Source: Candidatus Gastranaerophilales bacterium (GTDB lineage: Bacteria; Cyanobacteriota; Vampirovibrionia; Gastranaerophilales; Gastranaerophilaceae). Taken from it: 64,000 nucleotides of DNA. Location: contig CALUSB010000002.1 of the NCBI GenBank assembly GCA_944323335.1, forward strand, positions 1 through 64,000, written 5' to 3'. The stretch's first letter is position 1. Each line of letters begins with the position of its first letter. Under the pieces are notes generated by a model. The model made no database searches. It had not been told where the DNA came from and saw only the letters and a list, made by a program, of their open reading frames with translations. A program made the translations under genes and the position numbers. Of this stretch, positions 1-64,000 are shown piece by piece.

Positions 1-171
1 AAAATCCCCGTACTTAAAATCGTTCGTGAAATCACAGGTCTTGGCTTAAAAGAAGCTAAAGATTTAGTTGATGGCGCTCCTAAACCAATCAAAGAAAATG
101 TTAAAAAAGAAGAAGCTGCTGAAATGAAGAAAAAACTTGAAGAAGCAGGCGCTACTGTTGAATTAAAATAG
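1..171 (+). CDS. rplL: 50S ribosomal protein L7/L12, C-terminal part
   Basis: The window opens inside this gene; 56 codons and a TAG stop are visible. The translation starts [20 protein letters not shown] and ends in [10 protein letters not shown], the conserved C-terminal domain of L7/L12, which recruits and stimulates translation factors such as EF-G at the ribosomal stalk. The start and N-terminal dimerisation domain lie upstream of the window. A strong rho-independent terminator follows 24 nt after the stop, and the next gene is unrelated. In many bacteria rpoB follows rplL; here it does not, as in cyanobacteria. Confidence 0.96.
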
Positions 172-195
172 TTCCGTTTCTTTAATTCTTTTTAT

Positions 196-220
196 GCCCC
201 TGAGTTTTCAGGGGCTTTTT
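196..220 (+). terminator. Rho-independent terminator after rplL
   Basis: GCCCCTGA and TCAGGGGC form an 8-bp GC-rich stem around a short loop, followed directly by TTTTT. It closes the ribosomal-protein transcription unit and separates it from the next gene. Confidence 0.9.
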
Positions 221-247
221 GATTAAAAAATATTTTTGTGTTTGAAT
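219..247 (+). promoter_or_regulatory. Possible promoter giving a leaderless mRNA
   Basis: TTGATT (219-224) is followed after 17 nt by TTGAAT (242-247), which ends six nt before the ATG at 254. No Shine-Dalgarno sequence is present. The -10 is imperfect (T at its second base), so this is one of the weaker cases of the leaderless arrangement seen at several genes here. Confidence 0.35.
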
Positions 248-253
248 AGTCTT

Positions 254-1384
254 ATGACGGAAAAAGAACAAAAAAAGAAAATAAAAGTAGCATTCCCGCA
301 TATGGGAACAATTTATATCGCTTGGGCTGCAGCACTTAAAAAAATGGGAATTGAGCCCTTTGTACCTCCTTATACAAGCAAAAGAACATTGTCACTGGGT
401 ACAAAAAACTCCCCCGAGGCAATATGTTTACCTTATAAACTTATTTTGGGGAATTTTATTGAAGCAATTGAAGGCGGTGCGGATTATGTTGCTATGATTA
501 CATCCCCCGGTATATGCAGGCTTGGCGAGTACGGTAAAAGTATTAAAAATGTCCTTGAAGAATTAGGATACCATGCTAATTATATTGAGCTTTCCTTGTA
601 TGACGGCTTTAAGGGCATGTATGATTTTCTTGTTAATTTAACTGGTTCAAAAAATATTATCCAGATAATCCGCGCTATAAACATCGCAGTGAGAAAAGTT
701 TTTGCAATGGATGAATTACAAAATTTTCTTTCATACCACAGGGCGCGCGAGATAAACTATGGCGACAGTGAAAAAGCTCATAAGCGTGCTCTTAAGTATA
801 TTATGGACGCTAATTCCTCAAAAGAACTGAAAAAAGCTCTTAAAAAAGGCTTAAGAGAGATTTCAAACGTAAAAATTGACCCAAATCGTGAAGTATTACA
901 TGTTGATTTGACGGGCGAAATATTCCTTGTTTTGGATAGTTTTTCAAATCAAAATATAGAACGCGAGCTTGGTAAGCTTGGAGTTCAAGTCAGAAGAAGC
1001 CTTACTATAAGCGGATTTTTAAAAGATGCCATAATTCCAAAAATGTGCAAGCGCGGTGAAACTCACCTTGAGAGAGCTTATCGTATGGCTAAGCCCTATC
1101 TAATGCGTGACATTGGCGGTGATGCACTTGAATGTATCAGTGATGTTATGTATGCTCAGGAAAAAGGCACAGACGGTTTAATTCACGTGTCACCTTTTAC
1201 TTGCATGCCTGAAATTATGTCACAGAATATCTTCCCTAAAATGAGAGAAGATGTTAATCTGCCGATTTTGAGCCTTATTATGGATGAGCAAACAGGTAAG
1301 GCAGGTTATATCACAAGGCTTGAGGCGTTTGTTGATTTAATGAGAAGAAAAAAACGCCGTCAGGCTATGCAAAGCGCTAACTAA
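254..1384 (+). CDS. 2-hydroxyacyl-CoA dehydratase activase-related protein (DUF2229/COG3580-3581 type)
   Basis: A 376-residue cytoplasmic protein of the family found fused to, or beside, ATP-dependent activases (BadF/BcrAD type) of 2-hydroxyacyl-CoA dehydratases. It has the family hallmarks: an N-terminal FPHMGTIY segment, then LGTKNSPEAICLPYK with a conserved cysteine, PGICRLGEYG with another, and a C-terminal stretch ending ILSLIMDEQTGKAGYITRLE. Those cysteines are candidate Fe-S ligands. No activase ATPase domain is in this protein or in the window. A TTG at 236 would add six residues, but the ATG at 254 fits the promoter spacing better. A relative lies at 36419-37498 on the other strand. 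The substrate is unknown; the family call is firm, the function is not. Confidence 0.8.
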   Translation: MTEKEQKKKIKVAFPHMGTIYIAWAAALKKMGIEPFVPPYTSKRTLSLGTKNSPEAICLPYKLILGNFIEAIEGGADYVAMITSPGICRLGEYGKSIKNVLEELGYHANYIELSLYDGFKGMYDFLVNLTGSKNIIQIIRAINIAVRKVFAMDELQNFLSYHRAREINYGDSEKAHKRALKYIMDANSSKELKKALKKGLREISNVKIDPNREVLHVDLTGEIFLVLDSFSNQNIERELGKLGVQVRRSLTISGFLKDAIIPKMCKRGETHLERAYRMAKPYLMRDIGGDALECISDVMYAQEKGTDGLIHVSPFTCMPEIMSQNIFPKMREDVNLPILSLIMDEQTGKAGYITRLEAFVDLMRRKKRRQAMQSAN

Positions 1385-1419
1385 ATTACTCTTTAGGTTC
1401 TTTTTAAAGTTTTTCAATA

Positions 1420-1428
1420 TGCTATAAT
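1420..1428 (+). promoter_or_regulatory. Extended -10 promoter, probably leaderless
   Basis: TGCTATAAT is a perfect extended -10. It ends six nt before the ATG at 1435, so transcription would start at or next to the start codon. No clear -35 or Shine-Dalgarno sequence is visible. Confidence 0.6.
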
Positions 1429-1434
1429 TTTTTT

Positions 1435-2385
1435 ATGCAGCCTGTATTAGAGATAAAAAATTACTCACTTGGACTTAGTATAGATGACAGTGTCTATAAG
1501 GTTTTAAACAATATTAATTTTACTTTTTACAAGGGTAAAATACACGCCATAGTCGGCGAATCGGGCTGCGGCAAGACGATGAGTGTCATGAGCGTTCTTA
1601 AACTTTTGCCTAAAAATTCAAAAGTATTAAGCGGGGAAATACTTTTTGAGGGTTTGGATTTGCTTAAATTAAGCGAAAAAGAAATAAGAAAAATTAGGGG
1701 CAGAAAAATTGCCCTTATTCCTCAAGACCCTATGACCAGTCTAAATCCGCTCTATACTATTGAAAACCAGCTTATAGAAACAATAATGCTCCATAACGAC
1801 ATAAGTCGCGATGAAGCGCTAAACAAGGCAATAGAAGCGCTTGAGAGCGTTGAATTAAGAGATGCAAAAAACAGAATAAAATCCTACCCCCATGAACTCT
1901 CGGGCGGTATGAAACAAAGGGTAATAATTGCTATGGCGCTTGCGGCAAATGCTGATATTTTAATAGCAGATGAGCCGACAACGGCACTTGATGTTACAAT
2001 TCAAGCCCAAATTTTAAAATTGTTGGAAAAAATCAAAGAACAAGGTAAAACAATTATCTTGATAACACACGATTTAGGTGTTGTTGCAAGGTATAGTGAT
2101 GATATTTCCATTATGTATCTTGGTAATGTTGTTGAGCGTGCTCAAAGTGATGAACTTTTTAAAAATCCTCATCATCCGTACACTAGAGCTTTAATTGATG
2201 CACTGCCTGTAAGAAAAGGTAAAAAATTAAAAAATATTAAAGGCCAGCCAAGCGCCTTAACGGAGCCTATTTTTGGCTGTCCGTTTCACCCTCGCTGCCA
2301 AAGGGCTGATGACACTTGCGCTTCTAAATTGCCGCATTTGGAAAATATCGGCAAATCTTCTGTTGCCTGCTATCATCCGTTATAG
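1435..2385 (+). CDS. Oligopeptide/dipeptide ABC transporter ATPase (OppD/DppD type)
   Basis: A 316-residue ABC ATPase. Walker A is GESGCGKT (41-48), the signature is LSGGMKQR and Walker B is ILIADEPTTALD. The C-terminus carries the oligopeptide-transporter extension with the GCPFHPRC cysteine motif seen in DppD/OppD, some of which bind an Fe-S cluster. It should energise import of peptides or similar solutes through a two-permease complex. No permease, binding protein or partner DppF ATPase is adjacent: the neighbours are an activase-like gene and rpsB. It is therefore an orphan ATPase whose partners must be encoded elsewhere. The substrate cannot be read from the ATPase alone. Confidence 0.9.
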   Translation: MQPVLEIKNYSLGLSIDDSVYKVLNNINFTFYKGKIHAIVGESGCGKTMSVMSVLKLLPKNSKVLSGEILFEGLDLLKLSEKEIRKIRGRKIALIPQDPMTSLNPLYTIENQLIETIMLHNDISRDEALNKAIEALESVELRDAKNRIKSYPHELSGGMKQRVIIAMALAANADILIADEPTTALDVTIQAQILKLLEKIKEQGKTIILITHDLGVVARYSDDISIMYLGNVVERAQSDELFKNPHHPYTRALIDALPVRKGKKLKNIKGQPSALTEPIFGCPFHPRCQRADDTCASKLPHLENIGKSSVACYHPL

Positions 2386-2403
2386 TTGATTATTTTTTTT
2401 GTT

Positions 2404-2409
2404 TATAAT
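2404..2409 (+). promoter_or_regulatory. -10 element upstream of rpsB
   Basis: A consensus TATAAT lies 116 nt before the rpsB start. No -35 at standard spacing is convincing. Transcription from here would give a leader of about 110 nt that contains the structured element at 2425-2493. Confidence 0.5.
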
Positions 2410-2424
2410 ACACTTTCTTTAGAT

Positions 2425-2493
2425 AAGGTTTAATTTAAAATTCGTATGGTAGTTATACCAGCCCGCGCCAATAGGGGTAGAAGTTTAAACCTT
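2425..2493 (+). promoter_or_regulatory. Structured 5' leader of rpsB-tsf, candidate S2 autoregulatory RNA
   Basis: AAGGTTTAA (2425-2433) is exactly complementary to TTAAACCTT (2485-2493). Inside this 9-bp closing stem, TGGTA-GTTA-TACCA (2447-2460) forms a perfect small hairpin, followed by a G/C-richer stretch (GCCCGCGCC, AGGGGTAG). The element ends about 32 nt before the rpsB ATG. S2 represses its own operon through leader RNA in several bacteria; that this leader works the same way is inference. Confidence 0.5.
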
Positions 2494-2525
2494 GAGTGTA
2501 TAAGAAATTGAAAGGATTGAAAACT

Positions 2526-3281
2526 ATGGCAGTAGCAACATTAGTCGAATTACTCGATGCTGGTGTACACTTTGGTCACCAAACACAAAAATGGAACCCA
2601 AAAATGAAACCATTTATTTTTGGTGCAAAAAATGGTATCTATATTCTTGATTTAAGAAAAACTTCAGATAAATTGGATGAAGCTTACGAAGCAGTTAGAG
2701 AAATGGCCGCAAGAGGCAGAAACATCCTTTTTGTAGGTACTAAAAAACAAGCTATGGATGTTATCGCACAAGAAGCAACTCGTGCAGGTGCATACTATGT
2801 TAACCGTAGATGGTTAGGCGGTATGATGACTAACTTTGAAACAATCAGAGGCAGAGTTAACAAACTTCGTGAACTTGAATCATTTATGGAATCAGGTCAC
2901 GCTCAAAAGCTTCCTAAAAAAGAAGTTGCTCAACTAAACAGACAACTTGCAAAATTATCAAAAACTCTTGGCGGTATCAAAGAAATGAAAGGCATGCCTG
3001 ATATGCTTTTTGTTGTTGACCAAAAGAAAGAACTTATTGCAATTCAAGAAGCTAACAAGTTGAACATCCCTGTTATCTGCCTTGCTGATACAAACGCTGA
3101 CCCTGACGGCATTGACTACATTATCCCGGGTAACGATGATGCTTTGCGCTCAATCAAGCTTGTTGCTTCAAAATTAGCTGATGCAATTTTGGAAGGTAAA
3201 GAACTCAGACAAAATAAAGCTGCTGATGTTAAAAAGATTGAAAAAATTGAAGCAGCAGATGCTAATGTTACAGCTGAATAA
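2526..3281 (+). CDS. rpsB: 30S ribosomal protein S2
   Basis: A 251-residue S2 protein with the family's N-terminal [20 protein letters not shown], the [11 protein letters not shown] segment, [10 protein letters not shown] and the [14 protein letters not shown] stretch. S2 binds late to the 30S body and docks S1. The ATG at 2526 is chosen because AAAGGA lies about 9 nt upstream and the protein then begins like its homologues; an in-frame ATG 30 nt earlier would add ten unconserved residues. tsf follows after 16 nt, the near-universal rpsB-tsf pair. Unlike in many bacteria, pyrH-frr do not follow; they lie 16 kb away. Confidence 0.97.
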
Positions 3282-3297
3282 ATAAAAGGAGTAAAAA

Positions 3298-4185
3298 ATG
3301 GAAATAAAAGCCTCTATGGTAAAAGAACTCAGAGATAAAACAGGTGCTGGCATGATGGATGCCAAAAAAGCTCTTGTTGAAGCTGAGGGCGATATGGAAA
3401 AAGCTGCAGAAATCCTTAGACAAAAAGGTATTGCTTCTGCAGACAAGAAAATGGGAAGAATAGCTGCCGAAGGCGCTGTTGCTTCATTTATCGAAGATAA
3501 AGTTGGTGCAATGGTTGAACTTAACTGTGAAACTGACTTCGTTGCAAAAAATGAAAACTTCAAAGACCTTGCAAACATGATGGCTCAAGCGGTTGCTAAA
3601 TTAAACCCTAAATCTGTTGAAGAACTTCTTGAACTTGATTGCCCTGTATGCAAGAAAAAAATTGATGAAGTTATTAAAGAACAAATCGCAAAAATCGGTG
3701 AAAAAATCACTATCAGAAGATTTGTTCGCTACGAAGCTCCATGCTGCGTTTCTACATACATTCACAACGGCAAAATCGGTGTTTTACTTGAAACAAAATG
3801 CGAAGGCGCATGCTCAGATGAAACAAAAGCTATTGCAAAAGATATCTGCTTGCACATTGCTTCATCTGCTCCCGAGTTTGTTTCTAGAGACCAAATTCCT
3901 CAATCTGTAATTGACGAAGAAACAAGAATCGAAATGGGTAAAGAAGACCTTGCAAATAAACCTGAAGCAATCAGAGCAAAAATTGTTGAAGGTCGTGTAA
4001 ACAAACAAATGGCTCATAAAGTTCTTCTTGAACAACCTTTCGTTAAAAACCCTGACGAAACTGTTGAACAGTTAATCAAAGGCAAACTATCAATCGTTAA
4101 GTTTGACAGATTTGTTCTTGGTGAAGGTTTAGAGAAAAGACAGGACAACTTCGCTGAAGAAGTTATGAACCAAATCAAAGGCTAG
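3298..4185 (+). CDS. tsf: Elongation factor Ts
   Basis: A 295-residue guanine-nucleotide exchange factor for EF-Tu. The N-terminal UBA-like domain (VKELRDKTGAGMMDAKKAL) and the EF-Tu-contacting ETDFVAKN motif (78-85) are intact, as is the C-terminal PFVKNPDETV region. It starts 16 nt after rpsB with a GGAG upstream (AAAAGGAGTAAAAA then ATG). It is unusually rich in cysteine: C77, C115, C118, C149, C150, C168, C172 and C184, including a CPVC pair and an adjacent CC. Two-domain length is normal. A terminator follows. Confidence 0.97.
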   Translation: MEIKASMVKELRDKTGAGMMDAKKALVEAEGDMEKAAEILRQKGIASADKKMGRIAAEGAVASFIEDKVGAMVELNCETDFVAKNENFKDLANMMAQAVAKLNPKSVEELLELDCPVCKKKIDEVIKEQIAKIGEKITIRRFVRYEAPCCVSTYIHNGKIGVLLETKCEGACSDETKAIAKDICLHIASSAPEFVSRDQIPQSVIDEETRIEMGKEDLANKPEAIRAKIVEGRVNKQMAHKVLLEQPFVKNPDETVEQLIKGKLSIVKFDRFVLGEGLEKRQDNFAEEVMNQIKG

Positions 4186-4201
4186 TAATTTATTACATAT
4201 T

Positions 4202-4237
4202 AAAATACCCTTGCAAATCAGCGGGGGTATTTTTTTT
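4202..4237 (+). terminator. Rho-independent terminator after tsf
   Basis: AAAATACCC pairs with GGGTATTTT around a loop of about 14 nt, followed by a run of T. It ends the rpsB-tsf unit. The -35 of the next promoter overlaps its T-tract. Confidence 0.8.
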
Positions 4238-4264
4238 GCACTTGATATATGTTGGTGGTAGAAT
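4236..4264 (+). promoter_or_regulatory. queD promoter, predicted leaderless transcript
   Basis: TTGCAC (4236-4241), a 17-nt spacer, then TAGAAT (4259-4264). The -10 ends six nt before the ATG at 4271, which puts the expected transcription start on the A of the start codon. No Shine-Dalgarno sequence is present. Confidence 0.6.
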
Positions 4265-4270
4265 TTAGCT

Positions 4271-4627
4271 ATGTTTGAAGTAAAGATAGAAACACATTTT
4301 TCATCCGCGCATCATTTGCTTAACTATAAAGGCAACTGTGAAAACCAGCACGGACACAACTGGAAGGTAGAAGTTTATATTCAAGGGACCGAGCTTGATA
4401 AGTCCAATATCCTTGTGGATTTTAAAGTTTTGAAGAAAAAAGTTAACGAGATTGTAGATTATCTTGACCATAAAGACATAAACGAACTGCCTGAGTTTCA
4501 AGGTATATCACCAAGCTCGGAGATAATTTCAAAATTTATTTATCAAAAAGTTAAGGAGCAATTTAGCGGTGTTTCAAGGGTAAACGTCTGGGAAACACCG
4601 ACATCGCGCGCATCATACTGGGAGTAA
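4271..4627 (+). CDS. queD: 6-carboxytetrahydropterin synthase
   Basis: A 118-residue member of the 6-pyruvoyl-tetrahydropterin synthase family. QueD converts dihydroneopterin triphosphate to 6-carboxytetrahydropterin in queuosine/7-deazaguanine synthesis. The catalytic cysteine C23 sits in GNCENQHGH; H14 or H15 with H27 and H29 should bind zinc, and the C-terminal ETPTSRASYWE segment carries the conserved substrate-binding glutamate. It is short and complete, as usual for bacterial QueD. A late-pathway enzyme, QueH, is encoded at 23773-24327, but the two are not in one operon. uppP follows after 9 nt, so both are probably co-transcribed. Confidence 0.9.
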   Translation: MFEVKIETHFSSAHHLLNYKGNCENQHGHNWKVEVYIQGTELDKSNILVDFKVLKKKVNEIVDYLDHKDINELPEFQGISPSSEIISKFIYQKVKEQFSGVSRVNVWETPTSRASYWE

Positions 4628-4636
4628 GGAGTAATT

Positions 4637-5479
4637 ATGCAAACACTGCAAGCGGTTATTGTGGGGGCAGTACAGGGTATAAGTGAGTTTTTGCCGATTT
4701 CAAGCTCGGCGCATATTGTCTTTGCTCAGTCTTTATATAAGCTTTTTTGCGGCGTACAGTTTCTGGGTGATGTCGGATCGGAAGAAATTTTCTTTGATAT
4801 TATGGTGCACTTAGCTACCTTGCTTGCGGTTTTGATATTCTTTTTTAAGGATATTGTTGATATTGTAAAAGCTTTTTTTGTAGGTTTAATAAAAAAAGAC
4901 TACACATCAGTTGATTTTAAAACTGCGGTTTTTATAATAGCGGCTACTCCTGTTACCTGTATTGTAGCGTTGTTGCTTAAAGAGCCGACTCACGCCCTTG
5001 TAGAAAATCCAAAATTTGTAAGTTTGTTTTTGATAGTTACGGGTTTTATTCTTTTCTTTAGTGAAAAGCTGAAGTCTCAAAATAAAGAAATGAACTTAAA
5101 AACATCTCTCTGGACGGGTTTGGCACAGGGTCTTGCAGTCTTCCCAGGGCTTTCTCGCTCGGGTTTAACTATCGCTACGCAAGTTTTTCTTGGTATAGAT
5201 AGAGTAAAAGCTGCAAGGTTTTCTTTTTTGATGAGTATTCCCGTAATTTTGGGTGCTTCAATGGTTTACCCGCTTCTAGAGATAGATTTTACACAAATGG
5301 CAAAATTTAACTACACTGCAATAGGCTGGGGTTTTTTAACCTCATTTGTTGTAGGGTATCTTTGTATAAAATATTTTATGAAACTGCTTGGTAAAATTAC
5401 CCTTAAATGTTTCTCATATTACTGCTTTGTCGTGGGCCTTGCGATGTTTGTACTATTTTCAGTCTGCCATCGTCTTTAA
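4637..5479 (+). CDS. uppP: Undecaprenyl-diphosphatase (UppP/BacA)
   Basis: A 280-residue polytopic inner-membrane enzyme that dephosphorylates undecaprenyl diphosphate so the lipid carrier can be reused in peptidoglycan and glycan synthesis. Both inverted-repeat signature motifs are present: GAVQGISEFLPISSSAH (10-26) and GLAQGLAVFPGLSRSG (161-176), carrying the catalytic glutamate, serines and arginine. TAAGGAG precedes the ATG. Its last 77 nt overlap, on the opposite strand, the end of the metallophosphatase gene, so there is no room for a terminator between them. Confidence 0.95.
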   Translation: MQTLQAVIVGAVQGISEFLPISSSAHIVFAQSLYKLFCGVQFLGDVGSEEIFFDIMVHLATLLAVLIFFFKDIVDIVKAFFVGLIKKDYTSVDFKTAVFIIAATPVTCIVALLLKEPTHALVENPKFVSLFLIVTGFILFFSEKLKSQNKEMNLKTSLWTGLAQGLAVFPGLSRSGLTIATQVFLGIDRVKAARFSFLMSIPVILGASMVYPLLEIDFTQMAKFNYTAIGWGFLTSFVVGYLCIKYFMKLLGKITLKCFSYYCFVVGLAMFVLFSVCHRL

Positions 5480-6971
5480 TTACTAGCCCGTCTTTATCGG
5501 AGCGTTTTTTTAGAGAGTTTATAGCAGTTGTATCTTTATCAAAGTTAAATTTTTCTACCTGATATTTAGGCACCATTTCGGGGTATTCTTTGCCGTTAGC
5601 AAGGAAACTGTCAAGCGCTACGGAGTATGTTTTTGTTTTAGAGGGGTTATTAACATCAACAGGGGTTTCTTTTCCTTCTTTATCAACAAAGCTTAAATTG
5701 AGCAGGTTGCCGTTAGTGTCGATTGTGTATTTTATACCGCTGCATTGTAATAGCCCAGGATAGCCGTCAACTGCACCATAAGTTCTATACGCGGCGTTTT
5801 TAATGCCTGAGACGATTTGCTCTTCTGTCATTTGAGTCTTTAATAAGTCATTTTTCATAGGTGCGGATTCTTCAACATCACGCTCTGTTAATTTGCCTAT
5901 TTGGGGAACTTTTCTGATGTTTGCACTGTTTATAATTGCAACGTCAGTGTTAAGTGCCTCTCTCATAGAATCTGCAACCAATGCCGTCCATTGAGAGGGT
6001 TGAGTTTTTCTGTTCTCGGGCATTGGGTCAATTTCTTTTATATTACCCACTTGAGGTGATGCACCGATTTCAGCATCTCTTATATTGTCTATGATTGAAC
6101 TTTTCTTTTTGTTTGTTTCTATAACAGAATTTGAAACACTTTTTAAAATGCCGTTTATATCAAATTCAACATCTAAAATGCCATAGTTTTCTGCATTTTG
6201 ACCTGTTTGAAGTATTATAACGGGCTCTCCTGATTTGCTTCTTATGAGGTTTTCTCCCTCTTTTGCGCCTTTAATTTTATCATGCGAGTGCCCGCCTACA
6301 ATAATATCAACGCCATCAAGGGATTGTGCCAGCTTTTCGTCCAAATCTTTGCCAATATGAGATAGGACAATTATTTTGTTAACCCCTTGAGACTTTAGCT
6401 TATCAATCTCTGCCTGTGCGCTTTTTACCGTTTGTTCAAAATTTTCCACATCTAAATCGGGAATTTTCTCAACTGCAACAACGGTTTTTAAGTCAAGCGG
6501 AGAAAGCCCTATGATACCGTACTTATTGCCGTTTTCTTCTTTTATAAATGATTTTGTAATATTATTAAGCTCTGTACCGTCAGTTTTTTTAAGGTTGGCA
6601 GATACAAATTTTGTGTCTTTTGAGTTGTTAACAACATCAAGCATTGCCTTTGTTCCTGCGTCAAGTTCGTGATTACCAAGTGCGCAGGCGTCAAAACCCA
6701 TATAATTCATAAGGTTTAGTATAAGATTATTTTTCTTTGTATTTGCTCCTGACCAAGTATCGCCCGCTACAAGTTTTAGGGTATCCAGTTTTTGCCCTTT
6801 TGTAGAAGAGTCAAATTGCAGTGATGCGCCCAAGATGCCGCCCATGTTATCTGTTTGACCATGCCAGTCGTTTGTATAAAAAACTTTTAACCTTGTGTTG
6901 TCGGGGTTTTGGTCTTGTTTGGGGTATATGAGATATTTTGAATCTATTCTTTCCATACAACCATAAAACAT
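5403..6971 (-). CDS. 5'-nucleotidase/metallophosphatase family protein
   Basis: A protein of about 522 residues with an N-terminal calcineurin-like metallophosphatase domain (FYTNDWHGQ, LVAGDTWSG, ALGNHELDAG and VGGHSHDKI, giving the metal-binding D, H, N and H residues) and a C-terminal 5'-nucleotidase domain (QWTALVADSMREAL... VAIINSANIR). UshA-type relatives release phosphate from nucleotides in the periplasm, but no signal peptide is visible here. The ATG at 6971 is my choice; ATG 6956 and TTG 6980 are also possible, none with a good SD. It is the last gene of speE-aroA-this, 20 nt after aroA. Its 3' end overlaps uppP by 77 nt tail to tail. Confidence 0.85.
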   Translation of the reverse strand: MFYGCMERIDSKYLIYPKQDQNPDNTRLKVFYTNDWHGQTDNMGGILGASLQFDSSTKGQKLDTLKLVAGDTWSGANTKKNNLILNLMNYMGFDACALGNHELDAGTKAMLDVVNNSKDTKFVSANLKKTDGTELNNITKSFIKEENGNKYGIIGLSPLDLKTVVAVEKIPDLDVENFEQTVKSAQAEIDKLKSQGVNKIIVLSHIGKDLDEKLAQSLDGVDIIVGGHSHDKIKGAKEGENLIRSKSGEPVIILQTGQNAENYGILDVEFDINGILKSVSNSVIETNKKKSSIIDNIRDAEIGASPQVGNIKEIDPMPENRKTQPSQWTALVADSMREALNTDVAIINSANIRKVPQIGKLTERDVEESAPMKNDLLKTQMTEEQIVSGIKNAAYRTYGAVDGYPGLLQCSGIKYTIDTNGNLLNLSFVDKEGKETPVDVNNPSKTKTYSVALDSFLANGKEYPEMVPKYQVEKFNFDKDTTAINSLKKRSDKDGLVIKDDGRLKIVQTSQGPRQSSNMRNI

Positions 6972-6991
6972 CTCAAGCAAAAAAATTGCCC

Positions 6992-8293
6992 TTAGCGAGA
7001 AATTTCTTCAAATAACGGTAAAAACTCAGGAAATGATGTGTTTATCCAGACAAAATCATTTACTTTGACAGGGTTATTGCAAACAAGTCCCGCAACAAAA
7101 TAGCTCATAGCAAGTCTGTGGTCAAGGTGTGTTTCAACCTCGCAGTTGCCTTTTAGTCCCTTTTTATTGCCGTAGATTATAAACCCGTCCGGTTTTTCAT
7201 CAATTTGAACGCCAATTTTTATAAGACCTTGAGATAGTGCACTAATCCTGTCAGATTCTTTGTTTCTTAGGTCTGCAGCATCTTTTACAATCGTTTCGCC
7301 ACTGGCGCATGACGCAAGAATTGCAATTATGGGTAATTCGTCAATTAATCTCGGTATAATATCGCCTGAAATCTCGCAACCCTTAATATCCGGACTGTAT
7401 GACACCTTGATGTCACCTGTTTTTTCATTTGAGATTGTTTTTTTATCTAAAATCTCATAATTTACGCCCATTTTGTCAAAAACATCTAAAATCCCTGTGC
7501 GAGTCGGGTTTAGTCCGACATTTTTTATAATAATTTCGCTATCAGGAACAATTGCTGCCATAACCATAAAAAACGCTGCTGACGAAATATCGCCCGCAAT
7601 TTCTATGTTTTTTGGTACGAGTTGAGATTTTTCAATAGTGGTGAAAAATCCGTTTTCGTCTTTGCCTGTTTGTATTTGAGCCTCAAGGTATTTAAACATC
7701 CTCTCCGAATGGTCGCGAGAAAGAGTATCCTCCCATACTGTTGTTTTACCTTGTGTGTTCACTCCTGCAAGTAAAATGCAAGACTTAACCTGAGCTGACG
7801 CTATAGGACTTTTGTACTGTATTGGTTTTAGTTTTGTGCCCTCAATTTCAAGCGGGGCCCTAAAGTTGTCGGATTTAATCTTTGCACCCATAAGGCTTAA
7901 GGGTTCAATCACCCTTTTCATGGGGCGTTTAGATAGGCTGGCATCTCCAACTAGAGTGCTTGTAAAATCTTGAGAAGATAACATGCCTGATAAAAGCCTC
8001 ATTGAAGTGCCCGAGTTGCCGCAATCAAGAGTATTTTTGGGCGCAGAAAAATTTTTTGGAGCATTTAAAATAAGTGTGCGCTCGTCAATAAAATTAACCT
8101 CGCAGCCGAGATTTTTTATAATTTCAAGGGTTGCTCTGCAGTCTGCGCCAAAGGAGAAATTGGAAATTTTAACCCTGCCTCCCGTTTGTGCAGCGAAAAT
8201 AAGACTTCTGTGCGAGATAGATTTATCAGAAGGTATAGTTATAGCTCCTCTTAATCCTTTATTTGGTTTTTGACTTATGCAGTAATTACTCAA
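6992..8293 (-). CDS. aroA: 3-phosphoshikimate 1-carboxyvinyltransferase (EPSP synthase)
   Basis: A 433-residue shikimate-pathway enzyme joining shikimate-3-phosphate and PEP. Visible motifs are IPSDKSISHR (20-29), NSGTSMRLLSG, the KESDR-type stretch NKESDRISAL and DHRLAMS. The start must be the TTG at 8293: the reading frame is conserved from residue 10 onward and there is no ATG, GTG or later TTG before the first motif. That TTG overlaps the speE stop by 8 nt, and AGGAG abuts it without normal spacing, so translational coupling to speE is likely. The metallophosphatase follows. Confidence 0.95.
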   Translation of the reverse strand: MSNYCISQKPNKGLRGAITIPSDKSISHRSLIFAAQTGGRVKISNFSFGADCRATLEIIKNLGCEVNFIDERTLILNAPKNFSAPKNTLDCGNSGTSMRLLSGMLSSQDFTSTLVGDASLSKRPMKRVIEPLSLMGAKIKSDNFRAPLEIEGTKLKPIQYKSPIASAQVKSCILLAGVNTQGKTTVWEDTLSRDHSERMFKYLEAQIQTGKDENGFFTTIEKSQLVPKNIEIAGDISSAAFFMVMAAIVPDSEIIIKNVGLNPTRTGILDVFDKMGVNYEILDKKTISNEKTGDIKVSYSPDIKGCEISGDIIPRLIDELPIIAILASCASGETIVKDAADLRNKESDRISALSQGLIKIGVQIDEKPDGFIIYGNKKGLKGNCEVETHLDHRLAMSYFVAGLVCNNPVKVNDFVWINTSFPEFLPLFEEISR

Positions 8294-9128
8294 CTCCTGC
8301 TATTTCCTTTACAAAATTTGGTACATCAAAAGATGAGGTCTGTATTCTTGCGTTATAAATTTTACAAAGTTTTGAAATCTCATCTGCTCTTTGTTTGTCA
8401 ACTTTTTTGTGGCAATGCGGTACTTCAACTTCATCAGAGCAAAAAGCCCATGACCAGTAGCCGCCGGGGTATGTAGGAATCGGGCCGCAGTAAGGAGCTA
8501 CATTTTTAAAGACTTTTTTCAAGAGTTTATACATCTTACCCATTTCAACAACATTTGCAAACGGTGATTCGGACTGAGGAACAACTATCCCTCCTTCACG
8601 CAGCGAATTTTTAACATTTGTATAAAATTCTTCCGTAAACAGTCCTTCCCCTGGGCCCATCGGGTCTGTTGAATCAATAAGAACAACATCATAGCAGTTT
8701 TTCTTGTTTTTTATGTATTCTATTGCATCTTCAACAAAAATCTTAACTTTAGGGTCATTAAGTCCGCAAGAAATTGTAGGGAGGAATTTTTTGCTTGCTT
8801 CAATTACCATGCCGTCAATTTCACACATTTCAATACTTTTAACGGATTTATGTTTTAGTACTTCTCTTACCGTGCCGCCGTCGCCGCCACCTATTACAAG
8901 GATATTTTCAGGGTTTTTGTGTGCAATAAGAGGGATGTGAGAAATCATTTCATGGTAGAAAAATTCATCTTTCTCGGTTGTCATCATAAGGCCGTCAAGT
9001 GTTAAAACATTGCCTAAACCCTTGCTTTTAAAAATTTCAACTTCTTGAAATTCGGATTTGTCTTTAAATAATGTTTCTTCTTTCTCTATTGCAACTCCGT
9101 AGTGCAGCTGGTTTATTTCATGGTACAT
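8286..9128 (-). CDS. speE: Spermidine synthase (polyamine aminopropyltransferase)
   Basis: A 280-residue enzyme that transfers an aminopropyl group from decarboxylated SAM to putrescine. It shows the N-terminal beta-hairpin domain (LTLDGLMMTTEKDEFFYHEM), the dcSAM-binding VIGGGDGGTVREV (78-90), the catalytic DSTDPMGPGEGLF (152-164) and SPFANV. AAAGGAAG lies before the ATG. It heads the minus-strand unit with aroA and the metallophosphatase; SAM synthetase is 23 kb away. Confidence 0.95.
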   Translation of the reverse strand: MYHEINQLHYGVAIEKEETLFKDKSEFQEVEIFKSKGLGNVLTLDGLMMTTEKDEFFYHEMISHIPLIAHKNPENILVIGGGDGGTVREVLKHKSVKSIEMCEIDGMVIEASKKFLPTISCGLNDPKVKIFVEDAIEYIKNKKNCYDVVLIDSTDPMGPGEGLFTEEFYTNVKNSLREGGIVVPQSESPFANVVEMGKMYKLLKKVFKNVAPYCGPIPTYPGGYWSWAFCSDEVEVPHCHKKVDKQRADEISKLCKIYNARIQTSSFDVPNFVKEIAGVE

Positions 9129-9182
9129 GTTAACTTCCTTTATTAAACTCTCTTAATCTATTATACAAAAAAGCAAATTATT

Positions 9183-9191
9183 TGCTATAAT
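9183..9191 (+). promoter_or_regulatory. Extended -10 promoter, very short leader
   Basis: TGCTATAAT ends 12 nt before the ATG at 9204, which predicts a leader of only about six nt. No SD can fit in such a leader. Confidence 0.55.
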
Positions 9192-9203
9192 AACTGTGAA
9201 ACT

Positions 9204-9488
9204 ATGAGAAATGTCATCCTTAAATCTTTTGAAGACTTTATCACGCAGCCTTTGGGAATTTTACGCAAAAAAATTATCCAAATAGCAAATTTAAAGTCCG
9301 ATTTTGTAAGTACAAAATCTGTTAATGTTGAGATTATGGATGATGCGGTTCAGGTTAATGTTATAAACAACGATAATGTCTACAATCTTTTATCTGCAGT
9401 TGTTTACAAAAAAAGATTAAACGAGTTGAGAACACCAAACTATGAAAATAAAACAAGCGAGTTTTTTACTAAGCTCTCCCAATCTTGA
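9204..9488 (+). CDS. Conserved-looking hypothetical protein, 94 aa
   Basis: A 94-residue protein I do not recognise. It is mixed charged, with no membrane segment, signal peptide or cysteine motif; residues 35-62 look like beta-strands (VNVEIMDDAVQVNVINNDNV). It is supported as a gene by the extended -10 just upstream and by a 47-nt overlap with engB, which begins inside its 3' end in another frame. It may serve to couple engB translation. No function can be given. Confidence 0.6.
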   Translation: MRNVILKSFEDFITQPLGILRKKIIQIANLKSDFVSTKSVNVEIMDDAVQVNVINNDNVYNLLSAVVYKKRLNELRTPNYENKTSEFFTKLSQS

Positions 9489-10020
9489 ACTTTGCCCTGT
9501 AACTGACATTTGTGAGTTTGCACTTTTAGGGCGTTCTAATGTTGGTAAGTCCACTTTTATAAACACGCTTGTAAATAATCAAAAACTTGCAAAAACATCT
9601 AATACCCCGGGTAAAACAAGGCTTATAAACCTTTTTGAAATTCAAACAACCTCTAAGCCCTTTATAATTGCTGATTTGCCGGGGTACGGCTATGCTAAGG
9701 TTTCAAAGGCCGAGCAGGCAAGCTGGCAAAAAAATCTTGAAGAATATTTGCTAAAAAGAAAAAATCTCATATCTTGTATTCAGTTTATTGACGCACGTCA
9801 TGATATTCAAAAGAATGATTTTCAAATGCACGAGTGGCTAACGCTCAATTCTGTGCCTAATTTTACAATACTGGCTAAGTGCGACTACATTTCAAGAAAT
9901 GAAGCCTTTAAAAAGGCCTCTTACATAAAAAAAGCCTTTGACACTGAGGTTTTATACTTTTCTTCAAAAAATCGCTCCTATGTTGATGATGTTTTAGTGC
10001 ATTTAGAAAAATTAATGTAA
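9442..10020 (+). CDS. engB: Ribosome-biogenesis GTPase YihA/YsxC/EngB
   Basis: A 192-residue essential-type GTPase acting in late 50S assembly. G1 is GRSNVGKST (30-38), G2 is in NTPGKTR, G3 is DLPGYGYAKV (78-87) and G4 reads AKCD within LAKCDYISRN, where the family usually has TKxD. The G5 serine region is YFSSKNRSYVDDV. Length fits the family. It overlaps the upstream small gene by 47 nt. The G4 change from T to A is modest, as K and D are kept. Confidence 0.93.
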   Translation: MKIKQASFLLSSPNLELCPVTDICEFALLGRSNVGKSTFINTLVNNQKLAKTSNTPGKTRLINLFEIQTTSKPFIIADLPGYGYAKVSKAEQASWQKNLEEYLLKRKNLISCIQFIDARHDIQKNDFQMHEWLTLNSVPNFTILAKCDYISRNEAFKKASYIKKAFDTEVLYFSSKNRSYVDDVLVHLEKLM

Positions 10021-10057
10021 CAAAAACTTAAAGTTCGTAATCTCCTTTTTAAAAAAA

Positions 10058-10066
10058 TGCTATAGT
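10058..10066 (+). promoter_or_regulatory. Extended -10 promoter, predicted leaderless transcript
   Basis: TGCTATAGT ends six nt before the ATG at 10073. There is no SD. It should drive the small protein, DUF2344 and probably RNase G/E. Confidence 0.55.
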
Positions 10067-10072
10067 CTTGTT

Positions 10073-10291
10073 ATGGAGAGTCCGATTTCAAGAAGTTATA
10101 TTAACGATTTTACTTTTAATCAGATGATTAAAGAGGCTCGAGCTCTTCAGGTAAAAAATACTTTAGAGAGAATTGGTGAATTTAACCGCACTACGCGCGA
10201 TGATATTTTGGACAAAGTTCTTGAAAATACTTCAAAATTCAGAGTGCAAAACAAATTTAAAGCATTAAAAAATGCAGGAAAAAGTTTATAA
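10073..10291 (+). CDS. Small hypothetical protein, 72 aa
   Basis: A 72-residue, mostly helical, charged protein (isoelectric balance basic, with RSYINDFTFNQMIKEARA near the start). No domain is recognised and no membrane segment or cysteine is present. It is supported by the promoter just upstream and by a 20-nt overlap with the DUF2344 gene. Its function is unknown. Confidence 0.6.
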   Translation: MESPISRSYINDFTFNQMIKEARALQVKNTLERIGEFNRTTRDDILDKVLENTSKFRVQNKFKALKNAGKSL

Positions 10292-10958
10292 ATACAGAAT
10301 AAAACTTACAAAATACGGTGAGTTAAAATATATTTCCCATCTTGATTGGCAAAACCTCATTATAAAATCCTTGAGGCGCTCCAACCTTGAGCTTGCGCTG
10401 ACTGAGGGGTTCAATAAAATTCCAAAGACCTCTTTTTCGCCTGCGCTGCCGTTGTTTATAGAAAGCGAGTGCGAGCTTGTATATTTTCAAACGCGAAAAC
10501 CCTTGGGGGATGATTTTAAAGAAGTTTTTGAAAAAAATACAAATCCAAACGTCAAGCTTGTTGAATGTGTAGATTTTTCCGACTGTGAGCACAAGCTCCC
10601 GCCGCTTGAAATGCTTATACAGTGGGCAAAATATACAGCAAAACCTATACTCTACAAAAATGAGAGTATTTTAAATTTTAAAGAATTAGAGTATAATACA
10701 GAAAAATGTTTATCTTGCGATGAAATTTTAATCGAAAGAAAAACAAAAAAAGGTTTAAATAAAGTTATTAATTATCGAAAATCTTTAAACTCGCTGGAGT
10801 TTAAAGACTCAGTTCTGACATTTGTGTTAAAAACAGGTCAAAACGAGGACATACCGTCTTTTAGGGCTGATGAGTTCTTAAAGCTAATTTACGGAGAGCA
10901 GTGGCTCTTTGACATAAAGAGAGTATGTTTTTTTGATAAAGACTTAAAAGTTTTATAA
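10272..10958 (+). CDS. DUF2344 (TIGR03936) protein, radical-SAM-linked
   Basis: A 228-residue protein of the DUF2344 family, recognisable by YRIKLTKYGELKYISHLDW near the N-terminus and PKTSFSPALPLFIESECEL. In Firmicutes and cyanobacteria this domain is fused to, or encoded after, a radical SAM protein (TIGR03960) and commonly precedes RNase G/E and ribosomal-protein genes. Here RNase G/E does follow after 19 nt, but the radical SAM partner is not adjacent. A CLSCDEI cysteine pair sits mid-protein. The biochemical role of the family is unknown; a link to ribosome or RNA metabolism is inferred from context. Confidence 0.85.
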   Translation: MQEKVYKYRIKLTKYGELKYISHLDWQNLIIKSLRRSNLELALTEGFNKIPKTSFSPALPLFIESECELVYFQTRKPLGDDFKEVFEKNTNPNVKLVECVDFSDCEHKLPPLEMLIQWAKYTAKPILYKNESILNFKELEYNTEKCLSCDEILIERKTKKGLNKVINYRKSLNSLEFKDSVLTFVLKTGQNEDIPSFRADEFLKLIYGEQWLFDIKRVCFFDKDLKVL

Positions 10959-10977
10959 GATTTAAAAGGAATATTTT

Positions 10978-12690
10978 ATGTCAAAAAAAATTGTAATTTC
11001 AGAAAAAGACAACATTGCTGCCCTTATTGAAAACAACAAAGTAAATGAGTTTTTTGTTTCTAAGGGTGATGTTTTAATGGGAGATGTGTATCTTGCCCGT
11101 GTAGATAATGTTCTTCCAAGTATTGAGGCTGCTTTTTTAGATGTCGGCATGCCTGATAAAATGGCTTTTATTCACGCAAATGACATTTCCGGCAAGGGCC
11201 CTCTTAAAGAAAAAGTTAAGCCCAATCAAAAACTTATTGTACAAGTTGTAAAAGAGCCGACAGGGCACAAAGGCCCAAGGGTTACTACTGCTCTTAGCTT
11301 GCCGGGGCGTTTTCTTGTGCTTTTGCCTGATGAAACAGGTGTCAATGTTTCAAGAAAAATTGTTTCAAATAAAGAACGTGCCCGCTTAAAATCAATTGTT
11401 AGCCTCCTAAAACCAGTAGGCGTCGGTGTCATTGTAAGGACTGAAGCTGAGGGGCAATCTGAGGCTGAAATTCAAGAAGATATAGAAATATTGCTTGAAA
11501 AATGGAACTCTATAGTTACGGCAGCAGACACCGCTAATCCTCCATGCCTTTTGTATCGTGACCAAGACTTGCTATACAGGGTAATTCGTGAGGCATGTAC
11601 AGAAGATGTTGAAGAAATAATTGTAGATACGCCTTTTGCGCTGCATAGAACAACTCAGCTTTTGCAACATTGGAATATGAATGTAAAAGTTAATATGCAC
11701 AAAGGCAATGACCCATTGCTTGTTGCAACAGGTGTAAATAAAGAAATCCACGCTGCACTTCAAACAAAAGTGAATTTGCCTCTTGGCGGATATTTGTTTA
11801 TTCAGCAGACAGAAGCACTTACTGTAGTTGATGTTAACAGTGGTAAGTTTACAAGTTCATCTTCTCAGGCGGAAACTATTTTAAAGACAAATCTTCAAGC
11901 GGCCGATGAAATCGCAAGGCAATTAAAGCTCAGAAACATTGGCGGTATGGTGGTTGTGGACTTTATCGATATGGTTTCTCGCATGGATAAACTTGCAGTT
12001 CTTGAGCACTTTGAGTTAGCGCTTGAGCAGGATAAGGCTAAACCTCAAATCGGCCAGCTCTCTGACTTAGGCCTTGTTGAGCTTACTCGACACAGACAAG
12101 GTCAGTCTTTGGCTGAAATATTTACCAAAAAATGTGATAAATGTAACGGTCAGGGCTTTATTGTAGAAGACCTCAAGTTCCAAACTTCAAATGCTCAAGG
12201 TGAAAACAGGGCAAAAATGAATAAAATAAAAGGCCCGTTCTCGGCAAATTTTGCAACCGAGGGTAAGCCAAACAACACAAATGGTCAAAACCAGCAAAAA
12301 TTCAATAAAAAAGATAAAAGAAACAGATTTAACAAAGACTTTAATAAACCTCAAGAAGTTGAAGAAAATATAGTTTCTCAAGAGGTAGAGGTTCAAACTC
12401 AAGTTGTTGAAGAAGTTGTTACGCCTGAGGTGAATGTTATTGAAACGCCTGTTGAGCTAAAAGCTGAAGAAACTGTGGTTGAAGAAGCGCCTCAAACCGA
12501 AGAAAAACCCAAAAAAGTTTCAAGAAAAACCAAAAAATCTCAGAAAAAAGAGGCTCAAAAGGCAGCAGAAGAAGTGCAAGTTCAAAACGAAAGCTCAGAA
12601 GCTGACACTGTTCAAAGCGAAAAAACAGAGGAAACTCCCGCAGAAAAACCAAAACGCAGAGGAAGAACAAGAAAGGTTAAAAATGCGTAA
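10978..12690 (+). CDS. rng: Ribonuclease G/E
   Basis: A 570-residue endoribonuclease for mRNA decay and rRNA processing. It has an S1 domain (about 35-125), the catalytic DVNSG (D285) and VVVDFIDM (D328) motifs, and the zinc-link CDKC (386-389) that holds dimers together. RNase G would stop near residue 400; the remaining 170 residues are low-complexity, first K/N-rich then alternating E/V/Q and K-rich runs, like a short RNase E-type scaffold tail. I therefore use the general name. AAAAGGAAT precedes the ATG. The next gene starts inside its last codons. Confidence 0.93.
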   Translation: MSKKIVISEKDNIAALIENNKVNEFFVSKGDVLMGDVYLARVDNVLPSIEAAFLDVGMPDKMAFIHANDISGKGPLKEKVKPNQKLIVQVVKEPTGHKGPRVTTALSLPGRFLVLLPDETGVNVSRKIVSNKERARLKSIVSLLKPVGVGVIVRTEAEGQSEAEIQEDIEILLEKWNSIVTAADTANPPCLLYRDQDLLYRVIREACTEDVEEIIVDTPFALHRTTQLLQHWNMNVKVNMHKGNDPLLVATGVNKEIHAALQTKVNLPLGGYLFIQQTEALTVVDVNSGKFTSSSSQAETILKTNLQAADEIARQLKLRNIGGMVVVDFIDMVSRMDKLAVLEHFELALEQDKAKPQIGQLSDLGLVELTRHRQGQSLAEIFTKKCDKCNGQGFIVEDLKFQTSNAQGENRAKMNKIKGPFSANFATEGKPNNTNGQNQQKFNKKDKRNRFNKDFNKPQEVEENIVSQEVEVQTQVVEEVVTPEVNVIETPVELKAEETVVEEAPQTEEKPKKVSRKTKKSQKKEAQKAAEEVQVQNESSEADTVQSEKTEETPAEKPKRRGRTRKVKNA

Positions 12691-13189
12691 AGCCTTAATT
12701 TCTATATTATGTTGTATGTTTTTATTCTCAGGTTCTCTTGTTTTTGCTGAACCTCAAGATATAAACATGCAAGAAAATACGCAAAACGTGCAAGTTGAAA
12801 CTGTTCAAGATGACACTGTTGCACAGACCCAAGAGCAGAGTGACATTGACAAGCTAAACGAAGAAATGGGCTTAGGCGAGCAAAGACCGATTGTAATCGA
12901 TGATGTTCAGAGCTCGCCTAATGATAATGTCGCTCTTACAAAACGTGTTGTGCCTGATACTAAGTCTGAACTTACAAAAATGGTTAAGATGTTCTTGAAA
13001 GTAATGCTGGCGGTGGCAATCAGTTCGGTTGTTATTTTTGTTGTGCTGCTTTTTGTAAGGCGTTTTTATTCGCCCATGGTTACTATGGAAGAGTTGAACA
13101 AAGAAGATAGTAAAAATATTTCACTTGATACGCCGCAGAATAAAAATGAGGCACTAAAGACATTTTTAGATAAGACAAAAGACGTTTAA
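12683..13189 (+). CDS. Hypothetical exported single-pass membrane protein
   Basis: A 168-residue protein beginning MRKALISILCCMFLFSGSLVFAEP, a good signal peptide with a likely cut after VFA. An acidic Q/E/D-rich segment follows, then a strong transmembrane helix (about 108-132, VMLAVAISSVVIFVVLLFV) and a short charged tail. It starts 8 nt before the end of rng with GAAAGG upstream, so it is translationally coupled to rng. The layout loosely recalls FliO-type proteins, but I see no motif that proves it. The longer upstream-open frame is the RNase tail read in another frame. Confidence 0.7.
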   Translation: MRKALISILCCMFLFSGSLVFAEPQDINMQENTQNVQVETVQDDTVAQTQEQSDIDKLNEEMGLGEQRPIVIDDVQSSPNDNVALTKRVVPDTKSELTKMVKMFLKVMLAVAISSVVIFVVLLFVRRFYSPMVTMEELNKEDSKNISLDTPQNKNEALKTFLDKTKDV

Positions 13190-13407
13190 AATAAGAGCTT
13201 TTCTTGCGGTTTACCGTGTAATTGCAAAAGCAAATGTACAATCTTTGGCATTTGACAGACAAAAGAGTATTTGTTTATTTCAATCGAACATTTTTTGCAG
13301 TTGCAGTTGATTGAATAACACTCATACGCTTGCTGTGTCCAGTTTTGAGTTAATGAGTCTGAAACCTCGCCATTTGTTTGAGGGATAAAAACTTCGGAAT
13401 TATTCAT
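13186..13407 (-). CDS. Small cysteine-rich hypothetical protein, 73 aa
   Basis: A 73-residue protein with five cysteines, four clustered as CYSINCNCKKC (about 30-40), which could bind a metal ion, followed by SFVCQMPKIV. AGAGGTG lies a few nt before the ATG. It ends tail to tail with the upstream membrane-protein gene, overlapping by 4 nt. I know no family for it; the compact cysteine block suggests a zinc-knuckle-like fold, which is inference. Confidence 0.6.
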   Translation of the reverse strand: MNNSEVFIPQTNGEVSDSLTQNWTQQAYECYSINCNCKKCSIEINKYSFVCQMPKIVHLLLQLHGKPQEKLLF

Positions 13408-13507
13408 AACAACACCTCTGAAACTTACCCTACATATATATTTTAAACCTTTATTTTCTTGTTTTTATCCTGTATTTGGACTATGATTGTAAATAAAATT
13501 ATAATTT

Positions 13508-13536
13508 TTGTGTTTAGTGCTATTTTTTGCTAAAAT
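13508..13536 (+). promoter_or_regulatory. Promoter of the GT2/mur operon
   Basis: TTGTGT (13508-13513), 17 nt, then TAAAAT (13531-13536) preceded by TGC, an extended -10. The expected start is near 13543. GAGGAG (13545-13550) lies unusually far, about 17 nt, before the ATG at 13568. Confidence 0.5.
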
Positions 13537-13567
13537 CAGACAATGAGGAGAATAATTAGCTGGGATT

Positions 13568-14875
13568 ATGAAAGATAGAATTACATTATTGCTTATAATT
13601 TCTTGCCTTTTGGCTTTTTTAATTATTTTTCAAAATTACTTTAAGACATCTTATGCGGTAATTTTCTTAATATGCTTTATGGCGCTTTATATGCTTTATA
13701 TGTACCTTTCAATAAAACACCAGAGAAGAAAATTGAAGAAAAACCCCCCTGCTCCAAATTCTTCTTATAAGCCCTTTATCTCTATTATGATTCCATGCCA
13801 CAACGAGCATGAAGTAATATCTGAAACTGTTAAAAATGTTCTGAATGTTGATTATCAAAATTATGAAATAATTGTCATAGATGACAGGTCAGATGATTCA
13901 ACTCCGGAAATTATAAAGCAATTGGAGGCTCAATATGACAAGGTCAGAGCCCTTATTAGAGATAAAGACGCATTCCCGGGTAAGTCTGCGGTTCTAAACG
14001 ATGCGTTTAAAATTGCCAAGGGTGAAGCGATTTTGGTTTTTGATGCAGACGCCAGAATCGAGCCTGATTTTATAAATATTTTACTCCCGAAACTTGAGCC
14101 CAAAGGAGTTGGTGCTGTTCAGGCAAGGAAAAATATTATTAATGCCAAACAAAATTTCTTAACCGCATGCCAGTATAACGAGTATGTTTTTGACTCATAT
14201 CTGCAAATAGGTAGAGATGCGGTAAAAGGCGCAGTTGAGCTTCGCGGCAACGGCGAGATGATTAAAAGAGAAGCACTTGTTGATATTGGCGGATGGAACA
14301 ATGAAACTATTACAGATGACCTTGATATGTCTACAAGGCTGCATATAAAAGGCTGGGATATTCGTTTTTGTCCCGATGCTATTGTAAATGAAGAAGGTGT
14401 AATTTGCTTTAGTGCTCTGATTCGTCAACGCAGACGCTGGGTTGAGGGCAGTATCAGAAGATATCTGGAATTTGCAAAAGATGTATTTTTCTCAAAAGAT
14501 ATGTCACTTAGAGTCGGTTTTGACCTTATAGCATACATTTCAGAGTTTTTATTGCCGTTTTGGCTTATTGCTGAGATATTTATCCAGGCGTTTCGCTTTG
14601 TAAGAGGGTATGAGGACAGTATATTATCCTCTATTATCCTGCTTGTATGCACAGGTGTATTTTTTGCCTGCGGTCTTGTGTATTCTCTTATTAAATACTC
14701 GCACTATGATTTCTTCAAAGCCCTCTGGCATGCTGTTATAACGGCAATTTACTTTGTTGTTATTTGGTTCCCTATAGCAATGTTTATAATATTTAAAATT
14801 ATTTTCACAAAGAAAACCATGGACTGGGGCAAAACTCAACATGGTGTTGTGCAAGACTGTTGCGGAGGGGTGTAG
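13568..14875 (+). CDS. Membrane glycosyltransferase, family 2
   Basis: A 435-residue processive-type GT2. Two N-terminal membrane helices (about 7-22 and 28-48) precede the catalytic domain: IPCHNE (75-80), VIDDRSDD, DAD (159-161) as metal-binding DxD, TDDLD and RQRRRW, the QxxRW-like product-binding motif of cellulose/poly-GlcNAc synthases. At least three C-terminal helices follow. It probably polymerises or transfers a hexose or GlcNAc at the inner membrane. It directly abuts murC (stop TAG, then ATG), so it is co-transcribed with wall-precursor genes; whether it acts on a wall-linked polymer or an exopolysaccharide is open. Confidence 0.88.
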   Translation: MKDRITLLLIISCLLAFLIIFQNYFKTSYAVIFLICFMALYMLYMYLSIKHQRRKLKKNPPAPNSSYKPFISIMIPCHNEHEVISETVKNVLNVDYQNYEIIVIDDRSDDSTPEIIKQLEAQYDKVRALIRDKDAFPGKSAVLNDAFKIAKGEAILVFDADARIEPDFINILLPKLEPKGVGAVQARKNIINAKQNFLTACQYNEYVFDSYLQIGRDAVKGAVELRGNGEMIKREALVDIGGWNNETITDDLDMSTRLHIKGWDIRFCPDAIVNEEGVICFSALIRQRRRWVEGSIRRYLEFAKDVFFSKDMSLRVGFDLIAYISEFLLPFWLIAEIFIQAFRFVRGYEDSILSSIILLVCTGVFFACGLVYSLIKYSHYDFFKALWHAVITAIYFVVIWFPIAMFIIFKIIFTKKTMDWGKTQHGVVQDCCGGV

Positions 14876-16267
14876 ATGGAGTTTCCCGAGTATCATTTTA
14901 TAGCTATTGGCGGCATTGGTCAGAGCGCTCTGGCTGAGATTTTACTAAAAGAGGGTAAAACAGTAAGCGGCTCTGACATTTCAAAAAGTAAATACGTGCA
15001 AAGGCTTGAAAAATTCGGCGCAAAAGTTTATATAGGGCACAGTGCGAATAATATTTCAGGTTCGCCAAAAGTTGTTATTTCAAGTGCTGTAAAGGAAGAT
15101 AACCCAGAGCTTAAATACGCTCGTGATAAGGATTTAGAGGTTCTGCATCGTTCTGATTTGCTGAAAATAATTTCTCAAAGATATCCAAAGTTTTTTGGTT
15201 TTTGCGGAACTCACGGTAAGACTACAACAAGCGGGCTTTGTGCCTATTTGTTATCAAAGGGAGGCTATAAGCCCGCATACGCTATTGGCGGTATAATCCC
15301 TGAATTAAACACAAACGGCGACTGCGAGGATAAAAATACTCCATATTTTTCAGCCGAGCTTGATGAAAGTGATGGTACGGTTTTAAAATATTCTCCCGCT
15401 TATGCTCTTATAAATAACCTTGAGGCTGACCATTTGGATTTTTATAAAAACGGCTTGAGTGATATTCTTGATACATTTTCTAAATTTTTAAATAACCTTT
15501 CATCAGACGCTAAAGTGCTTATTAACCTTGATAATAAGGGTAATTTGGAGTTAATTGAAAAAAATAAAAATTTTAAGAACTTTGTGGGTTACTCTATAGA
15601 AAACAGTGAAGCAAAATACAGGGCAAAAAATATTAAATATGATGTATTGTCCTGTAGCTTTGATTTTTGCTCAGATGATAAGATTATTGCAAAAATTGAA
15701 CTTTCAATCCCCGGCAAACACAATGTCATAAATGCCCTAGGTGTTGCATCAATATTATATGAAGCAGGTATTGATTTTGAAAAAATTGCACCGCATTTTA
15801 AAACTTTTAGCGGCATGGGCAGGCGTTTTCAAAAAAGTGCAGAGTTTAATTCCATAAGAATCATAGATGATTACGCTCATCATCCAAGTGAAATAAAAGC
15901 AACGCTTGATGCCGTTAAAAATTACAAAGACGGCAGAATTGTTGCGATATTTCAACCGCACAGATTTTCTCGTTTTAAGGGATTGTATGAAGATTTTAAA
16001 TCCGCACTTTCTCTTGCGGATTATATTTGCGTACTGGATGTTTATGCGGCAGGCGAGAGCTGCCAAGGTGGTAAAACCCCGAGTGATTTAGCTGTTGAGC
16101 TTGTTAAACAGGGTAAGGAAGCTAAATATTTTGAAGGCTCGATAGAAAATGCTGCCAAGGCAATTTTACCAACACTAAAGGAAAATGATATAGTATTTAC
16201 GCTTGGGGCAGGCGATATCACAAAAATGGGCGGGGTTTTAAATGAATTGTACATGCTCAAGAAGTAA
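14876..16267 (+). CDS. murC: UDP-N-acetylmuramate--L-alanine ligase
   Basis: A 463-residue cytoplasmic Mur ligase adding L-Ala to UDP-MurNAc. It has the N-terminal GIGQSALAEIL nucleotide-binding motif (usual family form GGxGMSxxA), the ATP P-loop GTHGKTTTS (111-119), the ELDESDGT segment and DDYAHHPSEI. It starts on the nucleotide after the GT2 stop, with GGAGGGG just upstream, and overlaps murB by 26 nt. Confidence 0.96.
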   Translation: MEFPEYHFIAIGGIGQSALAEILLKEGKTVSGSDISKSKYVQRLEKFGAKVYIGHSANNISGSPKVVISSAVKEDNPELKYARDKDLEVLHRSDLLKIISQRYPKFFGFCGTHGKTTTSGLCAYLLSKGGYKPAYAIGGIIPELNTNGDCEDKNTPYFSAELDESDGTVLKYSPAYALINNLEADHLDFYKNGLSDILDTFSKFLNNLSSDAKVLINLDNKGNLELIEKNKNFKNFVGYSIENSEAKYRAKNIKYDVLSCSFDFCSDDKIIAKIELSIPGKHNVINALGVASILYEAGIDFEKIAPHFKTFSGMGRRFQKSAEFNSIRIIDDYAHHPSEIKATLDAVKNYKDGRIVAIFQPHRFSRFKGLYEDFKSALSLADYICVLDVYAAGESCQGGKTPSDLAVELVKQGKEAKYFEGSIENAAKAILPTLKENDIVFTLGAGDITKMGGVLNELYMLKK

Positions 16268-17189
16268 TATTGAATCGTACGAAAATTTTGAACTGAAGAA
16301 CTTTAATACCCTTAAAATGTCCTCGGTTGCAGATGTTGCATACTTTGTAAAAAACGAAGCTCAACTGTGTTCGCTTTTTGAAAAATATGAAAAACTTGCA
16401 ATTTTAGGTGCGGGTTCAAATGTATTACTCTCAAGTCTGGGGGTTAGAGAGCCTGTTGTAATAACAAAAAAAATGTCAGAAATTTCTCTTAGGAAAAATA
16501 TTGTTGAAGTTGAAGCCGGTGCAAGTGCTCAAAAGCTCTCTGTTGAAGCATTTAAAAACTCCCTTTGCGGGTTTGAATTTTTAATAGGCTTACCAGCAAC
16601 ACTGGGCGGTGCGGTTGCAATGAACGCAGGGGCACATGAGCAGTGTATAAGTGATTTTTTATTAAGTGCAAGAGTGTATGATACAAAAGAAAAGAAGGTT
16701 TTAAATTTCACAAAAGAGGATTTTAATTTTTCCTACAGAAACTCTATAGTTAAACAAAACCCTCAAAGATATGTGGTTTTAAGTGCAAAATTTGAGCTTG
16801 AAAAGACGGATAAATCTTTAATTCAAGAAAAAATGGAGAAAAACACGGCTTTTAGAAAAAAAGTTCAACCCTCGCTTGCTCTGCCTAATTTAGGAAGTGT
16901 GTTTAAAAATCCGACTCTTCCTAACGGGGAGAAGCTAAGTGCAGGCATGCTTGTGGATAAATGCGGATTAAAGGGCTATAGGTCAGGCGGCGCCGGTGTT
17001 TGGGAAAACCATGGGAATTTTGTTATAAATTATGACAACTGCAGCTCAAATGACTATACAAATGTGGTTTATAAAATGTATGATAGTGTAAGAGAGAAAT
17101 TTGACATCGAACTTGAATGTGAGATAGTTCGACTTGGAGAATTCAGCGAGTCAGAGGAAGAAAAATGGAAAATAATGAAAAAAGATTAG
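16242..17189 (+). CDS. murB: UDP-N-acetylenolpyruvoylglucosamine reductase
   Basis: A 315-residue FAD enzyme that reduces UDP-GlcNAc-enolpyruvate to UDP-MurNAc. Visible motifs are LGAGSNVLL, GLPATLGGAVAMNAGAH, SYRNSI with the substrate-contacting tyrosine and arginine, and NLGSVFKNP with the catalytic serine; ENHGNFVIN lies near the C-terminus with the catalytic glutamate region before it. The start at 16242 lies inside murC; later starts would cut into the conserved NFELKNFNTLK region. Confidence 0.95.
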   Translation: MNCTCSRSNIESYENFELKNFNTLKMSSVADVAYFVKNEAQLCSLFEKYEKLAILGAGSNVLLSSLGVREPVVITKKMSEISLRKNIVEVEAGASAQKLSVEAFKNSLCGFEFLIGLPATLGGAVAMNAGAHEQCISDFLLSARVYDTKEKKVLNFTKEDFNFSYRNSIVKQNPQRYVVLSAKFELEKTDKSLIQEKMEKNTAFRKKVQPSLALPNLGSVFKNPTLPNGEKLSAGMLVDKCGLKGYRSGGAGVWENHGNFVINYDNCSSNDYTNVVYKMYDSVREKFDIELECEIVRLGEFSESEEEKWKIMKKD

Positions 17190-18118
17190 ATAAAAATTCA
17201 AAAATAGCAGTCTTATGCGGCGGGATGTCTGCAGAGCGCGAGGTTTCGCTCAGAAGCGGAAAAAACGTACATAAGGCGCTTTTAGACCTTGGTTATAAAA
17301 ATGCGCTTATGGTGGATGTTGATAGAAATATTGCAAAAACCCTGAGTGACGGCGGATTTGAATTTGCCTTTAACGTATTGCACGGCAGATACGGAGAAGA
17401 CGGTTGTATTCAAGGCCTGCTTGAGATTATGGGAATTAAATATACCGGTTGTGATGTCAAATCAAGTGCAATTTGTATGGATAAAGAAACCACAAAAAAT
17501 GTTCTTGCTTCATGCGGCGTGCCTTTGATTTCATCTGTTTGCGTAACAAGTATGGAAGAGCTTGAAAAATCAGTCTCGGGGCTTGACTATCCTTTAATGG
17601 TAAAACCTGTAAAAGAAGGCTCCAGCATCGGTATGAGCAAGGTCGACAATTTTAAAGAGCTTAAAGATGCTTTTTTGCTTGCTAAAAAATCTGATAATAA
17701 AATTTTAATCGAGGAGTATTATCAGGGAAAATCCGCAACTGTAGGTGTTCTGCAGAGAATGAAAGATGGTAAGATTGAAACCTTTGCTACTCCCATTTTA
17801 GGTTTTGAAACAAAAACCCAGTGGTATGATTATGAGGCAAAATACACAGAGGGCATGACAAAGTTTATATTGCCTGCTGATTTTGATGATAATATGACAA
17901 AAGAAATTCAAGACATTGCGGTAAAATCATTTGTTGCCTGCGAGTGCACTGGTGTGGCAAGAGTGGATTTTCTGGTATATAATAATACCCCGTATGTTCT
18001 TGAGATAAATACAAACCCCGGGATGACAGATTTAAGTGACTTGCCTGCGCAAGCAAACTCCATGGGGATTGATTATAAAAATCTTGTTGAATTAATACTA
18101 AAGACCTCGGAGTTTTAA
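17165..18118 (+). CDS. ddl: D-alanine--D-alanine ligase
   Basis: A 317-residue ATP-grasp ligase making the D-Ala-D-Ala dipeptide of peptidoglycan. GGMSAEREVSLRSG near residue 20 and HGRYGEDGCIQG are the binding motifs; KPVKEGSSIGM is the ATP-binding loop; EINTNPGMT near the C-terminus binds metal. It overlaps murB by 25 nt, with AGAGGAAGA just ahead of the ATG, and shares one nucleotide with ftsQ. Confidence 0.96.
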   Translation: MENNEKRLDKNSKIAVLCGGMSAEREVSLRSGKNVHKALLDLGYKNALMVDVDRNIAKTLSDGGFEFAFNVLHGRYGEDGCIQGLLEIMGIKYTGCDVKSSAICMDKETTKNVLASCGVPLISSVCVTSMEELEKSVSGLDYPLMVKPVKEGSSIGMSKVDNFKELKDAFLLAKKSDNKILIEEYYQGKSATVGVLQRMKDGKIETFATPILGFETKTQWYDYEAKYTEGMTKFILPADFDDNMTKEIQDIAVKSFVACECTGVARVDFLVYNNTPYVLEINTNPGMTDLSDLPAQANSMGIDYKNLVELILKTSEF

Positions 18119-18996
18119 TGGGACAGGAATACTATAGAAGACGTTTAAAAGCTAATAAAATGCGAAGAAAAATTGCTTCGACAAAAATGTCGATTAGAAA
18201 TTTTCGCAGACTTTTGCGTCTTGTGCTCATTGTCCTTATAATTCTTTTTGGTTTAAAGGTGCTAAAGCTCCACGGATGGTATTTGGACAGGACGCTTTTG
18301 GCTTCAGCTGACGAGAGAGTTATAAAAATTGAGGGTAATGCAATTACTCCTAAATATAAAATAGTTGATTTAATAAGACAGGTGCAAGTTCCAAATACTC
18401 AAATTTTCAGACTTGATACGACTGAAATGGAGCAAAACATTACACAGCTGCAGCCTATTAAAAAGGTCTATATCCGCAGACTTTGGCATCCTGCAAGATT
18501 AAACGTGCTTGTGGAGGAGAGAGTTCCTGTTTTCCTTATTACTCCAAAGATTGACGCTGAGCCGATTTCGGCTATTACAACGGATGGCGTGTTTATAGAT
18601 AGAGAATATATGCCAATAAGTCCTAAGTTTAAAACCTATAAAATTATAACCTACGGTGTTCGGGGTGATGACTATGAAAAATGGAACAAAGACAGAGTTG
18701 ATGAGATTTTGCGTCTTACAAAGTCCCTTGAAGCGTATAGCGGTCAAAAAGTTGAATATCTTGACTTGAGAAACCCGAGTGATGTTTATATTAAACTTGA
18801 AAAAGTCTTAATAAGATTCGGCGAAATAAACGACACTGCACTTGTTCGGGCAAAGTGGATAGCAACAATTCTTCCTGAAACCGAGAATTTTAAACAAAAA
18901 ATCAAATATATAGATTTAAGATGGGAAGATGCTCATTATATAAAACTGGATGAACCTGTATCACAGAGTGCACCAAAAGAAGAACAAGAGGATTAA
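18118..18996 (+). CDS. ftsQ: Cell division protein FtsQ-like (POTRA domain)
   Basis: A 292-residue type II membrane protein: a basic cytoplasmic N-terminus, one transmembrane helix (about 36-54, LVLIVLIILFGLKVLKL), a POTRA domain (VIKIEGNAITPKYKIVDLI...LRQ-like) and the FtsQ/DivIB beta domain. It links divisome proteins FtsB and FtsL at midcell. The family is divergent, so the call rests on architecture, the VxVEERVPVF-type motif (VLVEERVPVFLI) and its place after ddl. It overlaps ddl by 1 nt, and its end overlaps the convergent HEAT-like gene by 4 nt. ftsA and ftsZ are not in this window. Confidence 0.88.
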   Translation: MGQEYYRRRLKANKMRRKIASTKMSIRNFRRLLRLVLIVLIILFGLKVLKLHGWYLDRTLLASADERVIKIEGNAITPKYKIVDLIRQVQVPNTQIFRLDTTEMEQNITQLQPIKKVYIRRLWHPARLNVLVEERVPVFLITPKIDAEPISAITTDGVFIDREYMPISPKFKTYKIITYGVRGDDYEKWNKDRVDEILRLTKSLEAYSGQKVEYLDLRNPSDVYIKLEKVLIRFGEINDTALVRAKWIATILPETENFKQKIKYIDLRWEDAHYIKLDEPVSQSAPKEEQED

Positions 18997-20183
18997 AAGT
19001 AGCTTTTAAAAAGCTCTTTTGCGTTTGCGTCGGTTATTTTCTCAAGTCCGATTGCAGGATTTAGCTTGCTATCAAGACATTTTGCCACTCTTGCACATTC
19101 GCACAGTATTTCGCTATCGCAGCTTTTTGTGTAAAGTTCTTCTATTTCTTTGAAATTTTCTTTAGAATTCAGGTTTATAAGGGTATTTAGAGCCCTGAGC
19201 GCTCTTTTTTTCTCATTTTTGAGTTCATTGGATATTAACGTGCCCTCGCTCTTATGGTTTTTTAATAAACTTTCGATATTTTTTAGCTCGGACAGGGCGT
19301 TTTTATTCAGGTCATATGTATATATGTTATCACTTACTACAAGCTCTACAAGCAGCTTTGTATCTGTTAGAATTCTTTGTATGTAAGAGTTTTTGTTGTT
19401 TATATTTTTTTCTATAAATTCATACACGTTAAAATCTTGAATCGTATCAAGAGTTATATCCTCCGGATATGAGCTGATAATTTCATCATATAAAGCAATA
19501 ATATCTTCAGGCGCCAGAAGATTTTCAAGTTGACTAAAACTATACTTGTACATAATTTCTTGGGCAATATTTGAGCTAAAGGGTGAGGTTTTAAGTTCAT
19601 TTATTATGGCAGCAACATCCTCTTTTAGCCCATAATTGATTAAAAGTTTTATAGCAGAGAATTTTTGAAAATCATCAGAAGCATTTAGCATTTCAAGTGC
19701 TTTGTTTCTTGAAGTTTTATCCCCGAACGCCCTAAGCGTGCAAGCACAAGCAGAGCTTAGAAGTTCATCTTCATCAAATGCGTACTTGTTTAAATATTCA
19801 AGTGCCAAAGGGTCGTTTATTTTTTCAAAATACTTTGCGGCGTATATTTTCTGCTCGGTTGTGCCTGAGTCAAAAATGTTTAAAATTTCATCGGTTAAAT
19901 CTTCATCGGCGTATTTTTGCCATACGGTTTCAATATATTGAGAAAATTTTGGGTCATAGAATTTTGCAAATTCTAAAGTTGCTGACAAGTTATTTTTATT
20001 GGTGGCGTTTATCAGATTTTTTATTGCCTTATCTGCCACAAAATCAAAAATGTATTCTGAATTTTTGCAAAGTGTTTCAAAGGTTTTTATATCGGCAGAA
20101 TTTACAATATCATTTGCTGCCTGATTTGACAGCTTAAAGTCCTTGGATATAAGGTTTTTGGCGTTTTGTGTTTCTAGGTTCAT
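18993..20183 (-). CDS. HEAT-repeat-like hypothetical protein
   Basis: A 396-residue, leucine-, alanine- and acid-rich all-helical protein without signal peptide. Blocks such as EQKIYAAKYFEKINDPLALEYL and SACACTLRAFGDKTSRNKAL look like HEAT or PBS-lyase-type repeats that sense pairs of helices of about 30-35 residues. Such proteins are usually scaffolds. It is divergent from pyrH and convergent with ftsQ, so it is probably a single-gene unit. Partner and function are unknown. Confidence 0.65.
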   Translation of the reverse strand: MNLETQNAKNLISKDFKLSNQAANDIVNSADIKTFETLCKNSEYIFDFVADKAIKNLINATNKNNLSATLEFAKFYDPKFSQYIETVWQKYADEDLTDEILNIFDSGTTEQKIYAAKYFEKINDPLALEYLNKYAFDEDELLSSACACTLRAFGDKTSRNKALEMLNASDDFQKFSAIKLLINYGLKEDVAAIINELKTSPFSSNIAQEIMYKYSFSQLENLLAPEDIIALYDEIISSYPEDITLDTIQDFNVYEFIEKNINNKNSYIQRILTDTKLLVELVVSDNIYTYDLNKNALSELKNIESLLKNHKSEGTLISNELKNEKKRALRALNTLINLNSKENFKEIEELYTKSCDSEILCECARVAKCLDSKLNPAIGLEKITDANAKELFKSYF

Positions 20184-20190
20184 ATTTACA

Positions 20191-20196
20191 ATTATA
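20191..20196 (-). promoter_or_regulatory. -10 element of the HEAT-like gene, predicted leaderless
   Basis: TATAAT on the minus strand ends seven nt before the ATG at 20183, with no SD. It lies only about 20 nt from the divergent pyrH -10, so the two promoters share their -35 region. Confidence 0.5.
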
Positions 20197-20215
20197 CATC
20201 AGATTGACTTTCTTG

Positions 20216-20221
20216 TATAAT
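20216..20221 (+). promoter_or_regulatory. -10 element of the pyrH operon
   Basis: TATAAT lies 30 nt before the pyrH ATG, leaving a leader of about 24 nt with GTAAGG 8-13 nt before the start. No clear -35 is seen. Confidence 0.45.
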
Positions 20222-20251
20222 TAATTTAAGTTAGTTTTGTAAGGCTAAATC

Positions 20252-20974
20252 ATGTCAGAATTAAAATTTAAAAAGATACTCCTTAAGATAAGCGGAGAAG
20301 CGTTGTTAGGCAGTCAGGAGTTTGGTATTGACCCAAAGCCTGTCGAGATGATATGCAATGAAATTAAAAAGGTGCATGACAAGGGTGTGCAGCTTGCAAT
20401 AGTAGTTGGCGGCGGGAATATTTTCCGCGGTATGAAAAATTCTCAAAAGCTTGGTATGGACCAGGCGTCGGGTGACTATGTCGGCATGTTGGCTACTGTC
20501 ATGAATGCTATAGCTCTTCAGAGTGAATTAAGAAAAATAGGAGTTCCTTGCAGAGTTCAATCTGCTCTTGATATTCATAAAATCGCAGAACCCTATATAA
20601 GATTCAAAGCAATTAGACACCTTGAAAAGGGCAGAGTTGTGATTTTTGCCGCAGGTACGGGTAATCCTTTCTTTACAACGGATACCGCTGCAGCTCTAAG
20701 AGCCGCTGAAATCGGTGCTGAAGCTATGTTTATGGCTAAAAACGGAGTTGACGGCGTGTACTCGGATGACCCGAGAATTAATCCTGATGCTAAAAAATAC
20801 GACAAAATTAAATACGATGATATTATTATGAACAACTTAAAAGTTATGGACTTAACATCATGCTCTTTGTGCAAGCAAAATAATATACCCATTTTTGTAT
20901 TTGATTTTGCGCAAAAAGACAGTATTATAAAAATCTTAAATAATGAAAATATAGGAACATATGTAGGAGAATAA
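20252..20974 (+). CDS. pyrH: UMP kinase
   Basis: A 240-residue amino-acid-kinase-fold enzyme phosphorylating UMP to UDP. It shows KILLKISGEALLG at the N-terminus, VVGGGNIFRG, GDYVGMLATVMNA, FAAGTGNPFFTTDTAAALRA and ANGVDGVYSDDPR-type NGVDGVYSDDP, all typical. It begins the pyrH-frr-cdsA-rnc-rpe unit and ends 2 nt before frr. Confidence 0.97.
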   Translation: MSELKFKKILLKISGEALLGSQEFGIDPKPVEMICNEIKKVHDKGVQLAIVVGGGNIFRGMKNSQKLGMDQASGDYVGMLATVMNAIALQSELRKIGVPCRVQSALDIHKIAEPYIRFKAIRHLEKGRVVIFAAGTGNPFFTTDTAAALRAAEIGAEAMFMAKNGVDGVYSDDPRINPDAKKYDKIKYDDIIMNNLKVMDLTSCSLCKQNNIPIFVFDFAQKDSIIKILNNENIGTYVGE

Positions 20975-20976
20975 AA

Positions 20977-21537
20977 ATGTCAGTTGACGAAATTAAAAAT
21001 TCAGGCAAGGAAAAAATGGAAAAATGCGTCGCTCAATTGAAAAAGGAGTTGGCGACAGTAAGAACAGGCAGAGCTAATCCGCTTATTCTTGATAAAGTTA
21101 TGGTAGATTATTACGGAGCACCTACTCCGCTTCGTCAAATGGCACAAGTAAGTGTATCCGAGGGTACTACACTTGTTATCACTCCTTTTGATAAAACAAT
21201 TGTCAAAGAGATTGAAAAAGCCATTACCAAGGCTGAATTAGGTATAACACCTAACTCGGACGGTATCGTTGTAAGACTTTCGTTCCCTCCTTTAACCGAA
21301 GACAGAAGAAAACAACTCTCAAAAGATGTTAAAGCAATGGGCGAAAACGCTAAAGTTGCAATACGTAATGTAAGACGCGATATGACTGATGATGTTAAAA
21401 AGCTTGAAAAGGCCGAAAATATGCCCGAAGACGCTGTTAAAGACGCTCAGGCTGAAGTTCAAAAATTAACCGATAAATATATTGCAATAGTTGATGATAT
21501 AGTTGCGGAAAAAGAAAAAGAGGTTTTAACAGTATAG
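20977..21537 (+). CDS. frr: Ribosome recycling factor
   Basis: A 186-residue protein that, with EF-G, splits post-termination ribosomes. The two-domain pattern is clear: RTGRANPLILDKVMVDYYG, TPLRQMAQVSV and the C-terminal helix KLTDKYIAIVDDIVAEKEKE. GTAGGAG precedes the ATG. Length is normal. The last base of its TAG stop is the first base of the cdsA GTG start. Confidence 0.97.
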   Translation: MSVDEIKNSGKEKMEKCVAQLKKELATVRTGRANPLILDKVMVDYYGAPTPLRQMAQVSVSEGTTLVITPFDKTIVKEIEKAITKAELGITPNSDGIVVRLSFPPLTEDRRKQLSKDVKAMGENAKVAIRNVRRDMTDDVKKLEKAENMPEDAVKDAQAEVQKLTDKYIAIVDDIVAEKEKEVLTV

Positions 21538-22439
21538 TGGATGAAACGCAAAAGCAAAATAAAATAATGAGAGTGATTACAGGGGTCATTATTTCCCTTG
21601 TTGCGCTTGTTTGCCTTTTTATGGGCGGTTTGCCTATATTGGGTTTTCTTTTGGTTGTAATCTTTTTAGGTTCGATTGAGTATGTAAAAATCCTTAGAAC
21701 AAAGGGATTTCACCCGAGCTTATCGCTTATTTTGCTGACTGATGTTGCTTTTGCGCTTTTAATATTTTTCAGAAGGTTCGACCTTCTGCCTTCAATAATT
21801 TCTCTTGCGGTTATGGCGTCATTTCTTATGGTGCTTTTTATGGGGCGCCAGCCATACATTGTAAATGTTGCAACGACGGTGCTTGGGTTTTTGTACTCGG
21901 GTTGGCTGCCTTGCCATTTGCTTTTAATAAGACAAATAAGCTCTGATAGGATTAACGCCTTTCAAATCGGCATAAACGAGGGGCTGTGGCTTGTAATTTT
22001 TGTCTTTTTAATTGTTGTTGCAACTGATATCGGCGGTTATTATTTTGGTTCCAAATTTGGCAAACACAAACTATCGCCTGTTATAAGTCCTAAAAAAACA
22101 ATAGAGGGTGCGCTTGGCGCAACAATTGCGGCGCTCATTGTTGCAGCTGCGGGTGTTTTTTATACAAAGCTTACAATTTCTCAGGCGCTGATTGCAGGGT
22201 TTTTAATAACTGTGTCATCACAGTTGGGTGATTTATCCGAATCACTTGTAAAACGTGATGCGGGTGTAAAGGATTCAAGCAACATTCTCCCCGGTCATGG
22301 CGGTATTCTGGATAGGACTGACGGGTATTTGTTTGCTCTTCCTGTTGCATATTATTATTTTGTTAATTTTGCATATGGGCACAATTTGTTCCACGAATTT
22401 TTCAGATATATTCAAGGTGCAATAAATGTCTACTTCTGA
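21537..22439 (+). CDS. cdsA: Phosphatidate cytidylyltransferase
   Basis: A 300-residue polytopic membrane enzyme making CDP-diacylglycerol, the precursor of acidic and zwitterionic phospholipids. The C-terminal signature is seen in DIGGYYFGSKFGKHKLSPVI... with SPKKTIEG, and QLGDLSESLVKRDAGVKDSSN plus LPGHGGILDRTD, which hold the metal-binding acids. It starts at a GTG that shares one base with the frr stop; ATG 21567 (residue 11) is a possible alternative. It overlaps rnc by 14 nt. Confidence 0.95.
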   Translation: MDETQKQNKIMRVITGVIISLVALVCLFMGGLPILGFLLVVIFLGSIEYVKILRTKGFHPSLSLILLTDVAFALLIFFRRFDLLPSIISLAVMASFLMVLFMGRQPYIVNVATTVLGFLYSGWLPCHLLLIRQISSDRINAFQIGINEGLWLVIFVFLIVVATDIGGYYFGSKFGKHKLSPVISPKKTIEGALGATIAALIVAAAGVFYTKLTISQALIAGFLITVSSQLGDLSESLVKRDAGVKDSSNILPGHGGILDRTDGYLFALPVAYYYFVNFAYGHNLFHEFFRYIQGAINVYF

Positions 22440-23163
22440 TAGGGAGCTTGCATATTGCAAATTTTTGGATGAGCTTGGCTTTGGCAGCAGTGATGATTTT
22501 TCCCTGTTTGAAAAGGCTATGCGTCATACCTCATATGTTCATGAGGCTCAAATCCCTGTTGAGTGTTCTTATGAGCGTCTTGAGTTTTTAGGAGATGCTG
22601 TTTTAAAACTCGTTATAAGTAAGTATCTTTATTTAAAATACCCTGATTATAAAGAGGGTATTATATCAAAATTAAGAGGTGAAATAGTAGCGGATAAAAC
22701 ACTTGCTGCTTTTGCCACAAAGGTCGGATTAAATAATTTTATACTGCTTTCAAAAAATGAAAGAAAATCCGGCGGTGAGATGAAGCAGTCAATTTTAGCG
22801 TGTGCTTTTGAGGCTTTTTTGGGTGCAATTTATCTCACCTGTGGTAAGGATGGCTATGATAGGGTTGAAGATTTCATAGTTTCAAATTTTAGCTGCGATA
22901 TGTGTCAAATTGAAGATAATATTGAAAAAATCAATCCTAAGCAGCAATTACAAGAGTACACTCAGGAAAAAAATCACACACTGCCCGAGTATGTGCTTGT
23001 TGCAAAAGAGGGTAGTGAACACAATTCTGTTTTTGAAGTTGCTGTGTATTTTGGCGGTAATAAACTTGCCACAGGACGCGGTGCTTCAAAAAAATCTGCA
23101 CAGCAGGAGGCTGCAAAAAATGCTCTTGAATATTTAAAAAAGGAGGGCTTGTGGGAGTCATAA
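22426..23163 (+). CDS. rnc: Ribonuclease III
   Basis: A 245-residue double-strand-specific endonuclease for rRNA and mRNA processing. The class signature ERLEFLGDAVL (50-60) and the downstream FEAFLGAIYL carry the metal-binding glutamates and aspartate; residues 165-242 are a double-stranded RNA-binding domain ending GRGASKKSAQQEAAKNAL. It overlaps cdsA by 14 nt and rpe by 13 nt. Confidence 0.97.
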   Translation: MSTSDRELAYCKFLDELGFGSSDDFSLFEKAMRHTSYVHEAQIPVECSYERLEFLGDAVLKLVISKYLYLKYPDYKEGIISKLRGEIVADKTLAAFATKVGLNNFILLSKNERKSGGEMKQSILACAFEAFLGAIYLTCGKDGYDRVEDFIVSNFSCDMCQIEDNIEKINPKQQLQEYTQEKNHTLPEYVLVAKEGSEHNSVFEVAVYFGGNKLATGRGASKKSAQQEAAKNALEYLKKEGLWES

Positions 23164-23801
23164 TTTCTCCGTCTGTTTTATCGGCTGATTTTGCAAACTT
23201 GGAGCGAGATGTAAGGCGAGTGGCTGACGCGGGCGCTAAGTGGATTCACATTGATGTAATGGATGGGCACTTTGTACCAAATATCACAATTGGTGCTCCT
23301 GTAGTTAAGTCGCTGCGTAAGGCTTGCGATTTGGTACTTGATGTACATCTTATGATAAGTGAGCCAAAAAAGTACGTTGGTGACTTTATAAAGGCAGGTT
23401 CTGATATTATTACCTTTCACTATGAGGCCCAAAAAGAGTTGACCCTTGATATTATAAAAGAAATTAAATCATCCGGTGTTAAGGCGGGCTTGTCTATAAA
23501 GCCTCAAACGAGCGCTGATGAGATAAGAGAATTTATACCATATTTGGATTTAGTTCTTATTATGACTGTTGAACCCGGTTTTGGCGGTCAGAAGTTTATG
23601 CATGAATGCGTGCAAAAAATAGCAGATATTAAAGAGTTTGCAAGATTATACAAGCGAGATGACTTGTATATTCAGGTTGATGGCGGAATAAATGATAAGA
23701 CCGCGAATATATGCAAAAATCTCGGTGCAAACTCTCTTGTTGCAGGAAGCTATATATTTAACAGCGATGATATTAATCAAGCTGTTGCTTCGCTTCTCTA
23801 A
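23151..23801 (+). CDS. rpe: Ribulose-phosphate 3-epimerase
   Basis: A 216-residue TIM-barrel enzyme interconverting ribulose-5-phosphate and xylulose-5-phosphate. It shows ISPSVLSADFANL, HIDVMDGHFVPN, DVHLMI, MTVEPGFGGQKF and QVDGGIN with the metal-binding H, D and catalytic D residues. It starts with GTG inside rnc, preceded at ideal distance by AGGAGGG. It ends tail to tail with queH, overlapping by 29 nt. Confidence 0.97.
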   Translation: MGVIISPSVLSADFANLERDVRRVADAGAKWIHIDVMDGHFVPNITIGAPVVKSLRKACDLVLDVHLMISEPKKYVGDFIKAGSDIITFHYEAQKELTLDIIKEIKSSGVKAGLSIKPQTSADEIREFIPYLDLVLIMTVEPGFGGQKFMHECVQKIADIKEFARLYKRDDLYIQVDGGINDKTANICKNLGANSLVAGSYIFNSDDINQAVASLL

Positions 23802-24327
23802 TTGAATATTTGCAGCCGCAGTATGTTTGTTTGTACATGTTGTTTTCTTTTGCAATTTGCTGAGTAATTTTAAACCCGTCTTTTTTCTTAAAATCATAAG
23901 GTAAAAACTCAATTCCTGTTTCTTTTGAAACCGTGTTTGCCGCTTCAAAAATTTGCTTTGTGACTTTATGGGGGCTTATTGTAAGGGTTGTTGTATAATA
24001 ATCTATACTGAGTTTTTTGGCTTTTTGCGCGGCTTTACCAAGTCTTAGGTAAAAACATCTTTCGCATCTTTTGCCTTTTTCCGGTTCTTTTTCGTACCCT
24101 TTTGCTATTTTGTTAAAGTCGTCGGATTTAAGTTCTTCAAAATAAAGCTCAAAATTTTCTTTTTTAGAGTATGCGACAAGTTCATCCAGTCTTCTTTTGT
24201 ACTCAATTTCAGGGTATATATTGGGATTATAAAAGTAAACTACAGGCTCATAGCCCTGTTCCCTCAGTAGTTTTACCGGATATGCGGCGCATATGGCACA
24301 ACATGTATGCAAAAGAATTTTTCTCAT
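23773..24327 (-). CDS. queH: Epoxyqueuosine reductase QueH
   Basis: A 184-residue DUF208 protein, the non-orthologous replacement for QueG that reduces epoxyqueuosine to queuosine in tRNA. The conserved cysteines are present: HTCCAIC (C9, C10, C13), RCERC (C88, C91) and YCGC (C170, C172); the first and second groups bind the Fe-S cluster in characterised QueH. It overlaps the VKOR-DsbA gene by 4 nt and lies downstream of it. With queD at 4271 this indicates queuosine synthesis in this organism. Confidence 0.93.
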   Translation of the reverse strand: MRKILLHTCCAICAAYPVKLLREQGYEPVVYFYNPNIYPEIEYKRRLDELVAYSKKENFELYFEELKSDDFNKIAKGYEKEPEKGKRCERCFYLRLGKAAQKAKKLSIDYYTTTLTISPHKVTKQIFEAANTVSKETGIEFLPYDFKKKDGFKITQQIAKENNMYKQTYCGCKYSIREAKQQLD

Positions 24328-25517
24328 TTTTGTGCCTTTGCGGAGTGTCTTTTTTGAGCTTGTTTGTATAGAAGTTGTATTTTGTAATACGGCATAGCGC
24401 TAATGTATGGAATATCATCAATGACAATAGTCGGTGTGCCATATATTCCCTTATTGTGAGCAGTTTCAATTTGATTTAAAAGCTCTTGTTCGATTTCTTG
24501 CGAGTTAACATCTTCGACAAGTTTTGCGATATCTAAATTTAGCTTTTCACTCAAATATAGTATCTCTGACTCACTGTTAGGATGCTCATCAAATATCAAG
24601 TTTGCCATGCCCCAGTATTTACCTTGTTTTTCTGCAGCAAGCGCGTATTTTGCAAGCACGCAAGCTCCGGGGTGTACTGTGTTTGGTACGTATTTATTGC
24701 AAGTAGAGTCAAGAGGGAAGTTTTTATGTATTACTTCTATATTTTTCTCTTCATGGGCAAATTTACTTGCCATGATATTTGTTATTCTGCAAAACGGGCA
24801 CATAAAGTCACTGTAAACATAGATTTTATCCCCGTTAGGGTTGCCGAGAATATTGCCTTCAACGGCGTATTTGTTTTTCTCCATTTTCATAAACTCATCA
24901 AAAGATTTTTGCATTTTTTGCTGTGGAGAAAATACCATTGATATGCTGGTGTAGCTAACTAATGCTATAAAAGCAATAATGGCAAGTATTGTAAGCAATG
25001 TGTATTTTTTTGCACCGTCTATAAAATCAAGCACTGTGTTTTTTATATCTTTTACAAAGAAGCTGCCCTTGCTCTTTGCAACAAGTGCTATAAAAAGGTC
25101 AATAAAATATGTTATAAAGCACAATACACAGATTTTATTTATTTTAAATATTGAAATTGTTGCAAGACAAATTGAAACCGCAAAAGATATCAGCCCAAGA
25201 GTGGCAATGTAGCTTTTGGGCTTCTTGAAAACATCAAAAATTGTGTTTTTAAACTTGTCTTGAATAATATGAACAAAATTTAAAAATAGTGTTAAAAAAT
25301 AATAGAACATGCCCCAAAGTGCAAGCGGGATGCCTAAAAATAAGGAGTAATTGGTTTTTGCAACGCCGTCACAGTCTATTAGATTGTTAACGGAACAAAA
25401 ACTTGCTGCATACTGCTCGTTAAAGTTTACCTTAAAAAATATAAACGCCAATTCGAGCGTGAGTGCCAATCCGATTAGGGCAAAAATTGCTATAAATATT
25501 GTCTTTTTCTTATCCAT
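24324..25517 (-). CDS. VKOR-DsbA fusion, disulfide-forming oxidoreductase
   Basis: A 397-residue fusion of an N-terminal vitamin K epoxide reductase-like membrane domain and a C-terminal DsbA/DsbG-type thioredoxin domain. The VKOR cysteines are C41 and C49 (loop pair) and C130-VLC-C133 (quinone-side pair); the thioredoxin active site is CPFC (240-243) with the cis-proline region YGTPTIVI. A helix at about 173-195 joins the domains. It should form disulfides in periplasmic proteins and pass electrons to quinone, replacing separate DsbA and DsbB. Cyanobacteria typically use VKOR-thioredoxin fusions. The extra C-terminal cysteine pair (STCNKY...PGAC) may be structural. queH follows. Confidence 0.92.
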   Translation of the reverse strand: MDKKKTIFIAIFALIGLALTLELAFIFFKVNFNEQYAASFCSVNNLIDCDGVAKTNYSLFLGIPLALWGMFYYFLTLFLNFVHIIQDKFKNTIFDVFKKPKSYIATLGLISFAVSICLATISIFKINKICVLCFITYFIDLFIALVAKSKGSFFVKDIKNTVLDFIDGAKKYTLLTILAIIAFIALVSYTSISMVFSPQQKMQKSFDEFMKMEKNKYAVEGNILGNPNGDKIYVYSDFMCPFCRITNIMASKFAHEEKNIEVIHKNFPLDSTCNKYVPNTVHPGACVLAKYALAAEKQGKYWGMANLIFDEHPNSESEILYLSEKLNLDIAKLVEDVNSQEIEQELLNQIETAHNKGIYGTPTIVIDDIPYISAMPYYKIQLLYKQAQKRHSAKAQK

Positions 25518-25783
25518 AATTCCCTCTGGCTTTATTTTACATCAATTGCTTTCTAATTGCATTAACATTTAATTTATTATCCTAATTTACAATTCTTAAT
25601 ATATTTCTAAAGTTTTAAAAAAAACTGCCGACTTATTGAATAACAAGGTTACAATATGGGAATAGTAAAATCAGAAAGGATTTTCAAGCGCTTATGTAAA
25701 GAAATGTAACAATATATACTAAGTATGAATATCGTATATACTGTTTGTTTTTATATAAGTAAGAAATGTAAAGGTGGTATAAT
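25518..25783. other. Intergenic region with direct repeats upstream of the MGLAASQ gene
   Basis: The 266-nt gap is AT-rich and is among the longest in the window. TATATACT occurs at 25713-25720 and 25735-25742, 22 nt apart (two helical turns). GAAATGTAA occurs at 25701-25709 and 25763-25771. A 17-codon open frame (25656-25709) lies before them. AAAGGTGG precedes the next ATG by 5-8 nt. I infer a regulated promoter with possible operator repeats. Confidence 0.5.
25656..25709 (+). CDS. Possible 17-residue leader peptide
   Basis: ATG to TAA encodes MGIVKSERIFKRLCKEM, strongly basic. AAGG lies 8-9 nt before the ATG. It sits between the VKOR gene and the MGLAASQ gene, and its stop falls within the first GAAATGTAA repeat. 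It could be a leader peptide or chance; no more can be said. Confidence 0.2.
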   Translation: MGIVKSERIFKRLCKEM

Positions 25784-26620
25784 ATGGGACTAGCAGCAAG
25801 CCAAGGCAGATTATTACTTCTCACAGCAAGAAAAAGTGATTTGGAATATCGTGCCCAAGAGATTTCACAAAGAAGATTAATTCTCGCTACAGAACTTGAA
25901 ACGGTTTGTTCAAAGTATGCTCGTGCAACTGCAAACAGACAAATGAAGATTACTATGCGGGTTAAAATGAGTGAAGGAAACCAAACTCAAACAAAGAACC
26001 TCACATACAAAAACCTGATTGACTTCGGTAGAAATGACGATGGCACAGGTAATTCAATTTATCGTATTAAAAACTCTCGCGGACAAGTTGTGGTATCTGA
26101 TGCAAGTGAATTGCCAAAAACTGCTTCTGCAGCCGGCTATCAAGGCGATGGTGTAAATGTCAAGGTTGAAGGCAACAGAGCGATAGTAAGCGGAACTGAC
26201 AAAAACGGTAATGATGTTCATGTTGAATATGTAGTTGACTCAAAAATTTCAGACTCTGCTGAAACTGAAAACTACTTCCAAGAAGGCTTAAGAAACGGCA
26301 AATTTATTATTGAACAATTAACAAGTCTTGACCCCTCGGGCAACCAAAATCTCGGTGAAAATGGTGAAGCAGTTGGCACTTGGAATGCTGTAGGCTGGTC
26401 AGGAATGTCAGAAATCCAAGATAACTGCTATACTGACGATGATGCTACAGCACAGGCTGAATACCAATCAGCATCGGCAAGGGTTCAAGCTCAAGATAAA
26501 AAACTTGAAACTGACCAAAAACAAATTGAAACTCAACACAAGGCTGTTGAAACAGAATTTGAATCGGTTCAAAAAGTAATCCAAAGCAATATTGAAAATT
26601 CTTTTAAAATGTTTAGCTAA
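25784..26620 (+). CDS. MGLAASQ-type protein, lineage-specific, function unknown
   Basis: A 278-residue protein beginning MGLAASQGRLLLLTARKSDL, a sequence pattern I recognise from multi-copy proteins of non-photosynthetic cyanobacteria and other gut bacteria. There is no signal peptide. An N-terminal helical segment (1-60), a beta-rich central domain (about 65-200, G/N/D-rich) and a C-terminal coiled coil (about 225-278, KKLETDQKQIETQHKAVETE) can be seen, ending NIENSFKMFS. The helix-domain-helix layout recalls rod, hook or secreted filament proteins, whose ends pair in coiled coils, but that is only an analogy. It has its own promoter region and a terminator. Function unknown. Confidence 0.7.
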   Translation: MGLAASQGRLLLLTARKSDLEYRAQEISQRRLILATELETVCSKYARATANRQMKITMRVKMSEGNQTQTKNLTYKNLIDFGRNDDGTGNSIYRIKNSRGQVVVSDASELPKTASAAGYQGDGVNVKVEGNRAIVSGTDKNGNDVHVEYVVDSKISDSAETENYFQEGLRNGKFIIEQLTSLDPSGNQNLGENGEAVGTWNAVGWSGMSEIQDNCYTDDDATAQAEYQSASARVQAQDKKLETDQKQIETQHKAVETEFESVQKVIQSNIENSFKMFS

Positions 26621-26651
26621 TTGAACTGAAGTCCCAAAAACCTTTACAAAT

Positions 26652-26682
26652 AAAAAACCGACTTTTATGTCGGTTTTTTATT
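26652..26682. terminator. Bidirectional terminator between MGLAASQ gene and hisF
   Basis: AAAAACCGAC and GTCGGTTTTT form a perfect 10-bp stem with a TTTTAT loop, with A and T runs on either side, so it works on both strands. The hisF stop codon lies in its distal arm. Confidence 0.9.
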
Positions 26683-27442
26683 GCATTTTTCTTGTTATGA
26701 TACCGAATTTTTCTAAATCAGCTTTTAATGTCTTTATTGGCAATGTGTCAAAATGAAATATTGAAGCCGCAAGGGCTGCATCTACTTCGGTTTTTTCAAA
26801 TACATCCCTAAAATGTTCGCTATTTGCACCTGCTCCGCCTGATGCTATTGTCGGTATTTTGACGGCTTTGCTTGCAAGTTTATTCATTTCTATATCAAAA
26901 CCTTTTTGTGTTCCGTCAAAATCCATTGACGTCAGAAGTATTTCACCTGCACCTCTTTTTTCAACTTCTTTTGCCCAGTCAATAAGGTCAATTCCGGTAT
27001 CTTTTTTTCCGGCGTTGATGTGTACTTTGTATTTGTCACCGATTTTTTTTGCATCTATTGCTATTACAATACATTGTGAGCCAAAATAATTAACGCATTC
27101 ATTAATAAGTTCGGGATTTTTTACGGCAGCAGAATTGATAGATACCTTATCGGCTCCTGCTTGTAAAATAGCCTTTATATCTTCAACAGAGTTAATTCCG
27201 CCGCCAACAGTAAAAGGTATAAAAACATTTTTTGCAACACGCTCGACAAGTCCGACTATGGTTTTTCTTTTTTCATTTGTCGCTGTAATGTCTAAAAAAA
27301 CAAGCTCGTCTGCCCCTTGTTGTGAGTACTTTTTTGCCAACTCAACAGGGTCGCCTGCATATCTTAGGTTTTCAAAATTTATACCTTTGACCGTTTGCCC
27401 GTTTTTTACATCAAGGCATGGGATTATTCTTTTAGCTAGCAT
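26678..27442 (-). CDS. hisF: Imidazole glycerol phosphate synthase cyclase subunit
   Basis: A 254-residue TIM barrel that, with HisH, closes the imidazole ring in histidine synthesis and releases AICAR. The catalytic aspartate D11 is in [10 protein letters not shown], the second in IDAKK; phosphate-binding loops are [12 protein letters not shown] and ASGGAG. Length is typical. No other his gene is in the window; it shares one nucleotide with the GGDEF gene upstream, an odd pairing. Confidence 0.96.
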
Positions 27443-28320
27443 TAGTAGTCCAAATTCATTTTTGAAAATTCAACAATCTGGTTTTTGCCGTGCTTTTTAG
27501 CTGCATAGAGCGCATGTTCCGCGTATCTTATTATTGTATTTGAATTTTCTTCTACATTTTCTAAGAAGGGATATGACGAAATACCGCCCGAGATTGTAAT
27601 CGGGTGTCTTTCTTCTTCATTTGCGGGAATAAATTCCATTTTTTCAATATCGCGTCTAAATCTTTCCGCAAAGATAAATGCATTATCCTCTGATGTGTTA
27701 GGCAGAATTAGTATAAATTCTTCATCGCCGTAGCGAGTTAGGATATCTTCCTTTCTTATAAGAGCTTCCAGCATTTGAGCGATTTTTTTAAGTAAAACAT
27801 CGCCCCAGTCATAGCCATACATATCATTAACCGTTTTAAAGAAATCTATATCAAGAAGTAAGCAAGAAAGAGGCGTGCCGTACCTTTTTGCCCTTGAGAT
27901 TTCAGCTTCCAGCCTGTGGTGCAGATATTTTCTGTTGTACAATCCTGTAAGTTCATCTGTTACGGATTGTTTTTTAAGATTTATTCTGTATTTTGAAGTT
28001 TTAGCCAGTGCCTCAACCCTTGTGTTAAACTCTTTTTCATTTACGGGTCTTACAATAAAGTCATAAGAATCAGCCCTTACTGTTAAGTCTTGCGGTATTT
28101 CATCAACAACTATAAGCACCGATGTTTCAAATTTTGTAATTGCACATATGTCTTTTATATTGTTTAAGGGTGCATCCATAATAAGAACGCCCGGGTTAAC
28201 TTCTCTATAGTTTTTAATTTCATCAAATTTAAATTCGCGAATATTAAACTCATCATCCGCATTTACTATCATTTGTTTGTATTCGCTTGTGCCGTTTTGA
28301 CTGTAGAAAATAATGTTCAT
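27442..28320 (-). CDS. GGDEF-domain protein with degenerate receiver-like N-terminus
   Basis: A 292-residue protein. Residues 1-105 resemble a receiver domain (GVLIMDAP with D49 where a phospho-acceptor would be; RPVNEKEF in place of the usual KPxxxxEL). Residues 115-285 form a GGDEF domain: [11 protein letters not shown] (120-130), [13 protein letters not shown], and TRYGDEEF (196-202 region), so the active-site signature reads GDEEF in place of GGDEF. The inhibitory I-site RxxD is kept as RKED (189-192), exactly five residues before the signature. It may be a diguanylate cyclase with altered activity or a c-di-GMP-binding sensor. It lies 1 nt after the small exported-protein gene and overlaps hisF by 1 nt. 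Confidence 0.88.
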
Positions 28321-28321
28321 A

Positions 28322-28753
28322 TTAATATCCTTTATATGGTACTTTCATAATAATGTCTTTGATTTTATATCTTTGAATTTCAATTTTTCCCGCAGGTGTA
28401 TAAATTATTGCATTTAATCTATCTAAACTTTCTACCCTGCCCGATAATTCCATGATTTTTTTTGAGAAAAAATTTTTCTTATACATAACCGCATCGCCAA
28501 AGTACTCGTTATTAACTTCGCGTCTGTATGTCAGGTCTGAGCCGTTATCCCTTATGGATATCAACCCTGCATTAACCGCTTTTATTCTGCCGTTTGATTC
28601 GCCATAAGGAGTTATTACCGTGTCAGCATTGCACTGCAGAGTGCAAAGTAGCGACAAAATGGTGAATGTTATAGCAATTACAGATTTTCTGGCAAAAATT
28701 ATCCTCATGGCAGATAGTATATCATATATTTTCTTCTTTAGAATTTTTTTCAT
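28322..28753 (-). CDS. Hypothetical exported protein, 143 aa
   Basis: A 143-residue protein with a long basic N-terminus followed by a hydrophobic segment (about 24-40, SVIAITFTILSLLCTLQ) and a beta-rich region (DTVITPYGESNGRIKAVNAGLISI). The hydrophobic part is a signal peptide or anchor, with cleavage possible near CNA. The ATG at 28753 is favoured over an internal ATG (28708) because a -35/-10 pair places transcription start on it. It precedes the GGDEF and hisF genes and is probably co-transcribed with them. No family recognised. Confidence 0.65.
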   Translation of the reverse strand: MKKILKKKIYDILSAMRIIFARKSVIAITFTILSLLCTLQCNADTVITPYGESNGRIKAVNAGLISIRDNGSDLTYRREVNNEYFGDAVMYKKNFFSKKIMELSGRVESLDRLNAIIYTPAGKIEIQRYKIKDIIMKVPYKGY

Positions 28754-28759
28754 ATAAAT

Positions 28760-28789
28760 ATACTATGTTTTTTTGTTGAATATTGTCTA
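28760..28789 (-). promoter_or_regulatory. Promoter of the 28.7-kb minus operon, predicted leaderless
   Basis: On the minus strand TAGACA (28789-28784), 18 nt, then TAGTAT (28765-28760) ending six nt before the ATG. There is no SD sequence. It should drive the exported-protein, GGDEF and hisF genes. Confidence 0.6.
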
Positions 28790-28821
28790 AACTGGTAATG
28801 TAGAGTTAGCGGAGTATTTCA

Positions 28822-30000
28822 TTGCCTGCACAGGTTAGAAAAGAGCAATATTATAATGCCACCTATGGAGATGTAAGAGTATATCCCCAAAGGCATAAAT
28901 TACAGCAAAAGAAAAAGAAGAAAAAAAATCCTCTTTTATCTTTTGTAAGATTTATCTTTGCATCAGTTTTTCTATCTGTTTTTGCATATGTAGTTGTGCC
29001 AAGTTTATATAGCGAGTATTTTGAACCGCTTATTCTTAACCACATCTTAAACCGTAACTTAAAGTTTGACGTGTCAGATATGGTTAACCCTCATTTGAAC
29101 TACATAAATAACGCCGAGCTGTTTGGTCAAAATTTAATTGTTGAGCCAAGCAAGGTTTCATCTGAAGTAGTATCAATTGTTGTGGGAGGACAGCTTTCTA
29201 CGACAGAAAAAATGCTTAATGATTTATTTGCAAAGTATCCAAAACTGCACCCGAGCGTATATGTTTGGGAATATTCAACTGCTAAAGAAGTAAATATTGA
29301 CGCTGACAGGCCGACAAGTGCTGCAAGTATTATCAAATTACCCATCTTATTTGAACTTTTCAGAAAAATTGACAGATCTGAGAAAGACGGCACCAACGAA
29401 ACAGTTCTTTCTAAAAAACTTTTATATAATGATATAAATAAAACATCAGGTTCCGGTAAGTTACAATATATGCCGTTAAACAGATATCTGACAGTTGATT
29501 ATCTTGCAAAAATTATGATAACTCAATCAGATAATTCTGCTACAAACATGCTTATTGAAGAAGCAGGGGGCAAAGCTGCAATTAATTCTTCAATGAGGTC
29601 ATTAGGAATGTCTGAAATTAAACTTCAAAACAGACTTCCGGATTTAGAGGGTACAAATAAAATCACGGCTAAGCAAATTGCAACGCTTTTGTACAATATT
29701 GATAACCCGAGATTTTTGAGCCAAAAATCAAAAATTACAATTAAAGAATATATGGCAAATGTTGAAAACAGAAGTCTTTTACAAGCAGGATTGCCCCCTG
29801 AGGCCATATTAATTCACAAAACAGGCGATATTGGTAAAATGCTCGGGGATGCAGGCATTGTTTATGCTCAAAACGGCAGAAAATATATCGTTGTTATCCT
29901 TGTTGAGCGCCCGCACAACGACTACAGTGCTCGTGATTTAATTCAAGAAGCCTCAAGGTTAATATATAAAAACATAAATTCAGGAGTTGATATTTATTAG
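28822..30000 (+). CDS. Membrane-anchored serine hydrolase, class A beta-lactamase fold
   Basis: A 392-residue type II membrane protein: basic cytoplasmic start with a six-lysine run (30-35), a transmembrane helix (about 41-60) and a penicillin-recognising domain with SxxK as SIIK (169-172), SDN (236-238) and KTG (333-335). The omega-loop region reads RLPDLEGTNKITA, without the ExxLN general base of true class A beta-lactamases, so a wall peptidase or carboxypeptidase role, or a non-hydrolytic one, is more likely than resistance. The start is the TTG at 28822, with CGGAG upstream at suitable distance. It is followed by a terminator. Confidence 0.85.
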   Translation: MPAQVRKEQYYNATYGDVRVYPQRHKLQQKKKKKKNPLLSFVRFIFASVFLSVFAYVVVPSLYSEYFEPLILNHILNRNLKFDVSDMVNPHLNYINNAELFGQNLIVEPSKVSSEVVSIVVGGQLSTTEKMLNDLFAKYPKLHPSVYVWEYSTAKEVNIDADRPTSAASIIKLPILFELFRKIDRSEKDGTNETVLSKKLLYNDINKTSGSGKLQYMPLNRYLTVDYLAKIMITQSDNSATNMLIEEAGGKAAINSSMRSLGMSEIKLQNRLPDLEGTNKITAKQIATLLYNIDNPRFLSQKSKITIKEYMANVENRSLLQAGLPPEAILIHKTGDIGKMLGDAGIVYAQNGRKYIVVILVERPHNDYSARDLIQEASRLIYKNINSGVDIY

Positions 30001-30006
30001 ATATTA

Positions 30007-30034
30007 AAAAAGCGGCTTTAAAAGCCGCTTTTTA
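30007..30034. terminator. Bidirectional terminator between the serine hydrolase gene and aspS
   Basis: AAAAGCGGCTTT and AAAGCCGCTTTT form a long stem with a two-base-to-four-base loop and T-runs on both strands. It serves both convergent genes. Confidence 0.9.
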
Positions 30035-31813
30035 TTAATGAATTTTCGGTAAGTTTCTGAGTTTTATATGCAACTCTCTTAACTGTTCTTCTGAAACCTC
30101 AGACGGAGCTTGCGTCATAACGCATTTTGCTTGAGCGTTTTTAGGAAATGCTATTACGTCTCTGATTGAATTTGCTCTTACAAGAAGTGCTACAAGTCTG
30201 TCTAAGCCAAGAGCAATACCGCCGTGCGGAGGCGTGCCGTATTTAAATGCATTAATCATAAACTCAAATTTGTTTTGAATTTCTTCTTCGCTTAAACCAA
30301 GCGCCTTGAATGCTTTTTTTTGAATTTCGGGGTCATGGATTCTTATTGAACCGCCGCCTAGCTCGTTGCCGTTATATACAACGTCATATGCTATTGATTT
30401 TACGTTTGCTTTGTCTGTTTCAAGCTTGTCTAAATCTTCGTAAGCAGGCATTGTAAACGGGTGGTGAACACTTACATAACGGTCTTCTTCCGCTGAGTAT
30501 TCAAATAGAGGAAAATCAACAACCCAAAGCAGGTCATGTTGAGATTTGTCAATCATACCGAGTCTTTCGCCAAAGTATAATCTAAATCTTCCAAGTACAT
30601 CAAATACTACTTTATGAGCATCGGCAACAAAGAATACAATGTCACCTTTTTGAGCATCAGCTCTTTTTTGAATTTCGTCAATTTGTTCTTGAGTTAAGAA
30701 TTTAAACACAGGAGATTTTACAGTGCCGTCCTCCATGTAGGTAATCCAAGCAAGACCTTTAGCACCGTATGAAATAGCAAGATTTCTGACATCATCCATT
30801 TCTTTTCTTGAATAGCCCGCAATTCCAGGGATTTTTATGGCTCTTACCGTGCCGCCTTTTTCAACTACGGACTTGAATGCCTCAAAAGTAGAAGCTGCCA
30901 TGATGTCTGATACATCAAAAAGCTCAAGTCCAAAACGAGTATCTGGCTTATCTGAGCCGTATTTTTCCATTGCTTCTTTCCAAGTTAATCTTTTAAATGG
31001 TGCACTGACTTCAACGCCTGCTGCTTTAAAAGCATCAACAATAAGCCCTTCAGCCATTTTTATAACGTCGTCTTGTTTTACAAAGCTCATTTCAATATCA
31101 ACCTGTGTAAATTCAGGTTGTCTGTCTGCTCTTAGGTCTTCATCCCTAAAACAGCGAGCTATTTGGTAGTATTTTTCAATACCGCCGACCATAAGAAGTT
31201 GCTTGAAAATCTGAGGTGATTGAGGAAGTGCGTAAAACTTGCCGTCATGGACTCTGCTTGGTACAAGATAGTCGCGAGCACCCTCAGGAGTTGCTTTTGT
31301 AAGGTTTGGTGTTTCAACTTCCAAGAAATCTTCTTTGTTCAAATAGTTTCTGATTGCAGCCACGATTTTGTGTCTTAATGTAAGATTTGAGAGCATTTTT
31401 TCGCGTCTGATGTCCAGATAACGATATTTTAGGCGAACTTCTTCGGATACATCTTCATCATCAAGCACAAAAGGAAGTGCGATTGATTTTGATAAAATTT
31501 CTATATTATCAGGGTACATTTCAATTGTACCTGTTTTAAGTTTTTCATTGATTGTATCATCAGGTCTTTTTGAAATTTTACCCGTAACTTGAATTACAAA
31601 TTCGCTCCTTAACTGTTGGAATTTTTCATAGACCTGCGGGTTAATTTTGGGGTCTGCTACAACTTGAAAAAGACCGCTTCTGTCGCGGACTTCAACAAAG
31701 ATAATACCGCCCAAGTCACGAACGGTTGAGACCCAGCCTGCCAGCATACAGTCTTTGCCTATGTAGTCTTCGTTTATTTGTGTGCAATTTTGTTTTTTGT
31801 AAGACAATTCCAT
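30035..31813 (-). CDS. aspS: Aspartyl-tRNA synthetase
   Basis: A 592-residue class II synthetase of the bacterial type. The N-terminal OB-fold anticodon domain (LAGWVSTVRDLGGIIFVEVRDR), the class II motif 1/2 region with FRDEDLRADRQPEFTQVD, the inserted bacterial GAD domain (about 290-410) and motif 3 GIALGLDRLVAL are all present. No GatCAB genes are nearby, so whether it is discriminating or also charges tRNA-Asn cannot be decided. It has its own promoter region facing metK. Confidence 0.97.
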   Translation of the reverse strand: MELSYKKQNCTQINEDYIGKDCMLAGWVSTVRDLGGIIFVEVRDRSGLFQVVADPKINPQVYEKFQQLRSEFVIQVTGKISKRPDDTINEKLKTGTIEMYPDNIEILSKSIALPFVLDDEDVSEEVRLKYRYLDIRREKMLSNLTLRHKIVAAIRNYLNKEDFLEVETPNLTKATPEGARDYLVPSRVHDGKFYALPQSPQIFKQLLMVGGIEKYYQIARCFRDEDLRADRQPEFTQVDIEMSFVKQDDVIKMAEGLIVDAFKAAGVEVSAPFKRLTWKEAMEKYGSDKPDTRFGLELFDVSDIMAASTFEAFKSVVEKGGTVRAIKIPGIAGYSRKEMDDVRNLAISYGAKGLAWITYMEDGTVKSPVFKFLTQEQIDEIQKRADAQKGDIVFFVADAHKVVFDVLGRFRLYFGERLGMIDKSQHDLLWVVDFPLFEYSAEEDRYVSVHHPFTMPAYEDLDKLETDKANVKSIAYDVVYNGNELGGGSIRIHDPEIQKKAFKALGLSEEEIQNKFEFMINAFKYGTPPHGGIALGLDRLVALLVRANSIRDVIAFPKNAQAKCVMTQAPSEVSEEQLRELHIKLRNLPKIH

Positions 31814-31869
31814 ACTTTTAAATCCTCTTAAATTCTCTTTATAAAGTAATTATAGAATAAAAATATTAT

Positions 31870-31897
31870 TTGACCACGATTTTTTTTAAGTTACACT
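31870..31897 (+). promoter_or_regulatory. metK promoter
   Basis: TTGACC (31870-31875), a 16-nt spacer, then TACACT (31892-31897). The leader would be about 28 nt with TTGGAGTGAG just before the ATG, too short for a SAM riboswitch. Confidence 0.6.
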
Positions 31898-31931
31898 GGT
31901 ATTGTTATTATTTTAATTGGAGTGAGTATTA

Positions 31932-33197
31932 ATGGCATTAAAGAACTTTTTATTTACATCCGAATCTGTAACGGAAGGTCACCCCGATAAAGTATGTGAC
32001 CAGATTTCTGATGCTATTTTGGATGAATTTTTAACCAAAGACCCTAAATCAAGAGTTGCTGCTGAAACTACAGTTACAACCGGTATGGCTCTTGTATGCG
32101 GTGAAATTACTTCTAACTGCTATGTTGATATCCCATCAGTCGTTAGAAACACTATTAAATCTATCGGCTATAACGGCGAAGAAGGCGGCGGTTTTGACTA
32201 TAAAACATGTGCCGTACTAACAAGTATTGATGAGCAATCAAGTGATATTGCAGGCGGTGTTAATAAGGCTCTTGAAACAAGAAGTGATAATGCTGATACT
32301 TCAAAAGACGAAACTCTTGATATCGGTGCAGGCGATCAGGGTATTATGTTTGGTTACGCTTGTGATGAGACTCCGGAGCTAATGCCACTGCCTATATCTT
32401 TGGCACACAGACTTGCTTTTCAACTTTCTAAAGTCAGAAAAGACCGTGCGGTAAGCTACTTAAGACCTGACGGTAAATCTCAAGTAACTGTAGAGTACAA
32501 AGACGGTAAACCATTTAGAATCGACACTATTGTTATTTCAACTCAACATGACCCTGAAATTAACGGTGTTAGTGATAACCAAAAAATTCAACAAATTATC
32601 CGCGAAGATATGATTAAATATGTTATTGAACCTGTTTTTGCAAACGATGCAATAAAACCTGATTCAACTACAAAATATTTAATTAACCCCTCAGGAAGAT
32701 TCGTAATAGGCGGCCCTCAGGGTGATGCCGGTCTTACAGGCAGAAAAATTATCGTTGACACATACGGCGGTTATGCTCGTCATGGCGGTGGCGCATTCTC
32801 AGGTAAAGACCCGACTAAAGTTGACCGCTCAGCAGCTTATGCTGCCCGCTGGGTTGCAAAAAATATTGTTGCAGCAGGCTTGGCACAAAAATGTGAAGTT
32901 GAACTTGCTTATGCTATTGGTGTTAGCCGTCCTGTTTCAGTCTTGGTAGATACTTTTGATACAGGTAAAATTGATGATGAATGCTTGGCAAAACTTGTTG
33001 AAAAGAACTTCGACCTCCGTCCTGCGGCAATCATCAAGGAATTCGACTTAAGAAATCTGCCTGCTAAGAACGGCGGAAAATTCTACCAAAGACTTGCCGC
33101 ATACGGTCATATCGGCAGAGTTGATTTTGAAGTACCTTGGGAAGATACTTCAATGGCTGCAAAACTTAAAGAACAAGCGCTTGCTTGTACTAAGTAG
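31932..33197 (+). CDS. metK: S-adenosylmethionine synthetase
   Basis: A 421-residue tetrameric enzyme making SAM from methionine and ATP. It has [20 protein letters not shown] with the ATP-binding histidine, [29 protein letters not shown] and the YAIG stretch near the C-terminus. Length is slightly above the usual 385-400 because of a few loop insertions. GGAG precedes the start. It is followed by a terminator. SpeE, at 8.3 kb, uses a product of this enzyme. Confidence 0.97.
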
Positions 33198-33211
33198 TTT
33201 ATAAATTTTAT

Positions 33212-33240
33212 ACGGCGGTACATTTGTGCCGCCGTTTTTT
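33212..33240 (+). terminator. Rho-independent terminator after metK
   Basis: ACGGCGG and CCGCCGT form a 7-bp GC-rich stem, extendable by weaker pairs, followed by six or more T. It lies upstream of the ATG at 33247 and argues against an upstream start for the next gene. Confidence 0.88.
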
Positions 33241-33246
33241 AGTATT

Positions 33247-33756
33247 ATGAATGAAAATATTTTCTCAATTTCCGATATTTTAAACGATGGACTTTTTGGT
33301 TCAAATAAAAGCTCTGCAATAAAATATTCGACCATTTTTTCTTTTTGGGGACAAATTGCGGGTAAGAAATTTTTAAAAACTACAAAACCCTATCAAATTA
33401 AAGGTTCTAAGATGTATGTCACCTGCGAGAATTCTTTTGTTGTGCAGGAAATGATAATGTATAAGAAAATTCTTCTTGATAAACTTAAACCTTATTGTGA
33501 GCCCCTTGGGGTGAATATTGCAGATATTGTTTTTGACTATAAAAACTGGAATAGCTTTAGCAAAGAAGATATTGTTAATGATTTTCCTAATTTTTACTCA
33601 GATGAGGAATTATCTGAAGTTGAGTATAACTGTTCAGATTTTAGCGGTGTTTTTATGAATATTGATAACAGTTCTTATCTTACGCAAGAGCAGAAAGAAA
33701 AGTTTAAAAATAAAATAATTAAACTGCAAAAGGCAAAAAACCTCAGATTTTCTTAA
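33247..33756 (+). CDS. DUF721 protein, DciA-like helicase-loader candidate
   Basis: A 169-residue protein whose first 100 residues match DUF721/DciA: FWGQIAGKKFLKTTKPYQIKGSKMYVTCENSFVVQEM. DciA helps load DnaB at replication origins in bacteria without DnaC or DnaI. The C-terminal 70 residues are acidic and less conserved. The ATG at 33247 is chosen over one at 33226, which lies inside the metK terminator. The next gene starts 66 nt downstream. Confidence 0.7.
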   Translation: MNENIFSISDILNDGLFGSNKSSAIKYSTIFSFWGQIAGKKFLKTTKPYQIKGSKMYVTCENSFVVQEMIMYKKILLDKLKPYCEPLGVNIADIVFDYKNWNSFSKEDIVNDFPNFYSDEELSEVEYNCSDFSGVFMNIDNSSYLTQEQKEKFKNKIIKLQKAKNLRFS

Positions 33757-33822
33757 TTTCCTTGTAATCTTTTTAAAAAAAATATAAAATATATTTGTGA
33801 ATTAGCTAATTTTAGGGTTTTT

Positions 33823-34092
33823 ATGAGCGATAGCGAAAAAAAAGTTGTTTCAATAGGTTCAAAAGCAAAGAAAAACGCAGAAAAAAAAGAAAATGAAGTC
33901 CAAAGAGAGCTTGAGTATTGTAGTTTTTGCGGCAGGCCAAATACCATGGTGCCAAAACTTGTTAAGGGCCCCGGGGTAAATATATGCTCCGAGTGCACTC
34001 TTATCGCTGTTCAGTACCTAATTTTGCAAGACGGTGCACTATCTGCAGAAGCGCAGAGAATTATTGATATGCTCTGGGGTACTAAAAGATGA
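33823..34092 (+). CDS. Stand-alone ClpX-type zinc-finger protein, 89 aa
   Basis: An 89-residue protein: a lysine- and glutamate-rich N-terminus, then a ClpX-type C4 zinc finger, CSFC (C33, C36) and CSEC (C55, C58), with GRPNTMVPKLVKGPGVNI between them. In ClpX this domain binds adaptors and some substrates and forms dimers; here no AAA+ domain follows. It overlaps the next gene by 4 nt (ATGA). It could be a ClpX competitor, an adaptor or an independent zinc protein. A true clpX is not in the window. Confidence 0.8.
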   Translation: MSDSEKKVVSIGSKAKKNAEKKENEVQRELEYCSFCGRPNTMVPKLVKGPGVNICSECTLIAVQYLILQDGALSAEAQRIIDMLWGTKR

Positions 34093-35726
34093 GCGCTGAC
34101 TCAAAAGTGTCAAAAATTCAAATACGTGCACAGGTTCTGCAGAATATTTTGAGATACAAAAATTGTTCTATGCCTTCTGATTTTGATGTTGAAAGTACAA
34201 TTTCAGAGCTTAATAAAATTGAAGATAAAGAGTTTGTTATCCAGCTTTTGCTAAAGGAAATTTCGGGTTCAGGTGCTACTTATGATAATATTTTGTGTCT
34301 GATTTTGTATAATATTGCACCAAATGATATATTATCAAAAGAAATTTTCTCACTGCTTTCAAATCCTAATGTCTCAGATACAAAAAAACTGTTTTTAATT
34401 AATATTCTTCGCGAGCAGGGGCAGGGGATAGATTATAATTTTATTCAATCTTGTGTTGATAATCCGGATGAAGCTATTGATAATGAGACAAAAAAATTCT
34501 TGGAAGAGGCAAAATTAAGCCCTGAAACTTTGATTGATTTTTATGATTTTTATTTTACTGTAGGCACAAGTGACAGGGATTTACTTCTTGAATCCATAAT
34601 AAATGACTATTCAGGGGATAACCTTGCAAATCTTTTATCTCCTTTTGCTTATTTTTATCCCGAGGTTTGCATAAATAAAAAAATCTTAGATGCGCTCTGT
34701 GAGTCTAAATCTTACTTTGCATACCCTGCACTTGATTTTTGCTCAAAAAATTGTGCTGATATTGAGCTTAAACAATATGCAAAAAAACTGCTTAAAAAGT
34801 TGAACTTTTCAGGTTTAAAAGGGGATAAGAGTGCGGCACAGATTTATTCGCAGCTTTTTGAAAACTCTGTTCCGTATGGTTTTTGGTACTCTATAGCTGA
34901 TGGAAATTCAAATATATCTTGTGTTTTTGCAAGAAAAAGAGATAATGGCACAATACAGACATTTTTTAGCGTTTTTAATCTTGAATACGGCCCTGTGAGT
35001 ACTTTTGGATTTAATGAAATATCAAAAGAAGATTTTGACGTGGTGCTTTTAAGGTTTTTTAAATCGTCATTACACGCACGCTTAAATCTTTCCGAGGGTA
35101 AGGCTATATTTGACGCTTTAGCAAATCGCGGCTGGAAGAGCGGGTATAAAATCCCATACGAATTTGTCTGTTGGAGGCTGTTAACATATGACATTGAGCC
35201 TGATAATATGACGTTTGGCGATATTATAAATTCCCAATCGTCACAAAAGACAATAAATAAAAATCTTGTTTATAAAATACTGAACTCTGACCTTTTTTCA
35301 AGCTGGTTTTTTGAATATTCGGATTTGCCGGAATTTGATAAGTTGATTGATAATATTGAACAAAACAGTATTTTAGACATTTCAGAAATAGAAACACTTG
35401 CTAAAAGTGTTTCAAGTGAGCTTATAGCCAATGTTGAGTTTAAAGAGAAATTCATTGAAAAAATTAAATTTCAATCCTATATTTTGAAAAATACTGATAT
35501 GGACTCAACCTCAAGGACCTTTTTGGCTCTTGTAGGCTCTGATGAACTGCTTGAAGAGGTTTTAAATTTTATTATCAAAAAAAGCGTATATGTTTATTTT
35601 CTAAACAAAAGCAGTTGTGATACTTTAGATAGCAAGGTAAATATTTTTTCTGCCGTAAAAAAGACAGAAAAAGATTGTGATTTTTCAAAAAAAGTTGTTT
35701 GCTTAATTGAGGAAAAATGGACTTAA
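34089..35726 (+). CDS. Large helical hypothetical protein
   Basis: A 545-residue, leucine- and acid-rich protein that looks all-helical and repeat-like (for example KEISGSGATYDNILCLILYN and later CESKSYFAYPALDFCSKNC), with a distinct middle region (about 250-340) of beta-strands, SCVFARKRDNGTIQTFFSVF. I do not recognise a family. It starts in the 3' end of the zinc-finger gene (ATGA overlap) and overlaps ruvX by 10 nt. The tight chain suggests a shared role, perhaps in proteolysis control or DNA metabolism, which is only inference. Confidence 0.75.
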   Translation: MSADSKVSKIQIRAQVLQNILRYKNCSMPSDFDVESTISELNKIEDKEFVIQLLLKEISGSGATYDNILCLILYNIAPNDILSKEIFSLLSNPNVSDTKKLFLINILREQGQGIDYNFIQSCVDNPDEAIDNETKKFLEEAKLSPETLIDFYDFYFTVGTSDRDLLLESIINDYSGDNLANLLSPFAYFYPEVCINKKILDALCESKSYFAYPALDFCSKNCADIELKQYAKKLLKKLNFSGLKGDKSAAQIYSQLFENSVPYGFWYSIADGNSNISCVFARKRDNGTIQTFFSVFNLEYGPVSTFGFNEISKEDFDVVLLRFFKSSLHARLNLSEGKAIFDALANRGWKSGYKIPYEFVCWRLLTYDIEPDNMTFGDIINSQSSQKTINKNLVYKILNSDLFSSWFFEYSDLPEFDKLIDNIEQNSILDISEIETLAKSVSSELIANVEFKEKFIEKIKFQSYILKNTDMDSTSRTFLALVGSDELLEEVLNFIIKKSVYVYFLNKSSCDTLDSKVNIFSAVKKTEKDCDFSKKVVCLIEEKWT

Positions 35727-36145
35727 AAGAGAGAATTTTAGGACTGGATATTGGTACAAAAAGAATAGGTGTTGCAGTTTGTGACCCTATGTGGATAATA
35801 AGCTCTGAAGTCGGTTTAATTGAGAGAAAGAGCGGGGTGGATGGTGACCGACTGGCGCTTTTAGAGATTGAAAAATTGTGCGAAAAATATAATACAAAGA
35901 CAATTCTAATAGGCGTTCCCTATAATATGGACGGCTCTTTGGGCTTTCAGGCGCAAAATTGCATAGACTTTATTAAACCGCTTGATGGAAAATATAAAAT
36001 CCTATATCATGACGAAAGACTTTCTTCTTTTGAAGCCGAAGAAATTTTGAAAAAAGAAGGTAAAAAATACACAAAAAATAAAGGCTTGGTGGATATCAAA
36101 AGTGCCTGTCTAATATTACAAGACTACATAAACGAAAAGAGATGA
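35717..36145 (+). CDS. ruvX: Putative pre-16S rRNA nuclease / Holliday junction resolvase YqgF
   Basis: A 142-residue RNase H-fold protein. It shows LGLDIGTKRIGVAV with the catalytic D11, IGVPYNMDGS, HDERLSS and the C-terminal LVDIKSACLILQDYI, matching the family. YqgF trims the 5' end of 16S rRNA in E. coli; a resolvase role was proposed earlier. It overlaps its neighbours by 10 and 4 nt. The usual partner alaS/DUF1292 arrangement in Firmicutes is alaS-yrzL-yrrK(ruvX)-yrzB; the ruvX-DUF1292 pair is kept here. Confidence 0.93.
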   Translation: MDLKERILGLDIGTKRIGVAVCDPMWIISSEVGLIERKSGVDGDRLALLEIEKLCEKYNTKTILIGVPYNMDGSLGFQAQNCIDFIKPLDGKYKILYHDERLSSFEAEEILKKEGKKYTKNKGLVDIKSACLILQDYINEKR

Positions 36146-36417
36146 ATATGGAAAATAATGAATTTGAAATAATAAAGACAATTGGCGAAAAAGGTGAAGA
36201 AATTGAGCTTAAGCTCATTGATATAGTTACGGTTAACGATGTTGACTATGCGCTTTTGTTACCTGCTGATGCCGATATTGATAACGAAGATGAGTGCGAA
36301 ATCGTTCTTATGCGCCTAAAGCAGGACAACAATGACTATATCTTTGAAACAATAGAAGACGAAGACGAGTTTGACCTCGTTTCGCAAGCTATAATTGAAG
36401 ATGAGTCAGATGAATAG
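36142..36417 (+). CDS. DUF1292 protein
   Basis: A 91-residue acidic protein of the DUF1292 family (YrzB in Bacillus), with the VNDVDYALLLPADADIDNEDECEIVLMR core and the EDEDEFDLVSQ end. In Firmicutes it lies next to ruvX, as here, with a 4-nt overlap. Its function is unknown. ATG 36148 is an alternative start two codons later. The tail nearly meets the opposing activase-like gene, with a 1-nt gap and no terminator. Confidence 0.85.
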   Translation: MNMENNEFEIIKTIGEKGEEIELKLIDIVTVNDVDYALLLPADADIDNEDECEIVLMRLKQDNNDYIFETIEDEDEFDLVSQAIIEDESDE

Positions 36418-36418
36418 C

Positions 36419-37498
36419 TTATCTTCTTATTGATAAAATATTGTTGAGCTTTTCAATTGTTTTAGTGTCTTCTTGAATGTCGCTGTCAAGCTGGCGGGTG
36501 ATTTTTACTCTTTTGTTTCTAAAGAGCATATCACAAAACGCCTCAAGCCTCGTAACAAAGCCTGCTTCACCTGTGTGTTCGTCAATTGATAAGTGCAAAA
36601 GCGGTTTTTGGAAATTTTTTGCTTTTCTTTTGATATCTTCTATCATAAGTGAATCAGGGCCGCAGCCAAAGGCGGTAATGGTTATTATACCGTCAATCTT
36701 GTCGCTTTTCAGGTAATGTCCGGCACAACCTGTAACTTCATGTTGGTTTGCCCAGTATGTGGTTGTATCAAGTGCGCAAATGCCGCTTGCAAGTTCTTCA
36801 TCTGTCAGTTGGTATGCACTGTGAACAACTACGCCCATATTTTTTAATTTTTTAAATATGTCCATGCTTGCTTTTTTGTCGTAGATATTATATCCGTGCG
36901 CTACAAGTGCTACGTGGATTACGCCCTGAGAGTCTTCAGTTTTGGGGGAAATCACGACCTTGCCTTCTTTTGCATTTTTGAGCGCTTCTTCAAAACTTAG
37001 CCCTTGCTGCATCATTACCCTAAAGTTGTTTTGTACGACAAAACCCGCACGCGAGGCTTCTTTTATAAGTTTTTCATCAGTTATACCAAACGGTTTTACT
37101 GCTTGTTTTAAAAATTCGTAAAGACCAAGGTTTTTTTCTGATTTATCAAGCGTTGCTTCAATTATTTCAAAGTCGCCTTTTACCACGTTTCTGATTAAGT
37201 CGGGCAAGCCTCTGATTTTGGAACAGTTATAGATTTTTGGAGCAATAGATTGAATAGAGGGTACAAAAATCTTTTTTACGCCTTTATTAACAAGCTCTAC
37301 GATATGACCTACAAAAACCTTTATAGGCAGACAAGTTTCTGTTACAACAAGCGCCGAACCCTCTGAAAGAGTCTTTTTTGTTGTGGGAGAACTTAAAACA
37401 ATATCTATACCTAAATGGTTAAAAAAGCCCCAATAATAAGGAAAGTAATTATAGTAAGAAAGCGCACGCGCTATACCGATTTTTTTCTCTTCTGTCAT
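36419..37498 (-). CDS. 2-hydroxyacyl-CoA dehydratase activase-related protein (COG3580-3581 type)
   Basis: A 359-residue protein of the same broad family as the gene at 254-1384. It shows IGIARALSYYNYFPYYW near the N-terminus, then SSPTTKKTLSEGS, VTETCLPIKVFVGH with a conserved cysteine, and CGPDSLMIEDIKR and ISIDEHTGEAGFVTRLE near the C-terminus; GCAGHYL and NCSKIRG carry further cysteines. GGAG precedes the ATG at 37498. It stands alone, divergent from the M16 gene. With the other protein it may make up the part that is fused with the ATPase in large activases elsewhere. Substrate unknown. Confidence 0.8.
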   Translation of the reverse strand: MTEEKKIGIARALSYYNYFPYYWGFFNHLGIDIVLSSPTTKKTLSEGSALVVTETCLPIKVFVGHIVELVNKGVKKIFVPSIQSIAPKIYNCSKIRGLPDLIRNVVKGDFEIIEATLDKSEKNLGLYEFLKQAVKPFGITDEKLIKEASRAGFVVQNNFRVMMQQGLSFEEALKNAKEGKVVISPKTEDSQGVIHVALVAHGYNIYDKKASMDIFKKLKNMGVVVHSAYQLTDEELASGICALDTTTYWANQHEVTGCAGHYLKSDKIDGIITITAFGCGPDSLMIEDIKRKAKNFQKPLLHLSIDEHTGEAGFVTRLEAFCDMLFRNKRVKITRQLDSDIQEDTKTIEKLNNILSIRR

Positions 37499-37652
37499 TA
37501 GGATGCTCCAACTTTTGTTTAATTATATAATACTTGAAACAATATTTTTTTGCACAAGTGTTTGTAACATTAGATTAATTTTTTGCGCACAAGTGTTTAG
37601 GTAAAGGCAATTAATTTGTGTTATTGTTTTTTATGTTTACATAGGAATTCTT

Positions 37653-40520
37653 ATGCAGCCAAATATAAATAACAATTACAATCGTTTTGTAAACGGTTAT
37701 TATAGCTCAGTTGTTACTAACGGACAATCGCCCTCGGTAAGTGTGAATTATCCGCAAAGTACTACTGCTCCTATTTATCAGTCAAATCCTATTAACCCGA
37801 CACTTGTAAATCCAAAAATCTCGGGCGGATATACGTTTTTGGGCACAATTAAAGCCCCCACAGGTGAAGATATTTATACCTACATGCTAAAAAGCGGCCA
37901 GAGAGTTGCTATTATGCCAAGAGAGGGCACAACAATACTAAAAACTTTTGTTGACTCGGGTTCAATGAATGAAAATGACAGAATAAGGGGTATTAGTCAC
38001 TTTATTGAACACAACTTATTTAACGGAAGTGAAAAATTGCAACCCGGGCAGTTTTTTAAAGATGTTACCAAAATGGGCGCAAGCACAAATGCCTCAACCG
38101 ATTACGCCCAGACAGATTATTATATCTCATCAGGCATAATGCAGCCAAAAGACTTTGAACAAGCTGCAATAATGCATGCGGATATGATTTTAAGACCCAA
38201 GTTTTATCAAAACATGCTTGAGAAAGAAAAAGGGCCTGTAACATCTGAAATTAGCATGATTAATGATGATGTTACGACAAAAGCCGCTAATGAAGTTGTA
38301 AGAAATCTTTTTCAAATAAATTCAAACTCGGACAACCTTGTAGCAGGTTCAATTGAAACAGTCAACAATCTGACCAGAGACGATGTTGTTAATTATTGGT
38401 CAAACCACTACACGCCTGATAGCCTCTACACTGTTGTTGTGGGCGATGTTGACCCGAATAATGCTATAGAAATTTTATCAAGAGAGTTTAATCAACCAGC
38501 TAAAGTCCGCTCAAACTCTGTTACTAAAGAAAAGCTCACCCCAATTGACAAGTCCGTGAGAATGGACTTTAAGTCCCCAATAACAAACTCTACAAGCGTT
38601 ATTATGGGCTTTGCAGCTCCTCCTGCAGGAAATTTAAAAGATACAATTGCCCTCGAGGCTCTTGATATTTTGCTTGAGGGTAATTCTAACTCAAGACTTA
38701 CAAAAGCCCTTTCGCCGCTTAATTCTTACAGTTTTTTAAGTATGCAAAAAGTAGGACTTGTTAAAGATGACCCGCAGGCGCTTTTTGTGCAGCTAAATAC
38801 TCCGCCGAACGGAGAACAAAAGGCAATTGATGCGTTTTATGATGCGATATTAAACATTACTCAAAATCCGCCAAGTGACTATGAGATGAAAACGATAAAA
38901 AATAATCTCACAAAAAGCCTTTCAATGAATTTTGAAAATGCTGAGGCAATTTGCGAGTCCATTGGTTCGGGCTATCTTGACGGAAATCTTGAACAAATTT
39001 CTCAAATGCAAAATGTGATAAACTCCCTCACGCCCTATGACATTGTTCAGGCTGCACAAAAATATGTTGATTTAAATAAAGTTTCAATGGCGATTGTTCA
39101 CCCGTCTTGTGTTAGTGATGAGCAAATAGCAAATAACTACTCTCAAAGTAAATTTGTAGCTAAAAATAACAATTCTTCTTCCATTTCTTTTGGTTCAAGA
39201 AAAATCGATACAAGTGATATTGAAGAATATAGTTTAAGTAATAACACTCACCTTGTGCTAAATAACTCGGACAAGTCAGATATTTGTTATCTAAACTGGC
39301 GATTAAGCGCTATGAGTGCTATGCCAAAAAATCTTGCCGTGCCTTATGTGTTGACGGAACTTTTAAATGCAGGCAGTGCTAACAGGTCAAAAGAGCAAAC
39401 CGCACTTTCAACTAACGCAAAAGCTATAGAATATGATTTTGACTCAAACGGTTTTCAAATTTTAGTTAATGCCAACTGTATGTCAAAAGACCTTAATGAA
39501 ACAATTAATCTTTTAAATGAAGTTATGTATTCGCCCAATTTCTCTCAAGATGAGTTTGAAAAAGCCAAGGCAAAAATAAGAGCTTATTTTGAATCCATTG
39601 AAAAAGACGGCTCAAACAATATGTTGGTTGAATTATACCCCGGCTACTTTGGTTCACCAAAGGAAATCCTTAAGGGTCTTGATAAAATGACATTAAATGA
39701 TGTTATTAAGCATCATAGCGATATGATAAATAAATCATCTTCAAACTATGTTGTGACTGCTCCTTTTAATAAAAATCCAAATATGAAGCAAAATGTGGTT
39801 AATCTTTTATCATACGCTCCTGTTGTGTATAAAGACTTTACGCCCAAGCTTTCAAAAGTGTATAAACCTAATGATAAATCAAAAGTAATCGTTGATACAG
39901 CCGAGCTTAATCAGGCGCAAATTTACAAGACTTATTCTTTTAAAATGTCAGGCAACATCAAAGATGATATTAAATTTGAGCTTTTAAATGAAATCCTTGG
40001 CGGCTCACCTGCTTCAAGATTATTTCAAGAATTAAGAGAAAAACAAAAACTTGCTTACAGGGTGTCATCTCAAGTTCAATCTTTTGAAGATACCGGCATT
40101 TTGACTATGTTTATTATGACAACAACCGATAATAAAGCTCAAAATGAGATTAGTTATGATAATTTGCAAAAATCGCTTGACGGTTTTGATGAACAAATCC
40201 AAAAAATCTTAAATGAGCCAATAAGCGAAGAAGAGCTGCAGTCGGCTAAGATGCAGCTAAAACAAAGAATAGCAAAACAAACAGAACTGCCCTCATCTGA
40301 AACAGACTTGCTTTCTATGAATATGACTCTTCCTTATGGAATTAAAAGGATTGATGAATATGTCAAAGCAATTGATACGATAACTGTGGATGATATCAAA
40401 CAAGCTGCAAATCACGTGTTTAAAAATAAACCTACAGTGTCAATTTTAGCAAGTCCTGATACTGTTGAAAATCAAAAAGGATATATCTCCTCACTTGGCG
40501 AAGTCGTTCAAGCTGCTTAG
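37653..40520 (+). CDS. M16 family zinc metallopeptidase, double domain
   Basis: A 955-residue protein with two M16 halves in one chain. The first half holds the inverted zinc motif HxxEH as HFIEH (116-120) and a downstream E199 in PVTSEISM. The second half (about 530-940) lacks HxxEH but has the substrate-contacting R and Y in ELREKQKLAYRV, typical of the inactive partner domain. The first 55 residues are disordered (N, S, P, Q-rich) and no signal peptide is visible, although relatives act in the periplasm or outside. AGGAATT precedes the ATG. It ends tail to tail with the AsmA-like gene, overlapping by 4 nt. Confidence 0.92.
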   Translation: MQPNINNNYNRFVNGYYSSVVTNGQSPSVSVNYPQSTTAPIYQSNPINPTLVNPKISGGYTFLGTIKAPTGEDIYTYMLKSGQRVAIMPREGTTILKTFVDSGSMNENDRIRGISHFIEHNLFNGSEKLQPGQFFKDVTKMGASTNASTDYAQTDYYISSGIMQPKDFEQAAIMHADMILRPKFYQNMLEKEKGPVTSEISMINDDVTTKAANEVVRNLFQINSNSDNLVAGSIETVNNLTRDDVVNYWSNHYTPDSLYTVVVGDVDPNNAIEILSREFNQPAKVRSNSVTKEKLTPIDKSVRMDFKSPITNSTSVIMGFAAPPAGNLKDTIALEALDILLEGNSNSRLTKALSPLNSYSFLSMQKVGLVKDDPQALFVQLNTPPNGEQKAIDAFYDAILNITQNPPSDYEMKTIKNNLTKSLSMNFENAEAICESIGSGYLDGNLEQISQMQNVINSLTPYDIVQAAQKYVDLNKVSMAIVHPSCVSDEQIANNYSQSKFVAKNNNSSSISFGSRKIDTSDIEEYSLSNNTHLVLNNSDKSDICYLNWRLSAMSAMPKNLAVPYVLTELLNAGSANRSKEQTALSTNAKAIEYDFDSNGFQILVNANCMSKDLNETINLLNEVMYSPNFSQDEFEKAKAKIRAYFESIEKDGSNNMLVELYPGYFGSPKEILKGLDKMTLNDVIKHHSDMINKSSSNYVVTAPFNKNPNMKQNVVNLLSYAPVVYKDFTPKLSKVYKPNDKSKVIVDTAELNQAQIYKTYSFKMSGNIKDDIKFELLNEILGGSPASRLFQELREKQKLAYRVSSQVQSFEDTGILTMFIMTTTDNKAQNEISYDNLQKSLDGFDEQIQKILNEPISEEELQSAKMQLKQRIAKQTELPSSETDLLSMNMTLPYGIKRIDEYVKAIDTITVDDIKQAANHVFKNKPTVSILASPDTVENQKGYISSLGEVVQAA

Positions 40521-43500
40521 TTTTGAGCTTCTTTATTTGCCCATTTAAAAGACTTAATTGATGTGGTTTTTGATACATTTCCGTTTATTAATACCTGAAA
40601 GTCTTTTGATGTTGCATTATAAGATGTAACGCTCAACTGCGGTATTTTTGCAAGGTCTTTTTGATTTATATCCGCAAAAAGAGGACTTTGCGGTACGACT
40701 GATTTTATAGTATCAATAATTGCAATACCTGTCTGAGGCAGCTTATCTACAAGTTTATCAAGTGAGAATGAGCCAAGAGGGCCAAGGACGCTTACAACTG
40801 TTGAAGATATTCTGCCCAGTACTTTTAAATCAGCATTTTGTGTAAGGAGATTGTACTTTCCTGTAATGTATAAGCTCATATTCGGGCCTGATGATTCAAG
40901 ACTTGTGATATTTGCCCAGCCGTTAGCTAATGATATCTTGCCCTCAATTTTCTTGAATTCGCCTGTATTTTTGCTTGTAACGGCAGAAATTGTGTGATTT
41001 AGGTTTAAGTTCAACAGGCTTTGAGATAACAAGTTGCCGGCATGCAAGAATCTCTCAAACCTTGCAGCCTCGCCGTACTGACCATTTGCTATGTCAAATA
41101 TAACCTGTCCGTTTAAACTTCTCATTTGTTGTTCATAGGTATTGCCTCTGAAATTTAATTTGGCTATACCGTTAGCTGTTCCCGACATAATGATTGAACT
41201 TCCGCCGACAAAGCAGTTTGCAGCTTTCCTTGCGTTTATGTTTTTACCTGTGCCGTCAACATTTACTTTTGTGTTTGCAATGTTATAATCAGCGTCAGCG
41301 GTGATTTTGCCGTCGGCAAATGTGGCAGCGATATTTGTGAGTTTAACCAGATTGTTGTTAAGGGTGAAATTAAACGAAATATTTTCTGCACTTATGTTGC
41401 CTGATTTTAGTTTTGTAATTTTTCCCGTACCTTTTTTAATTGTCAAAGGTACGCTCGGACCTGCGGTTGTTTGGGTGTTTGGCATAGATGACATAAGCTT
41501 AATTAAAGCGTCAGAGTCGATGTATGATGAGCTAAAATCAAGATTGTTTATTGTAGTTGTTTTAGCTAAATTTGATGAAATCTCCGCAGTTCCTGAAAAA
41601 TCTGACCCTGCAACTTTTATCCCTTGTGCTCTTGCGTTTATTATTGATTTTTTAAATTCAAGATAAGCGCTTGAGACTGTTGTTTTGTAATCTTGCCAGT
41701 TTAGGTTGGAAATATCTGCGTTGCCTGTAATTTGCGGGCTGTACATATTTCCGTTAAGCGCAACATTACAGCTGCCATCAAGGCTTAGTTTGCCCATGAT
41801 AGGAAGATTTAGCGAGAGTTTATCTTTTGTGACAATATTTATCGGTGATAAAGTCGGTGTTTTTGCATAAATATTATTAATTTTACCGTTAACCGAGGCT
41901 ATATTTGCAATTCCTACAGAGTTAATTAAAAGTGTATCACCTTTAAGGTTAATATCAGCACTGAGCTTATTTTGCTGCCCTTTTATGTTTTTAATTTCTA
42001 CTACACTTATGTAGTTTTGCGGATTTGATGTAACATCGGCAAGAATTTTTATATTATCGGGCTTGCCGTTAACCGTTACTTCAAAAGGCATTTGCCCTGC
42101 GCGAGTTACATATTTTTTATTTTGTGCGGGTACAAAGGTTAAAATTGTCTCGGGGTTTATTTTTCCGTTTATTTTTACCGATATATCGGGTTTTGTTGCA
42201 TAGTCTTTGATTGCACCTGAAATTGTTGTTGTGCTGCCGTGCAAATTGAGCGCAAAGGGGGTAATTGTAATATCTTTTGAATTAGCCTCAAGTGTACATT
42301 TTGGGGCGCTTATGTTGAAAATCGGATTTTTAAGATTGGCACTAAAGTTTTGAGCATCAATGTTTGCGATAAAATCTTTTTTATTTTTCTCGTCAATTTT
42401 AGCAACAATAGCTGCTTTTGTTAGTGTTATCGGGGCATTAAGGCTTTTAATCAGTAATGACAGGTTATTAAGCTCGATATTTGCAACAGGAATGATATTT
42501 TTGAGGTCTCCTTTTATATCAAGCAGAATATTTACCGTACCTGCCTTAAAAGAATAGTCTTTAATATCTTTTTCTTTGATTAAACCAAGCCCTGTGGCGA
42601 GTTTTATTATGTCTGATATTTTTAGCGGGTCGGATTTTACTTTTATATCAAGATTTGTCTTGGTATCAATAGTGCCCGATAGTGCAAATCTTGAACCGTT
42701 GAGGTATGCGCCCGTGTTTTTAATATTTATTTTATTGTCGCTAAAGTCAAGATACGAGGTGATTTTATCAAGTACAACATTAGCTGAGGGATATTTAACG
42801 GTTCCGTTTTTAAGCTCCAGTTTACCCTGAGACTTTACTGTTTTAAAGTTGCTTAGCAGATTAAAATCACAATTAATTTCCCCCGATGTGCTTATTTGAG
42901 AGAGGGAGTTTTTGATATTAAACATATTAAGCACGGATTGGCCGAGAGTCTTTATATTTGCCAGATTAAGCTTATCGGTTTTAATATTTAAGTCAATTGA
43001 GGATTTTTTGCCTGCGCTGAAAAGATTATTTGTGCTTATGTACTCGTCATCTGAAATGTATATCTTTGACTGTGTTTTAATTTTATTTTTGTCAAAATTT
43101 GTGTGAATTGAGCTATCAGGCAGCTGTTTGCCGTTTATTTTAATAGATATTTTATCAATATTAGCGTAGCCCTTGGCATTGAAGTTTTCCGAAGGGTCGG
43201 AAATTTTCAAATCCACATCGATTTTTGACCTGAGTGAAAATAAATCTATTCCCTCAAAGGGGTTAAAATTAAATTTAAAATCGCTTAATGCTTGATTTTG
43301 TGTTTCATTATCCTGCGCTATTTGAGGCAGTTTTGTTTGAAAATTTATATTAAAGTCTGCAAAATTTTCATCCAAGCCTTCTCTTTTAATGTAGCCTGTT
43401 GTTTTGACTTTTAGCGGGCCTTTTAGGGTTGAGAGAGAAACCTGTGAGTCGTTTGCCTCAAGAATGTAGTTTCTGGAGATGTTTTCGTCCCAAAGGCTCA

Positions 43501-44032
43501 GTTTAATTTTTGAGGCTATGATATTTATATTTCTGAGCTCAAGCGCGAAATTGCTCTTTTTTTCTTCTTCTTTGGGCTCAGGCAGATTATTTAAGGTATT
43601 TAAAATGTATTTTTCAAGCGTGTAGTTTTTATTTTTTGTAAAAACAAGCTTCATTTGCGCTTCTTTTACAAATATTTTGTCCAAATTGAGATGTCCAAAG
43701 ATTAAAGTCGGCAGATTCAGCTCCAGAGAGGGAGATAAAAGGTTTATAAAATCCGTATCATCATCGTACTTAAGTGAAATATTATCGGCTTGTACCTTTA
43801 CTCCTAAATTCCAGGTTGTTTTAAGCTTTGGATTATCAAGGGTGAGTTTAAAACCGCTTATTTTTTCAACCTGCTCGTTTATTTGCGGGGTAAAGTTATT
43901 TATATTTATTACATTTGGCAAAATAAACAAAAAAGCCGCATAAAGCAGCGCTACAAAAGAAACAATAATTATGGAGAATTTTTTAAAGTAACCAAACAAT
44001 TTCGGGTTATTTTTGATTTTTTTAAAAATCAT
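40517..44032 (-). CDS. AsmA-like envelope protein 1, 1171 aa
   Basis: A 1171-residue protein with one N-terminal transmembrane helix (about 20-40, IIIVSFVALLYAAFLFIL) and a long periplasmic beta-rich part (repeats of SLKTNVDI-like strands), of the AsmA/DUF3971-TamB group. AsmA-like proteins form bridge-like grooves that carry phospholipids between inner and outer membranes or control outer-membrane assembly. It starts at ATG 44032 because GGAGG lies seven nt upstream; a TTG at 44038 is less likely. Its C-terminal 150 residues match the second AsmA-like protein (48268-52809). It is the last gene of the TonB-ExbB-ExbD-ExbD run, 19-25 nt after exbD. Confidence 0.85.
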   Translation of the reverse strand: MIFKKIKNNPKLFGYFKKFSIIIVSFVALLYAAFLFILPNVININNFTPQINEQVEKISGFKLTLDNPKLKTTWNLGVKVQADNISLKYDDDTDFINLLSPSLELNLPTLIFGHLNLDKIFVKEAQMKLVFTKNKNYTLEKYILNTLNNLPEPKEEEKKSNFALELRNINIIASKIKLSLWDENISRNYILEANDSQVSLSTLKGPLKVKTTGYIKREGLDENFADFNINFQTKLPQIAQDNETQNQALSDFKFNFNPFEGIDLFSLRSKIDVDLKISDPSENFNAKGYANIDKISIKINGKQLPDSSIHTNFDKNKIKTQSKIYISDDEYISTNNLFSAGKKSSIDLNIKTDKLNLANIKTLGQSVLNMFNIKNSLSQISTSGEINCDFNLLSNFKTVKSQGKLELKNGTVKYPSANVVLDKITSYLDFSDNKINIKNTGAYLNGSRFALSGTIDTKTNLDIKVKSDPLKISDIIKLATGLGLIKEKDIKDYSFKAGTVNILLDIKGDLKNIIPVANIELNNLSLLIKSLNAPITLTKAAIVAKIDEKNKKDFIANIDAQNFSANLKNPIFNISAPKCTLEANSKDITITPFALNLHGSTTTISGAIKDYATKPDISVKINGKINPETILTFVPAQNKKYVTRAGQMPFEVTVNGKPDNIKILADVTSNPQNYISVVEIKNIKGQQNKLSADINLKGDTLLINSVGIANIASVNGKINNIYAKTPTLSPINIVTKDKLSLNLPIMGKLSLDGSCNVALNGNMYSPQITGNADISNLNWQDYKTTVSSAYLEFKKSIINARAQGIKVAGSDFSGTAEISSNLAKTTTINNLDFSSSYIDSDALIKLMSSMPNTQTTAGPSVPLTIKKGTGKITKLKSGNISAENISFNFTLNNNLVKLTNIAATFADGKITADADYNIANTKVNVDGTGKNINARKAANCFVGGSSIIMSGTANGIAKLNFRGNTYEQQMRSLNGQVIFDIANGQYGEAARFERFLHAGNLLSQSLLNLNLNHTISAVTSKNTGEFKKIEGKISLANGWANITSLESSGPNMSLYITGKYNLLTQNADLKVLGRISSTVVSVLGPLGSFSLDKLVDKLPQTGIAIIDTIKSVVPQSPLFADINQKDLAKIPQLSVTSYNATSKDFQVLINGNVSKTTSIKSFKWANKEAQN

Positions 44033-44056
44033 ATTCAATCCTCCAAAATTTGCTAA

Positions 44057-44443
44057 TTATATTTCTGTTATGGATATACTTTTAACGCCTGCATTTCTTG
44101 CGGTATCCATAAGTTTCACAACGCAACCGTGCTGACTGTCACCCTCTGCCTCAATCATAAGACCGTCGCTAAGGGTTGCGGATTTTTCTTTTACCGTGTT
44201 AAAGAGGTCTTTTTCGCTGATTTCTTGACCGTCTATGTAGTACTTATTGTCGGCGCTTACCGTAACGGTTAAAATTTTATTATCCTTAGGTGTATCTTTA
44301 GTTTTTTCAATGTAATCAGGAATTGCAAGGTTCAACCCTTGTTGGTCGAGCATAGGCGCTATAACCATCATAATGATTAAAAGTACAAGAAAAATATCCG
44401 TAAGCGGTGTTATATTGATTTCATTAAATGTCTGTCTTCTCAT
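44057..44443 (-). CDS. ExbD/TolR family protein, copy b
   Basis: A 128-residue biopolymer-transport subunit with one transmembrane helix (about 10-30) whose start holds the proton-translocating aspartate in NITPLTDIFLVLL, followed by a periplasmic TolR-like domain. ExbD proteins, with ExbB, use the proton motive force to drive a TonB-type protein. Its first 25 residues after position 6 are identical to copy a. It overlaps copy a by 1 nt and is followed by the AsmA-like gene. Confidence 0.93.
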   Translation of the reverse strand: MRRQTFNEINITPLTDIFLVLLIIMMVIAPMLDQQGLNLAIPDYIEKTKDTPKDNKILTVTVSADNKYYIDGQEISEKDLFNTVKEKSATLSDGLMIEAEGDSQHGCVVKLMDTARNAGVKSISITEI

Positions 44444-44895
44444 TATTCTTCACCGTTTTCCTTTAATTCTTTCTGTTCTTTTTTGCTTAGCGGTTCGCCT
44501 GCAACTACAAGCTTTTCAAAGCCTGCATTTTGAGCACTTCTCATTATTTTCATAATATCGGAACTTTTTGCTTTTTCGTCAGCTTTTACAACAACCTCTT
44601 TTTTATCAAGGTTGGCGATTAATGCCGCAAGGTCACCCTCGAGCTTTTCTTCGTCCGTTCTCTCGCCGTTTAGAAACATCTCGCCCTCTTTGGTAAGTGA
44701 CACTGTGGCATTTTTTTCCTCAATACTTACACCTGAGTTGATTTCGGGAATTACAATGTTTTTATCAAGTGACTGAAAACTTGGTGCTATAACCATCATA
44801 ATGATTAAAAGCACAAGGAAAATATCAGTCAAAGGTGTGATATTTATTTCGTTAAATACCGGTTTTTTGCCGTCAGCATTGAGTTTAATTGCCAT
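44443..44895 (-). CDS. ExbD/TolR family protein, copy a
   Basis: A 150-residue ExbD protein with the same membrane segment as copy b (FNEINITPLTDIFLVLLI) and the key aspartate, followed by a longer periplasmic domain and a K/E-rich tail. GAGGT lies before the ATG. It lies 12 nt after exbB. Two different ExbD proteins beside one ExbB suggest a hetero-ExbD motor or use with two partners. Confidence 0.93.
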   Translation of the reverse strand: MAIKLNADGKKPVFNEINITPLTDIFLVLLIIMMVIAPSFQSLDKNIVIPEINSGVSIEEKNATVSLTKEGEMFLNGERTDEEKLEGDLAALIANLDKKEVVVKADEKAKSSDIMKIMRSAQNAGFEKLVVAGEPLSKKEQKELKENGEE

Positions 44896-44907
44896 TTTTA
44901 CCTCAAA

Positions 44908-45555
44908 TTATAGGGCTATTGTGCCTGATTCGTCTACTTTAACTTCTTCATCAGAGTCAATGAAGCTTAAAAATACGAGTTTAATTAATTTAAAATCGCT
45001 TTCAAAGCGAGAAACTACAGTTTGGAAATAGTTGTATAGTACAACCGCAACGATTGCAACGCCAAGACCAAAGGCTGTAGCAATAAGAGCTGAAGCGATA
45101 CCTGTTGCAACTGCAGCAGATTGGTTACCTTGAACTGCCAAATCTTGGAAAGTGTATAGGATACGAACAACCGTACCGAACAAACCTAAGAACGGAGCTA
45201 CACCGCCGACTGTTCCAAGAATAGTCAGACCTTTTTCAAGTTTTCTTGTTGCAAGGCTTGATGAGATGTCATAGGCTCTTGAGAAACCTGAGCGTTGTTC
45301 CGTGTAAATTCTAAGACCTTCATCAACCATTTCGCTTATAATGCCTCCAAGCTGAACAGAAGCTCTTTGTGCTGCGCCAATATTGTTTTTAACAAGCGCT
45401 TTTTGAAGTGTTTGAATAAATTCGCCAATGTTACGGTCGTTTTTCTTGTAGTAGCAAAATCTGTTGATTGCAACTGCGATTGTAAGAATTGAGCAAATGA
45501 ATATGGGGGTAAGTACCGGCCAATCCATTTTAATTGATTCTAAAAAAAGTTCCAT
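44908..45555 (-). CDS. exbB: ExbB/TolQ/MotA family proton channel protein
   Basis: A 215-residue inner-membrane protein with three transmembrane segments (about 13-32, 110-133 and 145-170) and a cytoplasmic loop in between. The second and third carry the family's GTVGGVAPFLGLFGTV and IASALIATAFGLGVAI signatures, which line the proton path around ExbD. Length fits ExbB/TolQ. GAGGAT precedes the ATG. It lies between the TonB-like gene and exbD copy a. Confidence 0.93.
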   Translation of the reverse strand: MELFLESIKMDWPVLTPIFICSILTIAVAINRFCYYKKNDRNIGEFIQTLQKALVKNNIGAAQRASVQLGGIISEMVDEGLRIYTEQRSGFSRAYDISSSLATRKLEKGLTILGTVGGVAPFLGLFGTVVRILYTFQDLAVQGNQSAAVATGIASALIATAFGLGVAIVAVVLYNYFQTVVSRFESDFKLIKLVFLSFIDSDEEVKVDESGTIAL

Positions 45556-45579
45556 AGTTATATCCTCATTTTTCTGTTT

Positions 45580-46761
45580 TTATCTGTAACTTGCGCCAAG
45601 CACGTTATAGTCAAACGTGAAGTCTATTTCTATACTGTTTCCTTTATATTCGGGAGGAAGCGGTTTAAAAGGAGCAGTAAGCTCGACCGCTGCCCTTGCT
45701 GCAGCGTCAGAGAGTGGCTGACCTGAGCTTTTTATTGTTTGAATTGAAAGCAGTCTGCCGTCACGTCCTATTTTGAACAATAGTACTACGCGCTTGCTCT
45801 GGTCGCCTTTTGGAGGGTTCCAGTTTCTTTTAATTCTCGCCTCAAGGTCGCGCATATACGGACCCCAGTTGGGTTGTTTAATTGCATCAATTCCGGGAGG
45901 GCCTGACGGGTTGCCGGGGCCGGGGTTGCCTACGTTACCGCCTGAGTACCCTGAACCTCTTGAACCTGAAGAGCCTCTTGAGGCCGATGAGCCTGAAGAT
46001 GAGCCTTTAGATGCTGAAAACTGAGGTGCGGGCATTCCTGAGCGACCTGTTCCGCTTGATGAGCCGCCTGAGGCGCTGCTTGAGCCTGATTTAGAGCCAT
46101 ACGTGGGCGCAGGGCCTACGGGTGCTGTGCTTTTGGGCACTGCTATAGAAAACGGGCTCTTTGGCACTTGTGAAAGCTTTGGAGCTTGTGCTTTTGGCGG
46201 TGCAACCAACGGTTTAAAACTCGGTTTAAAGCTCGGAGACGGAGCTTTAACAGGTTGCGGTTTTGCGGGAGCTTTTTGCACAGGTTTTTGTGTCACCTGC
46301 TTTGTAACAGTTTTTTGCGGCGCGGGCGCTTGTTTTTTGGGCTGCTGTACTTTTTTAGGCGCAGAAGAGGGGGAAGCTACGGATTTTTTAGTAGCTTTTG
46401 AGGGAGCGCTCGGCATTGATACAACCCTTTTTGGGTCATGTTTTCCGCCTGCTCTTGAGTTTTTGTCAGAGCGGTATTTTGTGTTTTTGTTTATAGGCAT
46501 TGCCTCGTTTTGAGTTATGACAAATTCAATATCTCTTGGTTTCATCTGTGGTTTTTGGATTAAATTCAAGCTTATCGCATAAGCTATGAGCGCCCAGATG
46601 ATAAAAAAGACAAGAGGATGAAGTATGGCAGAGAGCAAAAGAGAGTTTCTCATTGATACTTCGTCGCTATAATCATCAAACATATTAGGAAGTGTTTTTA
46701 TTTCACCATCTAATGTGTCGTCAAAATCGTCAATATTAAATCTGTTTCTAAGTTGTGTCAT
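45580..46761 (-). CDS. TonB-like energy transducer
   Basis: A 393-residue protein with a cytoplasmic N-terminus of about 40 residues, one transmembrane helix (about 42-65, LLSAILHPLVFFIIWALIAYA), a P/K-rich rigid linker (about 120-200), a G/S-rich linker (about 220-300) and a TonB C-terminal domain (RIKRNWNPP...VVLLFKIGRDG, AARAAVELTAPFKPLPPEY). It should transmit force from ExbB-ExbD to outer-membrane partners. The linker is long enough to reach across the periplasm. No TonB-dependent receptor is encoded nearby. Confidence 0.92.
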   Translation of the reverse strand: MTQLRNRFNIDDFDDTLDGEIKTLPNMFDDYSDEVSMRNSLLLSAILHPLVFFIIWALIAYAISLNLIQKPQMKPRDIEFVITQNEAMPINKNTKYRSDKNSRAGGKHDPKRVVSMPSAPSKATKKSVASPSSAPKKVQQPKKQAPAPQKTVTKQVTQKPVQKAPAKPQPVKAPSPSFKPSFKPLVAPPKAQAPKLSQVPKSPFSIAVPKSTAPVGPAPTYGSKSGSSSASGGSSSGTGRSGMPAPQFSASKGSSSGSSASRGSSGSRGSGYSGGNVGNPGPGNPSGPPGIDAIKQPNWGPYMRDLEARIKRNWNPPKGDQSKRVVLLFKIGRDGRLLSIQTIKSSGQPLSDAAARAAVELTAPFKPLPPEYKGNSIEIDFTFDYNVLGASYR

Positions 46762-46839
46762 ATTTTCTCGTTTGTTGTACTTTTGGGTTAATTGTCGAAT
46801 AAATTATTTTAAAATAAATTAGCCGATTTACTATTTTTA

Positions 46840-47544
46840 TTAATAACCGCTTGGTGCGCTTATTGTAACGGGTTGGTCAAAGTAAAGCTCAATGGTTGCA
46901 TTAGCGGGTATTTCAACATCTTCACCGGATTGTCTTGCAGCATTTAAAAGCCCGAGGCCTCCACCTACCGCTGTGCCATACACTGCACCTTTACCTACTT
47001 CGCCACCTGACAGCGGCCCCATTATTGTCCCCATAATAGCTCCGCCTGCAGCACCTATTGCGGCATTTTTACCGTAGTCTTTGGCGCTATCCATTGTGGC
47101 TCCGCCTTTTAAAATTCCGCTGCCGTCAGTTGTTGCAATTGTAGCGGTTATTGGGATGTTATACCCTTGAGGTGTTCTTATATTTGTAAAACGGATTTGG
47201 ATTTGTCCGTTTCTGTTACCGATTCCTGCTCTTTTGCATTTTACAATTGTGCCGTTCACGCTTGAACCCGCAGGAGCTATGGTTGTTGAATTGTAGACAA
47301 AATTCTTATCCAGAGTTGCAAAAACACTCATGCCCTCGCTTGAGGTTTGAGAATTCAGTGCTTGTGATAAAACAGCGCTTGTTTTTGTGCCTGCAGGAAT
47401 AAAAACAACATTACCCTTAAGTGAGCTGTACTGTTTGTTTGAAACATCGTAAGAGTAGTTTGAAGCTGCATAAGATACGCTTAAACAAAATACACAAGAA
47501 CTAAGTAGTGCAAAGCATACACCTCTTTTAAGTATATTTCCCAT
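46840..47544 (-). CDS. Exported glycine-zipper protein, VirB10/TrbI-like beta domain
   Basis: A 234-residue protein starting MGNILKRGVCFALLSSCVFC, a signal peptide with cleavage near SYA-AS. The start is set by AAGGAGGAG 5 nt before ATG 47544. A beta-rich core (VVFIPAGTKTSAVLSQAL ... TTIAPAGSSVNGTIVKCKRA) resembles the TrbI/VirB10 barrel, followed by a glycine-zipper stretch (IGAAGGAIMGTIMGP...VGGGLGLL) able to insert in or assemble on membranes. It is paralogous to the next upstream gene. A 65-nt gap separates it from that gene and 78 nt from the TonB-like gene. Function unknown; an outer-membrane channel or plug is possible. Confidence 0.7.
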   Translation of the reverse strand: MGNILKRGVCFALLSSCVFCLSVSYAASNYSYDVSNKQYSSLKGNVVFIPAGTKTSAVLSQALNSQTSSEGMSVFATLDKNFVYNSTTIAPAGSSVNGTIVKCKRAGIGNRNGQIQIRFTNIRTPQGYNIPITATIATTDGSGILKGGATMDSAKDYGKNAAIGAAGGAIMGTIMGPLSGGEVGKGAVYGTAVGGGLGLLNAARQSGEDVEIPANATIELYFDQPVTISAPSGY

Positions 47545-47609
47545 GTCTCCTCCTTTTTTTAATATACAATATAAATTTTGATAGTAAAGTTTAATAAGTA
47601 TTGTAAAAA

Positions 47610-48170
47610 TTAAAATCTTTCTTCGCAATAGTATGGTTTATCTAAAATTATAAACAATTTTTGTCCCGGTGCAACCCCTCTGTGCTGTCCGTACTCATAT
47701 TCTCCGCTAGGCACCCACTGGGTTGTGCCTGACCAGTGCCACCTTGATTGATAAAGATGTGCCATTTTATTGTATGAGGCGGGCGGGGCAAGTTCTCCGC
47801 CTAATATGTCGCTTGTTCCGTTGCTTATTCTGCCTTCAAATTCTCTTGTTGTGCCGTCGGGCAGAATGATGTGAGTTATTTTAAAACTGATTGCCGCATT
47901 TACCCCCTTTACAGGCATTTTTAGCATACTCACATATCCTACAAAAACAGAGTTTTTGGGTACAATATTGGTTTCATTCACCCAAACATCCGCAGGTGAT
48001 ACAAAATACACCCTGTCGCCTTCTTGCAGGGTTTCCGTTGAGAGTACTTTTTTGGCATTAACAAGTACAAAAGCGCCCTTATCAAGCTTTACCATATTTT
48101 GAGCACTAGTTGATAAGATTGATATAAATACTGCCAGAGCGGCTATTGCTAAAACAACTATTCTTTTCAT
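47610..48170 (-). CDS. Exported beta-domain protein, paralogue of its neighbour
   Basis: A 186-residue protein with a signal peptide (MKRIVVLAIAALAVFISILSTSAQ, cut after SAQ or TSA). The core KKVLSTETLQEGDRVYFVS ... TNIVPKNSVFVGYVSMLK ... FKITHIILPDGTTREFEGRI aligns with the core of the 46840-47544 protein, and both end in ...P-x(5-6)-hhhDxP. It lacks the glycine zipper. It is the first gene of the minus-strand run leading to TonB/ExbBD and AsmA. A weak TTGCAA-16-TAATAT pair ends seven nt before its ATG. Confidence 0.7.
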   Translation of the reverse strand: MKRIVVLAIAALAVFISILSTSAQNMVKLDKGAFVLVNAKKVLSTETLQEGDRVYFVSPADVWVNETNIVPKNSVFVGYVSMLKMPVKGVNAAISFKITHIILPDGTTREFEGRISNGTSDILGGELAPPASYNKMAHLYQSRWHWSGTTQWVPSGEYEYGQHRGVAPGQKLFIILDKPYYCEERF

Positions 48171-48231
48171 AATTATAATATTAAGCTATTTTTTCACTTT
48201 TGCAAAAAGAAATTAATAAATATGAAGAATT

Positions 48232-48260
48232 TTTACTGTATTAAATTTACAATATATAAT
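48232..48260 (+). promoter_or_regulatory. Promoter of AsmA-like protein 2, predicted leaderless
   Basis: TTTACT (48232-48237), 17 nt, TATAAT (48255-48260), ending seven nt before the ATG at 48268. No SD is present. It is divergent from the secreted-protein gene 97 nt away. Confidence 0.6.
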
Positions 48261-48267
48261 TATTACC

Positions 48268-51200
48268 ATGGTTTTTTGGCTTAAAAACAATTTAAAAAAG
48301 ATTTTAATAACACTGGGGGGTCTTATAGCCCTTATTATTGTTCTTTATTTATCTTTAGGGTTGATTGTTACCTCTTTTTTGGATGTTGAAAAAATACAAT
48401 CATCGATAAAAAAAGCAACCGGACTTGATATCCTTCTTGAAAAGCCTGCTATTAAGACTATGCCTGACCTGTCGCTTGTTATAAAGGCAAATGACCTTAA
48501 AGTGGGCATAAAAAGCGAGAATAAAGTTTTTTTTGCCGCAAGTAAACCCAACTTAAGAGTAAGGGTTCTTCCTTTTTTATTTAAAAAGTTATCCGTAGCG
48601 GAGTTTGAGTCTGACAAGCTCAAAATTAACGTATCAAGAGATAAAAATTCTGTTTTTGATTTTGAAAAATTTTTGCCAAAAGAGGTAAAAACTCCCCTTA
48701 AACTAAGTTTTTCTAATACTAAAGTAAATGTAAATAAAGCAGATGTAGAATTTTTAGACTATAAACAGTCAAAAAAAGTACTTTTAAGCTCTGATAATTT
48801 TAGAATTTTTGAATATTCCGACAACAAAAAAATAAAGTCTGATGTTAGTGCTTTATTTAAAATCTGTGACTTAAACACAAGTGTTTGCAATGTTTCGGAA
48901 TTGTCTTTAAAATCAGACTTGAAACTGCCTTTAATTAAACATATTGATGAAGATAAAAGTTATCTGGATATGTCATTTGGCGATTTTTCTTTATCTTCAA
49001 TCAGCCCGTATGTAAATGAATTTTCTCCGATTAAATTTAAAAAATTTAGCGGCAATATTGCTTTTGATACCAAAAAGATTGAGGGTGTTTACAGGACAAA
49101 CATCAAAACAAAATCGATTGATGTTGAATTTCCGTATAACAATAAAAAAAGTAATATCCTGCTGGAGGGAATTTCTAACGGAGTATTTAAAACTAAATTT
49201 GAAAATGATAAAGTACTTATTTCTGATTCGTCATTTGTATCGGACGGTATAAATACCGAGTTTTCAGGTGAGATAAAAAAATACAAAACAAAAAAACCCT
49301 CGCCAAATCTTGATATAAAAATCAATAACAGTGACTTTTTAAAACTTGTGCAACTTGTGCCCGCGGGATTTGTTGTCTATAAAACAGATGTAATTAATGA
49401 ACTTATAAAAGCTCGCCCATACGCCCGAGTTGAGGGAGGACTTAATATTTCAAAAAACTTTACAACGCCTGATGTTACGGGAAGTTTAAAGATTTTTGAT
49501 ATTTATCTGTTTAGTAAACCCGTAGGTTTTTCTCCTGCTGTTGCTTTGTGTGATTTTATCGGTGATAAGGTAAAAGTAGACGTCAGAGTTGACGCTCCGA
49601 ATTCTCAATATGTCAAAGTCAAGGGTGTATCAGAACTCTATGGCAGACAATCGGGCGAATATGACATTATATCTTCTGAAAACGTAAATCTTGCTTTTGC
49701 TCATAAGTATCTTATTCCCGTTCAAAGAGTAATTGGCTTTAAACTTGGGCCACTGCCTTTTATGAAAATTGAGGGCAGCGGAAAAATTCATATTGTTGCA
49801 AAAGGCACAATTTATGATGCTCTTGTTGACGGTAAGTTCTTTGGTAAAAATATAAAAGCATCTTTAGACGGGCTAAATGCTCCTTTGTCTGATGGGAAAA
49901 TTGAGCTTGATTTTAACGGTAAGGTAATAAATATCGTAAATACTTCCGCAAAAATCTTTGACGGTACATTTTTAATTTCAGGTTTTGCTGATGATTACGG
50001 GAATATTAATATAAAATCTGATGTAAAAAATGTTTCCGCCAACAGTTTGCTTGCAGCTGCAAAAACAAGTGAAATCATAAAACCCAGAACGGGCGATTTA
50101 TCAAAAATAAAAAGTGCAAAAGGAAAGTGTGACCTTAGTGTTATTTTAAAAGGAAAAGCAAAAAGCCTTGAGGGGCTTGATTTTCTTGATGATATTTTAC
50201 CTGCAGGTAATATCGTATTTAAAAATGTTGCTGCGGTTATTTATCCTAATATTAAGGTGTCGTCAACTAACGGGGAAGTTATTTTTGACAAGGATTACAA
50301 AATTAATCTAAAAACTCTCTACAAAAACTCTCGGGTGGCGGTTAACGGTATTTTAACACCTGATAAACTCGATTTGTCGGATAAAAACACAAAAGTAAAA
50401 GTTGATGTTGTATCTGATGCAGAGAAAATGCGCTACAGTGACATTTTAGAGCTTGTGCGTGAGCAAAATTATTTTAACGATAAAAACTTAAAGTTTGCAA
50501 TAAATCACCTGCCGCTGGGCGCTATTGATTTTATTTTTGATACAAAAATTGCAGCCAAGGGTACAATTCCAGTGCAATTTAGTCTTAAGGATTTGTCAAA
50601 ACTTTCTCTTGACGGCTCTTTTGCACCTCTGAACAGTGAATTTTCAAAAAATATAAAGTTTAAAAGCGGCACATACAAAATCGAAAAACAAAAGATAAAA
50701 ATACAAAATTCTAATATTTCGGTATTTAATTCAAATATTTACTCTAATGGTACGCTGGAAAATATATTCTTAAAACCGCAGCTAAACCTTGCACTTAAGG
50801 CACAATCAGTTCCAATGAGTAATTTAGGTGGAATGTCGGAGTATACTAATATTGCTTTCTTTAAGTCTTTACTGTCCGATTTTACGGATTATAAAGGCAG
50901 TGCAAATATTGATGTTAATGTTAAAAAGAATATTCCAAGGGGGCGTATCACTTTTGATAATGTTAGTGCATATAACTCCAAACAAGAGCTTTCTCTTGTT
51001 TTAAAAAGCGGCGGGATAAAGTTTTTGGGCAATAAACTTATAATTGACGCACTTAATTTTGCATACGGCAATACTCCTTTGTATTTTAATGCATCAGTTC
51101 AAAATTACCTGAGTAAGTACCCTGTCTTTAGTGCAACATTTACCACAAATATAGACGAAGTAGCTGCAGATAAGCTTATTAACCCGTATTTAACATATCC

Positions 51201-52809
51201 GCTAAAGGTCAGAGGTGAGGTAATTTTAAAAGGTAAAATAAAAGGCGGGCTAAATGATTATTCGTTATTTACCAATTTAGAGCTGCCAAAAGATACCGAT
51301 ATTTCATATATGGGCGCTAATCTTGGCGATTTGAACTATGATAGAGAGTTTGATGCAAAAATTGATTTTTCAAAAAACACTGCAAAAATAAACGATGCTA
51401 AGTATATAAAATACGTTACTTCGCTTAATAACAAGCCTACGGCAGTAACTGCTCTAAAGGTCGATGGAAAAGTGGTTTCAAATTCAGCTAAGCTCTCTTT
51501 TGATAATTTGCATATAGTTACACCAAGTCCGCTTACCGCTAGGATTTTTAATGTAATATTTAAAAAATCAGTTCTTAAACAAGGTCAGTTTAGTTGTGAT
51601 ATGCGCTTAAACGGCAATGTCCTTATGCCACATGCGACCGGAGAAATTAAATTTAGGGATATCAATATTCCTCTTTATAACACAAAAATTAACGATATGG
51701 ATTTTGATATCAAAAAAGATGTCATCCATGCAATGTTTAGAGGAAAAACTTTTGATTCTGACGTTGATATAACAGCCGATATAAAAAATAAACAGACTTT
51801 TCCTATTGTGTTAAACAATCTCGATATAAAATCCAAAAAAACAAGTCTGTCAGGTTTGTTTGAGGGAATTTCTCAAATTCCTAGAGGTTCATCCGACATA
51901 GTTCCCGACCAGCCTATTGTCTTTAGACCGCAAGACCTTGTAGTGCTAAAAGGAAGTGCTTTTGCTGATGTGGTTGAGTTTAACAACATAAAAGCAACGG
52001 ATATGAAAGCAAGTTTTTCTAATCCTACAGGTTTTGAGTTTAATATTGATAATATAGAGTTTGATATTGCAGGAGGCAAGGTTGTTTCAAAGGGTAAGTT
52101 TGACGTTGTATCGCTGCTTTTTGATATTGACTCTCTTGTTTATGACTGTGATGCAAATTTACTTTCAGATAGTTTCTTGGGACTTAAAAATCAAATATTT
52201 GGCAGAGCAAATGCAAAGATTAACCTAAGCGGTAAGGTGCCGCAAAGTCCGGAGGATATAAAATTTGTCAACGGCAGAGTAGAATTTAGCGTAAACGAGG
52301 GTAAAATGCCAAAACTGGGCTCTTTGGAATATCTTTTAAGAGCAGGTAATCTCATTAAAAGCGGATTATTCGGACTGACACTAAATAACCTGATTGAAGT
52401 GTTAACGCCCTACAAAACAGGTGAATTTTCAACAATTAGGGGTAATTTTAAGCTTGCCAGCGCAAAAATAAATTCGCTTGAAATATTTTCAAAGGGTAAA
52501 AACCTGAGCTTATTTATTTATGGTAACTATGACATTATTAATGATGATGCCGACATAGAAATATTAGGCAGATTATCAAAAAATGTCAGCAATGTTTTAG
52601 GCAGATTTGGCAATGCCTCAATTAATTCCTTATTCAATGTATTAACGGGTAATAAGATAAAAGAGGGTGCAAAAAAACAAATAATAGATAACGTAAATAA
52701 AATTCCTCTAATTGAAATATCAGGAGATGACTACAGATTATTTTTGGCAAAAATTAAAGGAAAGCTGAATTCTGATGATTATGTGAAGAGCTTTAACTGG
52801 TTGAACTAG
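48268..52809 (+). CDS. AsmA-like envelope protein 2, 1513 aa
   Basis: A 1513-residue protein with a single N-terminal transmembrane helix (about 10-32, ILITLGGLIALIIVLYLSLGL) and a very long periplasmic beta-rich region, in the AsmA/TamB-like group (DUF3971/AsmA-2-like C-terminus). The C-terminus, from TGEFSTIRGNFKLASAKI to DADIEILGRLSK, matches AsmA-like protein 1. Length is enough to span the periplasm, consistent with a bridge-like lipid carrier. It is divergent from the TonB/ExbBD run and followed 87 nt later by a TPR lipoprotein gene. Specific substrate is unknown. Confidence 0.85.
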   Translation: MVFWLKNNLKKILITLGGLIALIIVLYLSLGLIVTSFLDVEKIQSSIKKATGLDILLEKPAIKTMPDLSLVIKANDLKVGIKSENKVFFAASKPNLRVRVLPFLFKKLSVAEFESDKLKINVSRDKNSVFDFEKFLPKEVKTPLKLSFSNTKVNVNKADVEFLDYKQSKKVLLSSDNFRIFEYSDNKKIKSDVSALFKICDLNTSVCNVSELSLKSDLKLPLIKHIDEDKSYLDMSFGDFSLSSISPYVNEFSPIKFKKFSGNIAFDTKKIEGVYRTNIKTKSIDVEFPYNNKKSNILLEGISNGVFKTKFENDKVLISDSSFVSDGINTEFSGEIKKYKTKKPSPNLDIKINNSDFLKLVQLVPAGFVVYKTDVINELIKARPYARVEGGLNISKNFTTPDVTGSLKIFDIYLFSKPVGFSPAVALCDFIGDKVKVDVRVDAPNSQYVKVKGVSELYGRQSGEYDIISSENVNLAFAHKYLIPVQRVIGFKLGPLPFMKIEGSGKIHIVAKGTIYDALVDGKFFGKNIKASLDGLNAPLSDGKIELDFNGKVINIVNTSAKIFDGTFLISGFADDYGNINIKSDVKNVSANSLLAAAKTSEIIKPRTGDLSKIKSAKGKCDLSVILKGKAKSLEGLDFLDDILPAGNIVFKNVAAVIYPNIKVSSTNGEVIFDKDYKINLKTLYKNSRVAVNGILTPDKLDLSDKNTKVKVDVVSDAEKMRYSDILELVREQNYFNDKNLKFAINHLPLGAIDFIFDTKIAAKGTIPVQFSLKDLSKLSLDGSFAPLNSEFSKNIKFKSGTYKIEKQKIKIQNSNISVFNSNIYSNGTLENIFLKPQLNLALKAQSVPMSNLGGMSEYTNIAFFKSLLSDFTDYKGSANIDVNVKKNIPRGRITFDNVSAYNSKQELSLVLKSGGIKFLGNKLIIDALNFAYGNTPLYFNASVQNYLSKYPVFSATFTTNIDEVAADKLINPYLTYPLKVRGEVILKGKIKGGLNDYSLFTNLELPKDTDISYMGANLGDLNYDREFDAKIDFSKNTAKINDAKYIKYVTSLNNKPTAVTALKVDGKVVSNSAKLSFDNLHIVTPSPLTARIFNVIFKKSVLKQGQFSCDMRLNGNVLMPHATGEIKFRDINIPLYNTKINDMDFDIKKDVIHAMFRGKTFDSDVDITADIKNKQTFPIVLNNLDIKSKKTSLSGLFEGISQIPRGSSDIVPDQPIVFRPQDLVVLKGSAFADVVEFNNIKATDMKASFSNPTGFEFNIDNIEFDIAGGKVVSKGKFDVVSLLFDIDSLVYDCDANLLSDSFLGLKNQIFGRANAKINLSGKVPQSPEDIKFVNGRVEFSVNEGKMPKLGSLEYLLRAGNLIKSGLFGLTLNNLIEVLTPYKTGEFSTIRGNFKLASAKINSLEIFSKGKNLSLFIYGNYDIINDDADIEILGRLSKNVSNVLGRFGNASINSLFNVLTGNKIKEGAKKQIIDNVNKIPLIEISGDDYRLFLAKIKGKLNSDDYVKSFNWLN

Positions 52810-52896
52810 ACCGATTGTACAGGTTAAAAATAAAACTTTACATACTTGATAGAATTAAAATTTGATTATAAAATTTAACACAAAAAGGAATAAAAA

Positions 52897-53499
52897 ATGA
52901 GAAAACTGACATTATTTTTAGCGATTTTATTTGTAAGCGTCCTATGCAGCGCTTGTATAAATAATATTGCAATTCAGGAACTGAATAATAAAGCTCAAGA
53001 ATATATGCAAAAAGGCGATTTTCAAAGCGCTATTTCAAGACTTGAATCAAGCGTTGACCTTGACGGCAGCGTGTTTGAAACAAGATACAACTTAGGAGTT
53101 GCCTACATTAGCGCTCAAGACTTTAAAAAAGCTCAAGAGCAGCTAAAAGAAGCTATTAAAATAAAACCCGATTTTGCGGATTCTTATTATTCTCTTGCGG
53201 TTGCTCAAGAAAGCGACGCACTAAAAGTGCTTGAAGATACTGATGATGAAAACCAAGTTGAGGTTGCAGTTGTTTCTGATGATGAGTATTCTGATTTAAA
53301 AAATATAAGCAAAGAAGATGCTCTGTATATGGTAAATCTTTTACAAGAAGCGGTTAAATCTTATAATAAATATTTAGAACTAAAACCGCAGTCACAAGAT
53401 AGAGAAGATATTTTGGCTCAGGTTGGGTATTTGGAAGAAACTGCATCTAAATACGCTCAAAAATATGAAATAACAAACGGTGCGGAAGAACAACAGTAA
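52897..53499 (+). CDS. TPR-repeat lipoprotein
   Basis: A 200-residue protein with an N-terminal signal (MRKLTLFLAILFVSVLCSAC) ending in a lipobox-like CSAC; the -3 residue is C where L is usual, with L at -4. TPR helices follow: AQEYMQKGDFQSAISRLESS (about 32-52) and YNLGVAYISAQDFKKAQEQL (66-86), then a linker and another repeat KSYNKYLELKP. It is probably a lipidated periplasmic scaffold. AAGGAAT precedes the ATG. lgt, which lipidates such proteins, follows, sharing one nucleotide. Confidence 0.82.
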   Translation: MRKLTLFLAILFVSVLCSACINNIAIQELNNKAQEYMQKGDFQSAISRLESSVDLDGSVFETRYNLGVAYISAQDFKKAQEQLKEAIKIKPDFADSYYSLAVAQESDALKVLEDTDDENQVEVAVVSDDEYSDLKNISKEDALYMVNLLQEAVKSYNKYLELKPQSQDREDILAQVGYLEETASKYAQKYEITNGAEEQQ

Positions 53500-54284
53500 T
53501 GTTTGCATCTCCCTTATCTACGGTTTTTAGCGTAGGAGCTTTTGAAGTAAGAATGTATGGCGTGATGATTTTTCTTGCAATCATCTGCGCAGTTTTTTGC
53601 ATAAATAAAATTGCAAAAAAGTTTTATCCGCAGGTAAGTACCGATGTTTTGCTGGATTTATATCCTGTGTTAATCATCTTTGGGGTGATTTGTGCAAGAT
53701 TGTACTATGTTGTTTTAAATCTTGATTATTACCTTGTTCGCCCGTCTGAAATTTTAGCACTCTGGCATGGGGGCATTTCTATCCATGGTGCACTATTAGG
53801 CGGGTTTGTAGCAGGTGTTATTTATCTAAAAAAGAAAAATTTACCTGTTTTAAGCTATGCAGATGTTATAACATACGGGCTTGTCTTGGGACAAGCAATT
53901 GGCAGGTGGGGTAATTTCTTTAACTCGGAGGCTTTTGGTACTCCTTGTGATTTACCTTGGAAACTCTACATTGCTCCGATGTATCGCCCTGTAGAATATT
54001 TTAGCTACAGTTACTTTCACCCGACTTTCCTCTATGAGTCACTTTGGTGTATATTTGTATTTTTGATTTTGTTTTTTGTTGTCAGGAAATATCAAAAAAC
54101 ACGCTCGGGGCTTATTTTCTTTTCTTATTTAATTTTATATTCAATAGGCAGATTTTTAATCGAGGGCATAAGAACAGATAGCGTGCTAAATGTGGGTTCT
54201 GTGCCTATTGCTCAAATAGTCAGTGTAATTGTACTTTTGACAGGTGTTTTAGCTGTAATTTATTGCATAAAAAACACCCCTTAA
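53499..54284 (+). CDS. lgt: Prolipoprotein diacylglyceryl transferase
   Basis: A 261-residue polytopic inner-membrane enzyme that adds diacylglycerol to the lipobox cysteine of prolipoproteins. It shows WHGGISIHGALLGG with the essential histidine and the Lgt signature GQAIGRWGNFFNSEAFG. Seven or so hydrophobic helices fit. It shares one nucleotide with the TPR lipoprotein gene, its likely substrate, and its stop lies inside the shared terminator. Confidence 0.96.
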   Translation: MFASPLSTVFSVGAFEVRMYGVMIFLAIICAVFCINKIAKKFYPQVSTDVLLDLYPVLIIFGVICARLYYVVLNLDYYLVRPSEILALWHGGISIHGALLGGFVAGVIYLKKKNLPVLSYADVITYGLVLGQAIGRWGNFFNSEAFGTPCDLPWKLYIAPMYRPVEYFSYSYFHPTFLYESLWCIFVFLILFFVVRKYQKTRSGLIFFSYLILYSIGRFLIEGIRTDSVLNVGSVPIAQIVSVIVLLTGVLAVIYCIKNTP

Positions 54285-54303
54285 ATTAAAGGGGTGTTTT
54301 TAA
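54269..54303. terminator. Bidirectional terminator between lgt and gpmI
   Basis: AAAAACACCCC and GGGGTGTTTTT form an 11-bp stem around a T/A-rich loop, with A and T runs both sides. The lgt stop lies in the loop. Confidence 0.92.
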
Positions 54304-54308
54304 ATTAT

Positions 54309-55838
54309 TTAGTGTTTGATTAAGCTTTCACCTGTCATTTCTGCAGGTTTTTTAATGTTCAAAAGGTCAAGTACGGTAGGTGCAATGTCACATAGTGCTC
54401 CTGTGTCTTTTAGTTTTGCATCTTTCATATCGTTTGTTACAAGTATAAAAGGTACGGGGTTTGTAGTGTGAGCAGTTTGCGGCGAGTGGGTTTGTTCGTT
54501 GTACATCCACTCGGCATTACCGTGGTCTGCGGTTATAATCATCTCTACGTTATTTTCAAGCGCTTTTTGTGCAATTTTACCTACACATTCATCAACCGCC
54601 TCAACCGCTTTTACTGCAGCTTTCATAACGCCTGTATGACCGACCATATCAGGGTTAGCAAAGTTTACAAGGATAAAGCCGTAGTCTTTATTTGACAGTG
54701 CTTCAAGTACGTTGTCACATACTTCATAAGCGCTCATCTCAGGCTTTAAGTCGTATGTTGCAACTTTAGGCGAAGCGACAAGTTTTCTTGTTTCAAGCTT
54801 AAAAGGAACTTCTTCTCCGCCGTTAAAGAAAAATGTAATGTGTGCATATTTTTCGGTTTCTGCGGTTCTGAATTCTTTTACATTGTTATCATCAAGCACC
54901 TGTCCTAAGATATTTTTTAGTCTTTCAGGTTTAAAAGCGACACTTAGCGGGAATGTTTCATCGTATTGTGTCATGCATACATAATAAACATTGTCCCTCA
55001 CTGCTTTTCTTTTAAAGCCGTCAAAGTCTTTAAGTGCGATAGCGCTTGTGATTTCTCTTGCTCTGTCGGGTCTGTAGTTAAAGAAAATAACCGCGTCGTT
55101 ATTTTCTATTCTTTTGCCGCCTACAACAATGGGCTCAACAAATTCGTCGTTTTTGCCGTTTTTGTAGGATTCTTTTAGACCCTCAATTGCACTTTGAGCT
55201 TTGTTACCTTCGCCAAGAAGAAGAGCGTTGTACGCTCTCTCTACCCTTTCCCAGCGTTTATCTCTGTCCATTACCCAATATCTGCCTATAACGGAGGCTA
55301 TTGGTGGCAAATTATATTGTTTAAGTGTATCTTCTATTTCTGCTAAAAATTCTTCAGCGCTCTGTGGAGGAGTGTCACGACCGTCAAGAAAAGCGTGAAC
55401 ATAAACATCTTTTAAGCCGTTATCAGCAGCCATTTTTATAAGCGCTTTTAAGTGTTCAATTGAACTGTGCACACCGCCTGTTGAAACAAGCCCGTAGATA
55501 TGAAGAGATGAGTTATTTTTCTTTACATGATTTATCGCATTTAAAAATTCTTCATTTTTAAAGAACTCACCTTCTTTTATGGCTTTGTTTATTCTTGTTA
55601 ATTCCTGATAAACAATTCTTCCTGCGCCAATGTTTAAGTGACCGACTTCAGAGTTGCCCATTTGCCCCTCAGGAAGCCCTACATTGTTACCATCAGCATG
55701 AATTTGTGTGTGCGGCATGGTTTTTAGATATTTATCGTAATTTGGCGTTTTGCCGAGTTCTATAGCATTTGATTTGGTATCTGTTGAAATGCCCCATCCG
55801 TCAAGGATGCAAAGTAATACGCGTTTTTGATTTTCCAT
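54309..55838 (-). CDS. gpmI: Cofactor-independent phosphoglycerate mutase
   Basis: A 509-residue manganese enzyme of the alkaline-phosphatase superfamily that converts 3- to 2-phosphoglycerate in glycolysis. LCILDGWG near the start holds a metal-binding aspartate; NSEVGHLNIGAGR has the phosphorylated serine; HAFLDGRDTPP, FNYRPDRAREI and ITADHGNAE with HSPQTAHTTNPVPF complete the active site. AGGAGAG precedes the ATG. It is a single gene with the terminator downstream. Confidence 0.97.
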   Translation of the reverse strand: MENQKRVLLCILDGWGISTDTKSNAIELGKTPNYDKYLKTMPHTQIHADGNNVGLPEGQMGNSEVGHLNIGAGRIVYQELTRINKAIKEGEFFKNEEFLNAINHVKKNNSSLHIYGLVSTGGVHSSIEHLKALIKMAADNGLKDVYVHAFLDGRDTPPQSAEEFLAEIEDTLKQYNLPPIASVIGRYWVMDRDKRWERVERAYNALLLGEGNKAQSAIEGLKESYKNGKNDEFVEPIVVGGKRIENNDAVIFFNYRPDRAREITSAIALKDFDGFKRKAVRDNVYYVCMTQYDETFPLSVAFKPERLKNILGQVLDDNNVKEFRTAETEKYAHITFFFNGGEEVPFKLETRKLVASPKVATYDLKPEMSAYEVCDNVLEALSNKDYGFILVNFANPDMVGHTGVMKAAVKAVEAVDECVGKIAQKALENNVEMIITADHGNAEWMYNEQTHSPQTAHTTNPVPFILVTNDMKDAKLKDTGALCDIAPTVLDLLNIKKPAEMTGESLIKH

Positions 55839-55957
55839 ATTTTTCTCTCCTATGGTTTTTAATATATCACAAAAATATTTCTTAACATCCTTACATTTGT
55901 TATAAAGTTTTTAATTTTTATCCCGATAAATACCATGTAGGAAATGGGATTTTTTTA

Positions 55958-56971
55958 ATGCAAGGTGTACCTGATATAACTAAAGTTGCAAATACATTGA
56001 CCGGTCAAACAGCTTCAAAAACTGTCAATGAACCGAAGTCTGCTTCTTTGAGCGAGCTTAATGAGACTGAAAATGATTTGCAATCTCTTGAAATTGATTC
56101 ATCCGACCCTGTTAGCCTCATTGAAAGTCAAAGTGCGCTAACACAGCAAATGTATATGATGCAGATTGAACAGTGTAAACAAGAGATTGAAAATATAAAA
56201 CTTGAAATACAAAGAGTTGAGTCTGAAAGAAGTTCGCTTTTATCTCAGATGGGCAATGAAGATGTTGAAACATCGGAAATTATCAGTCAATTCAACAAAC
56301 TTGGAAGTTCAAAATTAAAACTGTATAATCAAATTCAATCTATTACTTCGGAAATTTCATCCATTCAGCTTCAAATGCAGCAGGATTTGTTGAGTTCGCA
56401 AGCCTCAATTGCTCAAATTAATGCGCTTTCTTCGCAGGCTGCAGACCTCAATAGTTCTTATGATTCCGGTGTTGGCAACATAACAAGTATAAACACATCG
56501 TCTGATGTTGGTAATGTAGCTGTACAGTTGGGACTTTCTTTTGTTGGTGTTATAAATTCCGATGCACAAGGCAATGCCGAGTTTTCACCCGGCGGTGCTT
56601 CACAACACTGGTGTGCTGACTTTGTAACATCAATTACAAAACGTGCATATGAAGCTAAAGGTTTACAAGTTCCCTCGGGATTTGGCTCTTCCGCGGTTAG
56701 CGGATTACAGTCTTGGGGCAAAAGCAAGGGTGTGTATTTAGATACCGCATCAAATTCAAACAGAGCATCAGCTATTGCCTCTTCTGTTAAACCCGGTGAT
56801 ATCATGATTCAAAAAAGAAACGGGGCATCGCACACAGGTATTGTAACAAAAGTCTATTCTGACGGAAGTTTTGATACTGTTGAGGGCAACTCCTCGGACG
56901 CCGTTAAAAAGCGTCATTATAGTGCAAACAGTAATGTCCTTTCAGGATTTGTCCTTATGAGTGCACTTTAG
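55958..56971 (+). CDS. CHAP-domain amidase with N-terminal coiled coil
   Basis: A 337-residue protein. Residues 1-65 are polar; 66-165 form a coiled coil (CKQEIENIKLEIQRVESERS...QIQSITSEISSIQLQ). The C-terminal CHAP domain (about 183-337) has the triad Cys219 (HWCADFV), His292 (ASHTGIV) and E309/N311 (VEGNSS). It should cut peptidoglycan peptide or amide bonds. No signal peptide is visible, although the domain must act outside the cytoplasm; the coiled coil recalls the autoinhibited NlpC/CHAP hydrolases of Gram-positives. A GGAAATGGGA lies before the ATG. Confidence 0.85.
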   Translation: MQGVPDITKVANTLTGQTASKTVNEPKSASLSELNETENDLQSLEIDSSDPVSLIESQSALTQQMYMMQIEQCKQEIENIKLEIQRVESERSSLLSQMGNEDVETSEIISQFNKLGSSKLKLYNQIQSITSEISSIQLQMQQDLLSSQASIAQINALSSQAADLNSSYDSGVGNITSINTSSDVGNVAVQLGLSFVGVINSDAQGNAEFSPGGASQHWCADFVTSITKRAYEAKGLQVPSGFGSSAVSGLQSWGKSKGVYLDTASNSNRASAIASSVKPGDIMIQKRNGASHTGIVTKVYSDGSFDTVEGNSSDAVKKRHYSANSNVLSGFVLMSAL

Positions 56972-57064
56972 TATAATATTTTTAAAAAAATAGACCTAAA
57001 GATTGATACAATTTTAATCTAAATATTGGATACTATACATGTGAATGAATAAGGACTTGGGAAT

Positions 57065-57397
57065 ATGTTGGATAGAATTTCTAACGACCACAGTGAGGCA
57101 CTTTCAAATAACAGTATAAGTAAAATTTCTTCTCTTGGAGTTTCTAACGCTTACAATACAAGTGATAACGATTTATTTGTAGATGAGTCAAATATATCAG
57201 ACACTGCTATAAAACTCTATGAAAGAGAAAGAGACGTGAAAAAGTTCACCGAGCTTGCTCTAAGCGACCAAGATGACACAAGTGCTGATGCTCTTGTAAT
57301 CTCAAAGGCGCTAAGCGGCGAGATATCAATCGATGATGATGAGGCTATTTTTTCACTGCTTTCAAATGAAGATTTCCTAAATGAGCTTGCTTCATAA
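57065..57397 (+). CDS. Small acidic hypothetical protein, 110 aa
   Basis: A 110-residue acidic, serine- and aspartate-rich protein without hydrophobic segment or cysteine. AAGGACTTGGGA lies before the ATG. It overlaps the cysteine-cluster gene by 17 nt and sits 93 nt after the CHAP gene. Its start (MLDRISNDHSEALSNNSISK) resembles no family I know. Its polar, low-complexity nature suits a secreted or intrinsically disordered protein. Confidence 0.6.
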   Translation: MLDRISNDHSEALSNNSISKISSLGVSNAYNTSDNDLFVDESNISDTAIKLYERERDVKKFTELALSDQDDTSADALVISKALSGEISIDDDEAIFSLLSNEDFLNELAS

Positions 57398-57842
57398 CCT
57401 TTTTGTCTCAATAAAACGGTTTTATTACCTGAAAATTTTAAGGCGTAAATATTACCGCAGCGGTAAGTGCAACTGTTGCGGGCGTTGTTGTGAAAAAATT
57501 TATGTTAAACATGGCAAAAATATAATAAAAGACGAGGAATTGTTTAAAAAACTAAAGACCATGCATTCTTTTTATGAAGATTTAGAGGTTGTTGATAAGG
57601 ACGACACGGGTCTTGTGTTCAGGTGTAATAATCTCGATTTGGAAACAAGAAAATGTAAAATCCATAAACACAGGGCGAAAATTTGCAGAAACTACCCGCA
57701 GGAAGAAATTTTTATGATGGGTGCACAGTTAAGCGAGGATTGCGGATATTCTTTTACTCCAATTGTTCCTTTTAGTGAGGTGTTTCAAAGGGTTCTAAAA
57801 TCTAAAAAATCAAATTCTGACTGCAAGTTTTTTATTGAGTAA
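57381..57842 (+). CDS. YkgJ-type cysteine-cluster protein
   Basis: A 153-residue protein of the zinc/iron-chelating YkgJ family. It has GKCNCCGRCC (about 28-37) and CNNLDLETRKCKIHKHRAKICRNYP, the CxxCxxC...C...C pattern, with a further DCGYSF near the end. The family probably binds metal; no precise role is established. It overlaps the upstream gene by 17 nt and folP (opposite strand) by 11 nt. Confidence 0.82.
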   Translation: MSLLHNLFVSIKRFYYLKILRRKYYRSGKCNCCGRCCEKIYVKHGKNIIKDEELFKKLKTMHSFYEDLEVVDKDDTGLVFRCNNLDLETRKCKIHKHRAKICRNYPQEEIFMMGAQLSEDCGYSFTPIVPFSEVFQRVLKSKKSNSDCKFFIE

Positions 57843-58974
57843 AAATTGTTCCAAACTTGATTGCCTCAATATTTTTTTTGACATTATGTACCCTTATGCA
57901 GTCTACTCCTTTTTGGGCAAAATAAGCACTGGTGTATGCTGTTATGTCATCTGCATCTTTTGGATTGTCAACATTTGCTAATTGTCTTAAAAATCTCTTC
58001 CTTGAAGTTCCGACAAGCATTTTATAGCCCATACTTTTAAACTCTTCTATTCTTTGCATAAGTTCAATATTTTGCTCATAATTTTTTGCAAAACCAAAAC
58101 CTACATCAATAATAATATTTTGTGCTTTAATCCCACTCTCAAGTGCCAGTTTACATTGAGTTTTAAGTTCCCCATAAACTTCATCAACAAGATTTTTATA
58201 ATTGCACATGTTATCCATATCGGATGGATTTGAGCGAGAGTGCATAATTACAACTTTGGCGTCAAATTGAGCAATGGTTTTTGCCATATCCTTGTCATAC
58301 CTTAAGCCCGATACATCATTTATAATATCAACACCGAGTTTTAGGGCGGCAAGTGCCGTTTTTGAATTTCTTGTATCAATACTTATTTGCATGCTTGGAT
58401 GTTTTTCTTTTATGTATTTGATGACAGGTATTATTTTTTCTGTTTCAATGTCGGGGTTTACGCTCAATGCGCCGGGGCGGGTGCTTTCTGCGCCTATATC
58501 TATTATTTTTGCACCTTCTTGTATCATTTTATCAACCTGAGCACAAGCACTATTGTAGTCCGGATACTCTCCGCCGTCTGAAAAAGAGTCCTCTGTCAGA
58601 TTTAAAATACCCATAATTTCGCTTTTTGCCTGATGTTTTGAATGAAGTATCATATTTAAAATTTCATCGCTTAATTTTGGAAGCGAAAGCGGTTGTTTTC
58701 TTAATTTTTTTGATACTTCAATAAGCTGAGAATAGCTGCCGCTTAGCACGCAGTCCGTTTTTTCCACTTTGCAGTCAATTGAGTTTTTGTGTACGGCACA
58801 ATCACAGTCGCAAGATAGGGCGGTTTGTTTTAGGATATTTGCCTCAAGCGCCCTTAGGTCAAATATTTTTATATTTAAAAATTTATGCTTATTTGCGCCT
58901 ATAGATACGTACTCGGGGCTAAAACCGGTGTTTTTTATTTCCTGTTCTACAAAGTTTTTTGAAATAATTTTCAT
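57832..58974 (-). CDS. folP: Dihydropteroate synthase with N-terminal extension
   Basis: A 380-residue protein. The C-terminal 265 residues are a TIM-barrel dihydropteroate synthase: IMGILNLTEDSFSDGGEY, IIDIGAESTRPGA and IDTRNSKTA bind pterin and p-aminobenzoate. The first 115 residues are an extension of a type known from Firmicutes folP variants (LKQTALSCDCDCAV...LRKQPLSLPKLSDEI), here with five cysteines in a short block. It may carry metal or be a structural appendage. folE and folK are not nearby. Confidence 0.9.
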   Translation of the reverse strand: MKIISKNFVEQEIKNTGFSPEYVSIGANKHKFLNIKIFDLRALEANILKQTALSCDCDCAVHKNSIDCKVEKTDCVLSGSYSQLIEVSKKLRKQPLSLPKLSDEILNMILHSKHQAKSEIMGILNLTEDSFSDGGEYPDYNSACAQVDKMIQEGAKIIDIGAESTRPGALSVNPDIETEKIIPVIKYIKEKHPSMQISIDTRNSKTALAALKLGVDIINDVSGLRYDKDMAKTIAQFDAKVVIMHSRSNPSDMDNMCNYKNLVDEVYGELKTQCKLALESGIKAQNIIIDVGFGFAKNYEQNIELMQRIEEFKSMGYKMLVGTSRKRFLRQLANVDNPKDADDITAYTSAYFAQKGVDCIRVHNVKKNIEAIKFGTIFTQ

Positions 58975-59048
58975 GGTTAAATTGCATTTTTCTTTTTACT
59001 ACATATAATAGAATAACATCAAAGTAATATTTTTAGGAGATTAATAAA

Positions 59049-59336
59049 ATGGCTGAAACTACCATCATCAAATTAAACGCTCAAGAGCGCGAAGCGGATA
59101 AAAACCCCCGTCAATTAAGAGCTGCTGGTCTTGTTCCTGCGACTGTTTACGGTAAGGGAATGGAGTCAAAAAACATTCAAGTATGTGCTCATGAGTTTGA
59201 AATGAATACCAGAAACAACCGTGATGCGGTTATTGAGCTTACTTTAGGTAAAGAAAAATTAAATGTAGTTATTCAAGAATTACAAAAAAATTACTCAACA
59301 AATCAAATTTTAAATATTGAATTTAAACTTGCTTAA
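59049..59336 (+). CDS. rplY: 50S ribosomal protein L25, short form
   Basis: A 95-residue L25, matching the single-domain type that binds 5S rRNA. It has the READKNPRQLRAAGLVPATVYG start region and the VVIQELQKN strand. The CTC-type C-terminal domain is absent, as in E. coli. TTAGGAGA precedes the ATG. A terminator follows. Confidence 0.9.
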   Translation: MAETTIIKLNAQEREADKNPRQLRAAGLVPATVYGKGMESKNIQVCAHEFEMNTRNNRDAVIELTLGKEKLNVVIQELQKNYSTNQILNIEFKLA

Positions 59337-59351
59337 GTAATTTAAAAATTT

Positions 59352-59382
59352 AAAAACCGCCTTTTTGTGAGGCGGTTTTTTG
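59352..59382. terminator. Bidirectional terminator between rplY and the 93-residue gene
   Basis: AAAAACCGCC and GGCGGTTTTT form a 10-bp stem around a TTTTTGTGA loop. Flanking A and T runs serve both strands. Confidence 0.92.
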
Positions 59383-59664
59383 TTATTCATTTTCGTTAAA
59401 TGATGTTGTAAAGTTTGTACTTTGCGAATTAAGCGAGTCTACAAAGTGTGTGTATCTTTCCATGCGCAGCTTTAACCAGCCTAACATTGAGTTTGAGCCT
59501 ATGATTTTAACTATTCTAACCGAGCCAAAGCATTTCATCTTTGGGTTATAACTTTCCTCAAAGAATGTCTGACATTTGCAGTTGAGCTCATCAACCAAAT
59601 CATAGAGCGTTTTTAGCCATGCGCTCTGAACATTGAGTTCATCTATTTTGTATTCAAGTATCAT
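59383..59664 (-). CDS. Small hypothetical protein, 93 aa
   Basis: A 93-residue protein, helical, with NCKCQTFFEE and KMKCFG cysteines near the middle. AAGGAGG lies 5-6 nt before the ATG, one of the best SD sequences in the window, so it is a real gene. No family recognised. It uses the terminator shared with rplY. The cysteine pair CKC might bind metal. Confidence 0.65.
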   Translation of the reverse strand: MILEYKIDELNVQSAWLKTLYDLVDELNCKCQTFFEESYNPKMKCFGSVRIVKIIGSNSMLGWLKLRMERYTHFVDSLNSQSTNFTTSFNENE

Positions 59665-59772
59665 TTATGCCTCCTTGGCTAGTTAGTAATAATTTCCTTT
59701 TAGAGATGAAAAGTTAATGTATGCGATTGATGTCTACTACAAACATAGTAATATATATTTTTATTATATCAG

Positions 59773-60141
59773 ATGTTTTTGAAATTTCTAGTGTCTATGG
59801 CGAAAAATGTTAAACTTTTTTTGAATAATGATTTAATTTGCTCTGAGTGCAAATTTGCTCTAGGTTTTTTTGACAGGCTTTTTGGGTTAATGTTTCTAAA
59901 AAAGCCTAATTGTCAGAAGGTTTTGATTTTTAAAAACGCTCCTTGGATTCACTCGTTTTTTGTGTTTTTTAAGTTTGATGCAATTTTTCTTGACGGTGAT
60001 TTTAGAGTGATAGCTTATAAATGTAATATTCCACCATTTTCAATTTTAAAACCTGTTTTTAATTCAACTTATACACTTGAAGTTGTAAACAAGTGCTTTG
60101 ATTTTAAAATTGGTGATAAAATACTTATTGATGAGCACTGA
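59773..60141 (+). CDS. DUF192 family protein
   Basis: A 122-residue protein of the DUF192 family, with ALGFFDRLFGLMFLKKPN, APWIHSFFVFFKFDAIFLDGDFRVI and the GDKI end. Family members are often exported and their role is not known. No signal peptide is clear; ATG 59797 is an alternative start. A TATTAT lies 5 nt before the ATG at 59773, so the mRNA may be leaderless. It overlaps uvrC by 11 nt. Confidence 0.75.
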   Translation: MFLKFLVSMAKNVKLFLNNDLICSECKFALGFFDRLFGLMFLKKPNCQKVLIFKNAPWIHSFFVFFKFDAIFLDGDFRVIAYKCNIPPFSILKPVFNSTYTLEVVNKCFDFKIGDKILIDEH

Positions 60142-61795
60142 TATTAAACAGCAAATAAAACTTATGCCAAAACTCCCGGGGTGTTATCAGTATTTTGATA
60201 AGACGGGTGAAATTATCTATATCGGCAAAGCAAAAAACCTCTACAATCGTGTAAATAGTTATTTTGTGGGCAAAAAAGAATCCCCCAAACTTCAGGTTAT
60301 GGTGCCTCAGATTGTGAGAGTTGAATGTATTGTTGTAAACAGTGAAATTGAAGCGCTTATTTTAGAGTCTGAATTAATTAAAAAACATAAGCCAAAGTAT
60401 AATGTTTTACTAAAAGATGATAAAAAATTTCCCTATTTTCTTATAACTGATGAAGAATACCCGAGAATTACGGTGGTCAGAAAAGCCAATAAAAATATGC
60501 TTAAGGGTAAGTACTTTGGCCCTTATACTGATTCAAGGGCAATGTATTGCACCCTTGAAACGCTTGGCAAAATATTTCCCCTAAAAAAATGCAAGACGCC
60601 AAAGTTTCGCTCAAGACCTTGTCTGTATTATGACATAGGTCAGTGCAGCGCACCTTGTCAGAAGTTGATTTCAAGTGAAGATTATAAAAAAATCCTAAAG
60701 GATGTTGAGCTTTTTTTATCCGGCAGACAAAACGAGCTTTTAAAAGTTTTAGAAAACGAGATGAAAAAGGCGTCTGAAAATCTTGAGTTTGAAAAAGCAG
60801 CCAGATATCGTGACAGCTATAACGACATTAAAAAGACCATGGAAAAGCAAAAAGTGGTCAGTGAAAATACAAGAATTAATCAGGATTTTGTCGGTATTGC
60901 AAAGTCTGAAGCGCTTTATTGTGTAAGTATCTTGCAAGTTAGACAGGGAAGATTAATAAATAAAAAAGACTTTACTTTCTCTCACATTGCTAATTCTCAG
61001 GTGAGCGATTTAAGTGAAATAATTTATGCGGTTTTAAGAGAATACTACGGGATTATTACAGATACTGAAATTCCTACAAAAATCACCCTTTCTATGCTGC
61101 CCGATGACATTGAACTGTACCAAAAGTGGCTAAGCGACAGGCTGGGTAAAAAAGTTGTAATTAACGAGGCAAAATCTCAGCGCGACAAAGAAATGCTGAA
61201 TATGGCTCAAAATACTGCCGCCTTTAACCTTGAGCAGGCAAAATTAAAAGAGCTTACCGTTATTCAAAACGAATACAATGAAGTCGGAACGTATTTGATG
61301 GAAAAATTAAAACTAAGAAAATTTCCTCATACTATTGAATGCTACGATATATCTCATATTCAAGGAACAAATACAGTTGCTTCGGGTGTATTTTTTGAAA
61401 ACGGTATGCCAAAGAAGTCTAAATACAGAAAATATAAGCTTCGCACTATTGAAAAAGGTGAGGTGGATGATTTTAAGAGCATGCGAGAAATTCTAAGGCG
61501 CAGATTTTTACGAATTAAAAAAGGTGAAATTGAGCCAGCGGATTTAATAATAATTGATGGCGGCAAAGGGCAACTCTCAAGTGTAATCGAGGTAATGAAA
61601 GAAATGGGGCTAAACTTAGATATTGTTTCTCTTGCAAAGAGAGAAGAAGAGGTATTTTTGCCAAACTGTTCAAAACCTGTTATCTTCCCGCTAAATTCTC
61701 CTGCTTTGCATTTGTTTCAGAGAATAAGGGATGAAGCTCACAGATTTGCCATAACATTCCATAGGCAGCTAAGGTCAAAAAACATGACAAAATGA
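60131..61795 (+). CDS. uvrC: UvrC excinuclease subunit lacking the C-terminal HhH domain
   Basis: A 554-residue UvrC. The GIY-YIG nuclease domain (PGCYQYFD, IYIGKAKNLYNR, 16-40) cuts 3' of the lesion; the Cys-rich part, UVR motif (LEFEKAARYRD) and RNase H-like domain with ECYDISH, LIIDGGKGQ and DEAHRFA, which cuts 5', are complete. The protein stops 11 residues after DEAHRFAITF, just where family members go on into a tandem helix-hairpin-helix (HhH) domain of 50-60 residues. The stop is followed directly by the next promoter, so no remnant is read. The start is ATG 60131. It overlaps the DUF192 gene by 11 nt. Confidence 0.92.
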   Translation: MSTDIKQQIKLMPKLPGCYQYFDKTGEIIYIGKAKNLYNRVNSYFVGKKESPKLQVMVPQIVRVECIVVNSEIEALILESELIKKHKPKYNVLLKDDKKFPYFLITDEEYPRITVVRKANKNMLKGKYFGPYTDSRAMYCTLETLGKIFPLKKCKTPKFRSRPCLYYDIGQCSAPCQKLISSEDYKKILKDVELFLSGRQNELLKVLENEMKKASENLEFEKAARYRDSYNDIKKTMEKQKVVSENTRINQDFVGIAKSEALYCVSILQVRQGRLINKKDFTFSHIANSQVSDLSEIIYAVLREYYGIITDTEIPTKITLSMLPDDIELYQKWLSDRLGKKVVINEAKSQRDKEMLNMAQNTAAFNLEQAKLKELTVIQNEYNEVGTYLMEKLKLRKFPHTIECYDISHIQGTNTVASGVFFENGMPKKSKYRKYKLRTIEKGEVDDFKSMREILRRRFLRIKKGEIEPADLIIIDGGKGQLSSVIEVMKEMGLNLDIVSLAKREEEVFLPNCSKPVIFPLNSPALHLFQRIRDEAHRFAITFHRQLRSKNMTK

Positions 61796-61806
61796 TTTTG
61801 TTTTTG

Positions 61807-61815
61807 TGGTAGTAT
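61807..61815 (+). promoter_or_regulatory. Extended -10 promoter of GT8, predicted leaderless
   Basis: TGGTAGTAT ends six nt before the ATG at 61822, 12 nt after the uvrC stop. No SD sequence is present. The -35 is not clear. Confidence 0.5.
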
Positions 61816-61821
61816 TTACTT

Positions 61822-62745
61822 ATGAATAGAATTAATGTGTGTTTATCGACGGATGATAACTATGTAAAATATGCCTCAAATGTTATTTTGAGTGCACTTT
61901 CCAATAAAAATCCCGATGATGAGTATAAGTTTTATATTTTGCATTCATCATTAAGTGATGAGTCTAAAAAGATTTTAGAAAGTTATGACGGGGTTGAGCT
62001 TTGTCCTGTAGACAGTGCAAATTATGCTCCCTATTTTAATAATTCAGCATGTCCTCATGTGGCTTTGCCGACTTTATACAGGTTGTCTTTACCCTCTATT
62101 TTAAGTGAAGTAGATAGAGTTTTGTATTTGGATTGTGACTTAATTGTTCTAAAGAGTCTTGCAGAGTTCTTTTCAACCGAGCTTTTAGAAAATCAATATG
62201 CTGCTTGTGTTCCTGATTCTTGCTATAAGGGACATATGAAAAGAATGGGCATGGAGGATAATGGTATAAATTTTTATTTTAATGCCGGTGTTTGTCTTTT
62301 TGACCTTGCCAAAATGCGTCGTGACAACATCGAAGAAAAGCTCTTTGATTATCTGAAGTCTAATTTTAAAAACCTTTTATTCTCAGACCAAGATGTTTTG
62401 AATAATGTGCTTAAAGGCAAAGTTAAGCAAATGGATGAAAAATATAACTTCATATCTCCGAATTTTTATTTTTCAAATGAAAAAGACGTTGTAATCGCTC
62501 ACTTTGCAGGCATTAAACCATGGCAGATTGGTTTTTATAATGTATATAGAGAGCTTTTTTGGAAATACCTTTCCATGACAGAGCTTGGAAAAACTAAAGA
62601 ACTTCAAGCACAAAAAAGAAAAGTACTTTTTATGCACAAGTGGTTTTGTCAGATATTGTGGCATATAAAAATGTACCCGCTGTTTTTCTTTAGAAAACGC
62701 AGACTTAATGATTTTATGAGAATTGTTAAAAAATCCGAATACTAG
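61822..62745 (+). CDS. Family 8 glycosyltransferase
   Basis: A 307-residue GT8 enzyme (LPS galactosyl/glucosyltransferase type). It shows NVCLSTDDNYVKYA near the start, the metal-binding DCD (104-106) in VLYLDCDLIVL, YFNAGVCLFDL and HFAGIKPW. It probably adds a hexose to a surface glycan such as LPS core. Its C-terminus is basic and hydrophobic (HIKMYPLFFFRKRR), typical of peripheral membrane attachment. It overlaps the GT6 gene on the other strand by 4 nt, tail to tail. Confidence 0.9.
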   Translation: MNRINVCLSTDDNYVKYASNVILSALSNKNPDDEYKFYILHSSLSDESKKILESYDGVELCPVDSANYAPYFNNSACPHVALPTLYRLSLPSILSEVDRVLYLDCDLIVLKSLAEFFSTELLENQYAACVPDSCYKGHMKRMGMEDNGINFYFNAGVCLFDLAKMRRDNIEEKLFDYLKSNFKNLLFSDQDVLNNVLKGKVKQMDEKYNFISPNFYFSNEKDVVIAHFAGIKPWQIGFYNVYRELFWKYLSMTELGKTKELQAQKRKVLFMHKWFCQILWHIKMYPLFFFRKRRLNDFMRIVKKSEY

Positions 62746-63545
62746 ACTTTGATTTTTAGTATTTTTGCTATTTTAATCATCCAATACTTAAAGGGTGTAA
62801 TTTTTGTGTCTGTAATGCCTCTTAAATAGTCAATGCCGCCGTATCTCCAATGTTTTTTATCAAGCAGCAGACCTTTTATGTTTTTTGTGTATCCCTTAAA
62901 CTTCCAATTCTCAGGTATTGCATATTGAGGTTGTATAATAAGCGGATTTTTGTCTAAAAGATATTTGTTTATATGACTTTCATCGTGCCAAGCAGCCATC
63001 ACTCCGTTTGCAAAATCTTCTTTCATATTATTTTCAAGAGCACGGCACATTTGGAGATATTCTTTTGTGCGGCCGCCGTGGACTCCGCCCATAAAGTAAT
63101 GTTTACCCTCGCCGTATGGAATATAGGCAAGAGACTTTGGATTTCTGTCGTACGGGTATTTTTCAGGATTACCCTTTAGCTTGTGATTTAGCCACAGGGT
63201 AGCACAAATGTAGCCGTTTTCTTCTTTTGGTATTATTTCATGGTCAATTGTGTCAACAAATTTCATATTTGCATTAAAGTGATACAAATAGTCAATATCT
63301 TTATAGAGTTCTTCATTGTCTGCAAAAAATGAAAATCTATCACAGGTGCTTTCGGGCCATCCTGAAGATTTTGCATATATTTTAACCACATCATTATTAT
63401 CTTGGTGTTCAATTTTTTCCGCATCGGTAAATACAAAAAATTTAAGATTATCATTAGGGAAAAGGTATTTTTTGGCGCTTGTATAAAATTCATCCCAAAA
63501 ACAAATATATCTGCCTGTTGCTACGTATAAAATCCCTATGTTCAT
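62742..63545 (-). CDS. Family 6 glycosyltransferase, bacterial NxN type (histo-blood-group A/B-like)
   Basis: A 267-residue GT6 enzyme, the family of human ABO transferases and bacterial relatives. It has IGILYVATGRY, VFTDAEK, SGWPESTCDRF, the NAN motif (91-93) where animal enzymes have the metal-binding DxD, FMGGVHGGRT (151-160), AAWHDESHINKYLL (184-197) and the end YGGIDYLRG. NxN enzymes are metal-independent. It should transfer Gal or GalNAc in alpha-1,3 linkage to a surface glycan; the sugar cannot be read. The start is ATG 63545, with AAAGGAG eight nt upstream; an upstream in-frame ATG lacks support. Confidence 0.92.
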   Translation of the reverse strand: MNIGILYVATGRYICFWDEFYTSAKKYLFPNDNLKFFVFTDAEKIEHQDNNDVVKIYAKSSGWPESTCDRFSFFADNEELYKDIDYLYHFNANMKFVDTIDHEIIPKEENGYICATLWLNHKLKGNPEKYPYDRNPKSLAYIPYGEGKHYFMGGVHGGRTKEYLQMCRALENNMKEDFANGVMAAWHDESHINKYLLDKNPLIIQPQYAIPENWKFKGYTKNIKGLLLDKKHWRYGGIDYLRGITDTKITPFKYWMIKIAKILKIKV

Positions 63546-63566
63546 ATAATTTACTCCTTTTGCACA

Positions 63567-63595
63567 ATTGTACATCATTAAGATATTTTTGTAAA
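63567..63595 (-). promoter_or_regulatory. GT6 promoter
   Basis: On the minus strand TTTACA (63595-63590), 17 nt, TACAAT (63572-63567). The leader of about 15 nt carries AAAGGAG before the ATG at 63545. It faces the promoter of the small lipoprotein gene. Confidence 0.6.
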
Positions 63596-63630
63596 AATAT
63601 TTTCTCTTCGGTTTAAAAATTCTAAATAAG

Positions 63631-63639
63631 TGTTATAAT
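63631..63639 (+). promoter_or_regulatory. Extended -10 promoter of the small lipoprotein gene
   Basis: TGTTATAAT (63631-63639) is an extended -10 ending 14 nt before the ATG at 63654, so the leader would be about 7 nt and has no SD. Confidence 0.55.
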
Positions 63640-63653
63640 AGTAGTAATAGATT

Positions 63654-63995
63654 ATGATGGTTGAAGCTATTAAAAATATTTTATATCGTGTGTTGTCAGC
63701 AGCTTTACTACTGTTATTTGTTTTGCCTTTGTACGCTTGTTCGGATGCTGCAAAAGTTATAAATACTCACGCCATGCCGGGACACAAGGTTTCTGATTTA
63801 ATGCAAAGAACAAACAGCTCTCAGACAATGAATAAGAAAGATTCACCGGTAAGTGTTACAAAATCAGGTGTTTATATATATAAAGACAATTCAACGGTAA
63901 ACACGACCGGATACAGATTTCAGGTTAAAGATAAAACCGATGTCGGGCCAAATGATGTAAGATTTGATGCGGAACATTTCAAAACAAGATATTGA
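63654..63995 (+). CDS. Small lipoprotein, 113 aa
   Basis: A 113-residue protein with an N-terminal signal (SAALLLLFVLPLYACSDA) and lipobox LYAC, so it should be a lipoprotein with Cys29 as the modified residue. The rest is polar (about 30-113), with SVTKSGVYIYKDNS near the middle. It is complete within the window; the stop TGA is at 63993-63995. A second ATG lies three nt downstream. No family recognised. It is divergent from the GT6 gene. Confidence 0.75.
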   Translation: MMVEAIKNILYRVLSAALLLLFVLPLYACSDAAKVINTHAMPGHKVSDLMQRTNSSQTMNKKDSPVSVTKSGVYIYKDNSTVNTTGYRFQVKDKTDVGPNDVRFDAEHFKTRY

Positions 63996-64000
63996 TTGAG

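Follow-up and report, generated by a model that had tools for sequence, protein, structure and literature searches.

An NxN-type GT6 glycosyltransferase with an altered acceptor-site residue at a housekeeping locus of gut Gastranaerophilaceae

The GT6 gene and its genomic setting

The Gastranaerophilaceae are non-photosynthetic gut relatives of cyanobacteria. The genome considered here (1.67 Mb) belongs to this family, and its named relatives include Candidatus Galligastranaerophilus intestinavium. The window, i.e., the whole stretch of 64,000 nucleotides that was analysed, carries on its minus strand an intact open reading frame of 267 residues (62742..63545), at the coordinates given by an initial annotation, which had described the product as a GT6 glycosyltransferase of the bacterial NxN type. 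This description is confirmed by matches to Pfam PF03414 (118 bits against a cut-off of 25, E 5e-34) and NCBIfam NF041524 (253.5 bits, cut-off 250), by PDB sequence matches, the best of which is BoGT6a of Bacteroides ovatus (1e-53), followed by human ABO (7e-27), and by the AlphaFold model described below. A phylogenetic tree, proposed by the initial annotation as a check, nests the protein within the bacterial GT6 enzymes (clade support 100/93). We consider its membership in the CAZy family GT6 practically certain.

An alternative ATG at 63578 would lengthen the frame by 11 codons (278 residues). The start at 63545 is preferred, since the ribosome-binding site AAAAGGAGT lies 8 nt upstream of it and the longer start would sit inside a promoter-like site (TTTACA-17-TACAAT; 63567..63595, minus strand); the 278-residue version was therefore dropped. 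The promoter-like site, a consensus match only, is the best on the minus strand in this region, and is considered weak because promoter-like matches were fewer than the shuffled mean. No Rfam match was found in the 64-kb window.

The GT6 gene lies tail to tail with a gene for a 307-residue GT8 glycosyltransferase (61822..62745, plus strand; PF01501, 127 bits), the only GT8 in the genome. This arrangement had been recognized earlier, and the two stop codons overlap by 4 bp (CTAG, 62742-62745). The convergent pair stands alone among housekeeping genes: uvrC (60131..61795, plus strand; profile match and synteny) forms the flank that fixes the locus, and on the other side a small lipoprotein-like ORF (63654..63995, plus strand; no family match), divergent from GT6, is conserved in the genus. 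A surface-glycan operon around GT6 was considered and rejected, the neighbours being uvrC, folP and an rplY-like gene, and then rsmH, ftsI and murE-like genes.

All 15 searched genomes of the genus possess the GT6 gene. Where both flanks are available (11 loci), the order is folP, rplY-like, DUF192, uvrC, GT2 (in most), GT8 and GT6, followed by the lipoprotein-like ORF, a BlaI-like regulator and the rsmH-ftsI-murE region. The extra GT2 (EpsE-like) gene, situated between GT8 and uvrC in most members of the genus (7760-8746 in locus L032, and its equivalents), is absent from the window and from L031, L033 and L038. The same BlaI-like regulator adjoins GT6 in L047 and L206, which represent two further genera. 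Elsewhere in the window (48268-52809), a 1513-residue protein with a partial N-terminal DUF748-like match (43.9 bits, cut-off 50) is possibly an AsmA-like outer-membrane transport protein.

Bacterial GT6 genes were thought by the initial annotation to be spread by horizontal transfer. Elsewhere in the family GT6 does have a scattered distribution (33 of 383 genomes, 14 of 41 genera), and several of the other family GT6s group with those of gut Alphaproteobacteria, as expected if they had moved horizontally; transfer is plausible for these genes. A recent import of the window gene itself from a gut bacterium (Bacteroides or a gut alphaproteobacterium), with chance placement at the present locus, would fit this general pattern but is highly unlikely. 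The clade of the window gene (16 rows including L043, in a tree calculated without L022/L206) is separate from those groups, occupies one locus in three genera and is core to its genus, and the only exchange suggested is between close relatives. The horizontal-transfer view thus applies to the family, and not to the recent history of the window gene outside its close kin. A phage origin was likewise rejected: GT6 is common in cyanophages and viral contigs, yet none exceeds 38% identity to the window protein.

A number of the remaining GT6 copies of the family are broken. Two same-locus relatives from other genera (L047 and L022) carry Gln in place of the catalytic Glu, a substitution that leaves 4e-5 of the activity in BoGT6a (PMC3961637). 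It might be argued from these cases that the window gene is also decaying or silent, with a product of little activity. This seems very improbable, as the window copy is intact, retains all of the catalytic residues, belongs to a gene found in all 15 searched genomes of the genus, and shows a dN/dS of 0.06 relative to the L031 copy (96% identity), indicative of purifying selection. The Gln-bearing proteins read HDQS and lie at the locus of the window gene (L047, 6001-6792; L022/L206, G039:C28); their Gln codons differ between the two genera (CAG and CAA). The GT6 gene of the window is real and its family already known; its acceptor-site residue and its fixed genomic setting are unusual.

Fold, donor site and acceptor site

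The AlphaFold model draws on 40 relatives and reaches a mean pLDDT of 93.9. Its best Foldseek matches are all BoGT6a, followed by ABO; the superposition on BoGT6a gives a TM of 0.93 by BoGT6a length and an rmsd of about 1.5, at a sequence identity of 38-39%. The initial annotation had ascribed to the protein all landmarks of the family, and this holds for the fold, the donor site and catalysis; the acceptor side departs from it (Trp118, Pro131 and Ile238). The NAN noted at residues 91-93 in place of DxD (codons at 63267..63275, minus strand) is aligned to Asn95-Ala-Asn97 of BoGT6a. In the WHDES motif, Glu189 (62979..62981, minus strand) corresponds to the catalytic Glu192 of BoGT6a, and Lys230 corresponds to its catalytic Lys231. 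Thr10, Tyr13, Trp63, Thr67, Arg70, Gly154, Trp186-His187-Asp188 and Arg242 are also conserved, the donor-binding and catalytic roles being those described for BoGT6a (PMC3961637). The protein is very probably a metal-independent retaining transferase.

The donor-recognition tripeptide is Met152-Gly153-Gly154 (63084..63092, minus strand), aligned to codons 266-268 of human ABO. A-type enzymes carry LGG in human or AGG in vertebrates, and B-type enzymes carry MGA (PMC6351642); MGG therefore has the Met266 of B-type and the Gly268 of A-type enzymes, and by itself it is compatible with either Gal or GalNAc as the donor. A donor call from the tripeptide was accordingly given up, the tripeptides described there being AGG, LGG, MGA, GGA and HAA (PMC6351642). 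We would nevertheless favour GalNAc as the probable donor, since a Gly in third position can accommodate the acetamido group and the residues that touch GalNAc in BoGT6a (Asn95 and Gly157) are kept. The genome encodes GalE, a source of UDP-Gal.

The C-terminal tail (residues 248-267; 62745..62804, minus strand) is basic and amphipathic, forming a helix at 251-263 in the model. Its hydrophobic moment is the highest among all 14-mers, and the last 25 residues carry a charge of +5. The corresponding tail of BoGT6a is lipid-binding-like (PMC3961637).

On the acceptor side, three positions are changed relative to BoGT6a: His122 to Trp118 (codon at 63192..63194, minus strand), Thr134 to Pro131 and His239 to Ile238; a further difference is Ser66 at the place of Asn69. 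His122 is a contact residue for the sugar in the acceptor site of BoGT6a (PMC3961637, Table 2). Of 80 sampled loci, 49 have His at this position, 11 have Gln and 15 have Trp; all 15 of the Trp loci fall within the clade of the window gene and none elsewhere in the sample, and the window GT6 itself and L022 likewise have Trp. Pro at the Thr134 position is common, and occurs in GT11-linked GT6s too. The acceptor in the window's clade thus probably differs from that of BoGT6a and of the human A/B transferases. Trp118 and Pro131 lower the claim to an A/B-type enzyme, leaving membership in GT6 unaffected.

Association with fucosylation and the proposed reaction

The genome encodes Gmd (609 bits) and an Fcl (GDP-fucose synthase) which, at 468.7 bits, is below the curated cut-off of 500 but matches the PDB GDP-fucose synthetase at 7e-110. 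It also contains one GT11 fucosyltransferase, located among ribosomal and repair genes; no solved relative of this protein was detectable by sequence, so that its alpha-1,2 linkage is assigned by family. All 15 genomes of the genus have GT11, and 13 have Gmd above the cut-off, the other two being the least complete. With a GDP-fucose route and a GT11 in the genome, an H-type acceptor is feasible.

Across the family, GT11 occurs in 31 of the 33 GT6-bearing genomes, compared with 37 of the 350 without GT6 (Fisher 2e-24); when the window's own genus is left out, the figures are 16 of 18 versus 37 of 350 (5e-13), both p values being too small because the genomes compared are related. Outside the genus, 36 of 67 GT6 loci, from about eight phyla, have a GT11 gene no more than 6 kb away, and in 23 of the 67 it is either within 150 bp or fused. 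Single-ORF fusions occur in both orders: GT11-GT6 (L052, 3870-5366), GT6-GT11 (L089, 6085-7632; L099, 2098-3741) and GT6-GT11-GT2 (L107, 5992-8715). L093 and L097, the sampled loci closest to BoGT6a, have GT11 next door, and serve as a positive control for the linkage because BoGT6a acts on 2'-fucosyllactose (PMC3961637). From this co-occurrence, proximity and fusion we infer that Fuc-alpha1,2-Gal (H-type) structures are probably the acceptors of most bacterial GT6s, with an A/B-like trisaccharide as the product.

The fusions come from Gastranaerophilales, Planctomycetota and a spirochaete, and the spirochaete protein includes the GT2 domain; a narrow literature search found no description of them. 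In the Akkermansia-type proteins (L077, 1780-4143; L096, 3478-5841), GT6 forms the C-terminus of a 787-residue polypeptide, of which about 540 N-terminal residues match no Pfam family (scan of L077), and GT11 is in the preceding gene. Two phage records (H12 and H13; OR003938 and MN695335) have a cyanophage GT6 beside a GT11 or alpha-1,2-fucosyltransferase gene, and the same pair thus travels in phages.

The surface glycan assumed by the initial annotation finds a place in the genome rather than at the locus, which has no glycan cluster. The bacterium likely makes a surface lipopolysaccharide, as the genome contains a Kdo transferase, LpxK (read by eye in L118) and one O-antigen ligase/polymerase-type protein; a lipopolysaccharide sugar is for this reason the likeliest acceptor. 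We propose that the GT6 is a soluble, tail-anchored enzyme that would sit at the cytoplasmic face of the inner membrane, the basic tail presumably making the membrane contact. UDP-GalNAc (or UDP-Gal) would be bound without a metal, Asn91 and Lys230 taking over its role, and one terminal sugar, more likely GalNAc than Gal, would be transferred with retention, forming an alpha-1,3 bond to a galactose within a lipid-linked surface glycan, probably the lipopolysaccharide core or O-chain. This galactose would probably first be alpha-1,2-fucosylated by the GT11, as in most relatives of the enzyme, yielding an A/B-antigen-like trisaccharide; because of the His-to-Trp change, the precise acceptor would not be quite the one used by BoGT6a or the human A/B transferases. 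We assign this mechanism as a whole a probability of roughly 0.6, having counted against it the Trp in place of His122, the unlinked GT11, the ambiguous MGG and the Fcl score below the cut-off.

The enzyme could also retain alpha-1,3-Gal/GalNAc transfer of the GT6 kind while using a non-fucosylated or non-galactose acceptor (e.g., a beta-GalNAc or a lipopolysaccharide core sugar), in which case the GT11 would serve another glycan and the product could resemble the Forssman antigen or alpha-Gal, or bear no likeness to a host antigen. The restriction of Trp to the window's clade and its presence in all members of that clade speak for such a shift, as does the model, in which a helix (119-124) directly follows Trp118 in the region of the BoGT6a acceptor loop. 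The residue at this position also appears to track the acceptor: GT6s with Gln have a neighbouring GT11 in only 1 of 11 loci, as opposed to 32 of 49 for those with His. Furthermore, GT11 is not adjacent to GT6 in the window's genus. On the other hand, GT11 is present in all 15 genomes of that genus, L043, which also belongs to the Trp clade, has one at a distance of 1 kb, and the Gln sequences belong mostly to one family, the Moraxellaceae, rather than to many independent events. A shifted acceptor of this type is possible, though on balance unlikely.

An A/B-antigen reading of the window enzyme is plausible, and the earlier idea of a surface antigen is a reasonable hypothesis. The host-like caps that were also suggested go beyond the sequence, since the conserved acceptor-contact His is replaced by Trp in the window's clade alone and the MGG is ambiguous.

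Allelic exchange and relation to known systems

L033 is a close relative of the window (backbone, 0.055 changes per site). Synonymous differences per site between the two are 0.30-0.52 from folP through GT8, rise to 0.64-0.80 from GT6 through the ORF at 65288, and are 0.56-0.61 beyond it (z 3.8 for GT6 versus GT8, and z 12 for the block versus the left flank). At the protein level, identity to L033 is 67% for GT6, 91% for GT8 and 98% for UvrC. The gene is not a mutation hot spot, as it is no faster than its neighbours relative to L031. The block containing GT6 was probably imported by recombination in one lineage, a conclusion drawn from the step in synonymous divergence at the GT8/GT6 border and not from tree topology. 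The GT6 tree does put the window and L031 apart from L033; allele replacement from topology alone was dropped, as in the AU test the species grouping was still compatible with the data (p 0.15 with three rows, 0.09 with four). Relative to L038, window positions 57832-59336 (folP and rplY) show synonymous differences of 0.41-0.51, much closer than uvrC (0.69), and exchange may therefore be general in the genus rather than special to GT6.

A bolder reading, which we consider doubtful, would join these points: a fixed GT6 locus with ABO-like polymorphism, at which relatives swap alleles and the Trp118 clade makes a cap unlike host antigens. The swaps would alter Arg/Lys at BoGT position 73 and MGG/MSG at the tripeptide, such that the surface sugar varies; all of this jointly is improbable.

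Bacterial GT6 enzymes have hitherto been read as molecular mimicry gained by horizontal transfer. New here are a GT6 fixed throughout a genus at a single site among housekeeping genes, flanked by uvrC-GT8 and the murein and division genes, the association of GT6 with GT11 across the family and across phyla, the Trp-for-His change on the acceptor side, and the synonymous step at the GT8/GT6 border. Fixation at one old locus, together with a changed acceptor pocket, argues for a long-standing use of its own in this gut lineage. Whether or not a bacterial GT6 makes a fucosylated, A/B-like sugar can be tested simply from the genome, by its linkage to or fusion with GT11, and the Trp clade is a clean test case for the evolution of acceptor choice in the ABO family.

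Cyanophages (Prochlorococcus phage P-SSM2 and Synechococcus phages) also carry GT6, in some cases beside GT11; identity to the window protein does not exceed 36% in the named cyanophages or 38% in phage contigs from faeces, which argues against a near phage source. BoGT6a (PDB 4ayj, 4cj8), an A-antigen-type, metal-independent alpha-1,3-GalNAc transferase, shares with the window enzyme the full-length GT-A fold, the NAN motif, the catalytic Glu, Lys230, Arg242, Arg70, Gly154 and a basic or lipid-binding-like C-terminal tail, and differs at Trp118, Pro131, Ser66, Ile238 and in the donor triad (AGG instead of MGG). Unlike the Bacteroides relatives L093 and L097, the window GT6 has no adjoining GT11. 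The human ABO A/B transferases have the same fold (TM 0.68-0.75 by target length, 27% identity), the WHDES catalytic motif and the Y-x-GG donor tripeptide region, whereas the window enzyme has NxN instead of DxD and lacks a membrane anchor or stem; its Trp presumably occupies the position of the acceptor residue His233 of human ABO. Finally, E. coli O86 makes the B antigen with WbwK (GT11) and WbnI (GT6) (PMC4202792). As in that strain, a GT6 and a GT11 are combined in one genome or pathway, but both E. coli genes belong to O-antigen synthesis, whereas those of the present bacterium lie apart, among housekeeping genes.
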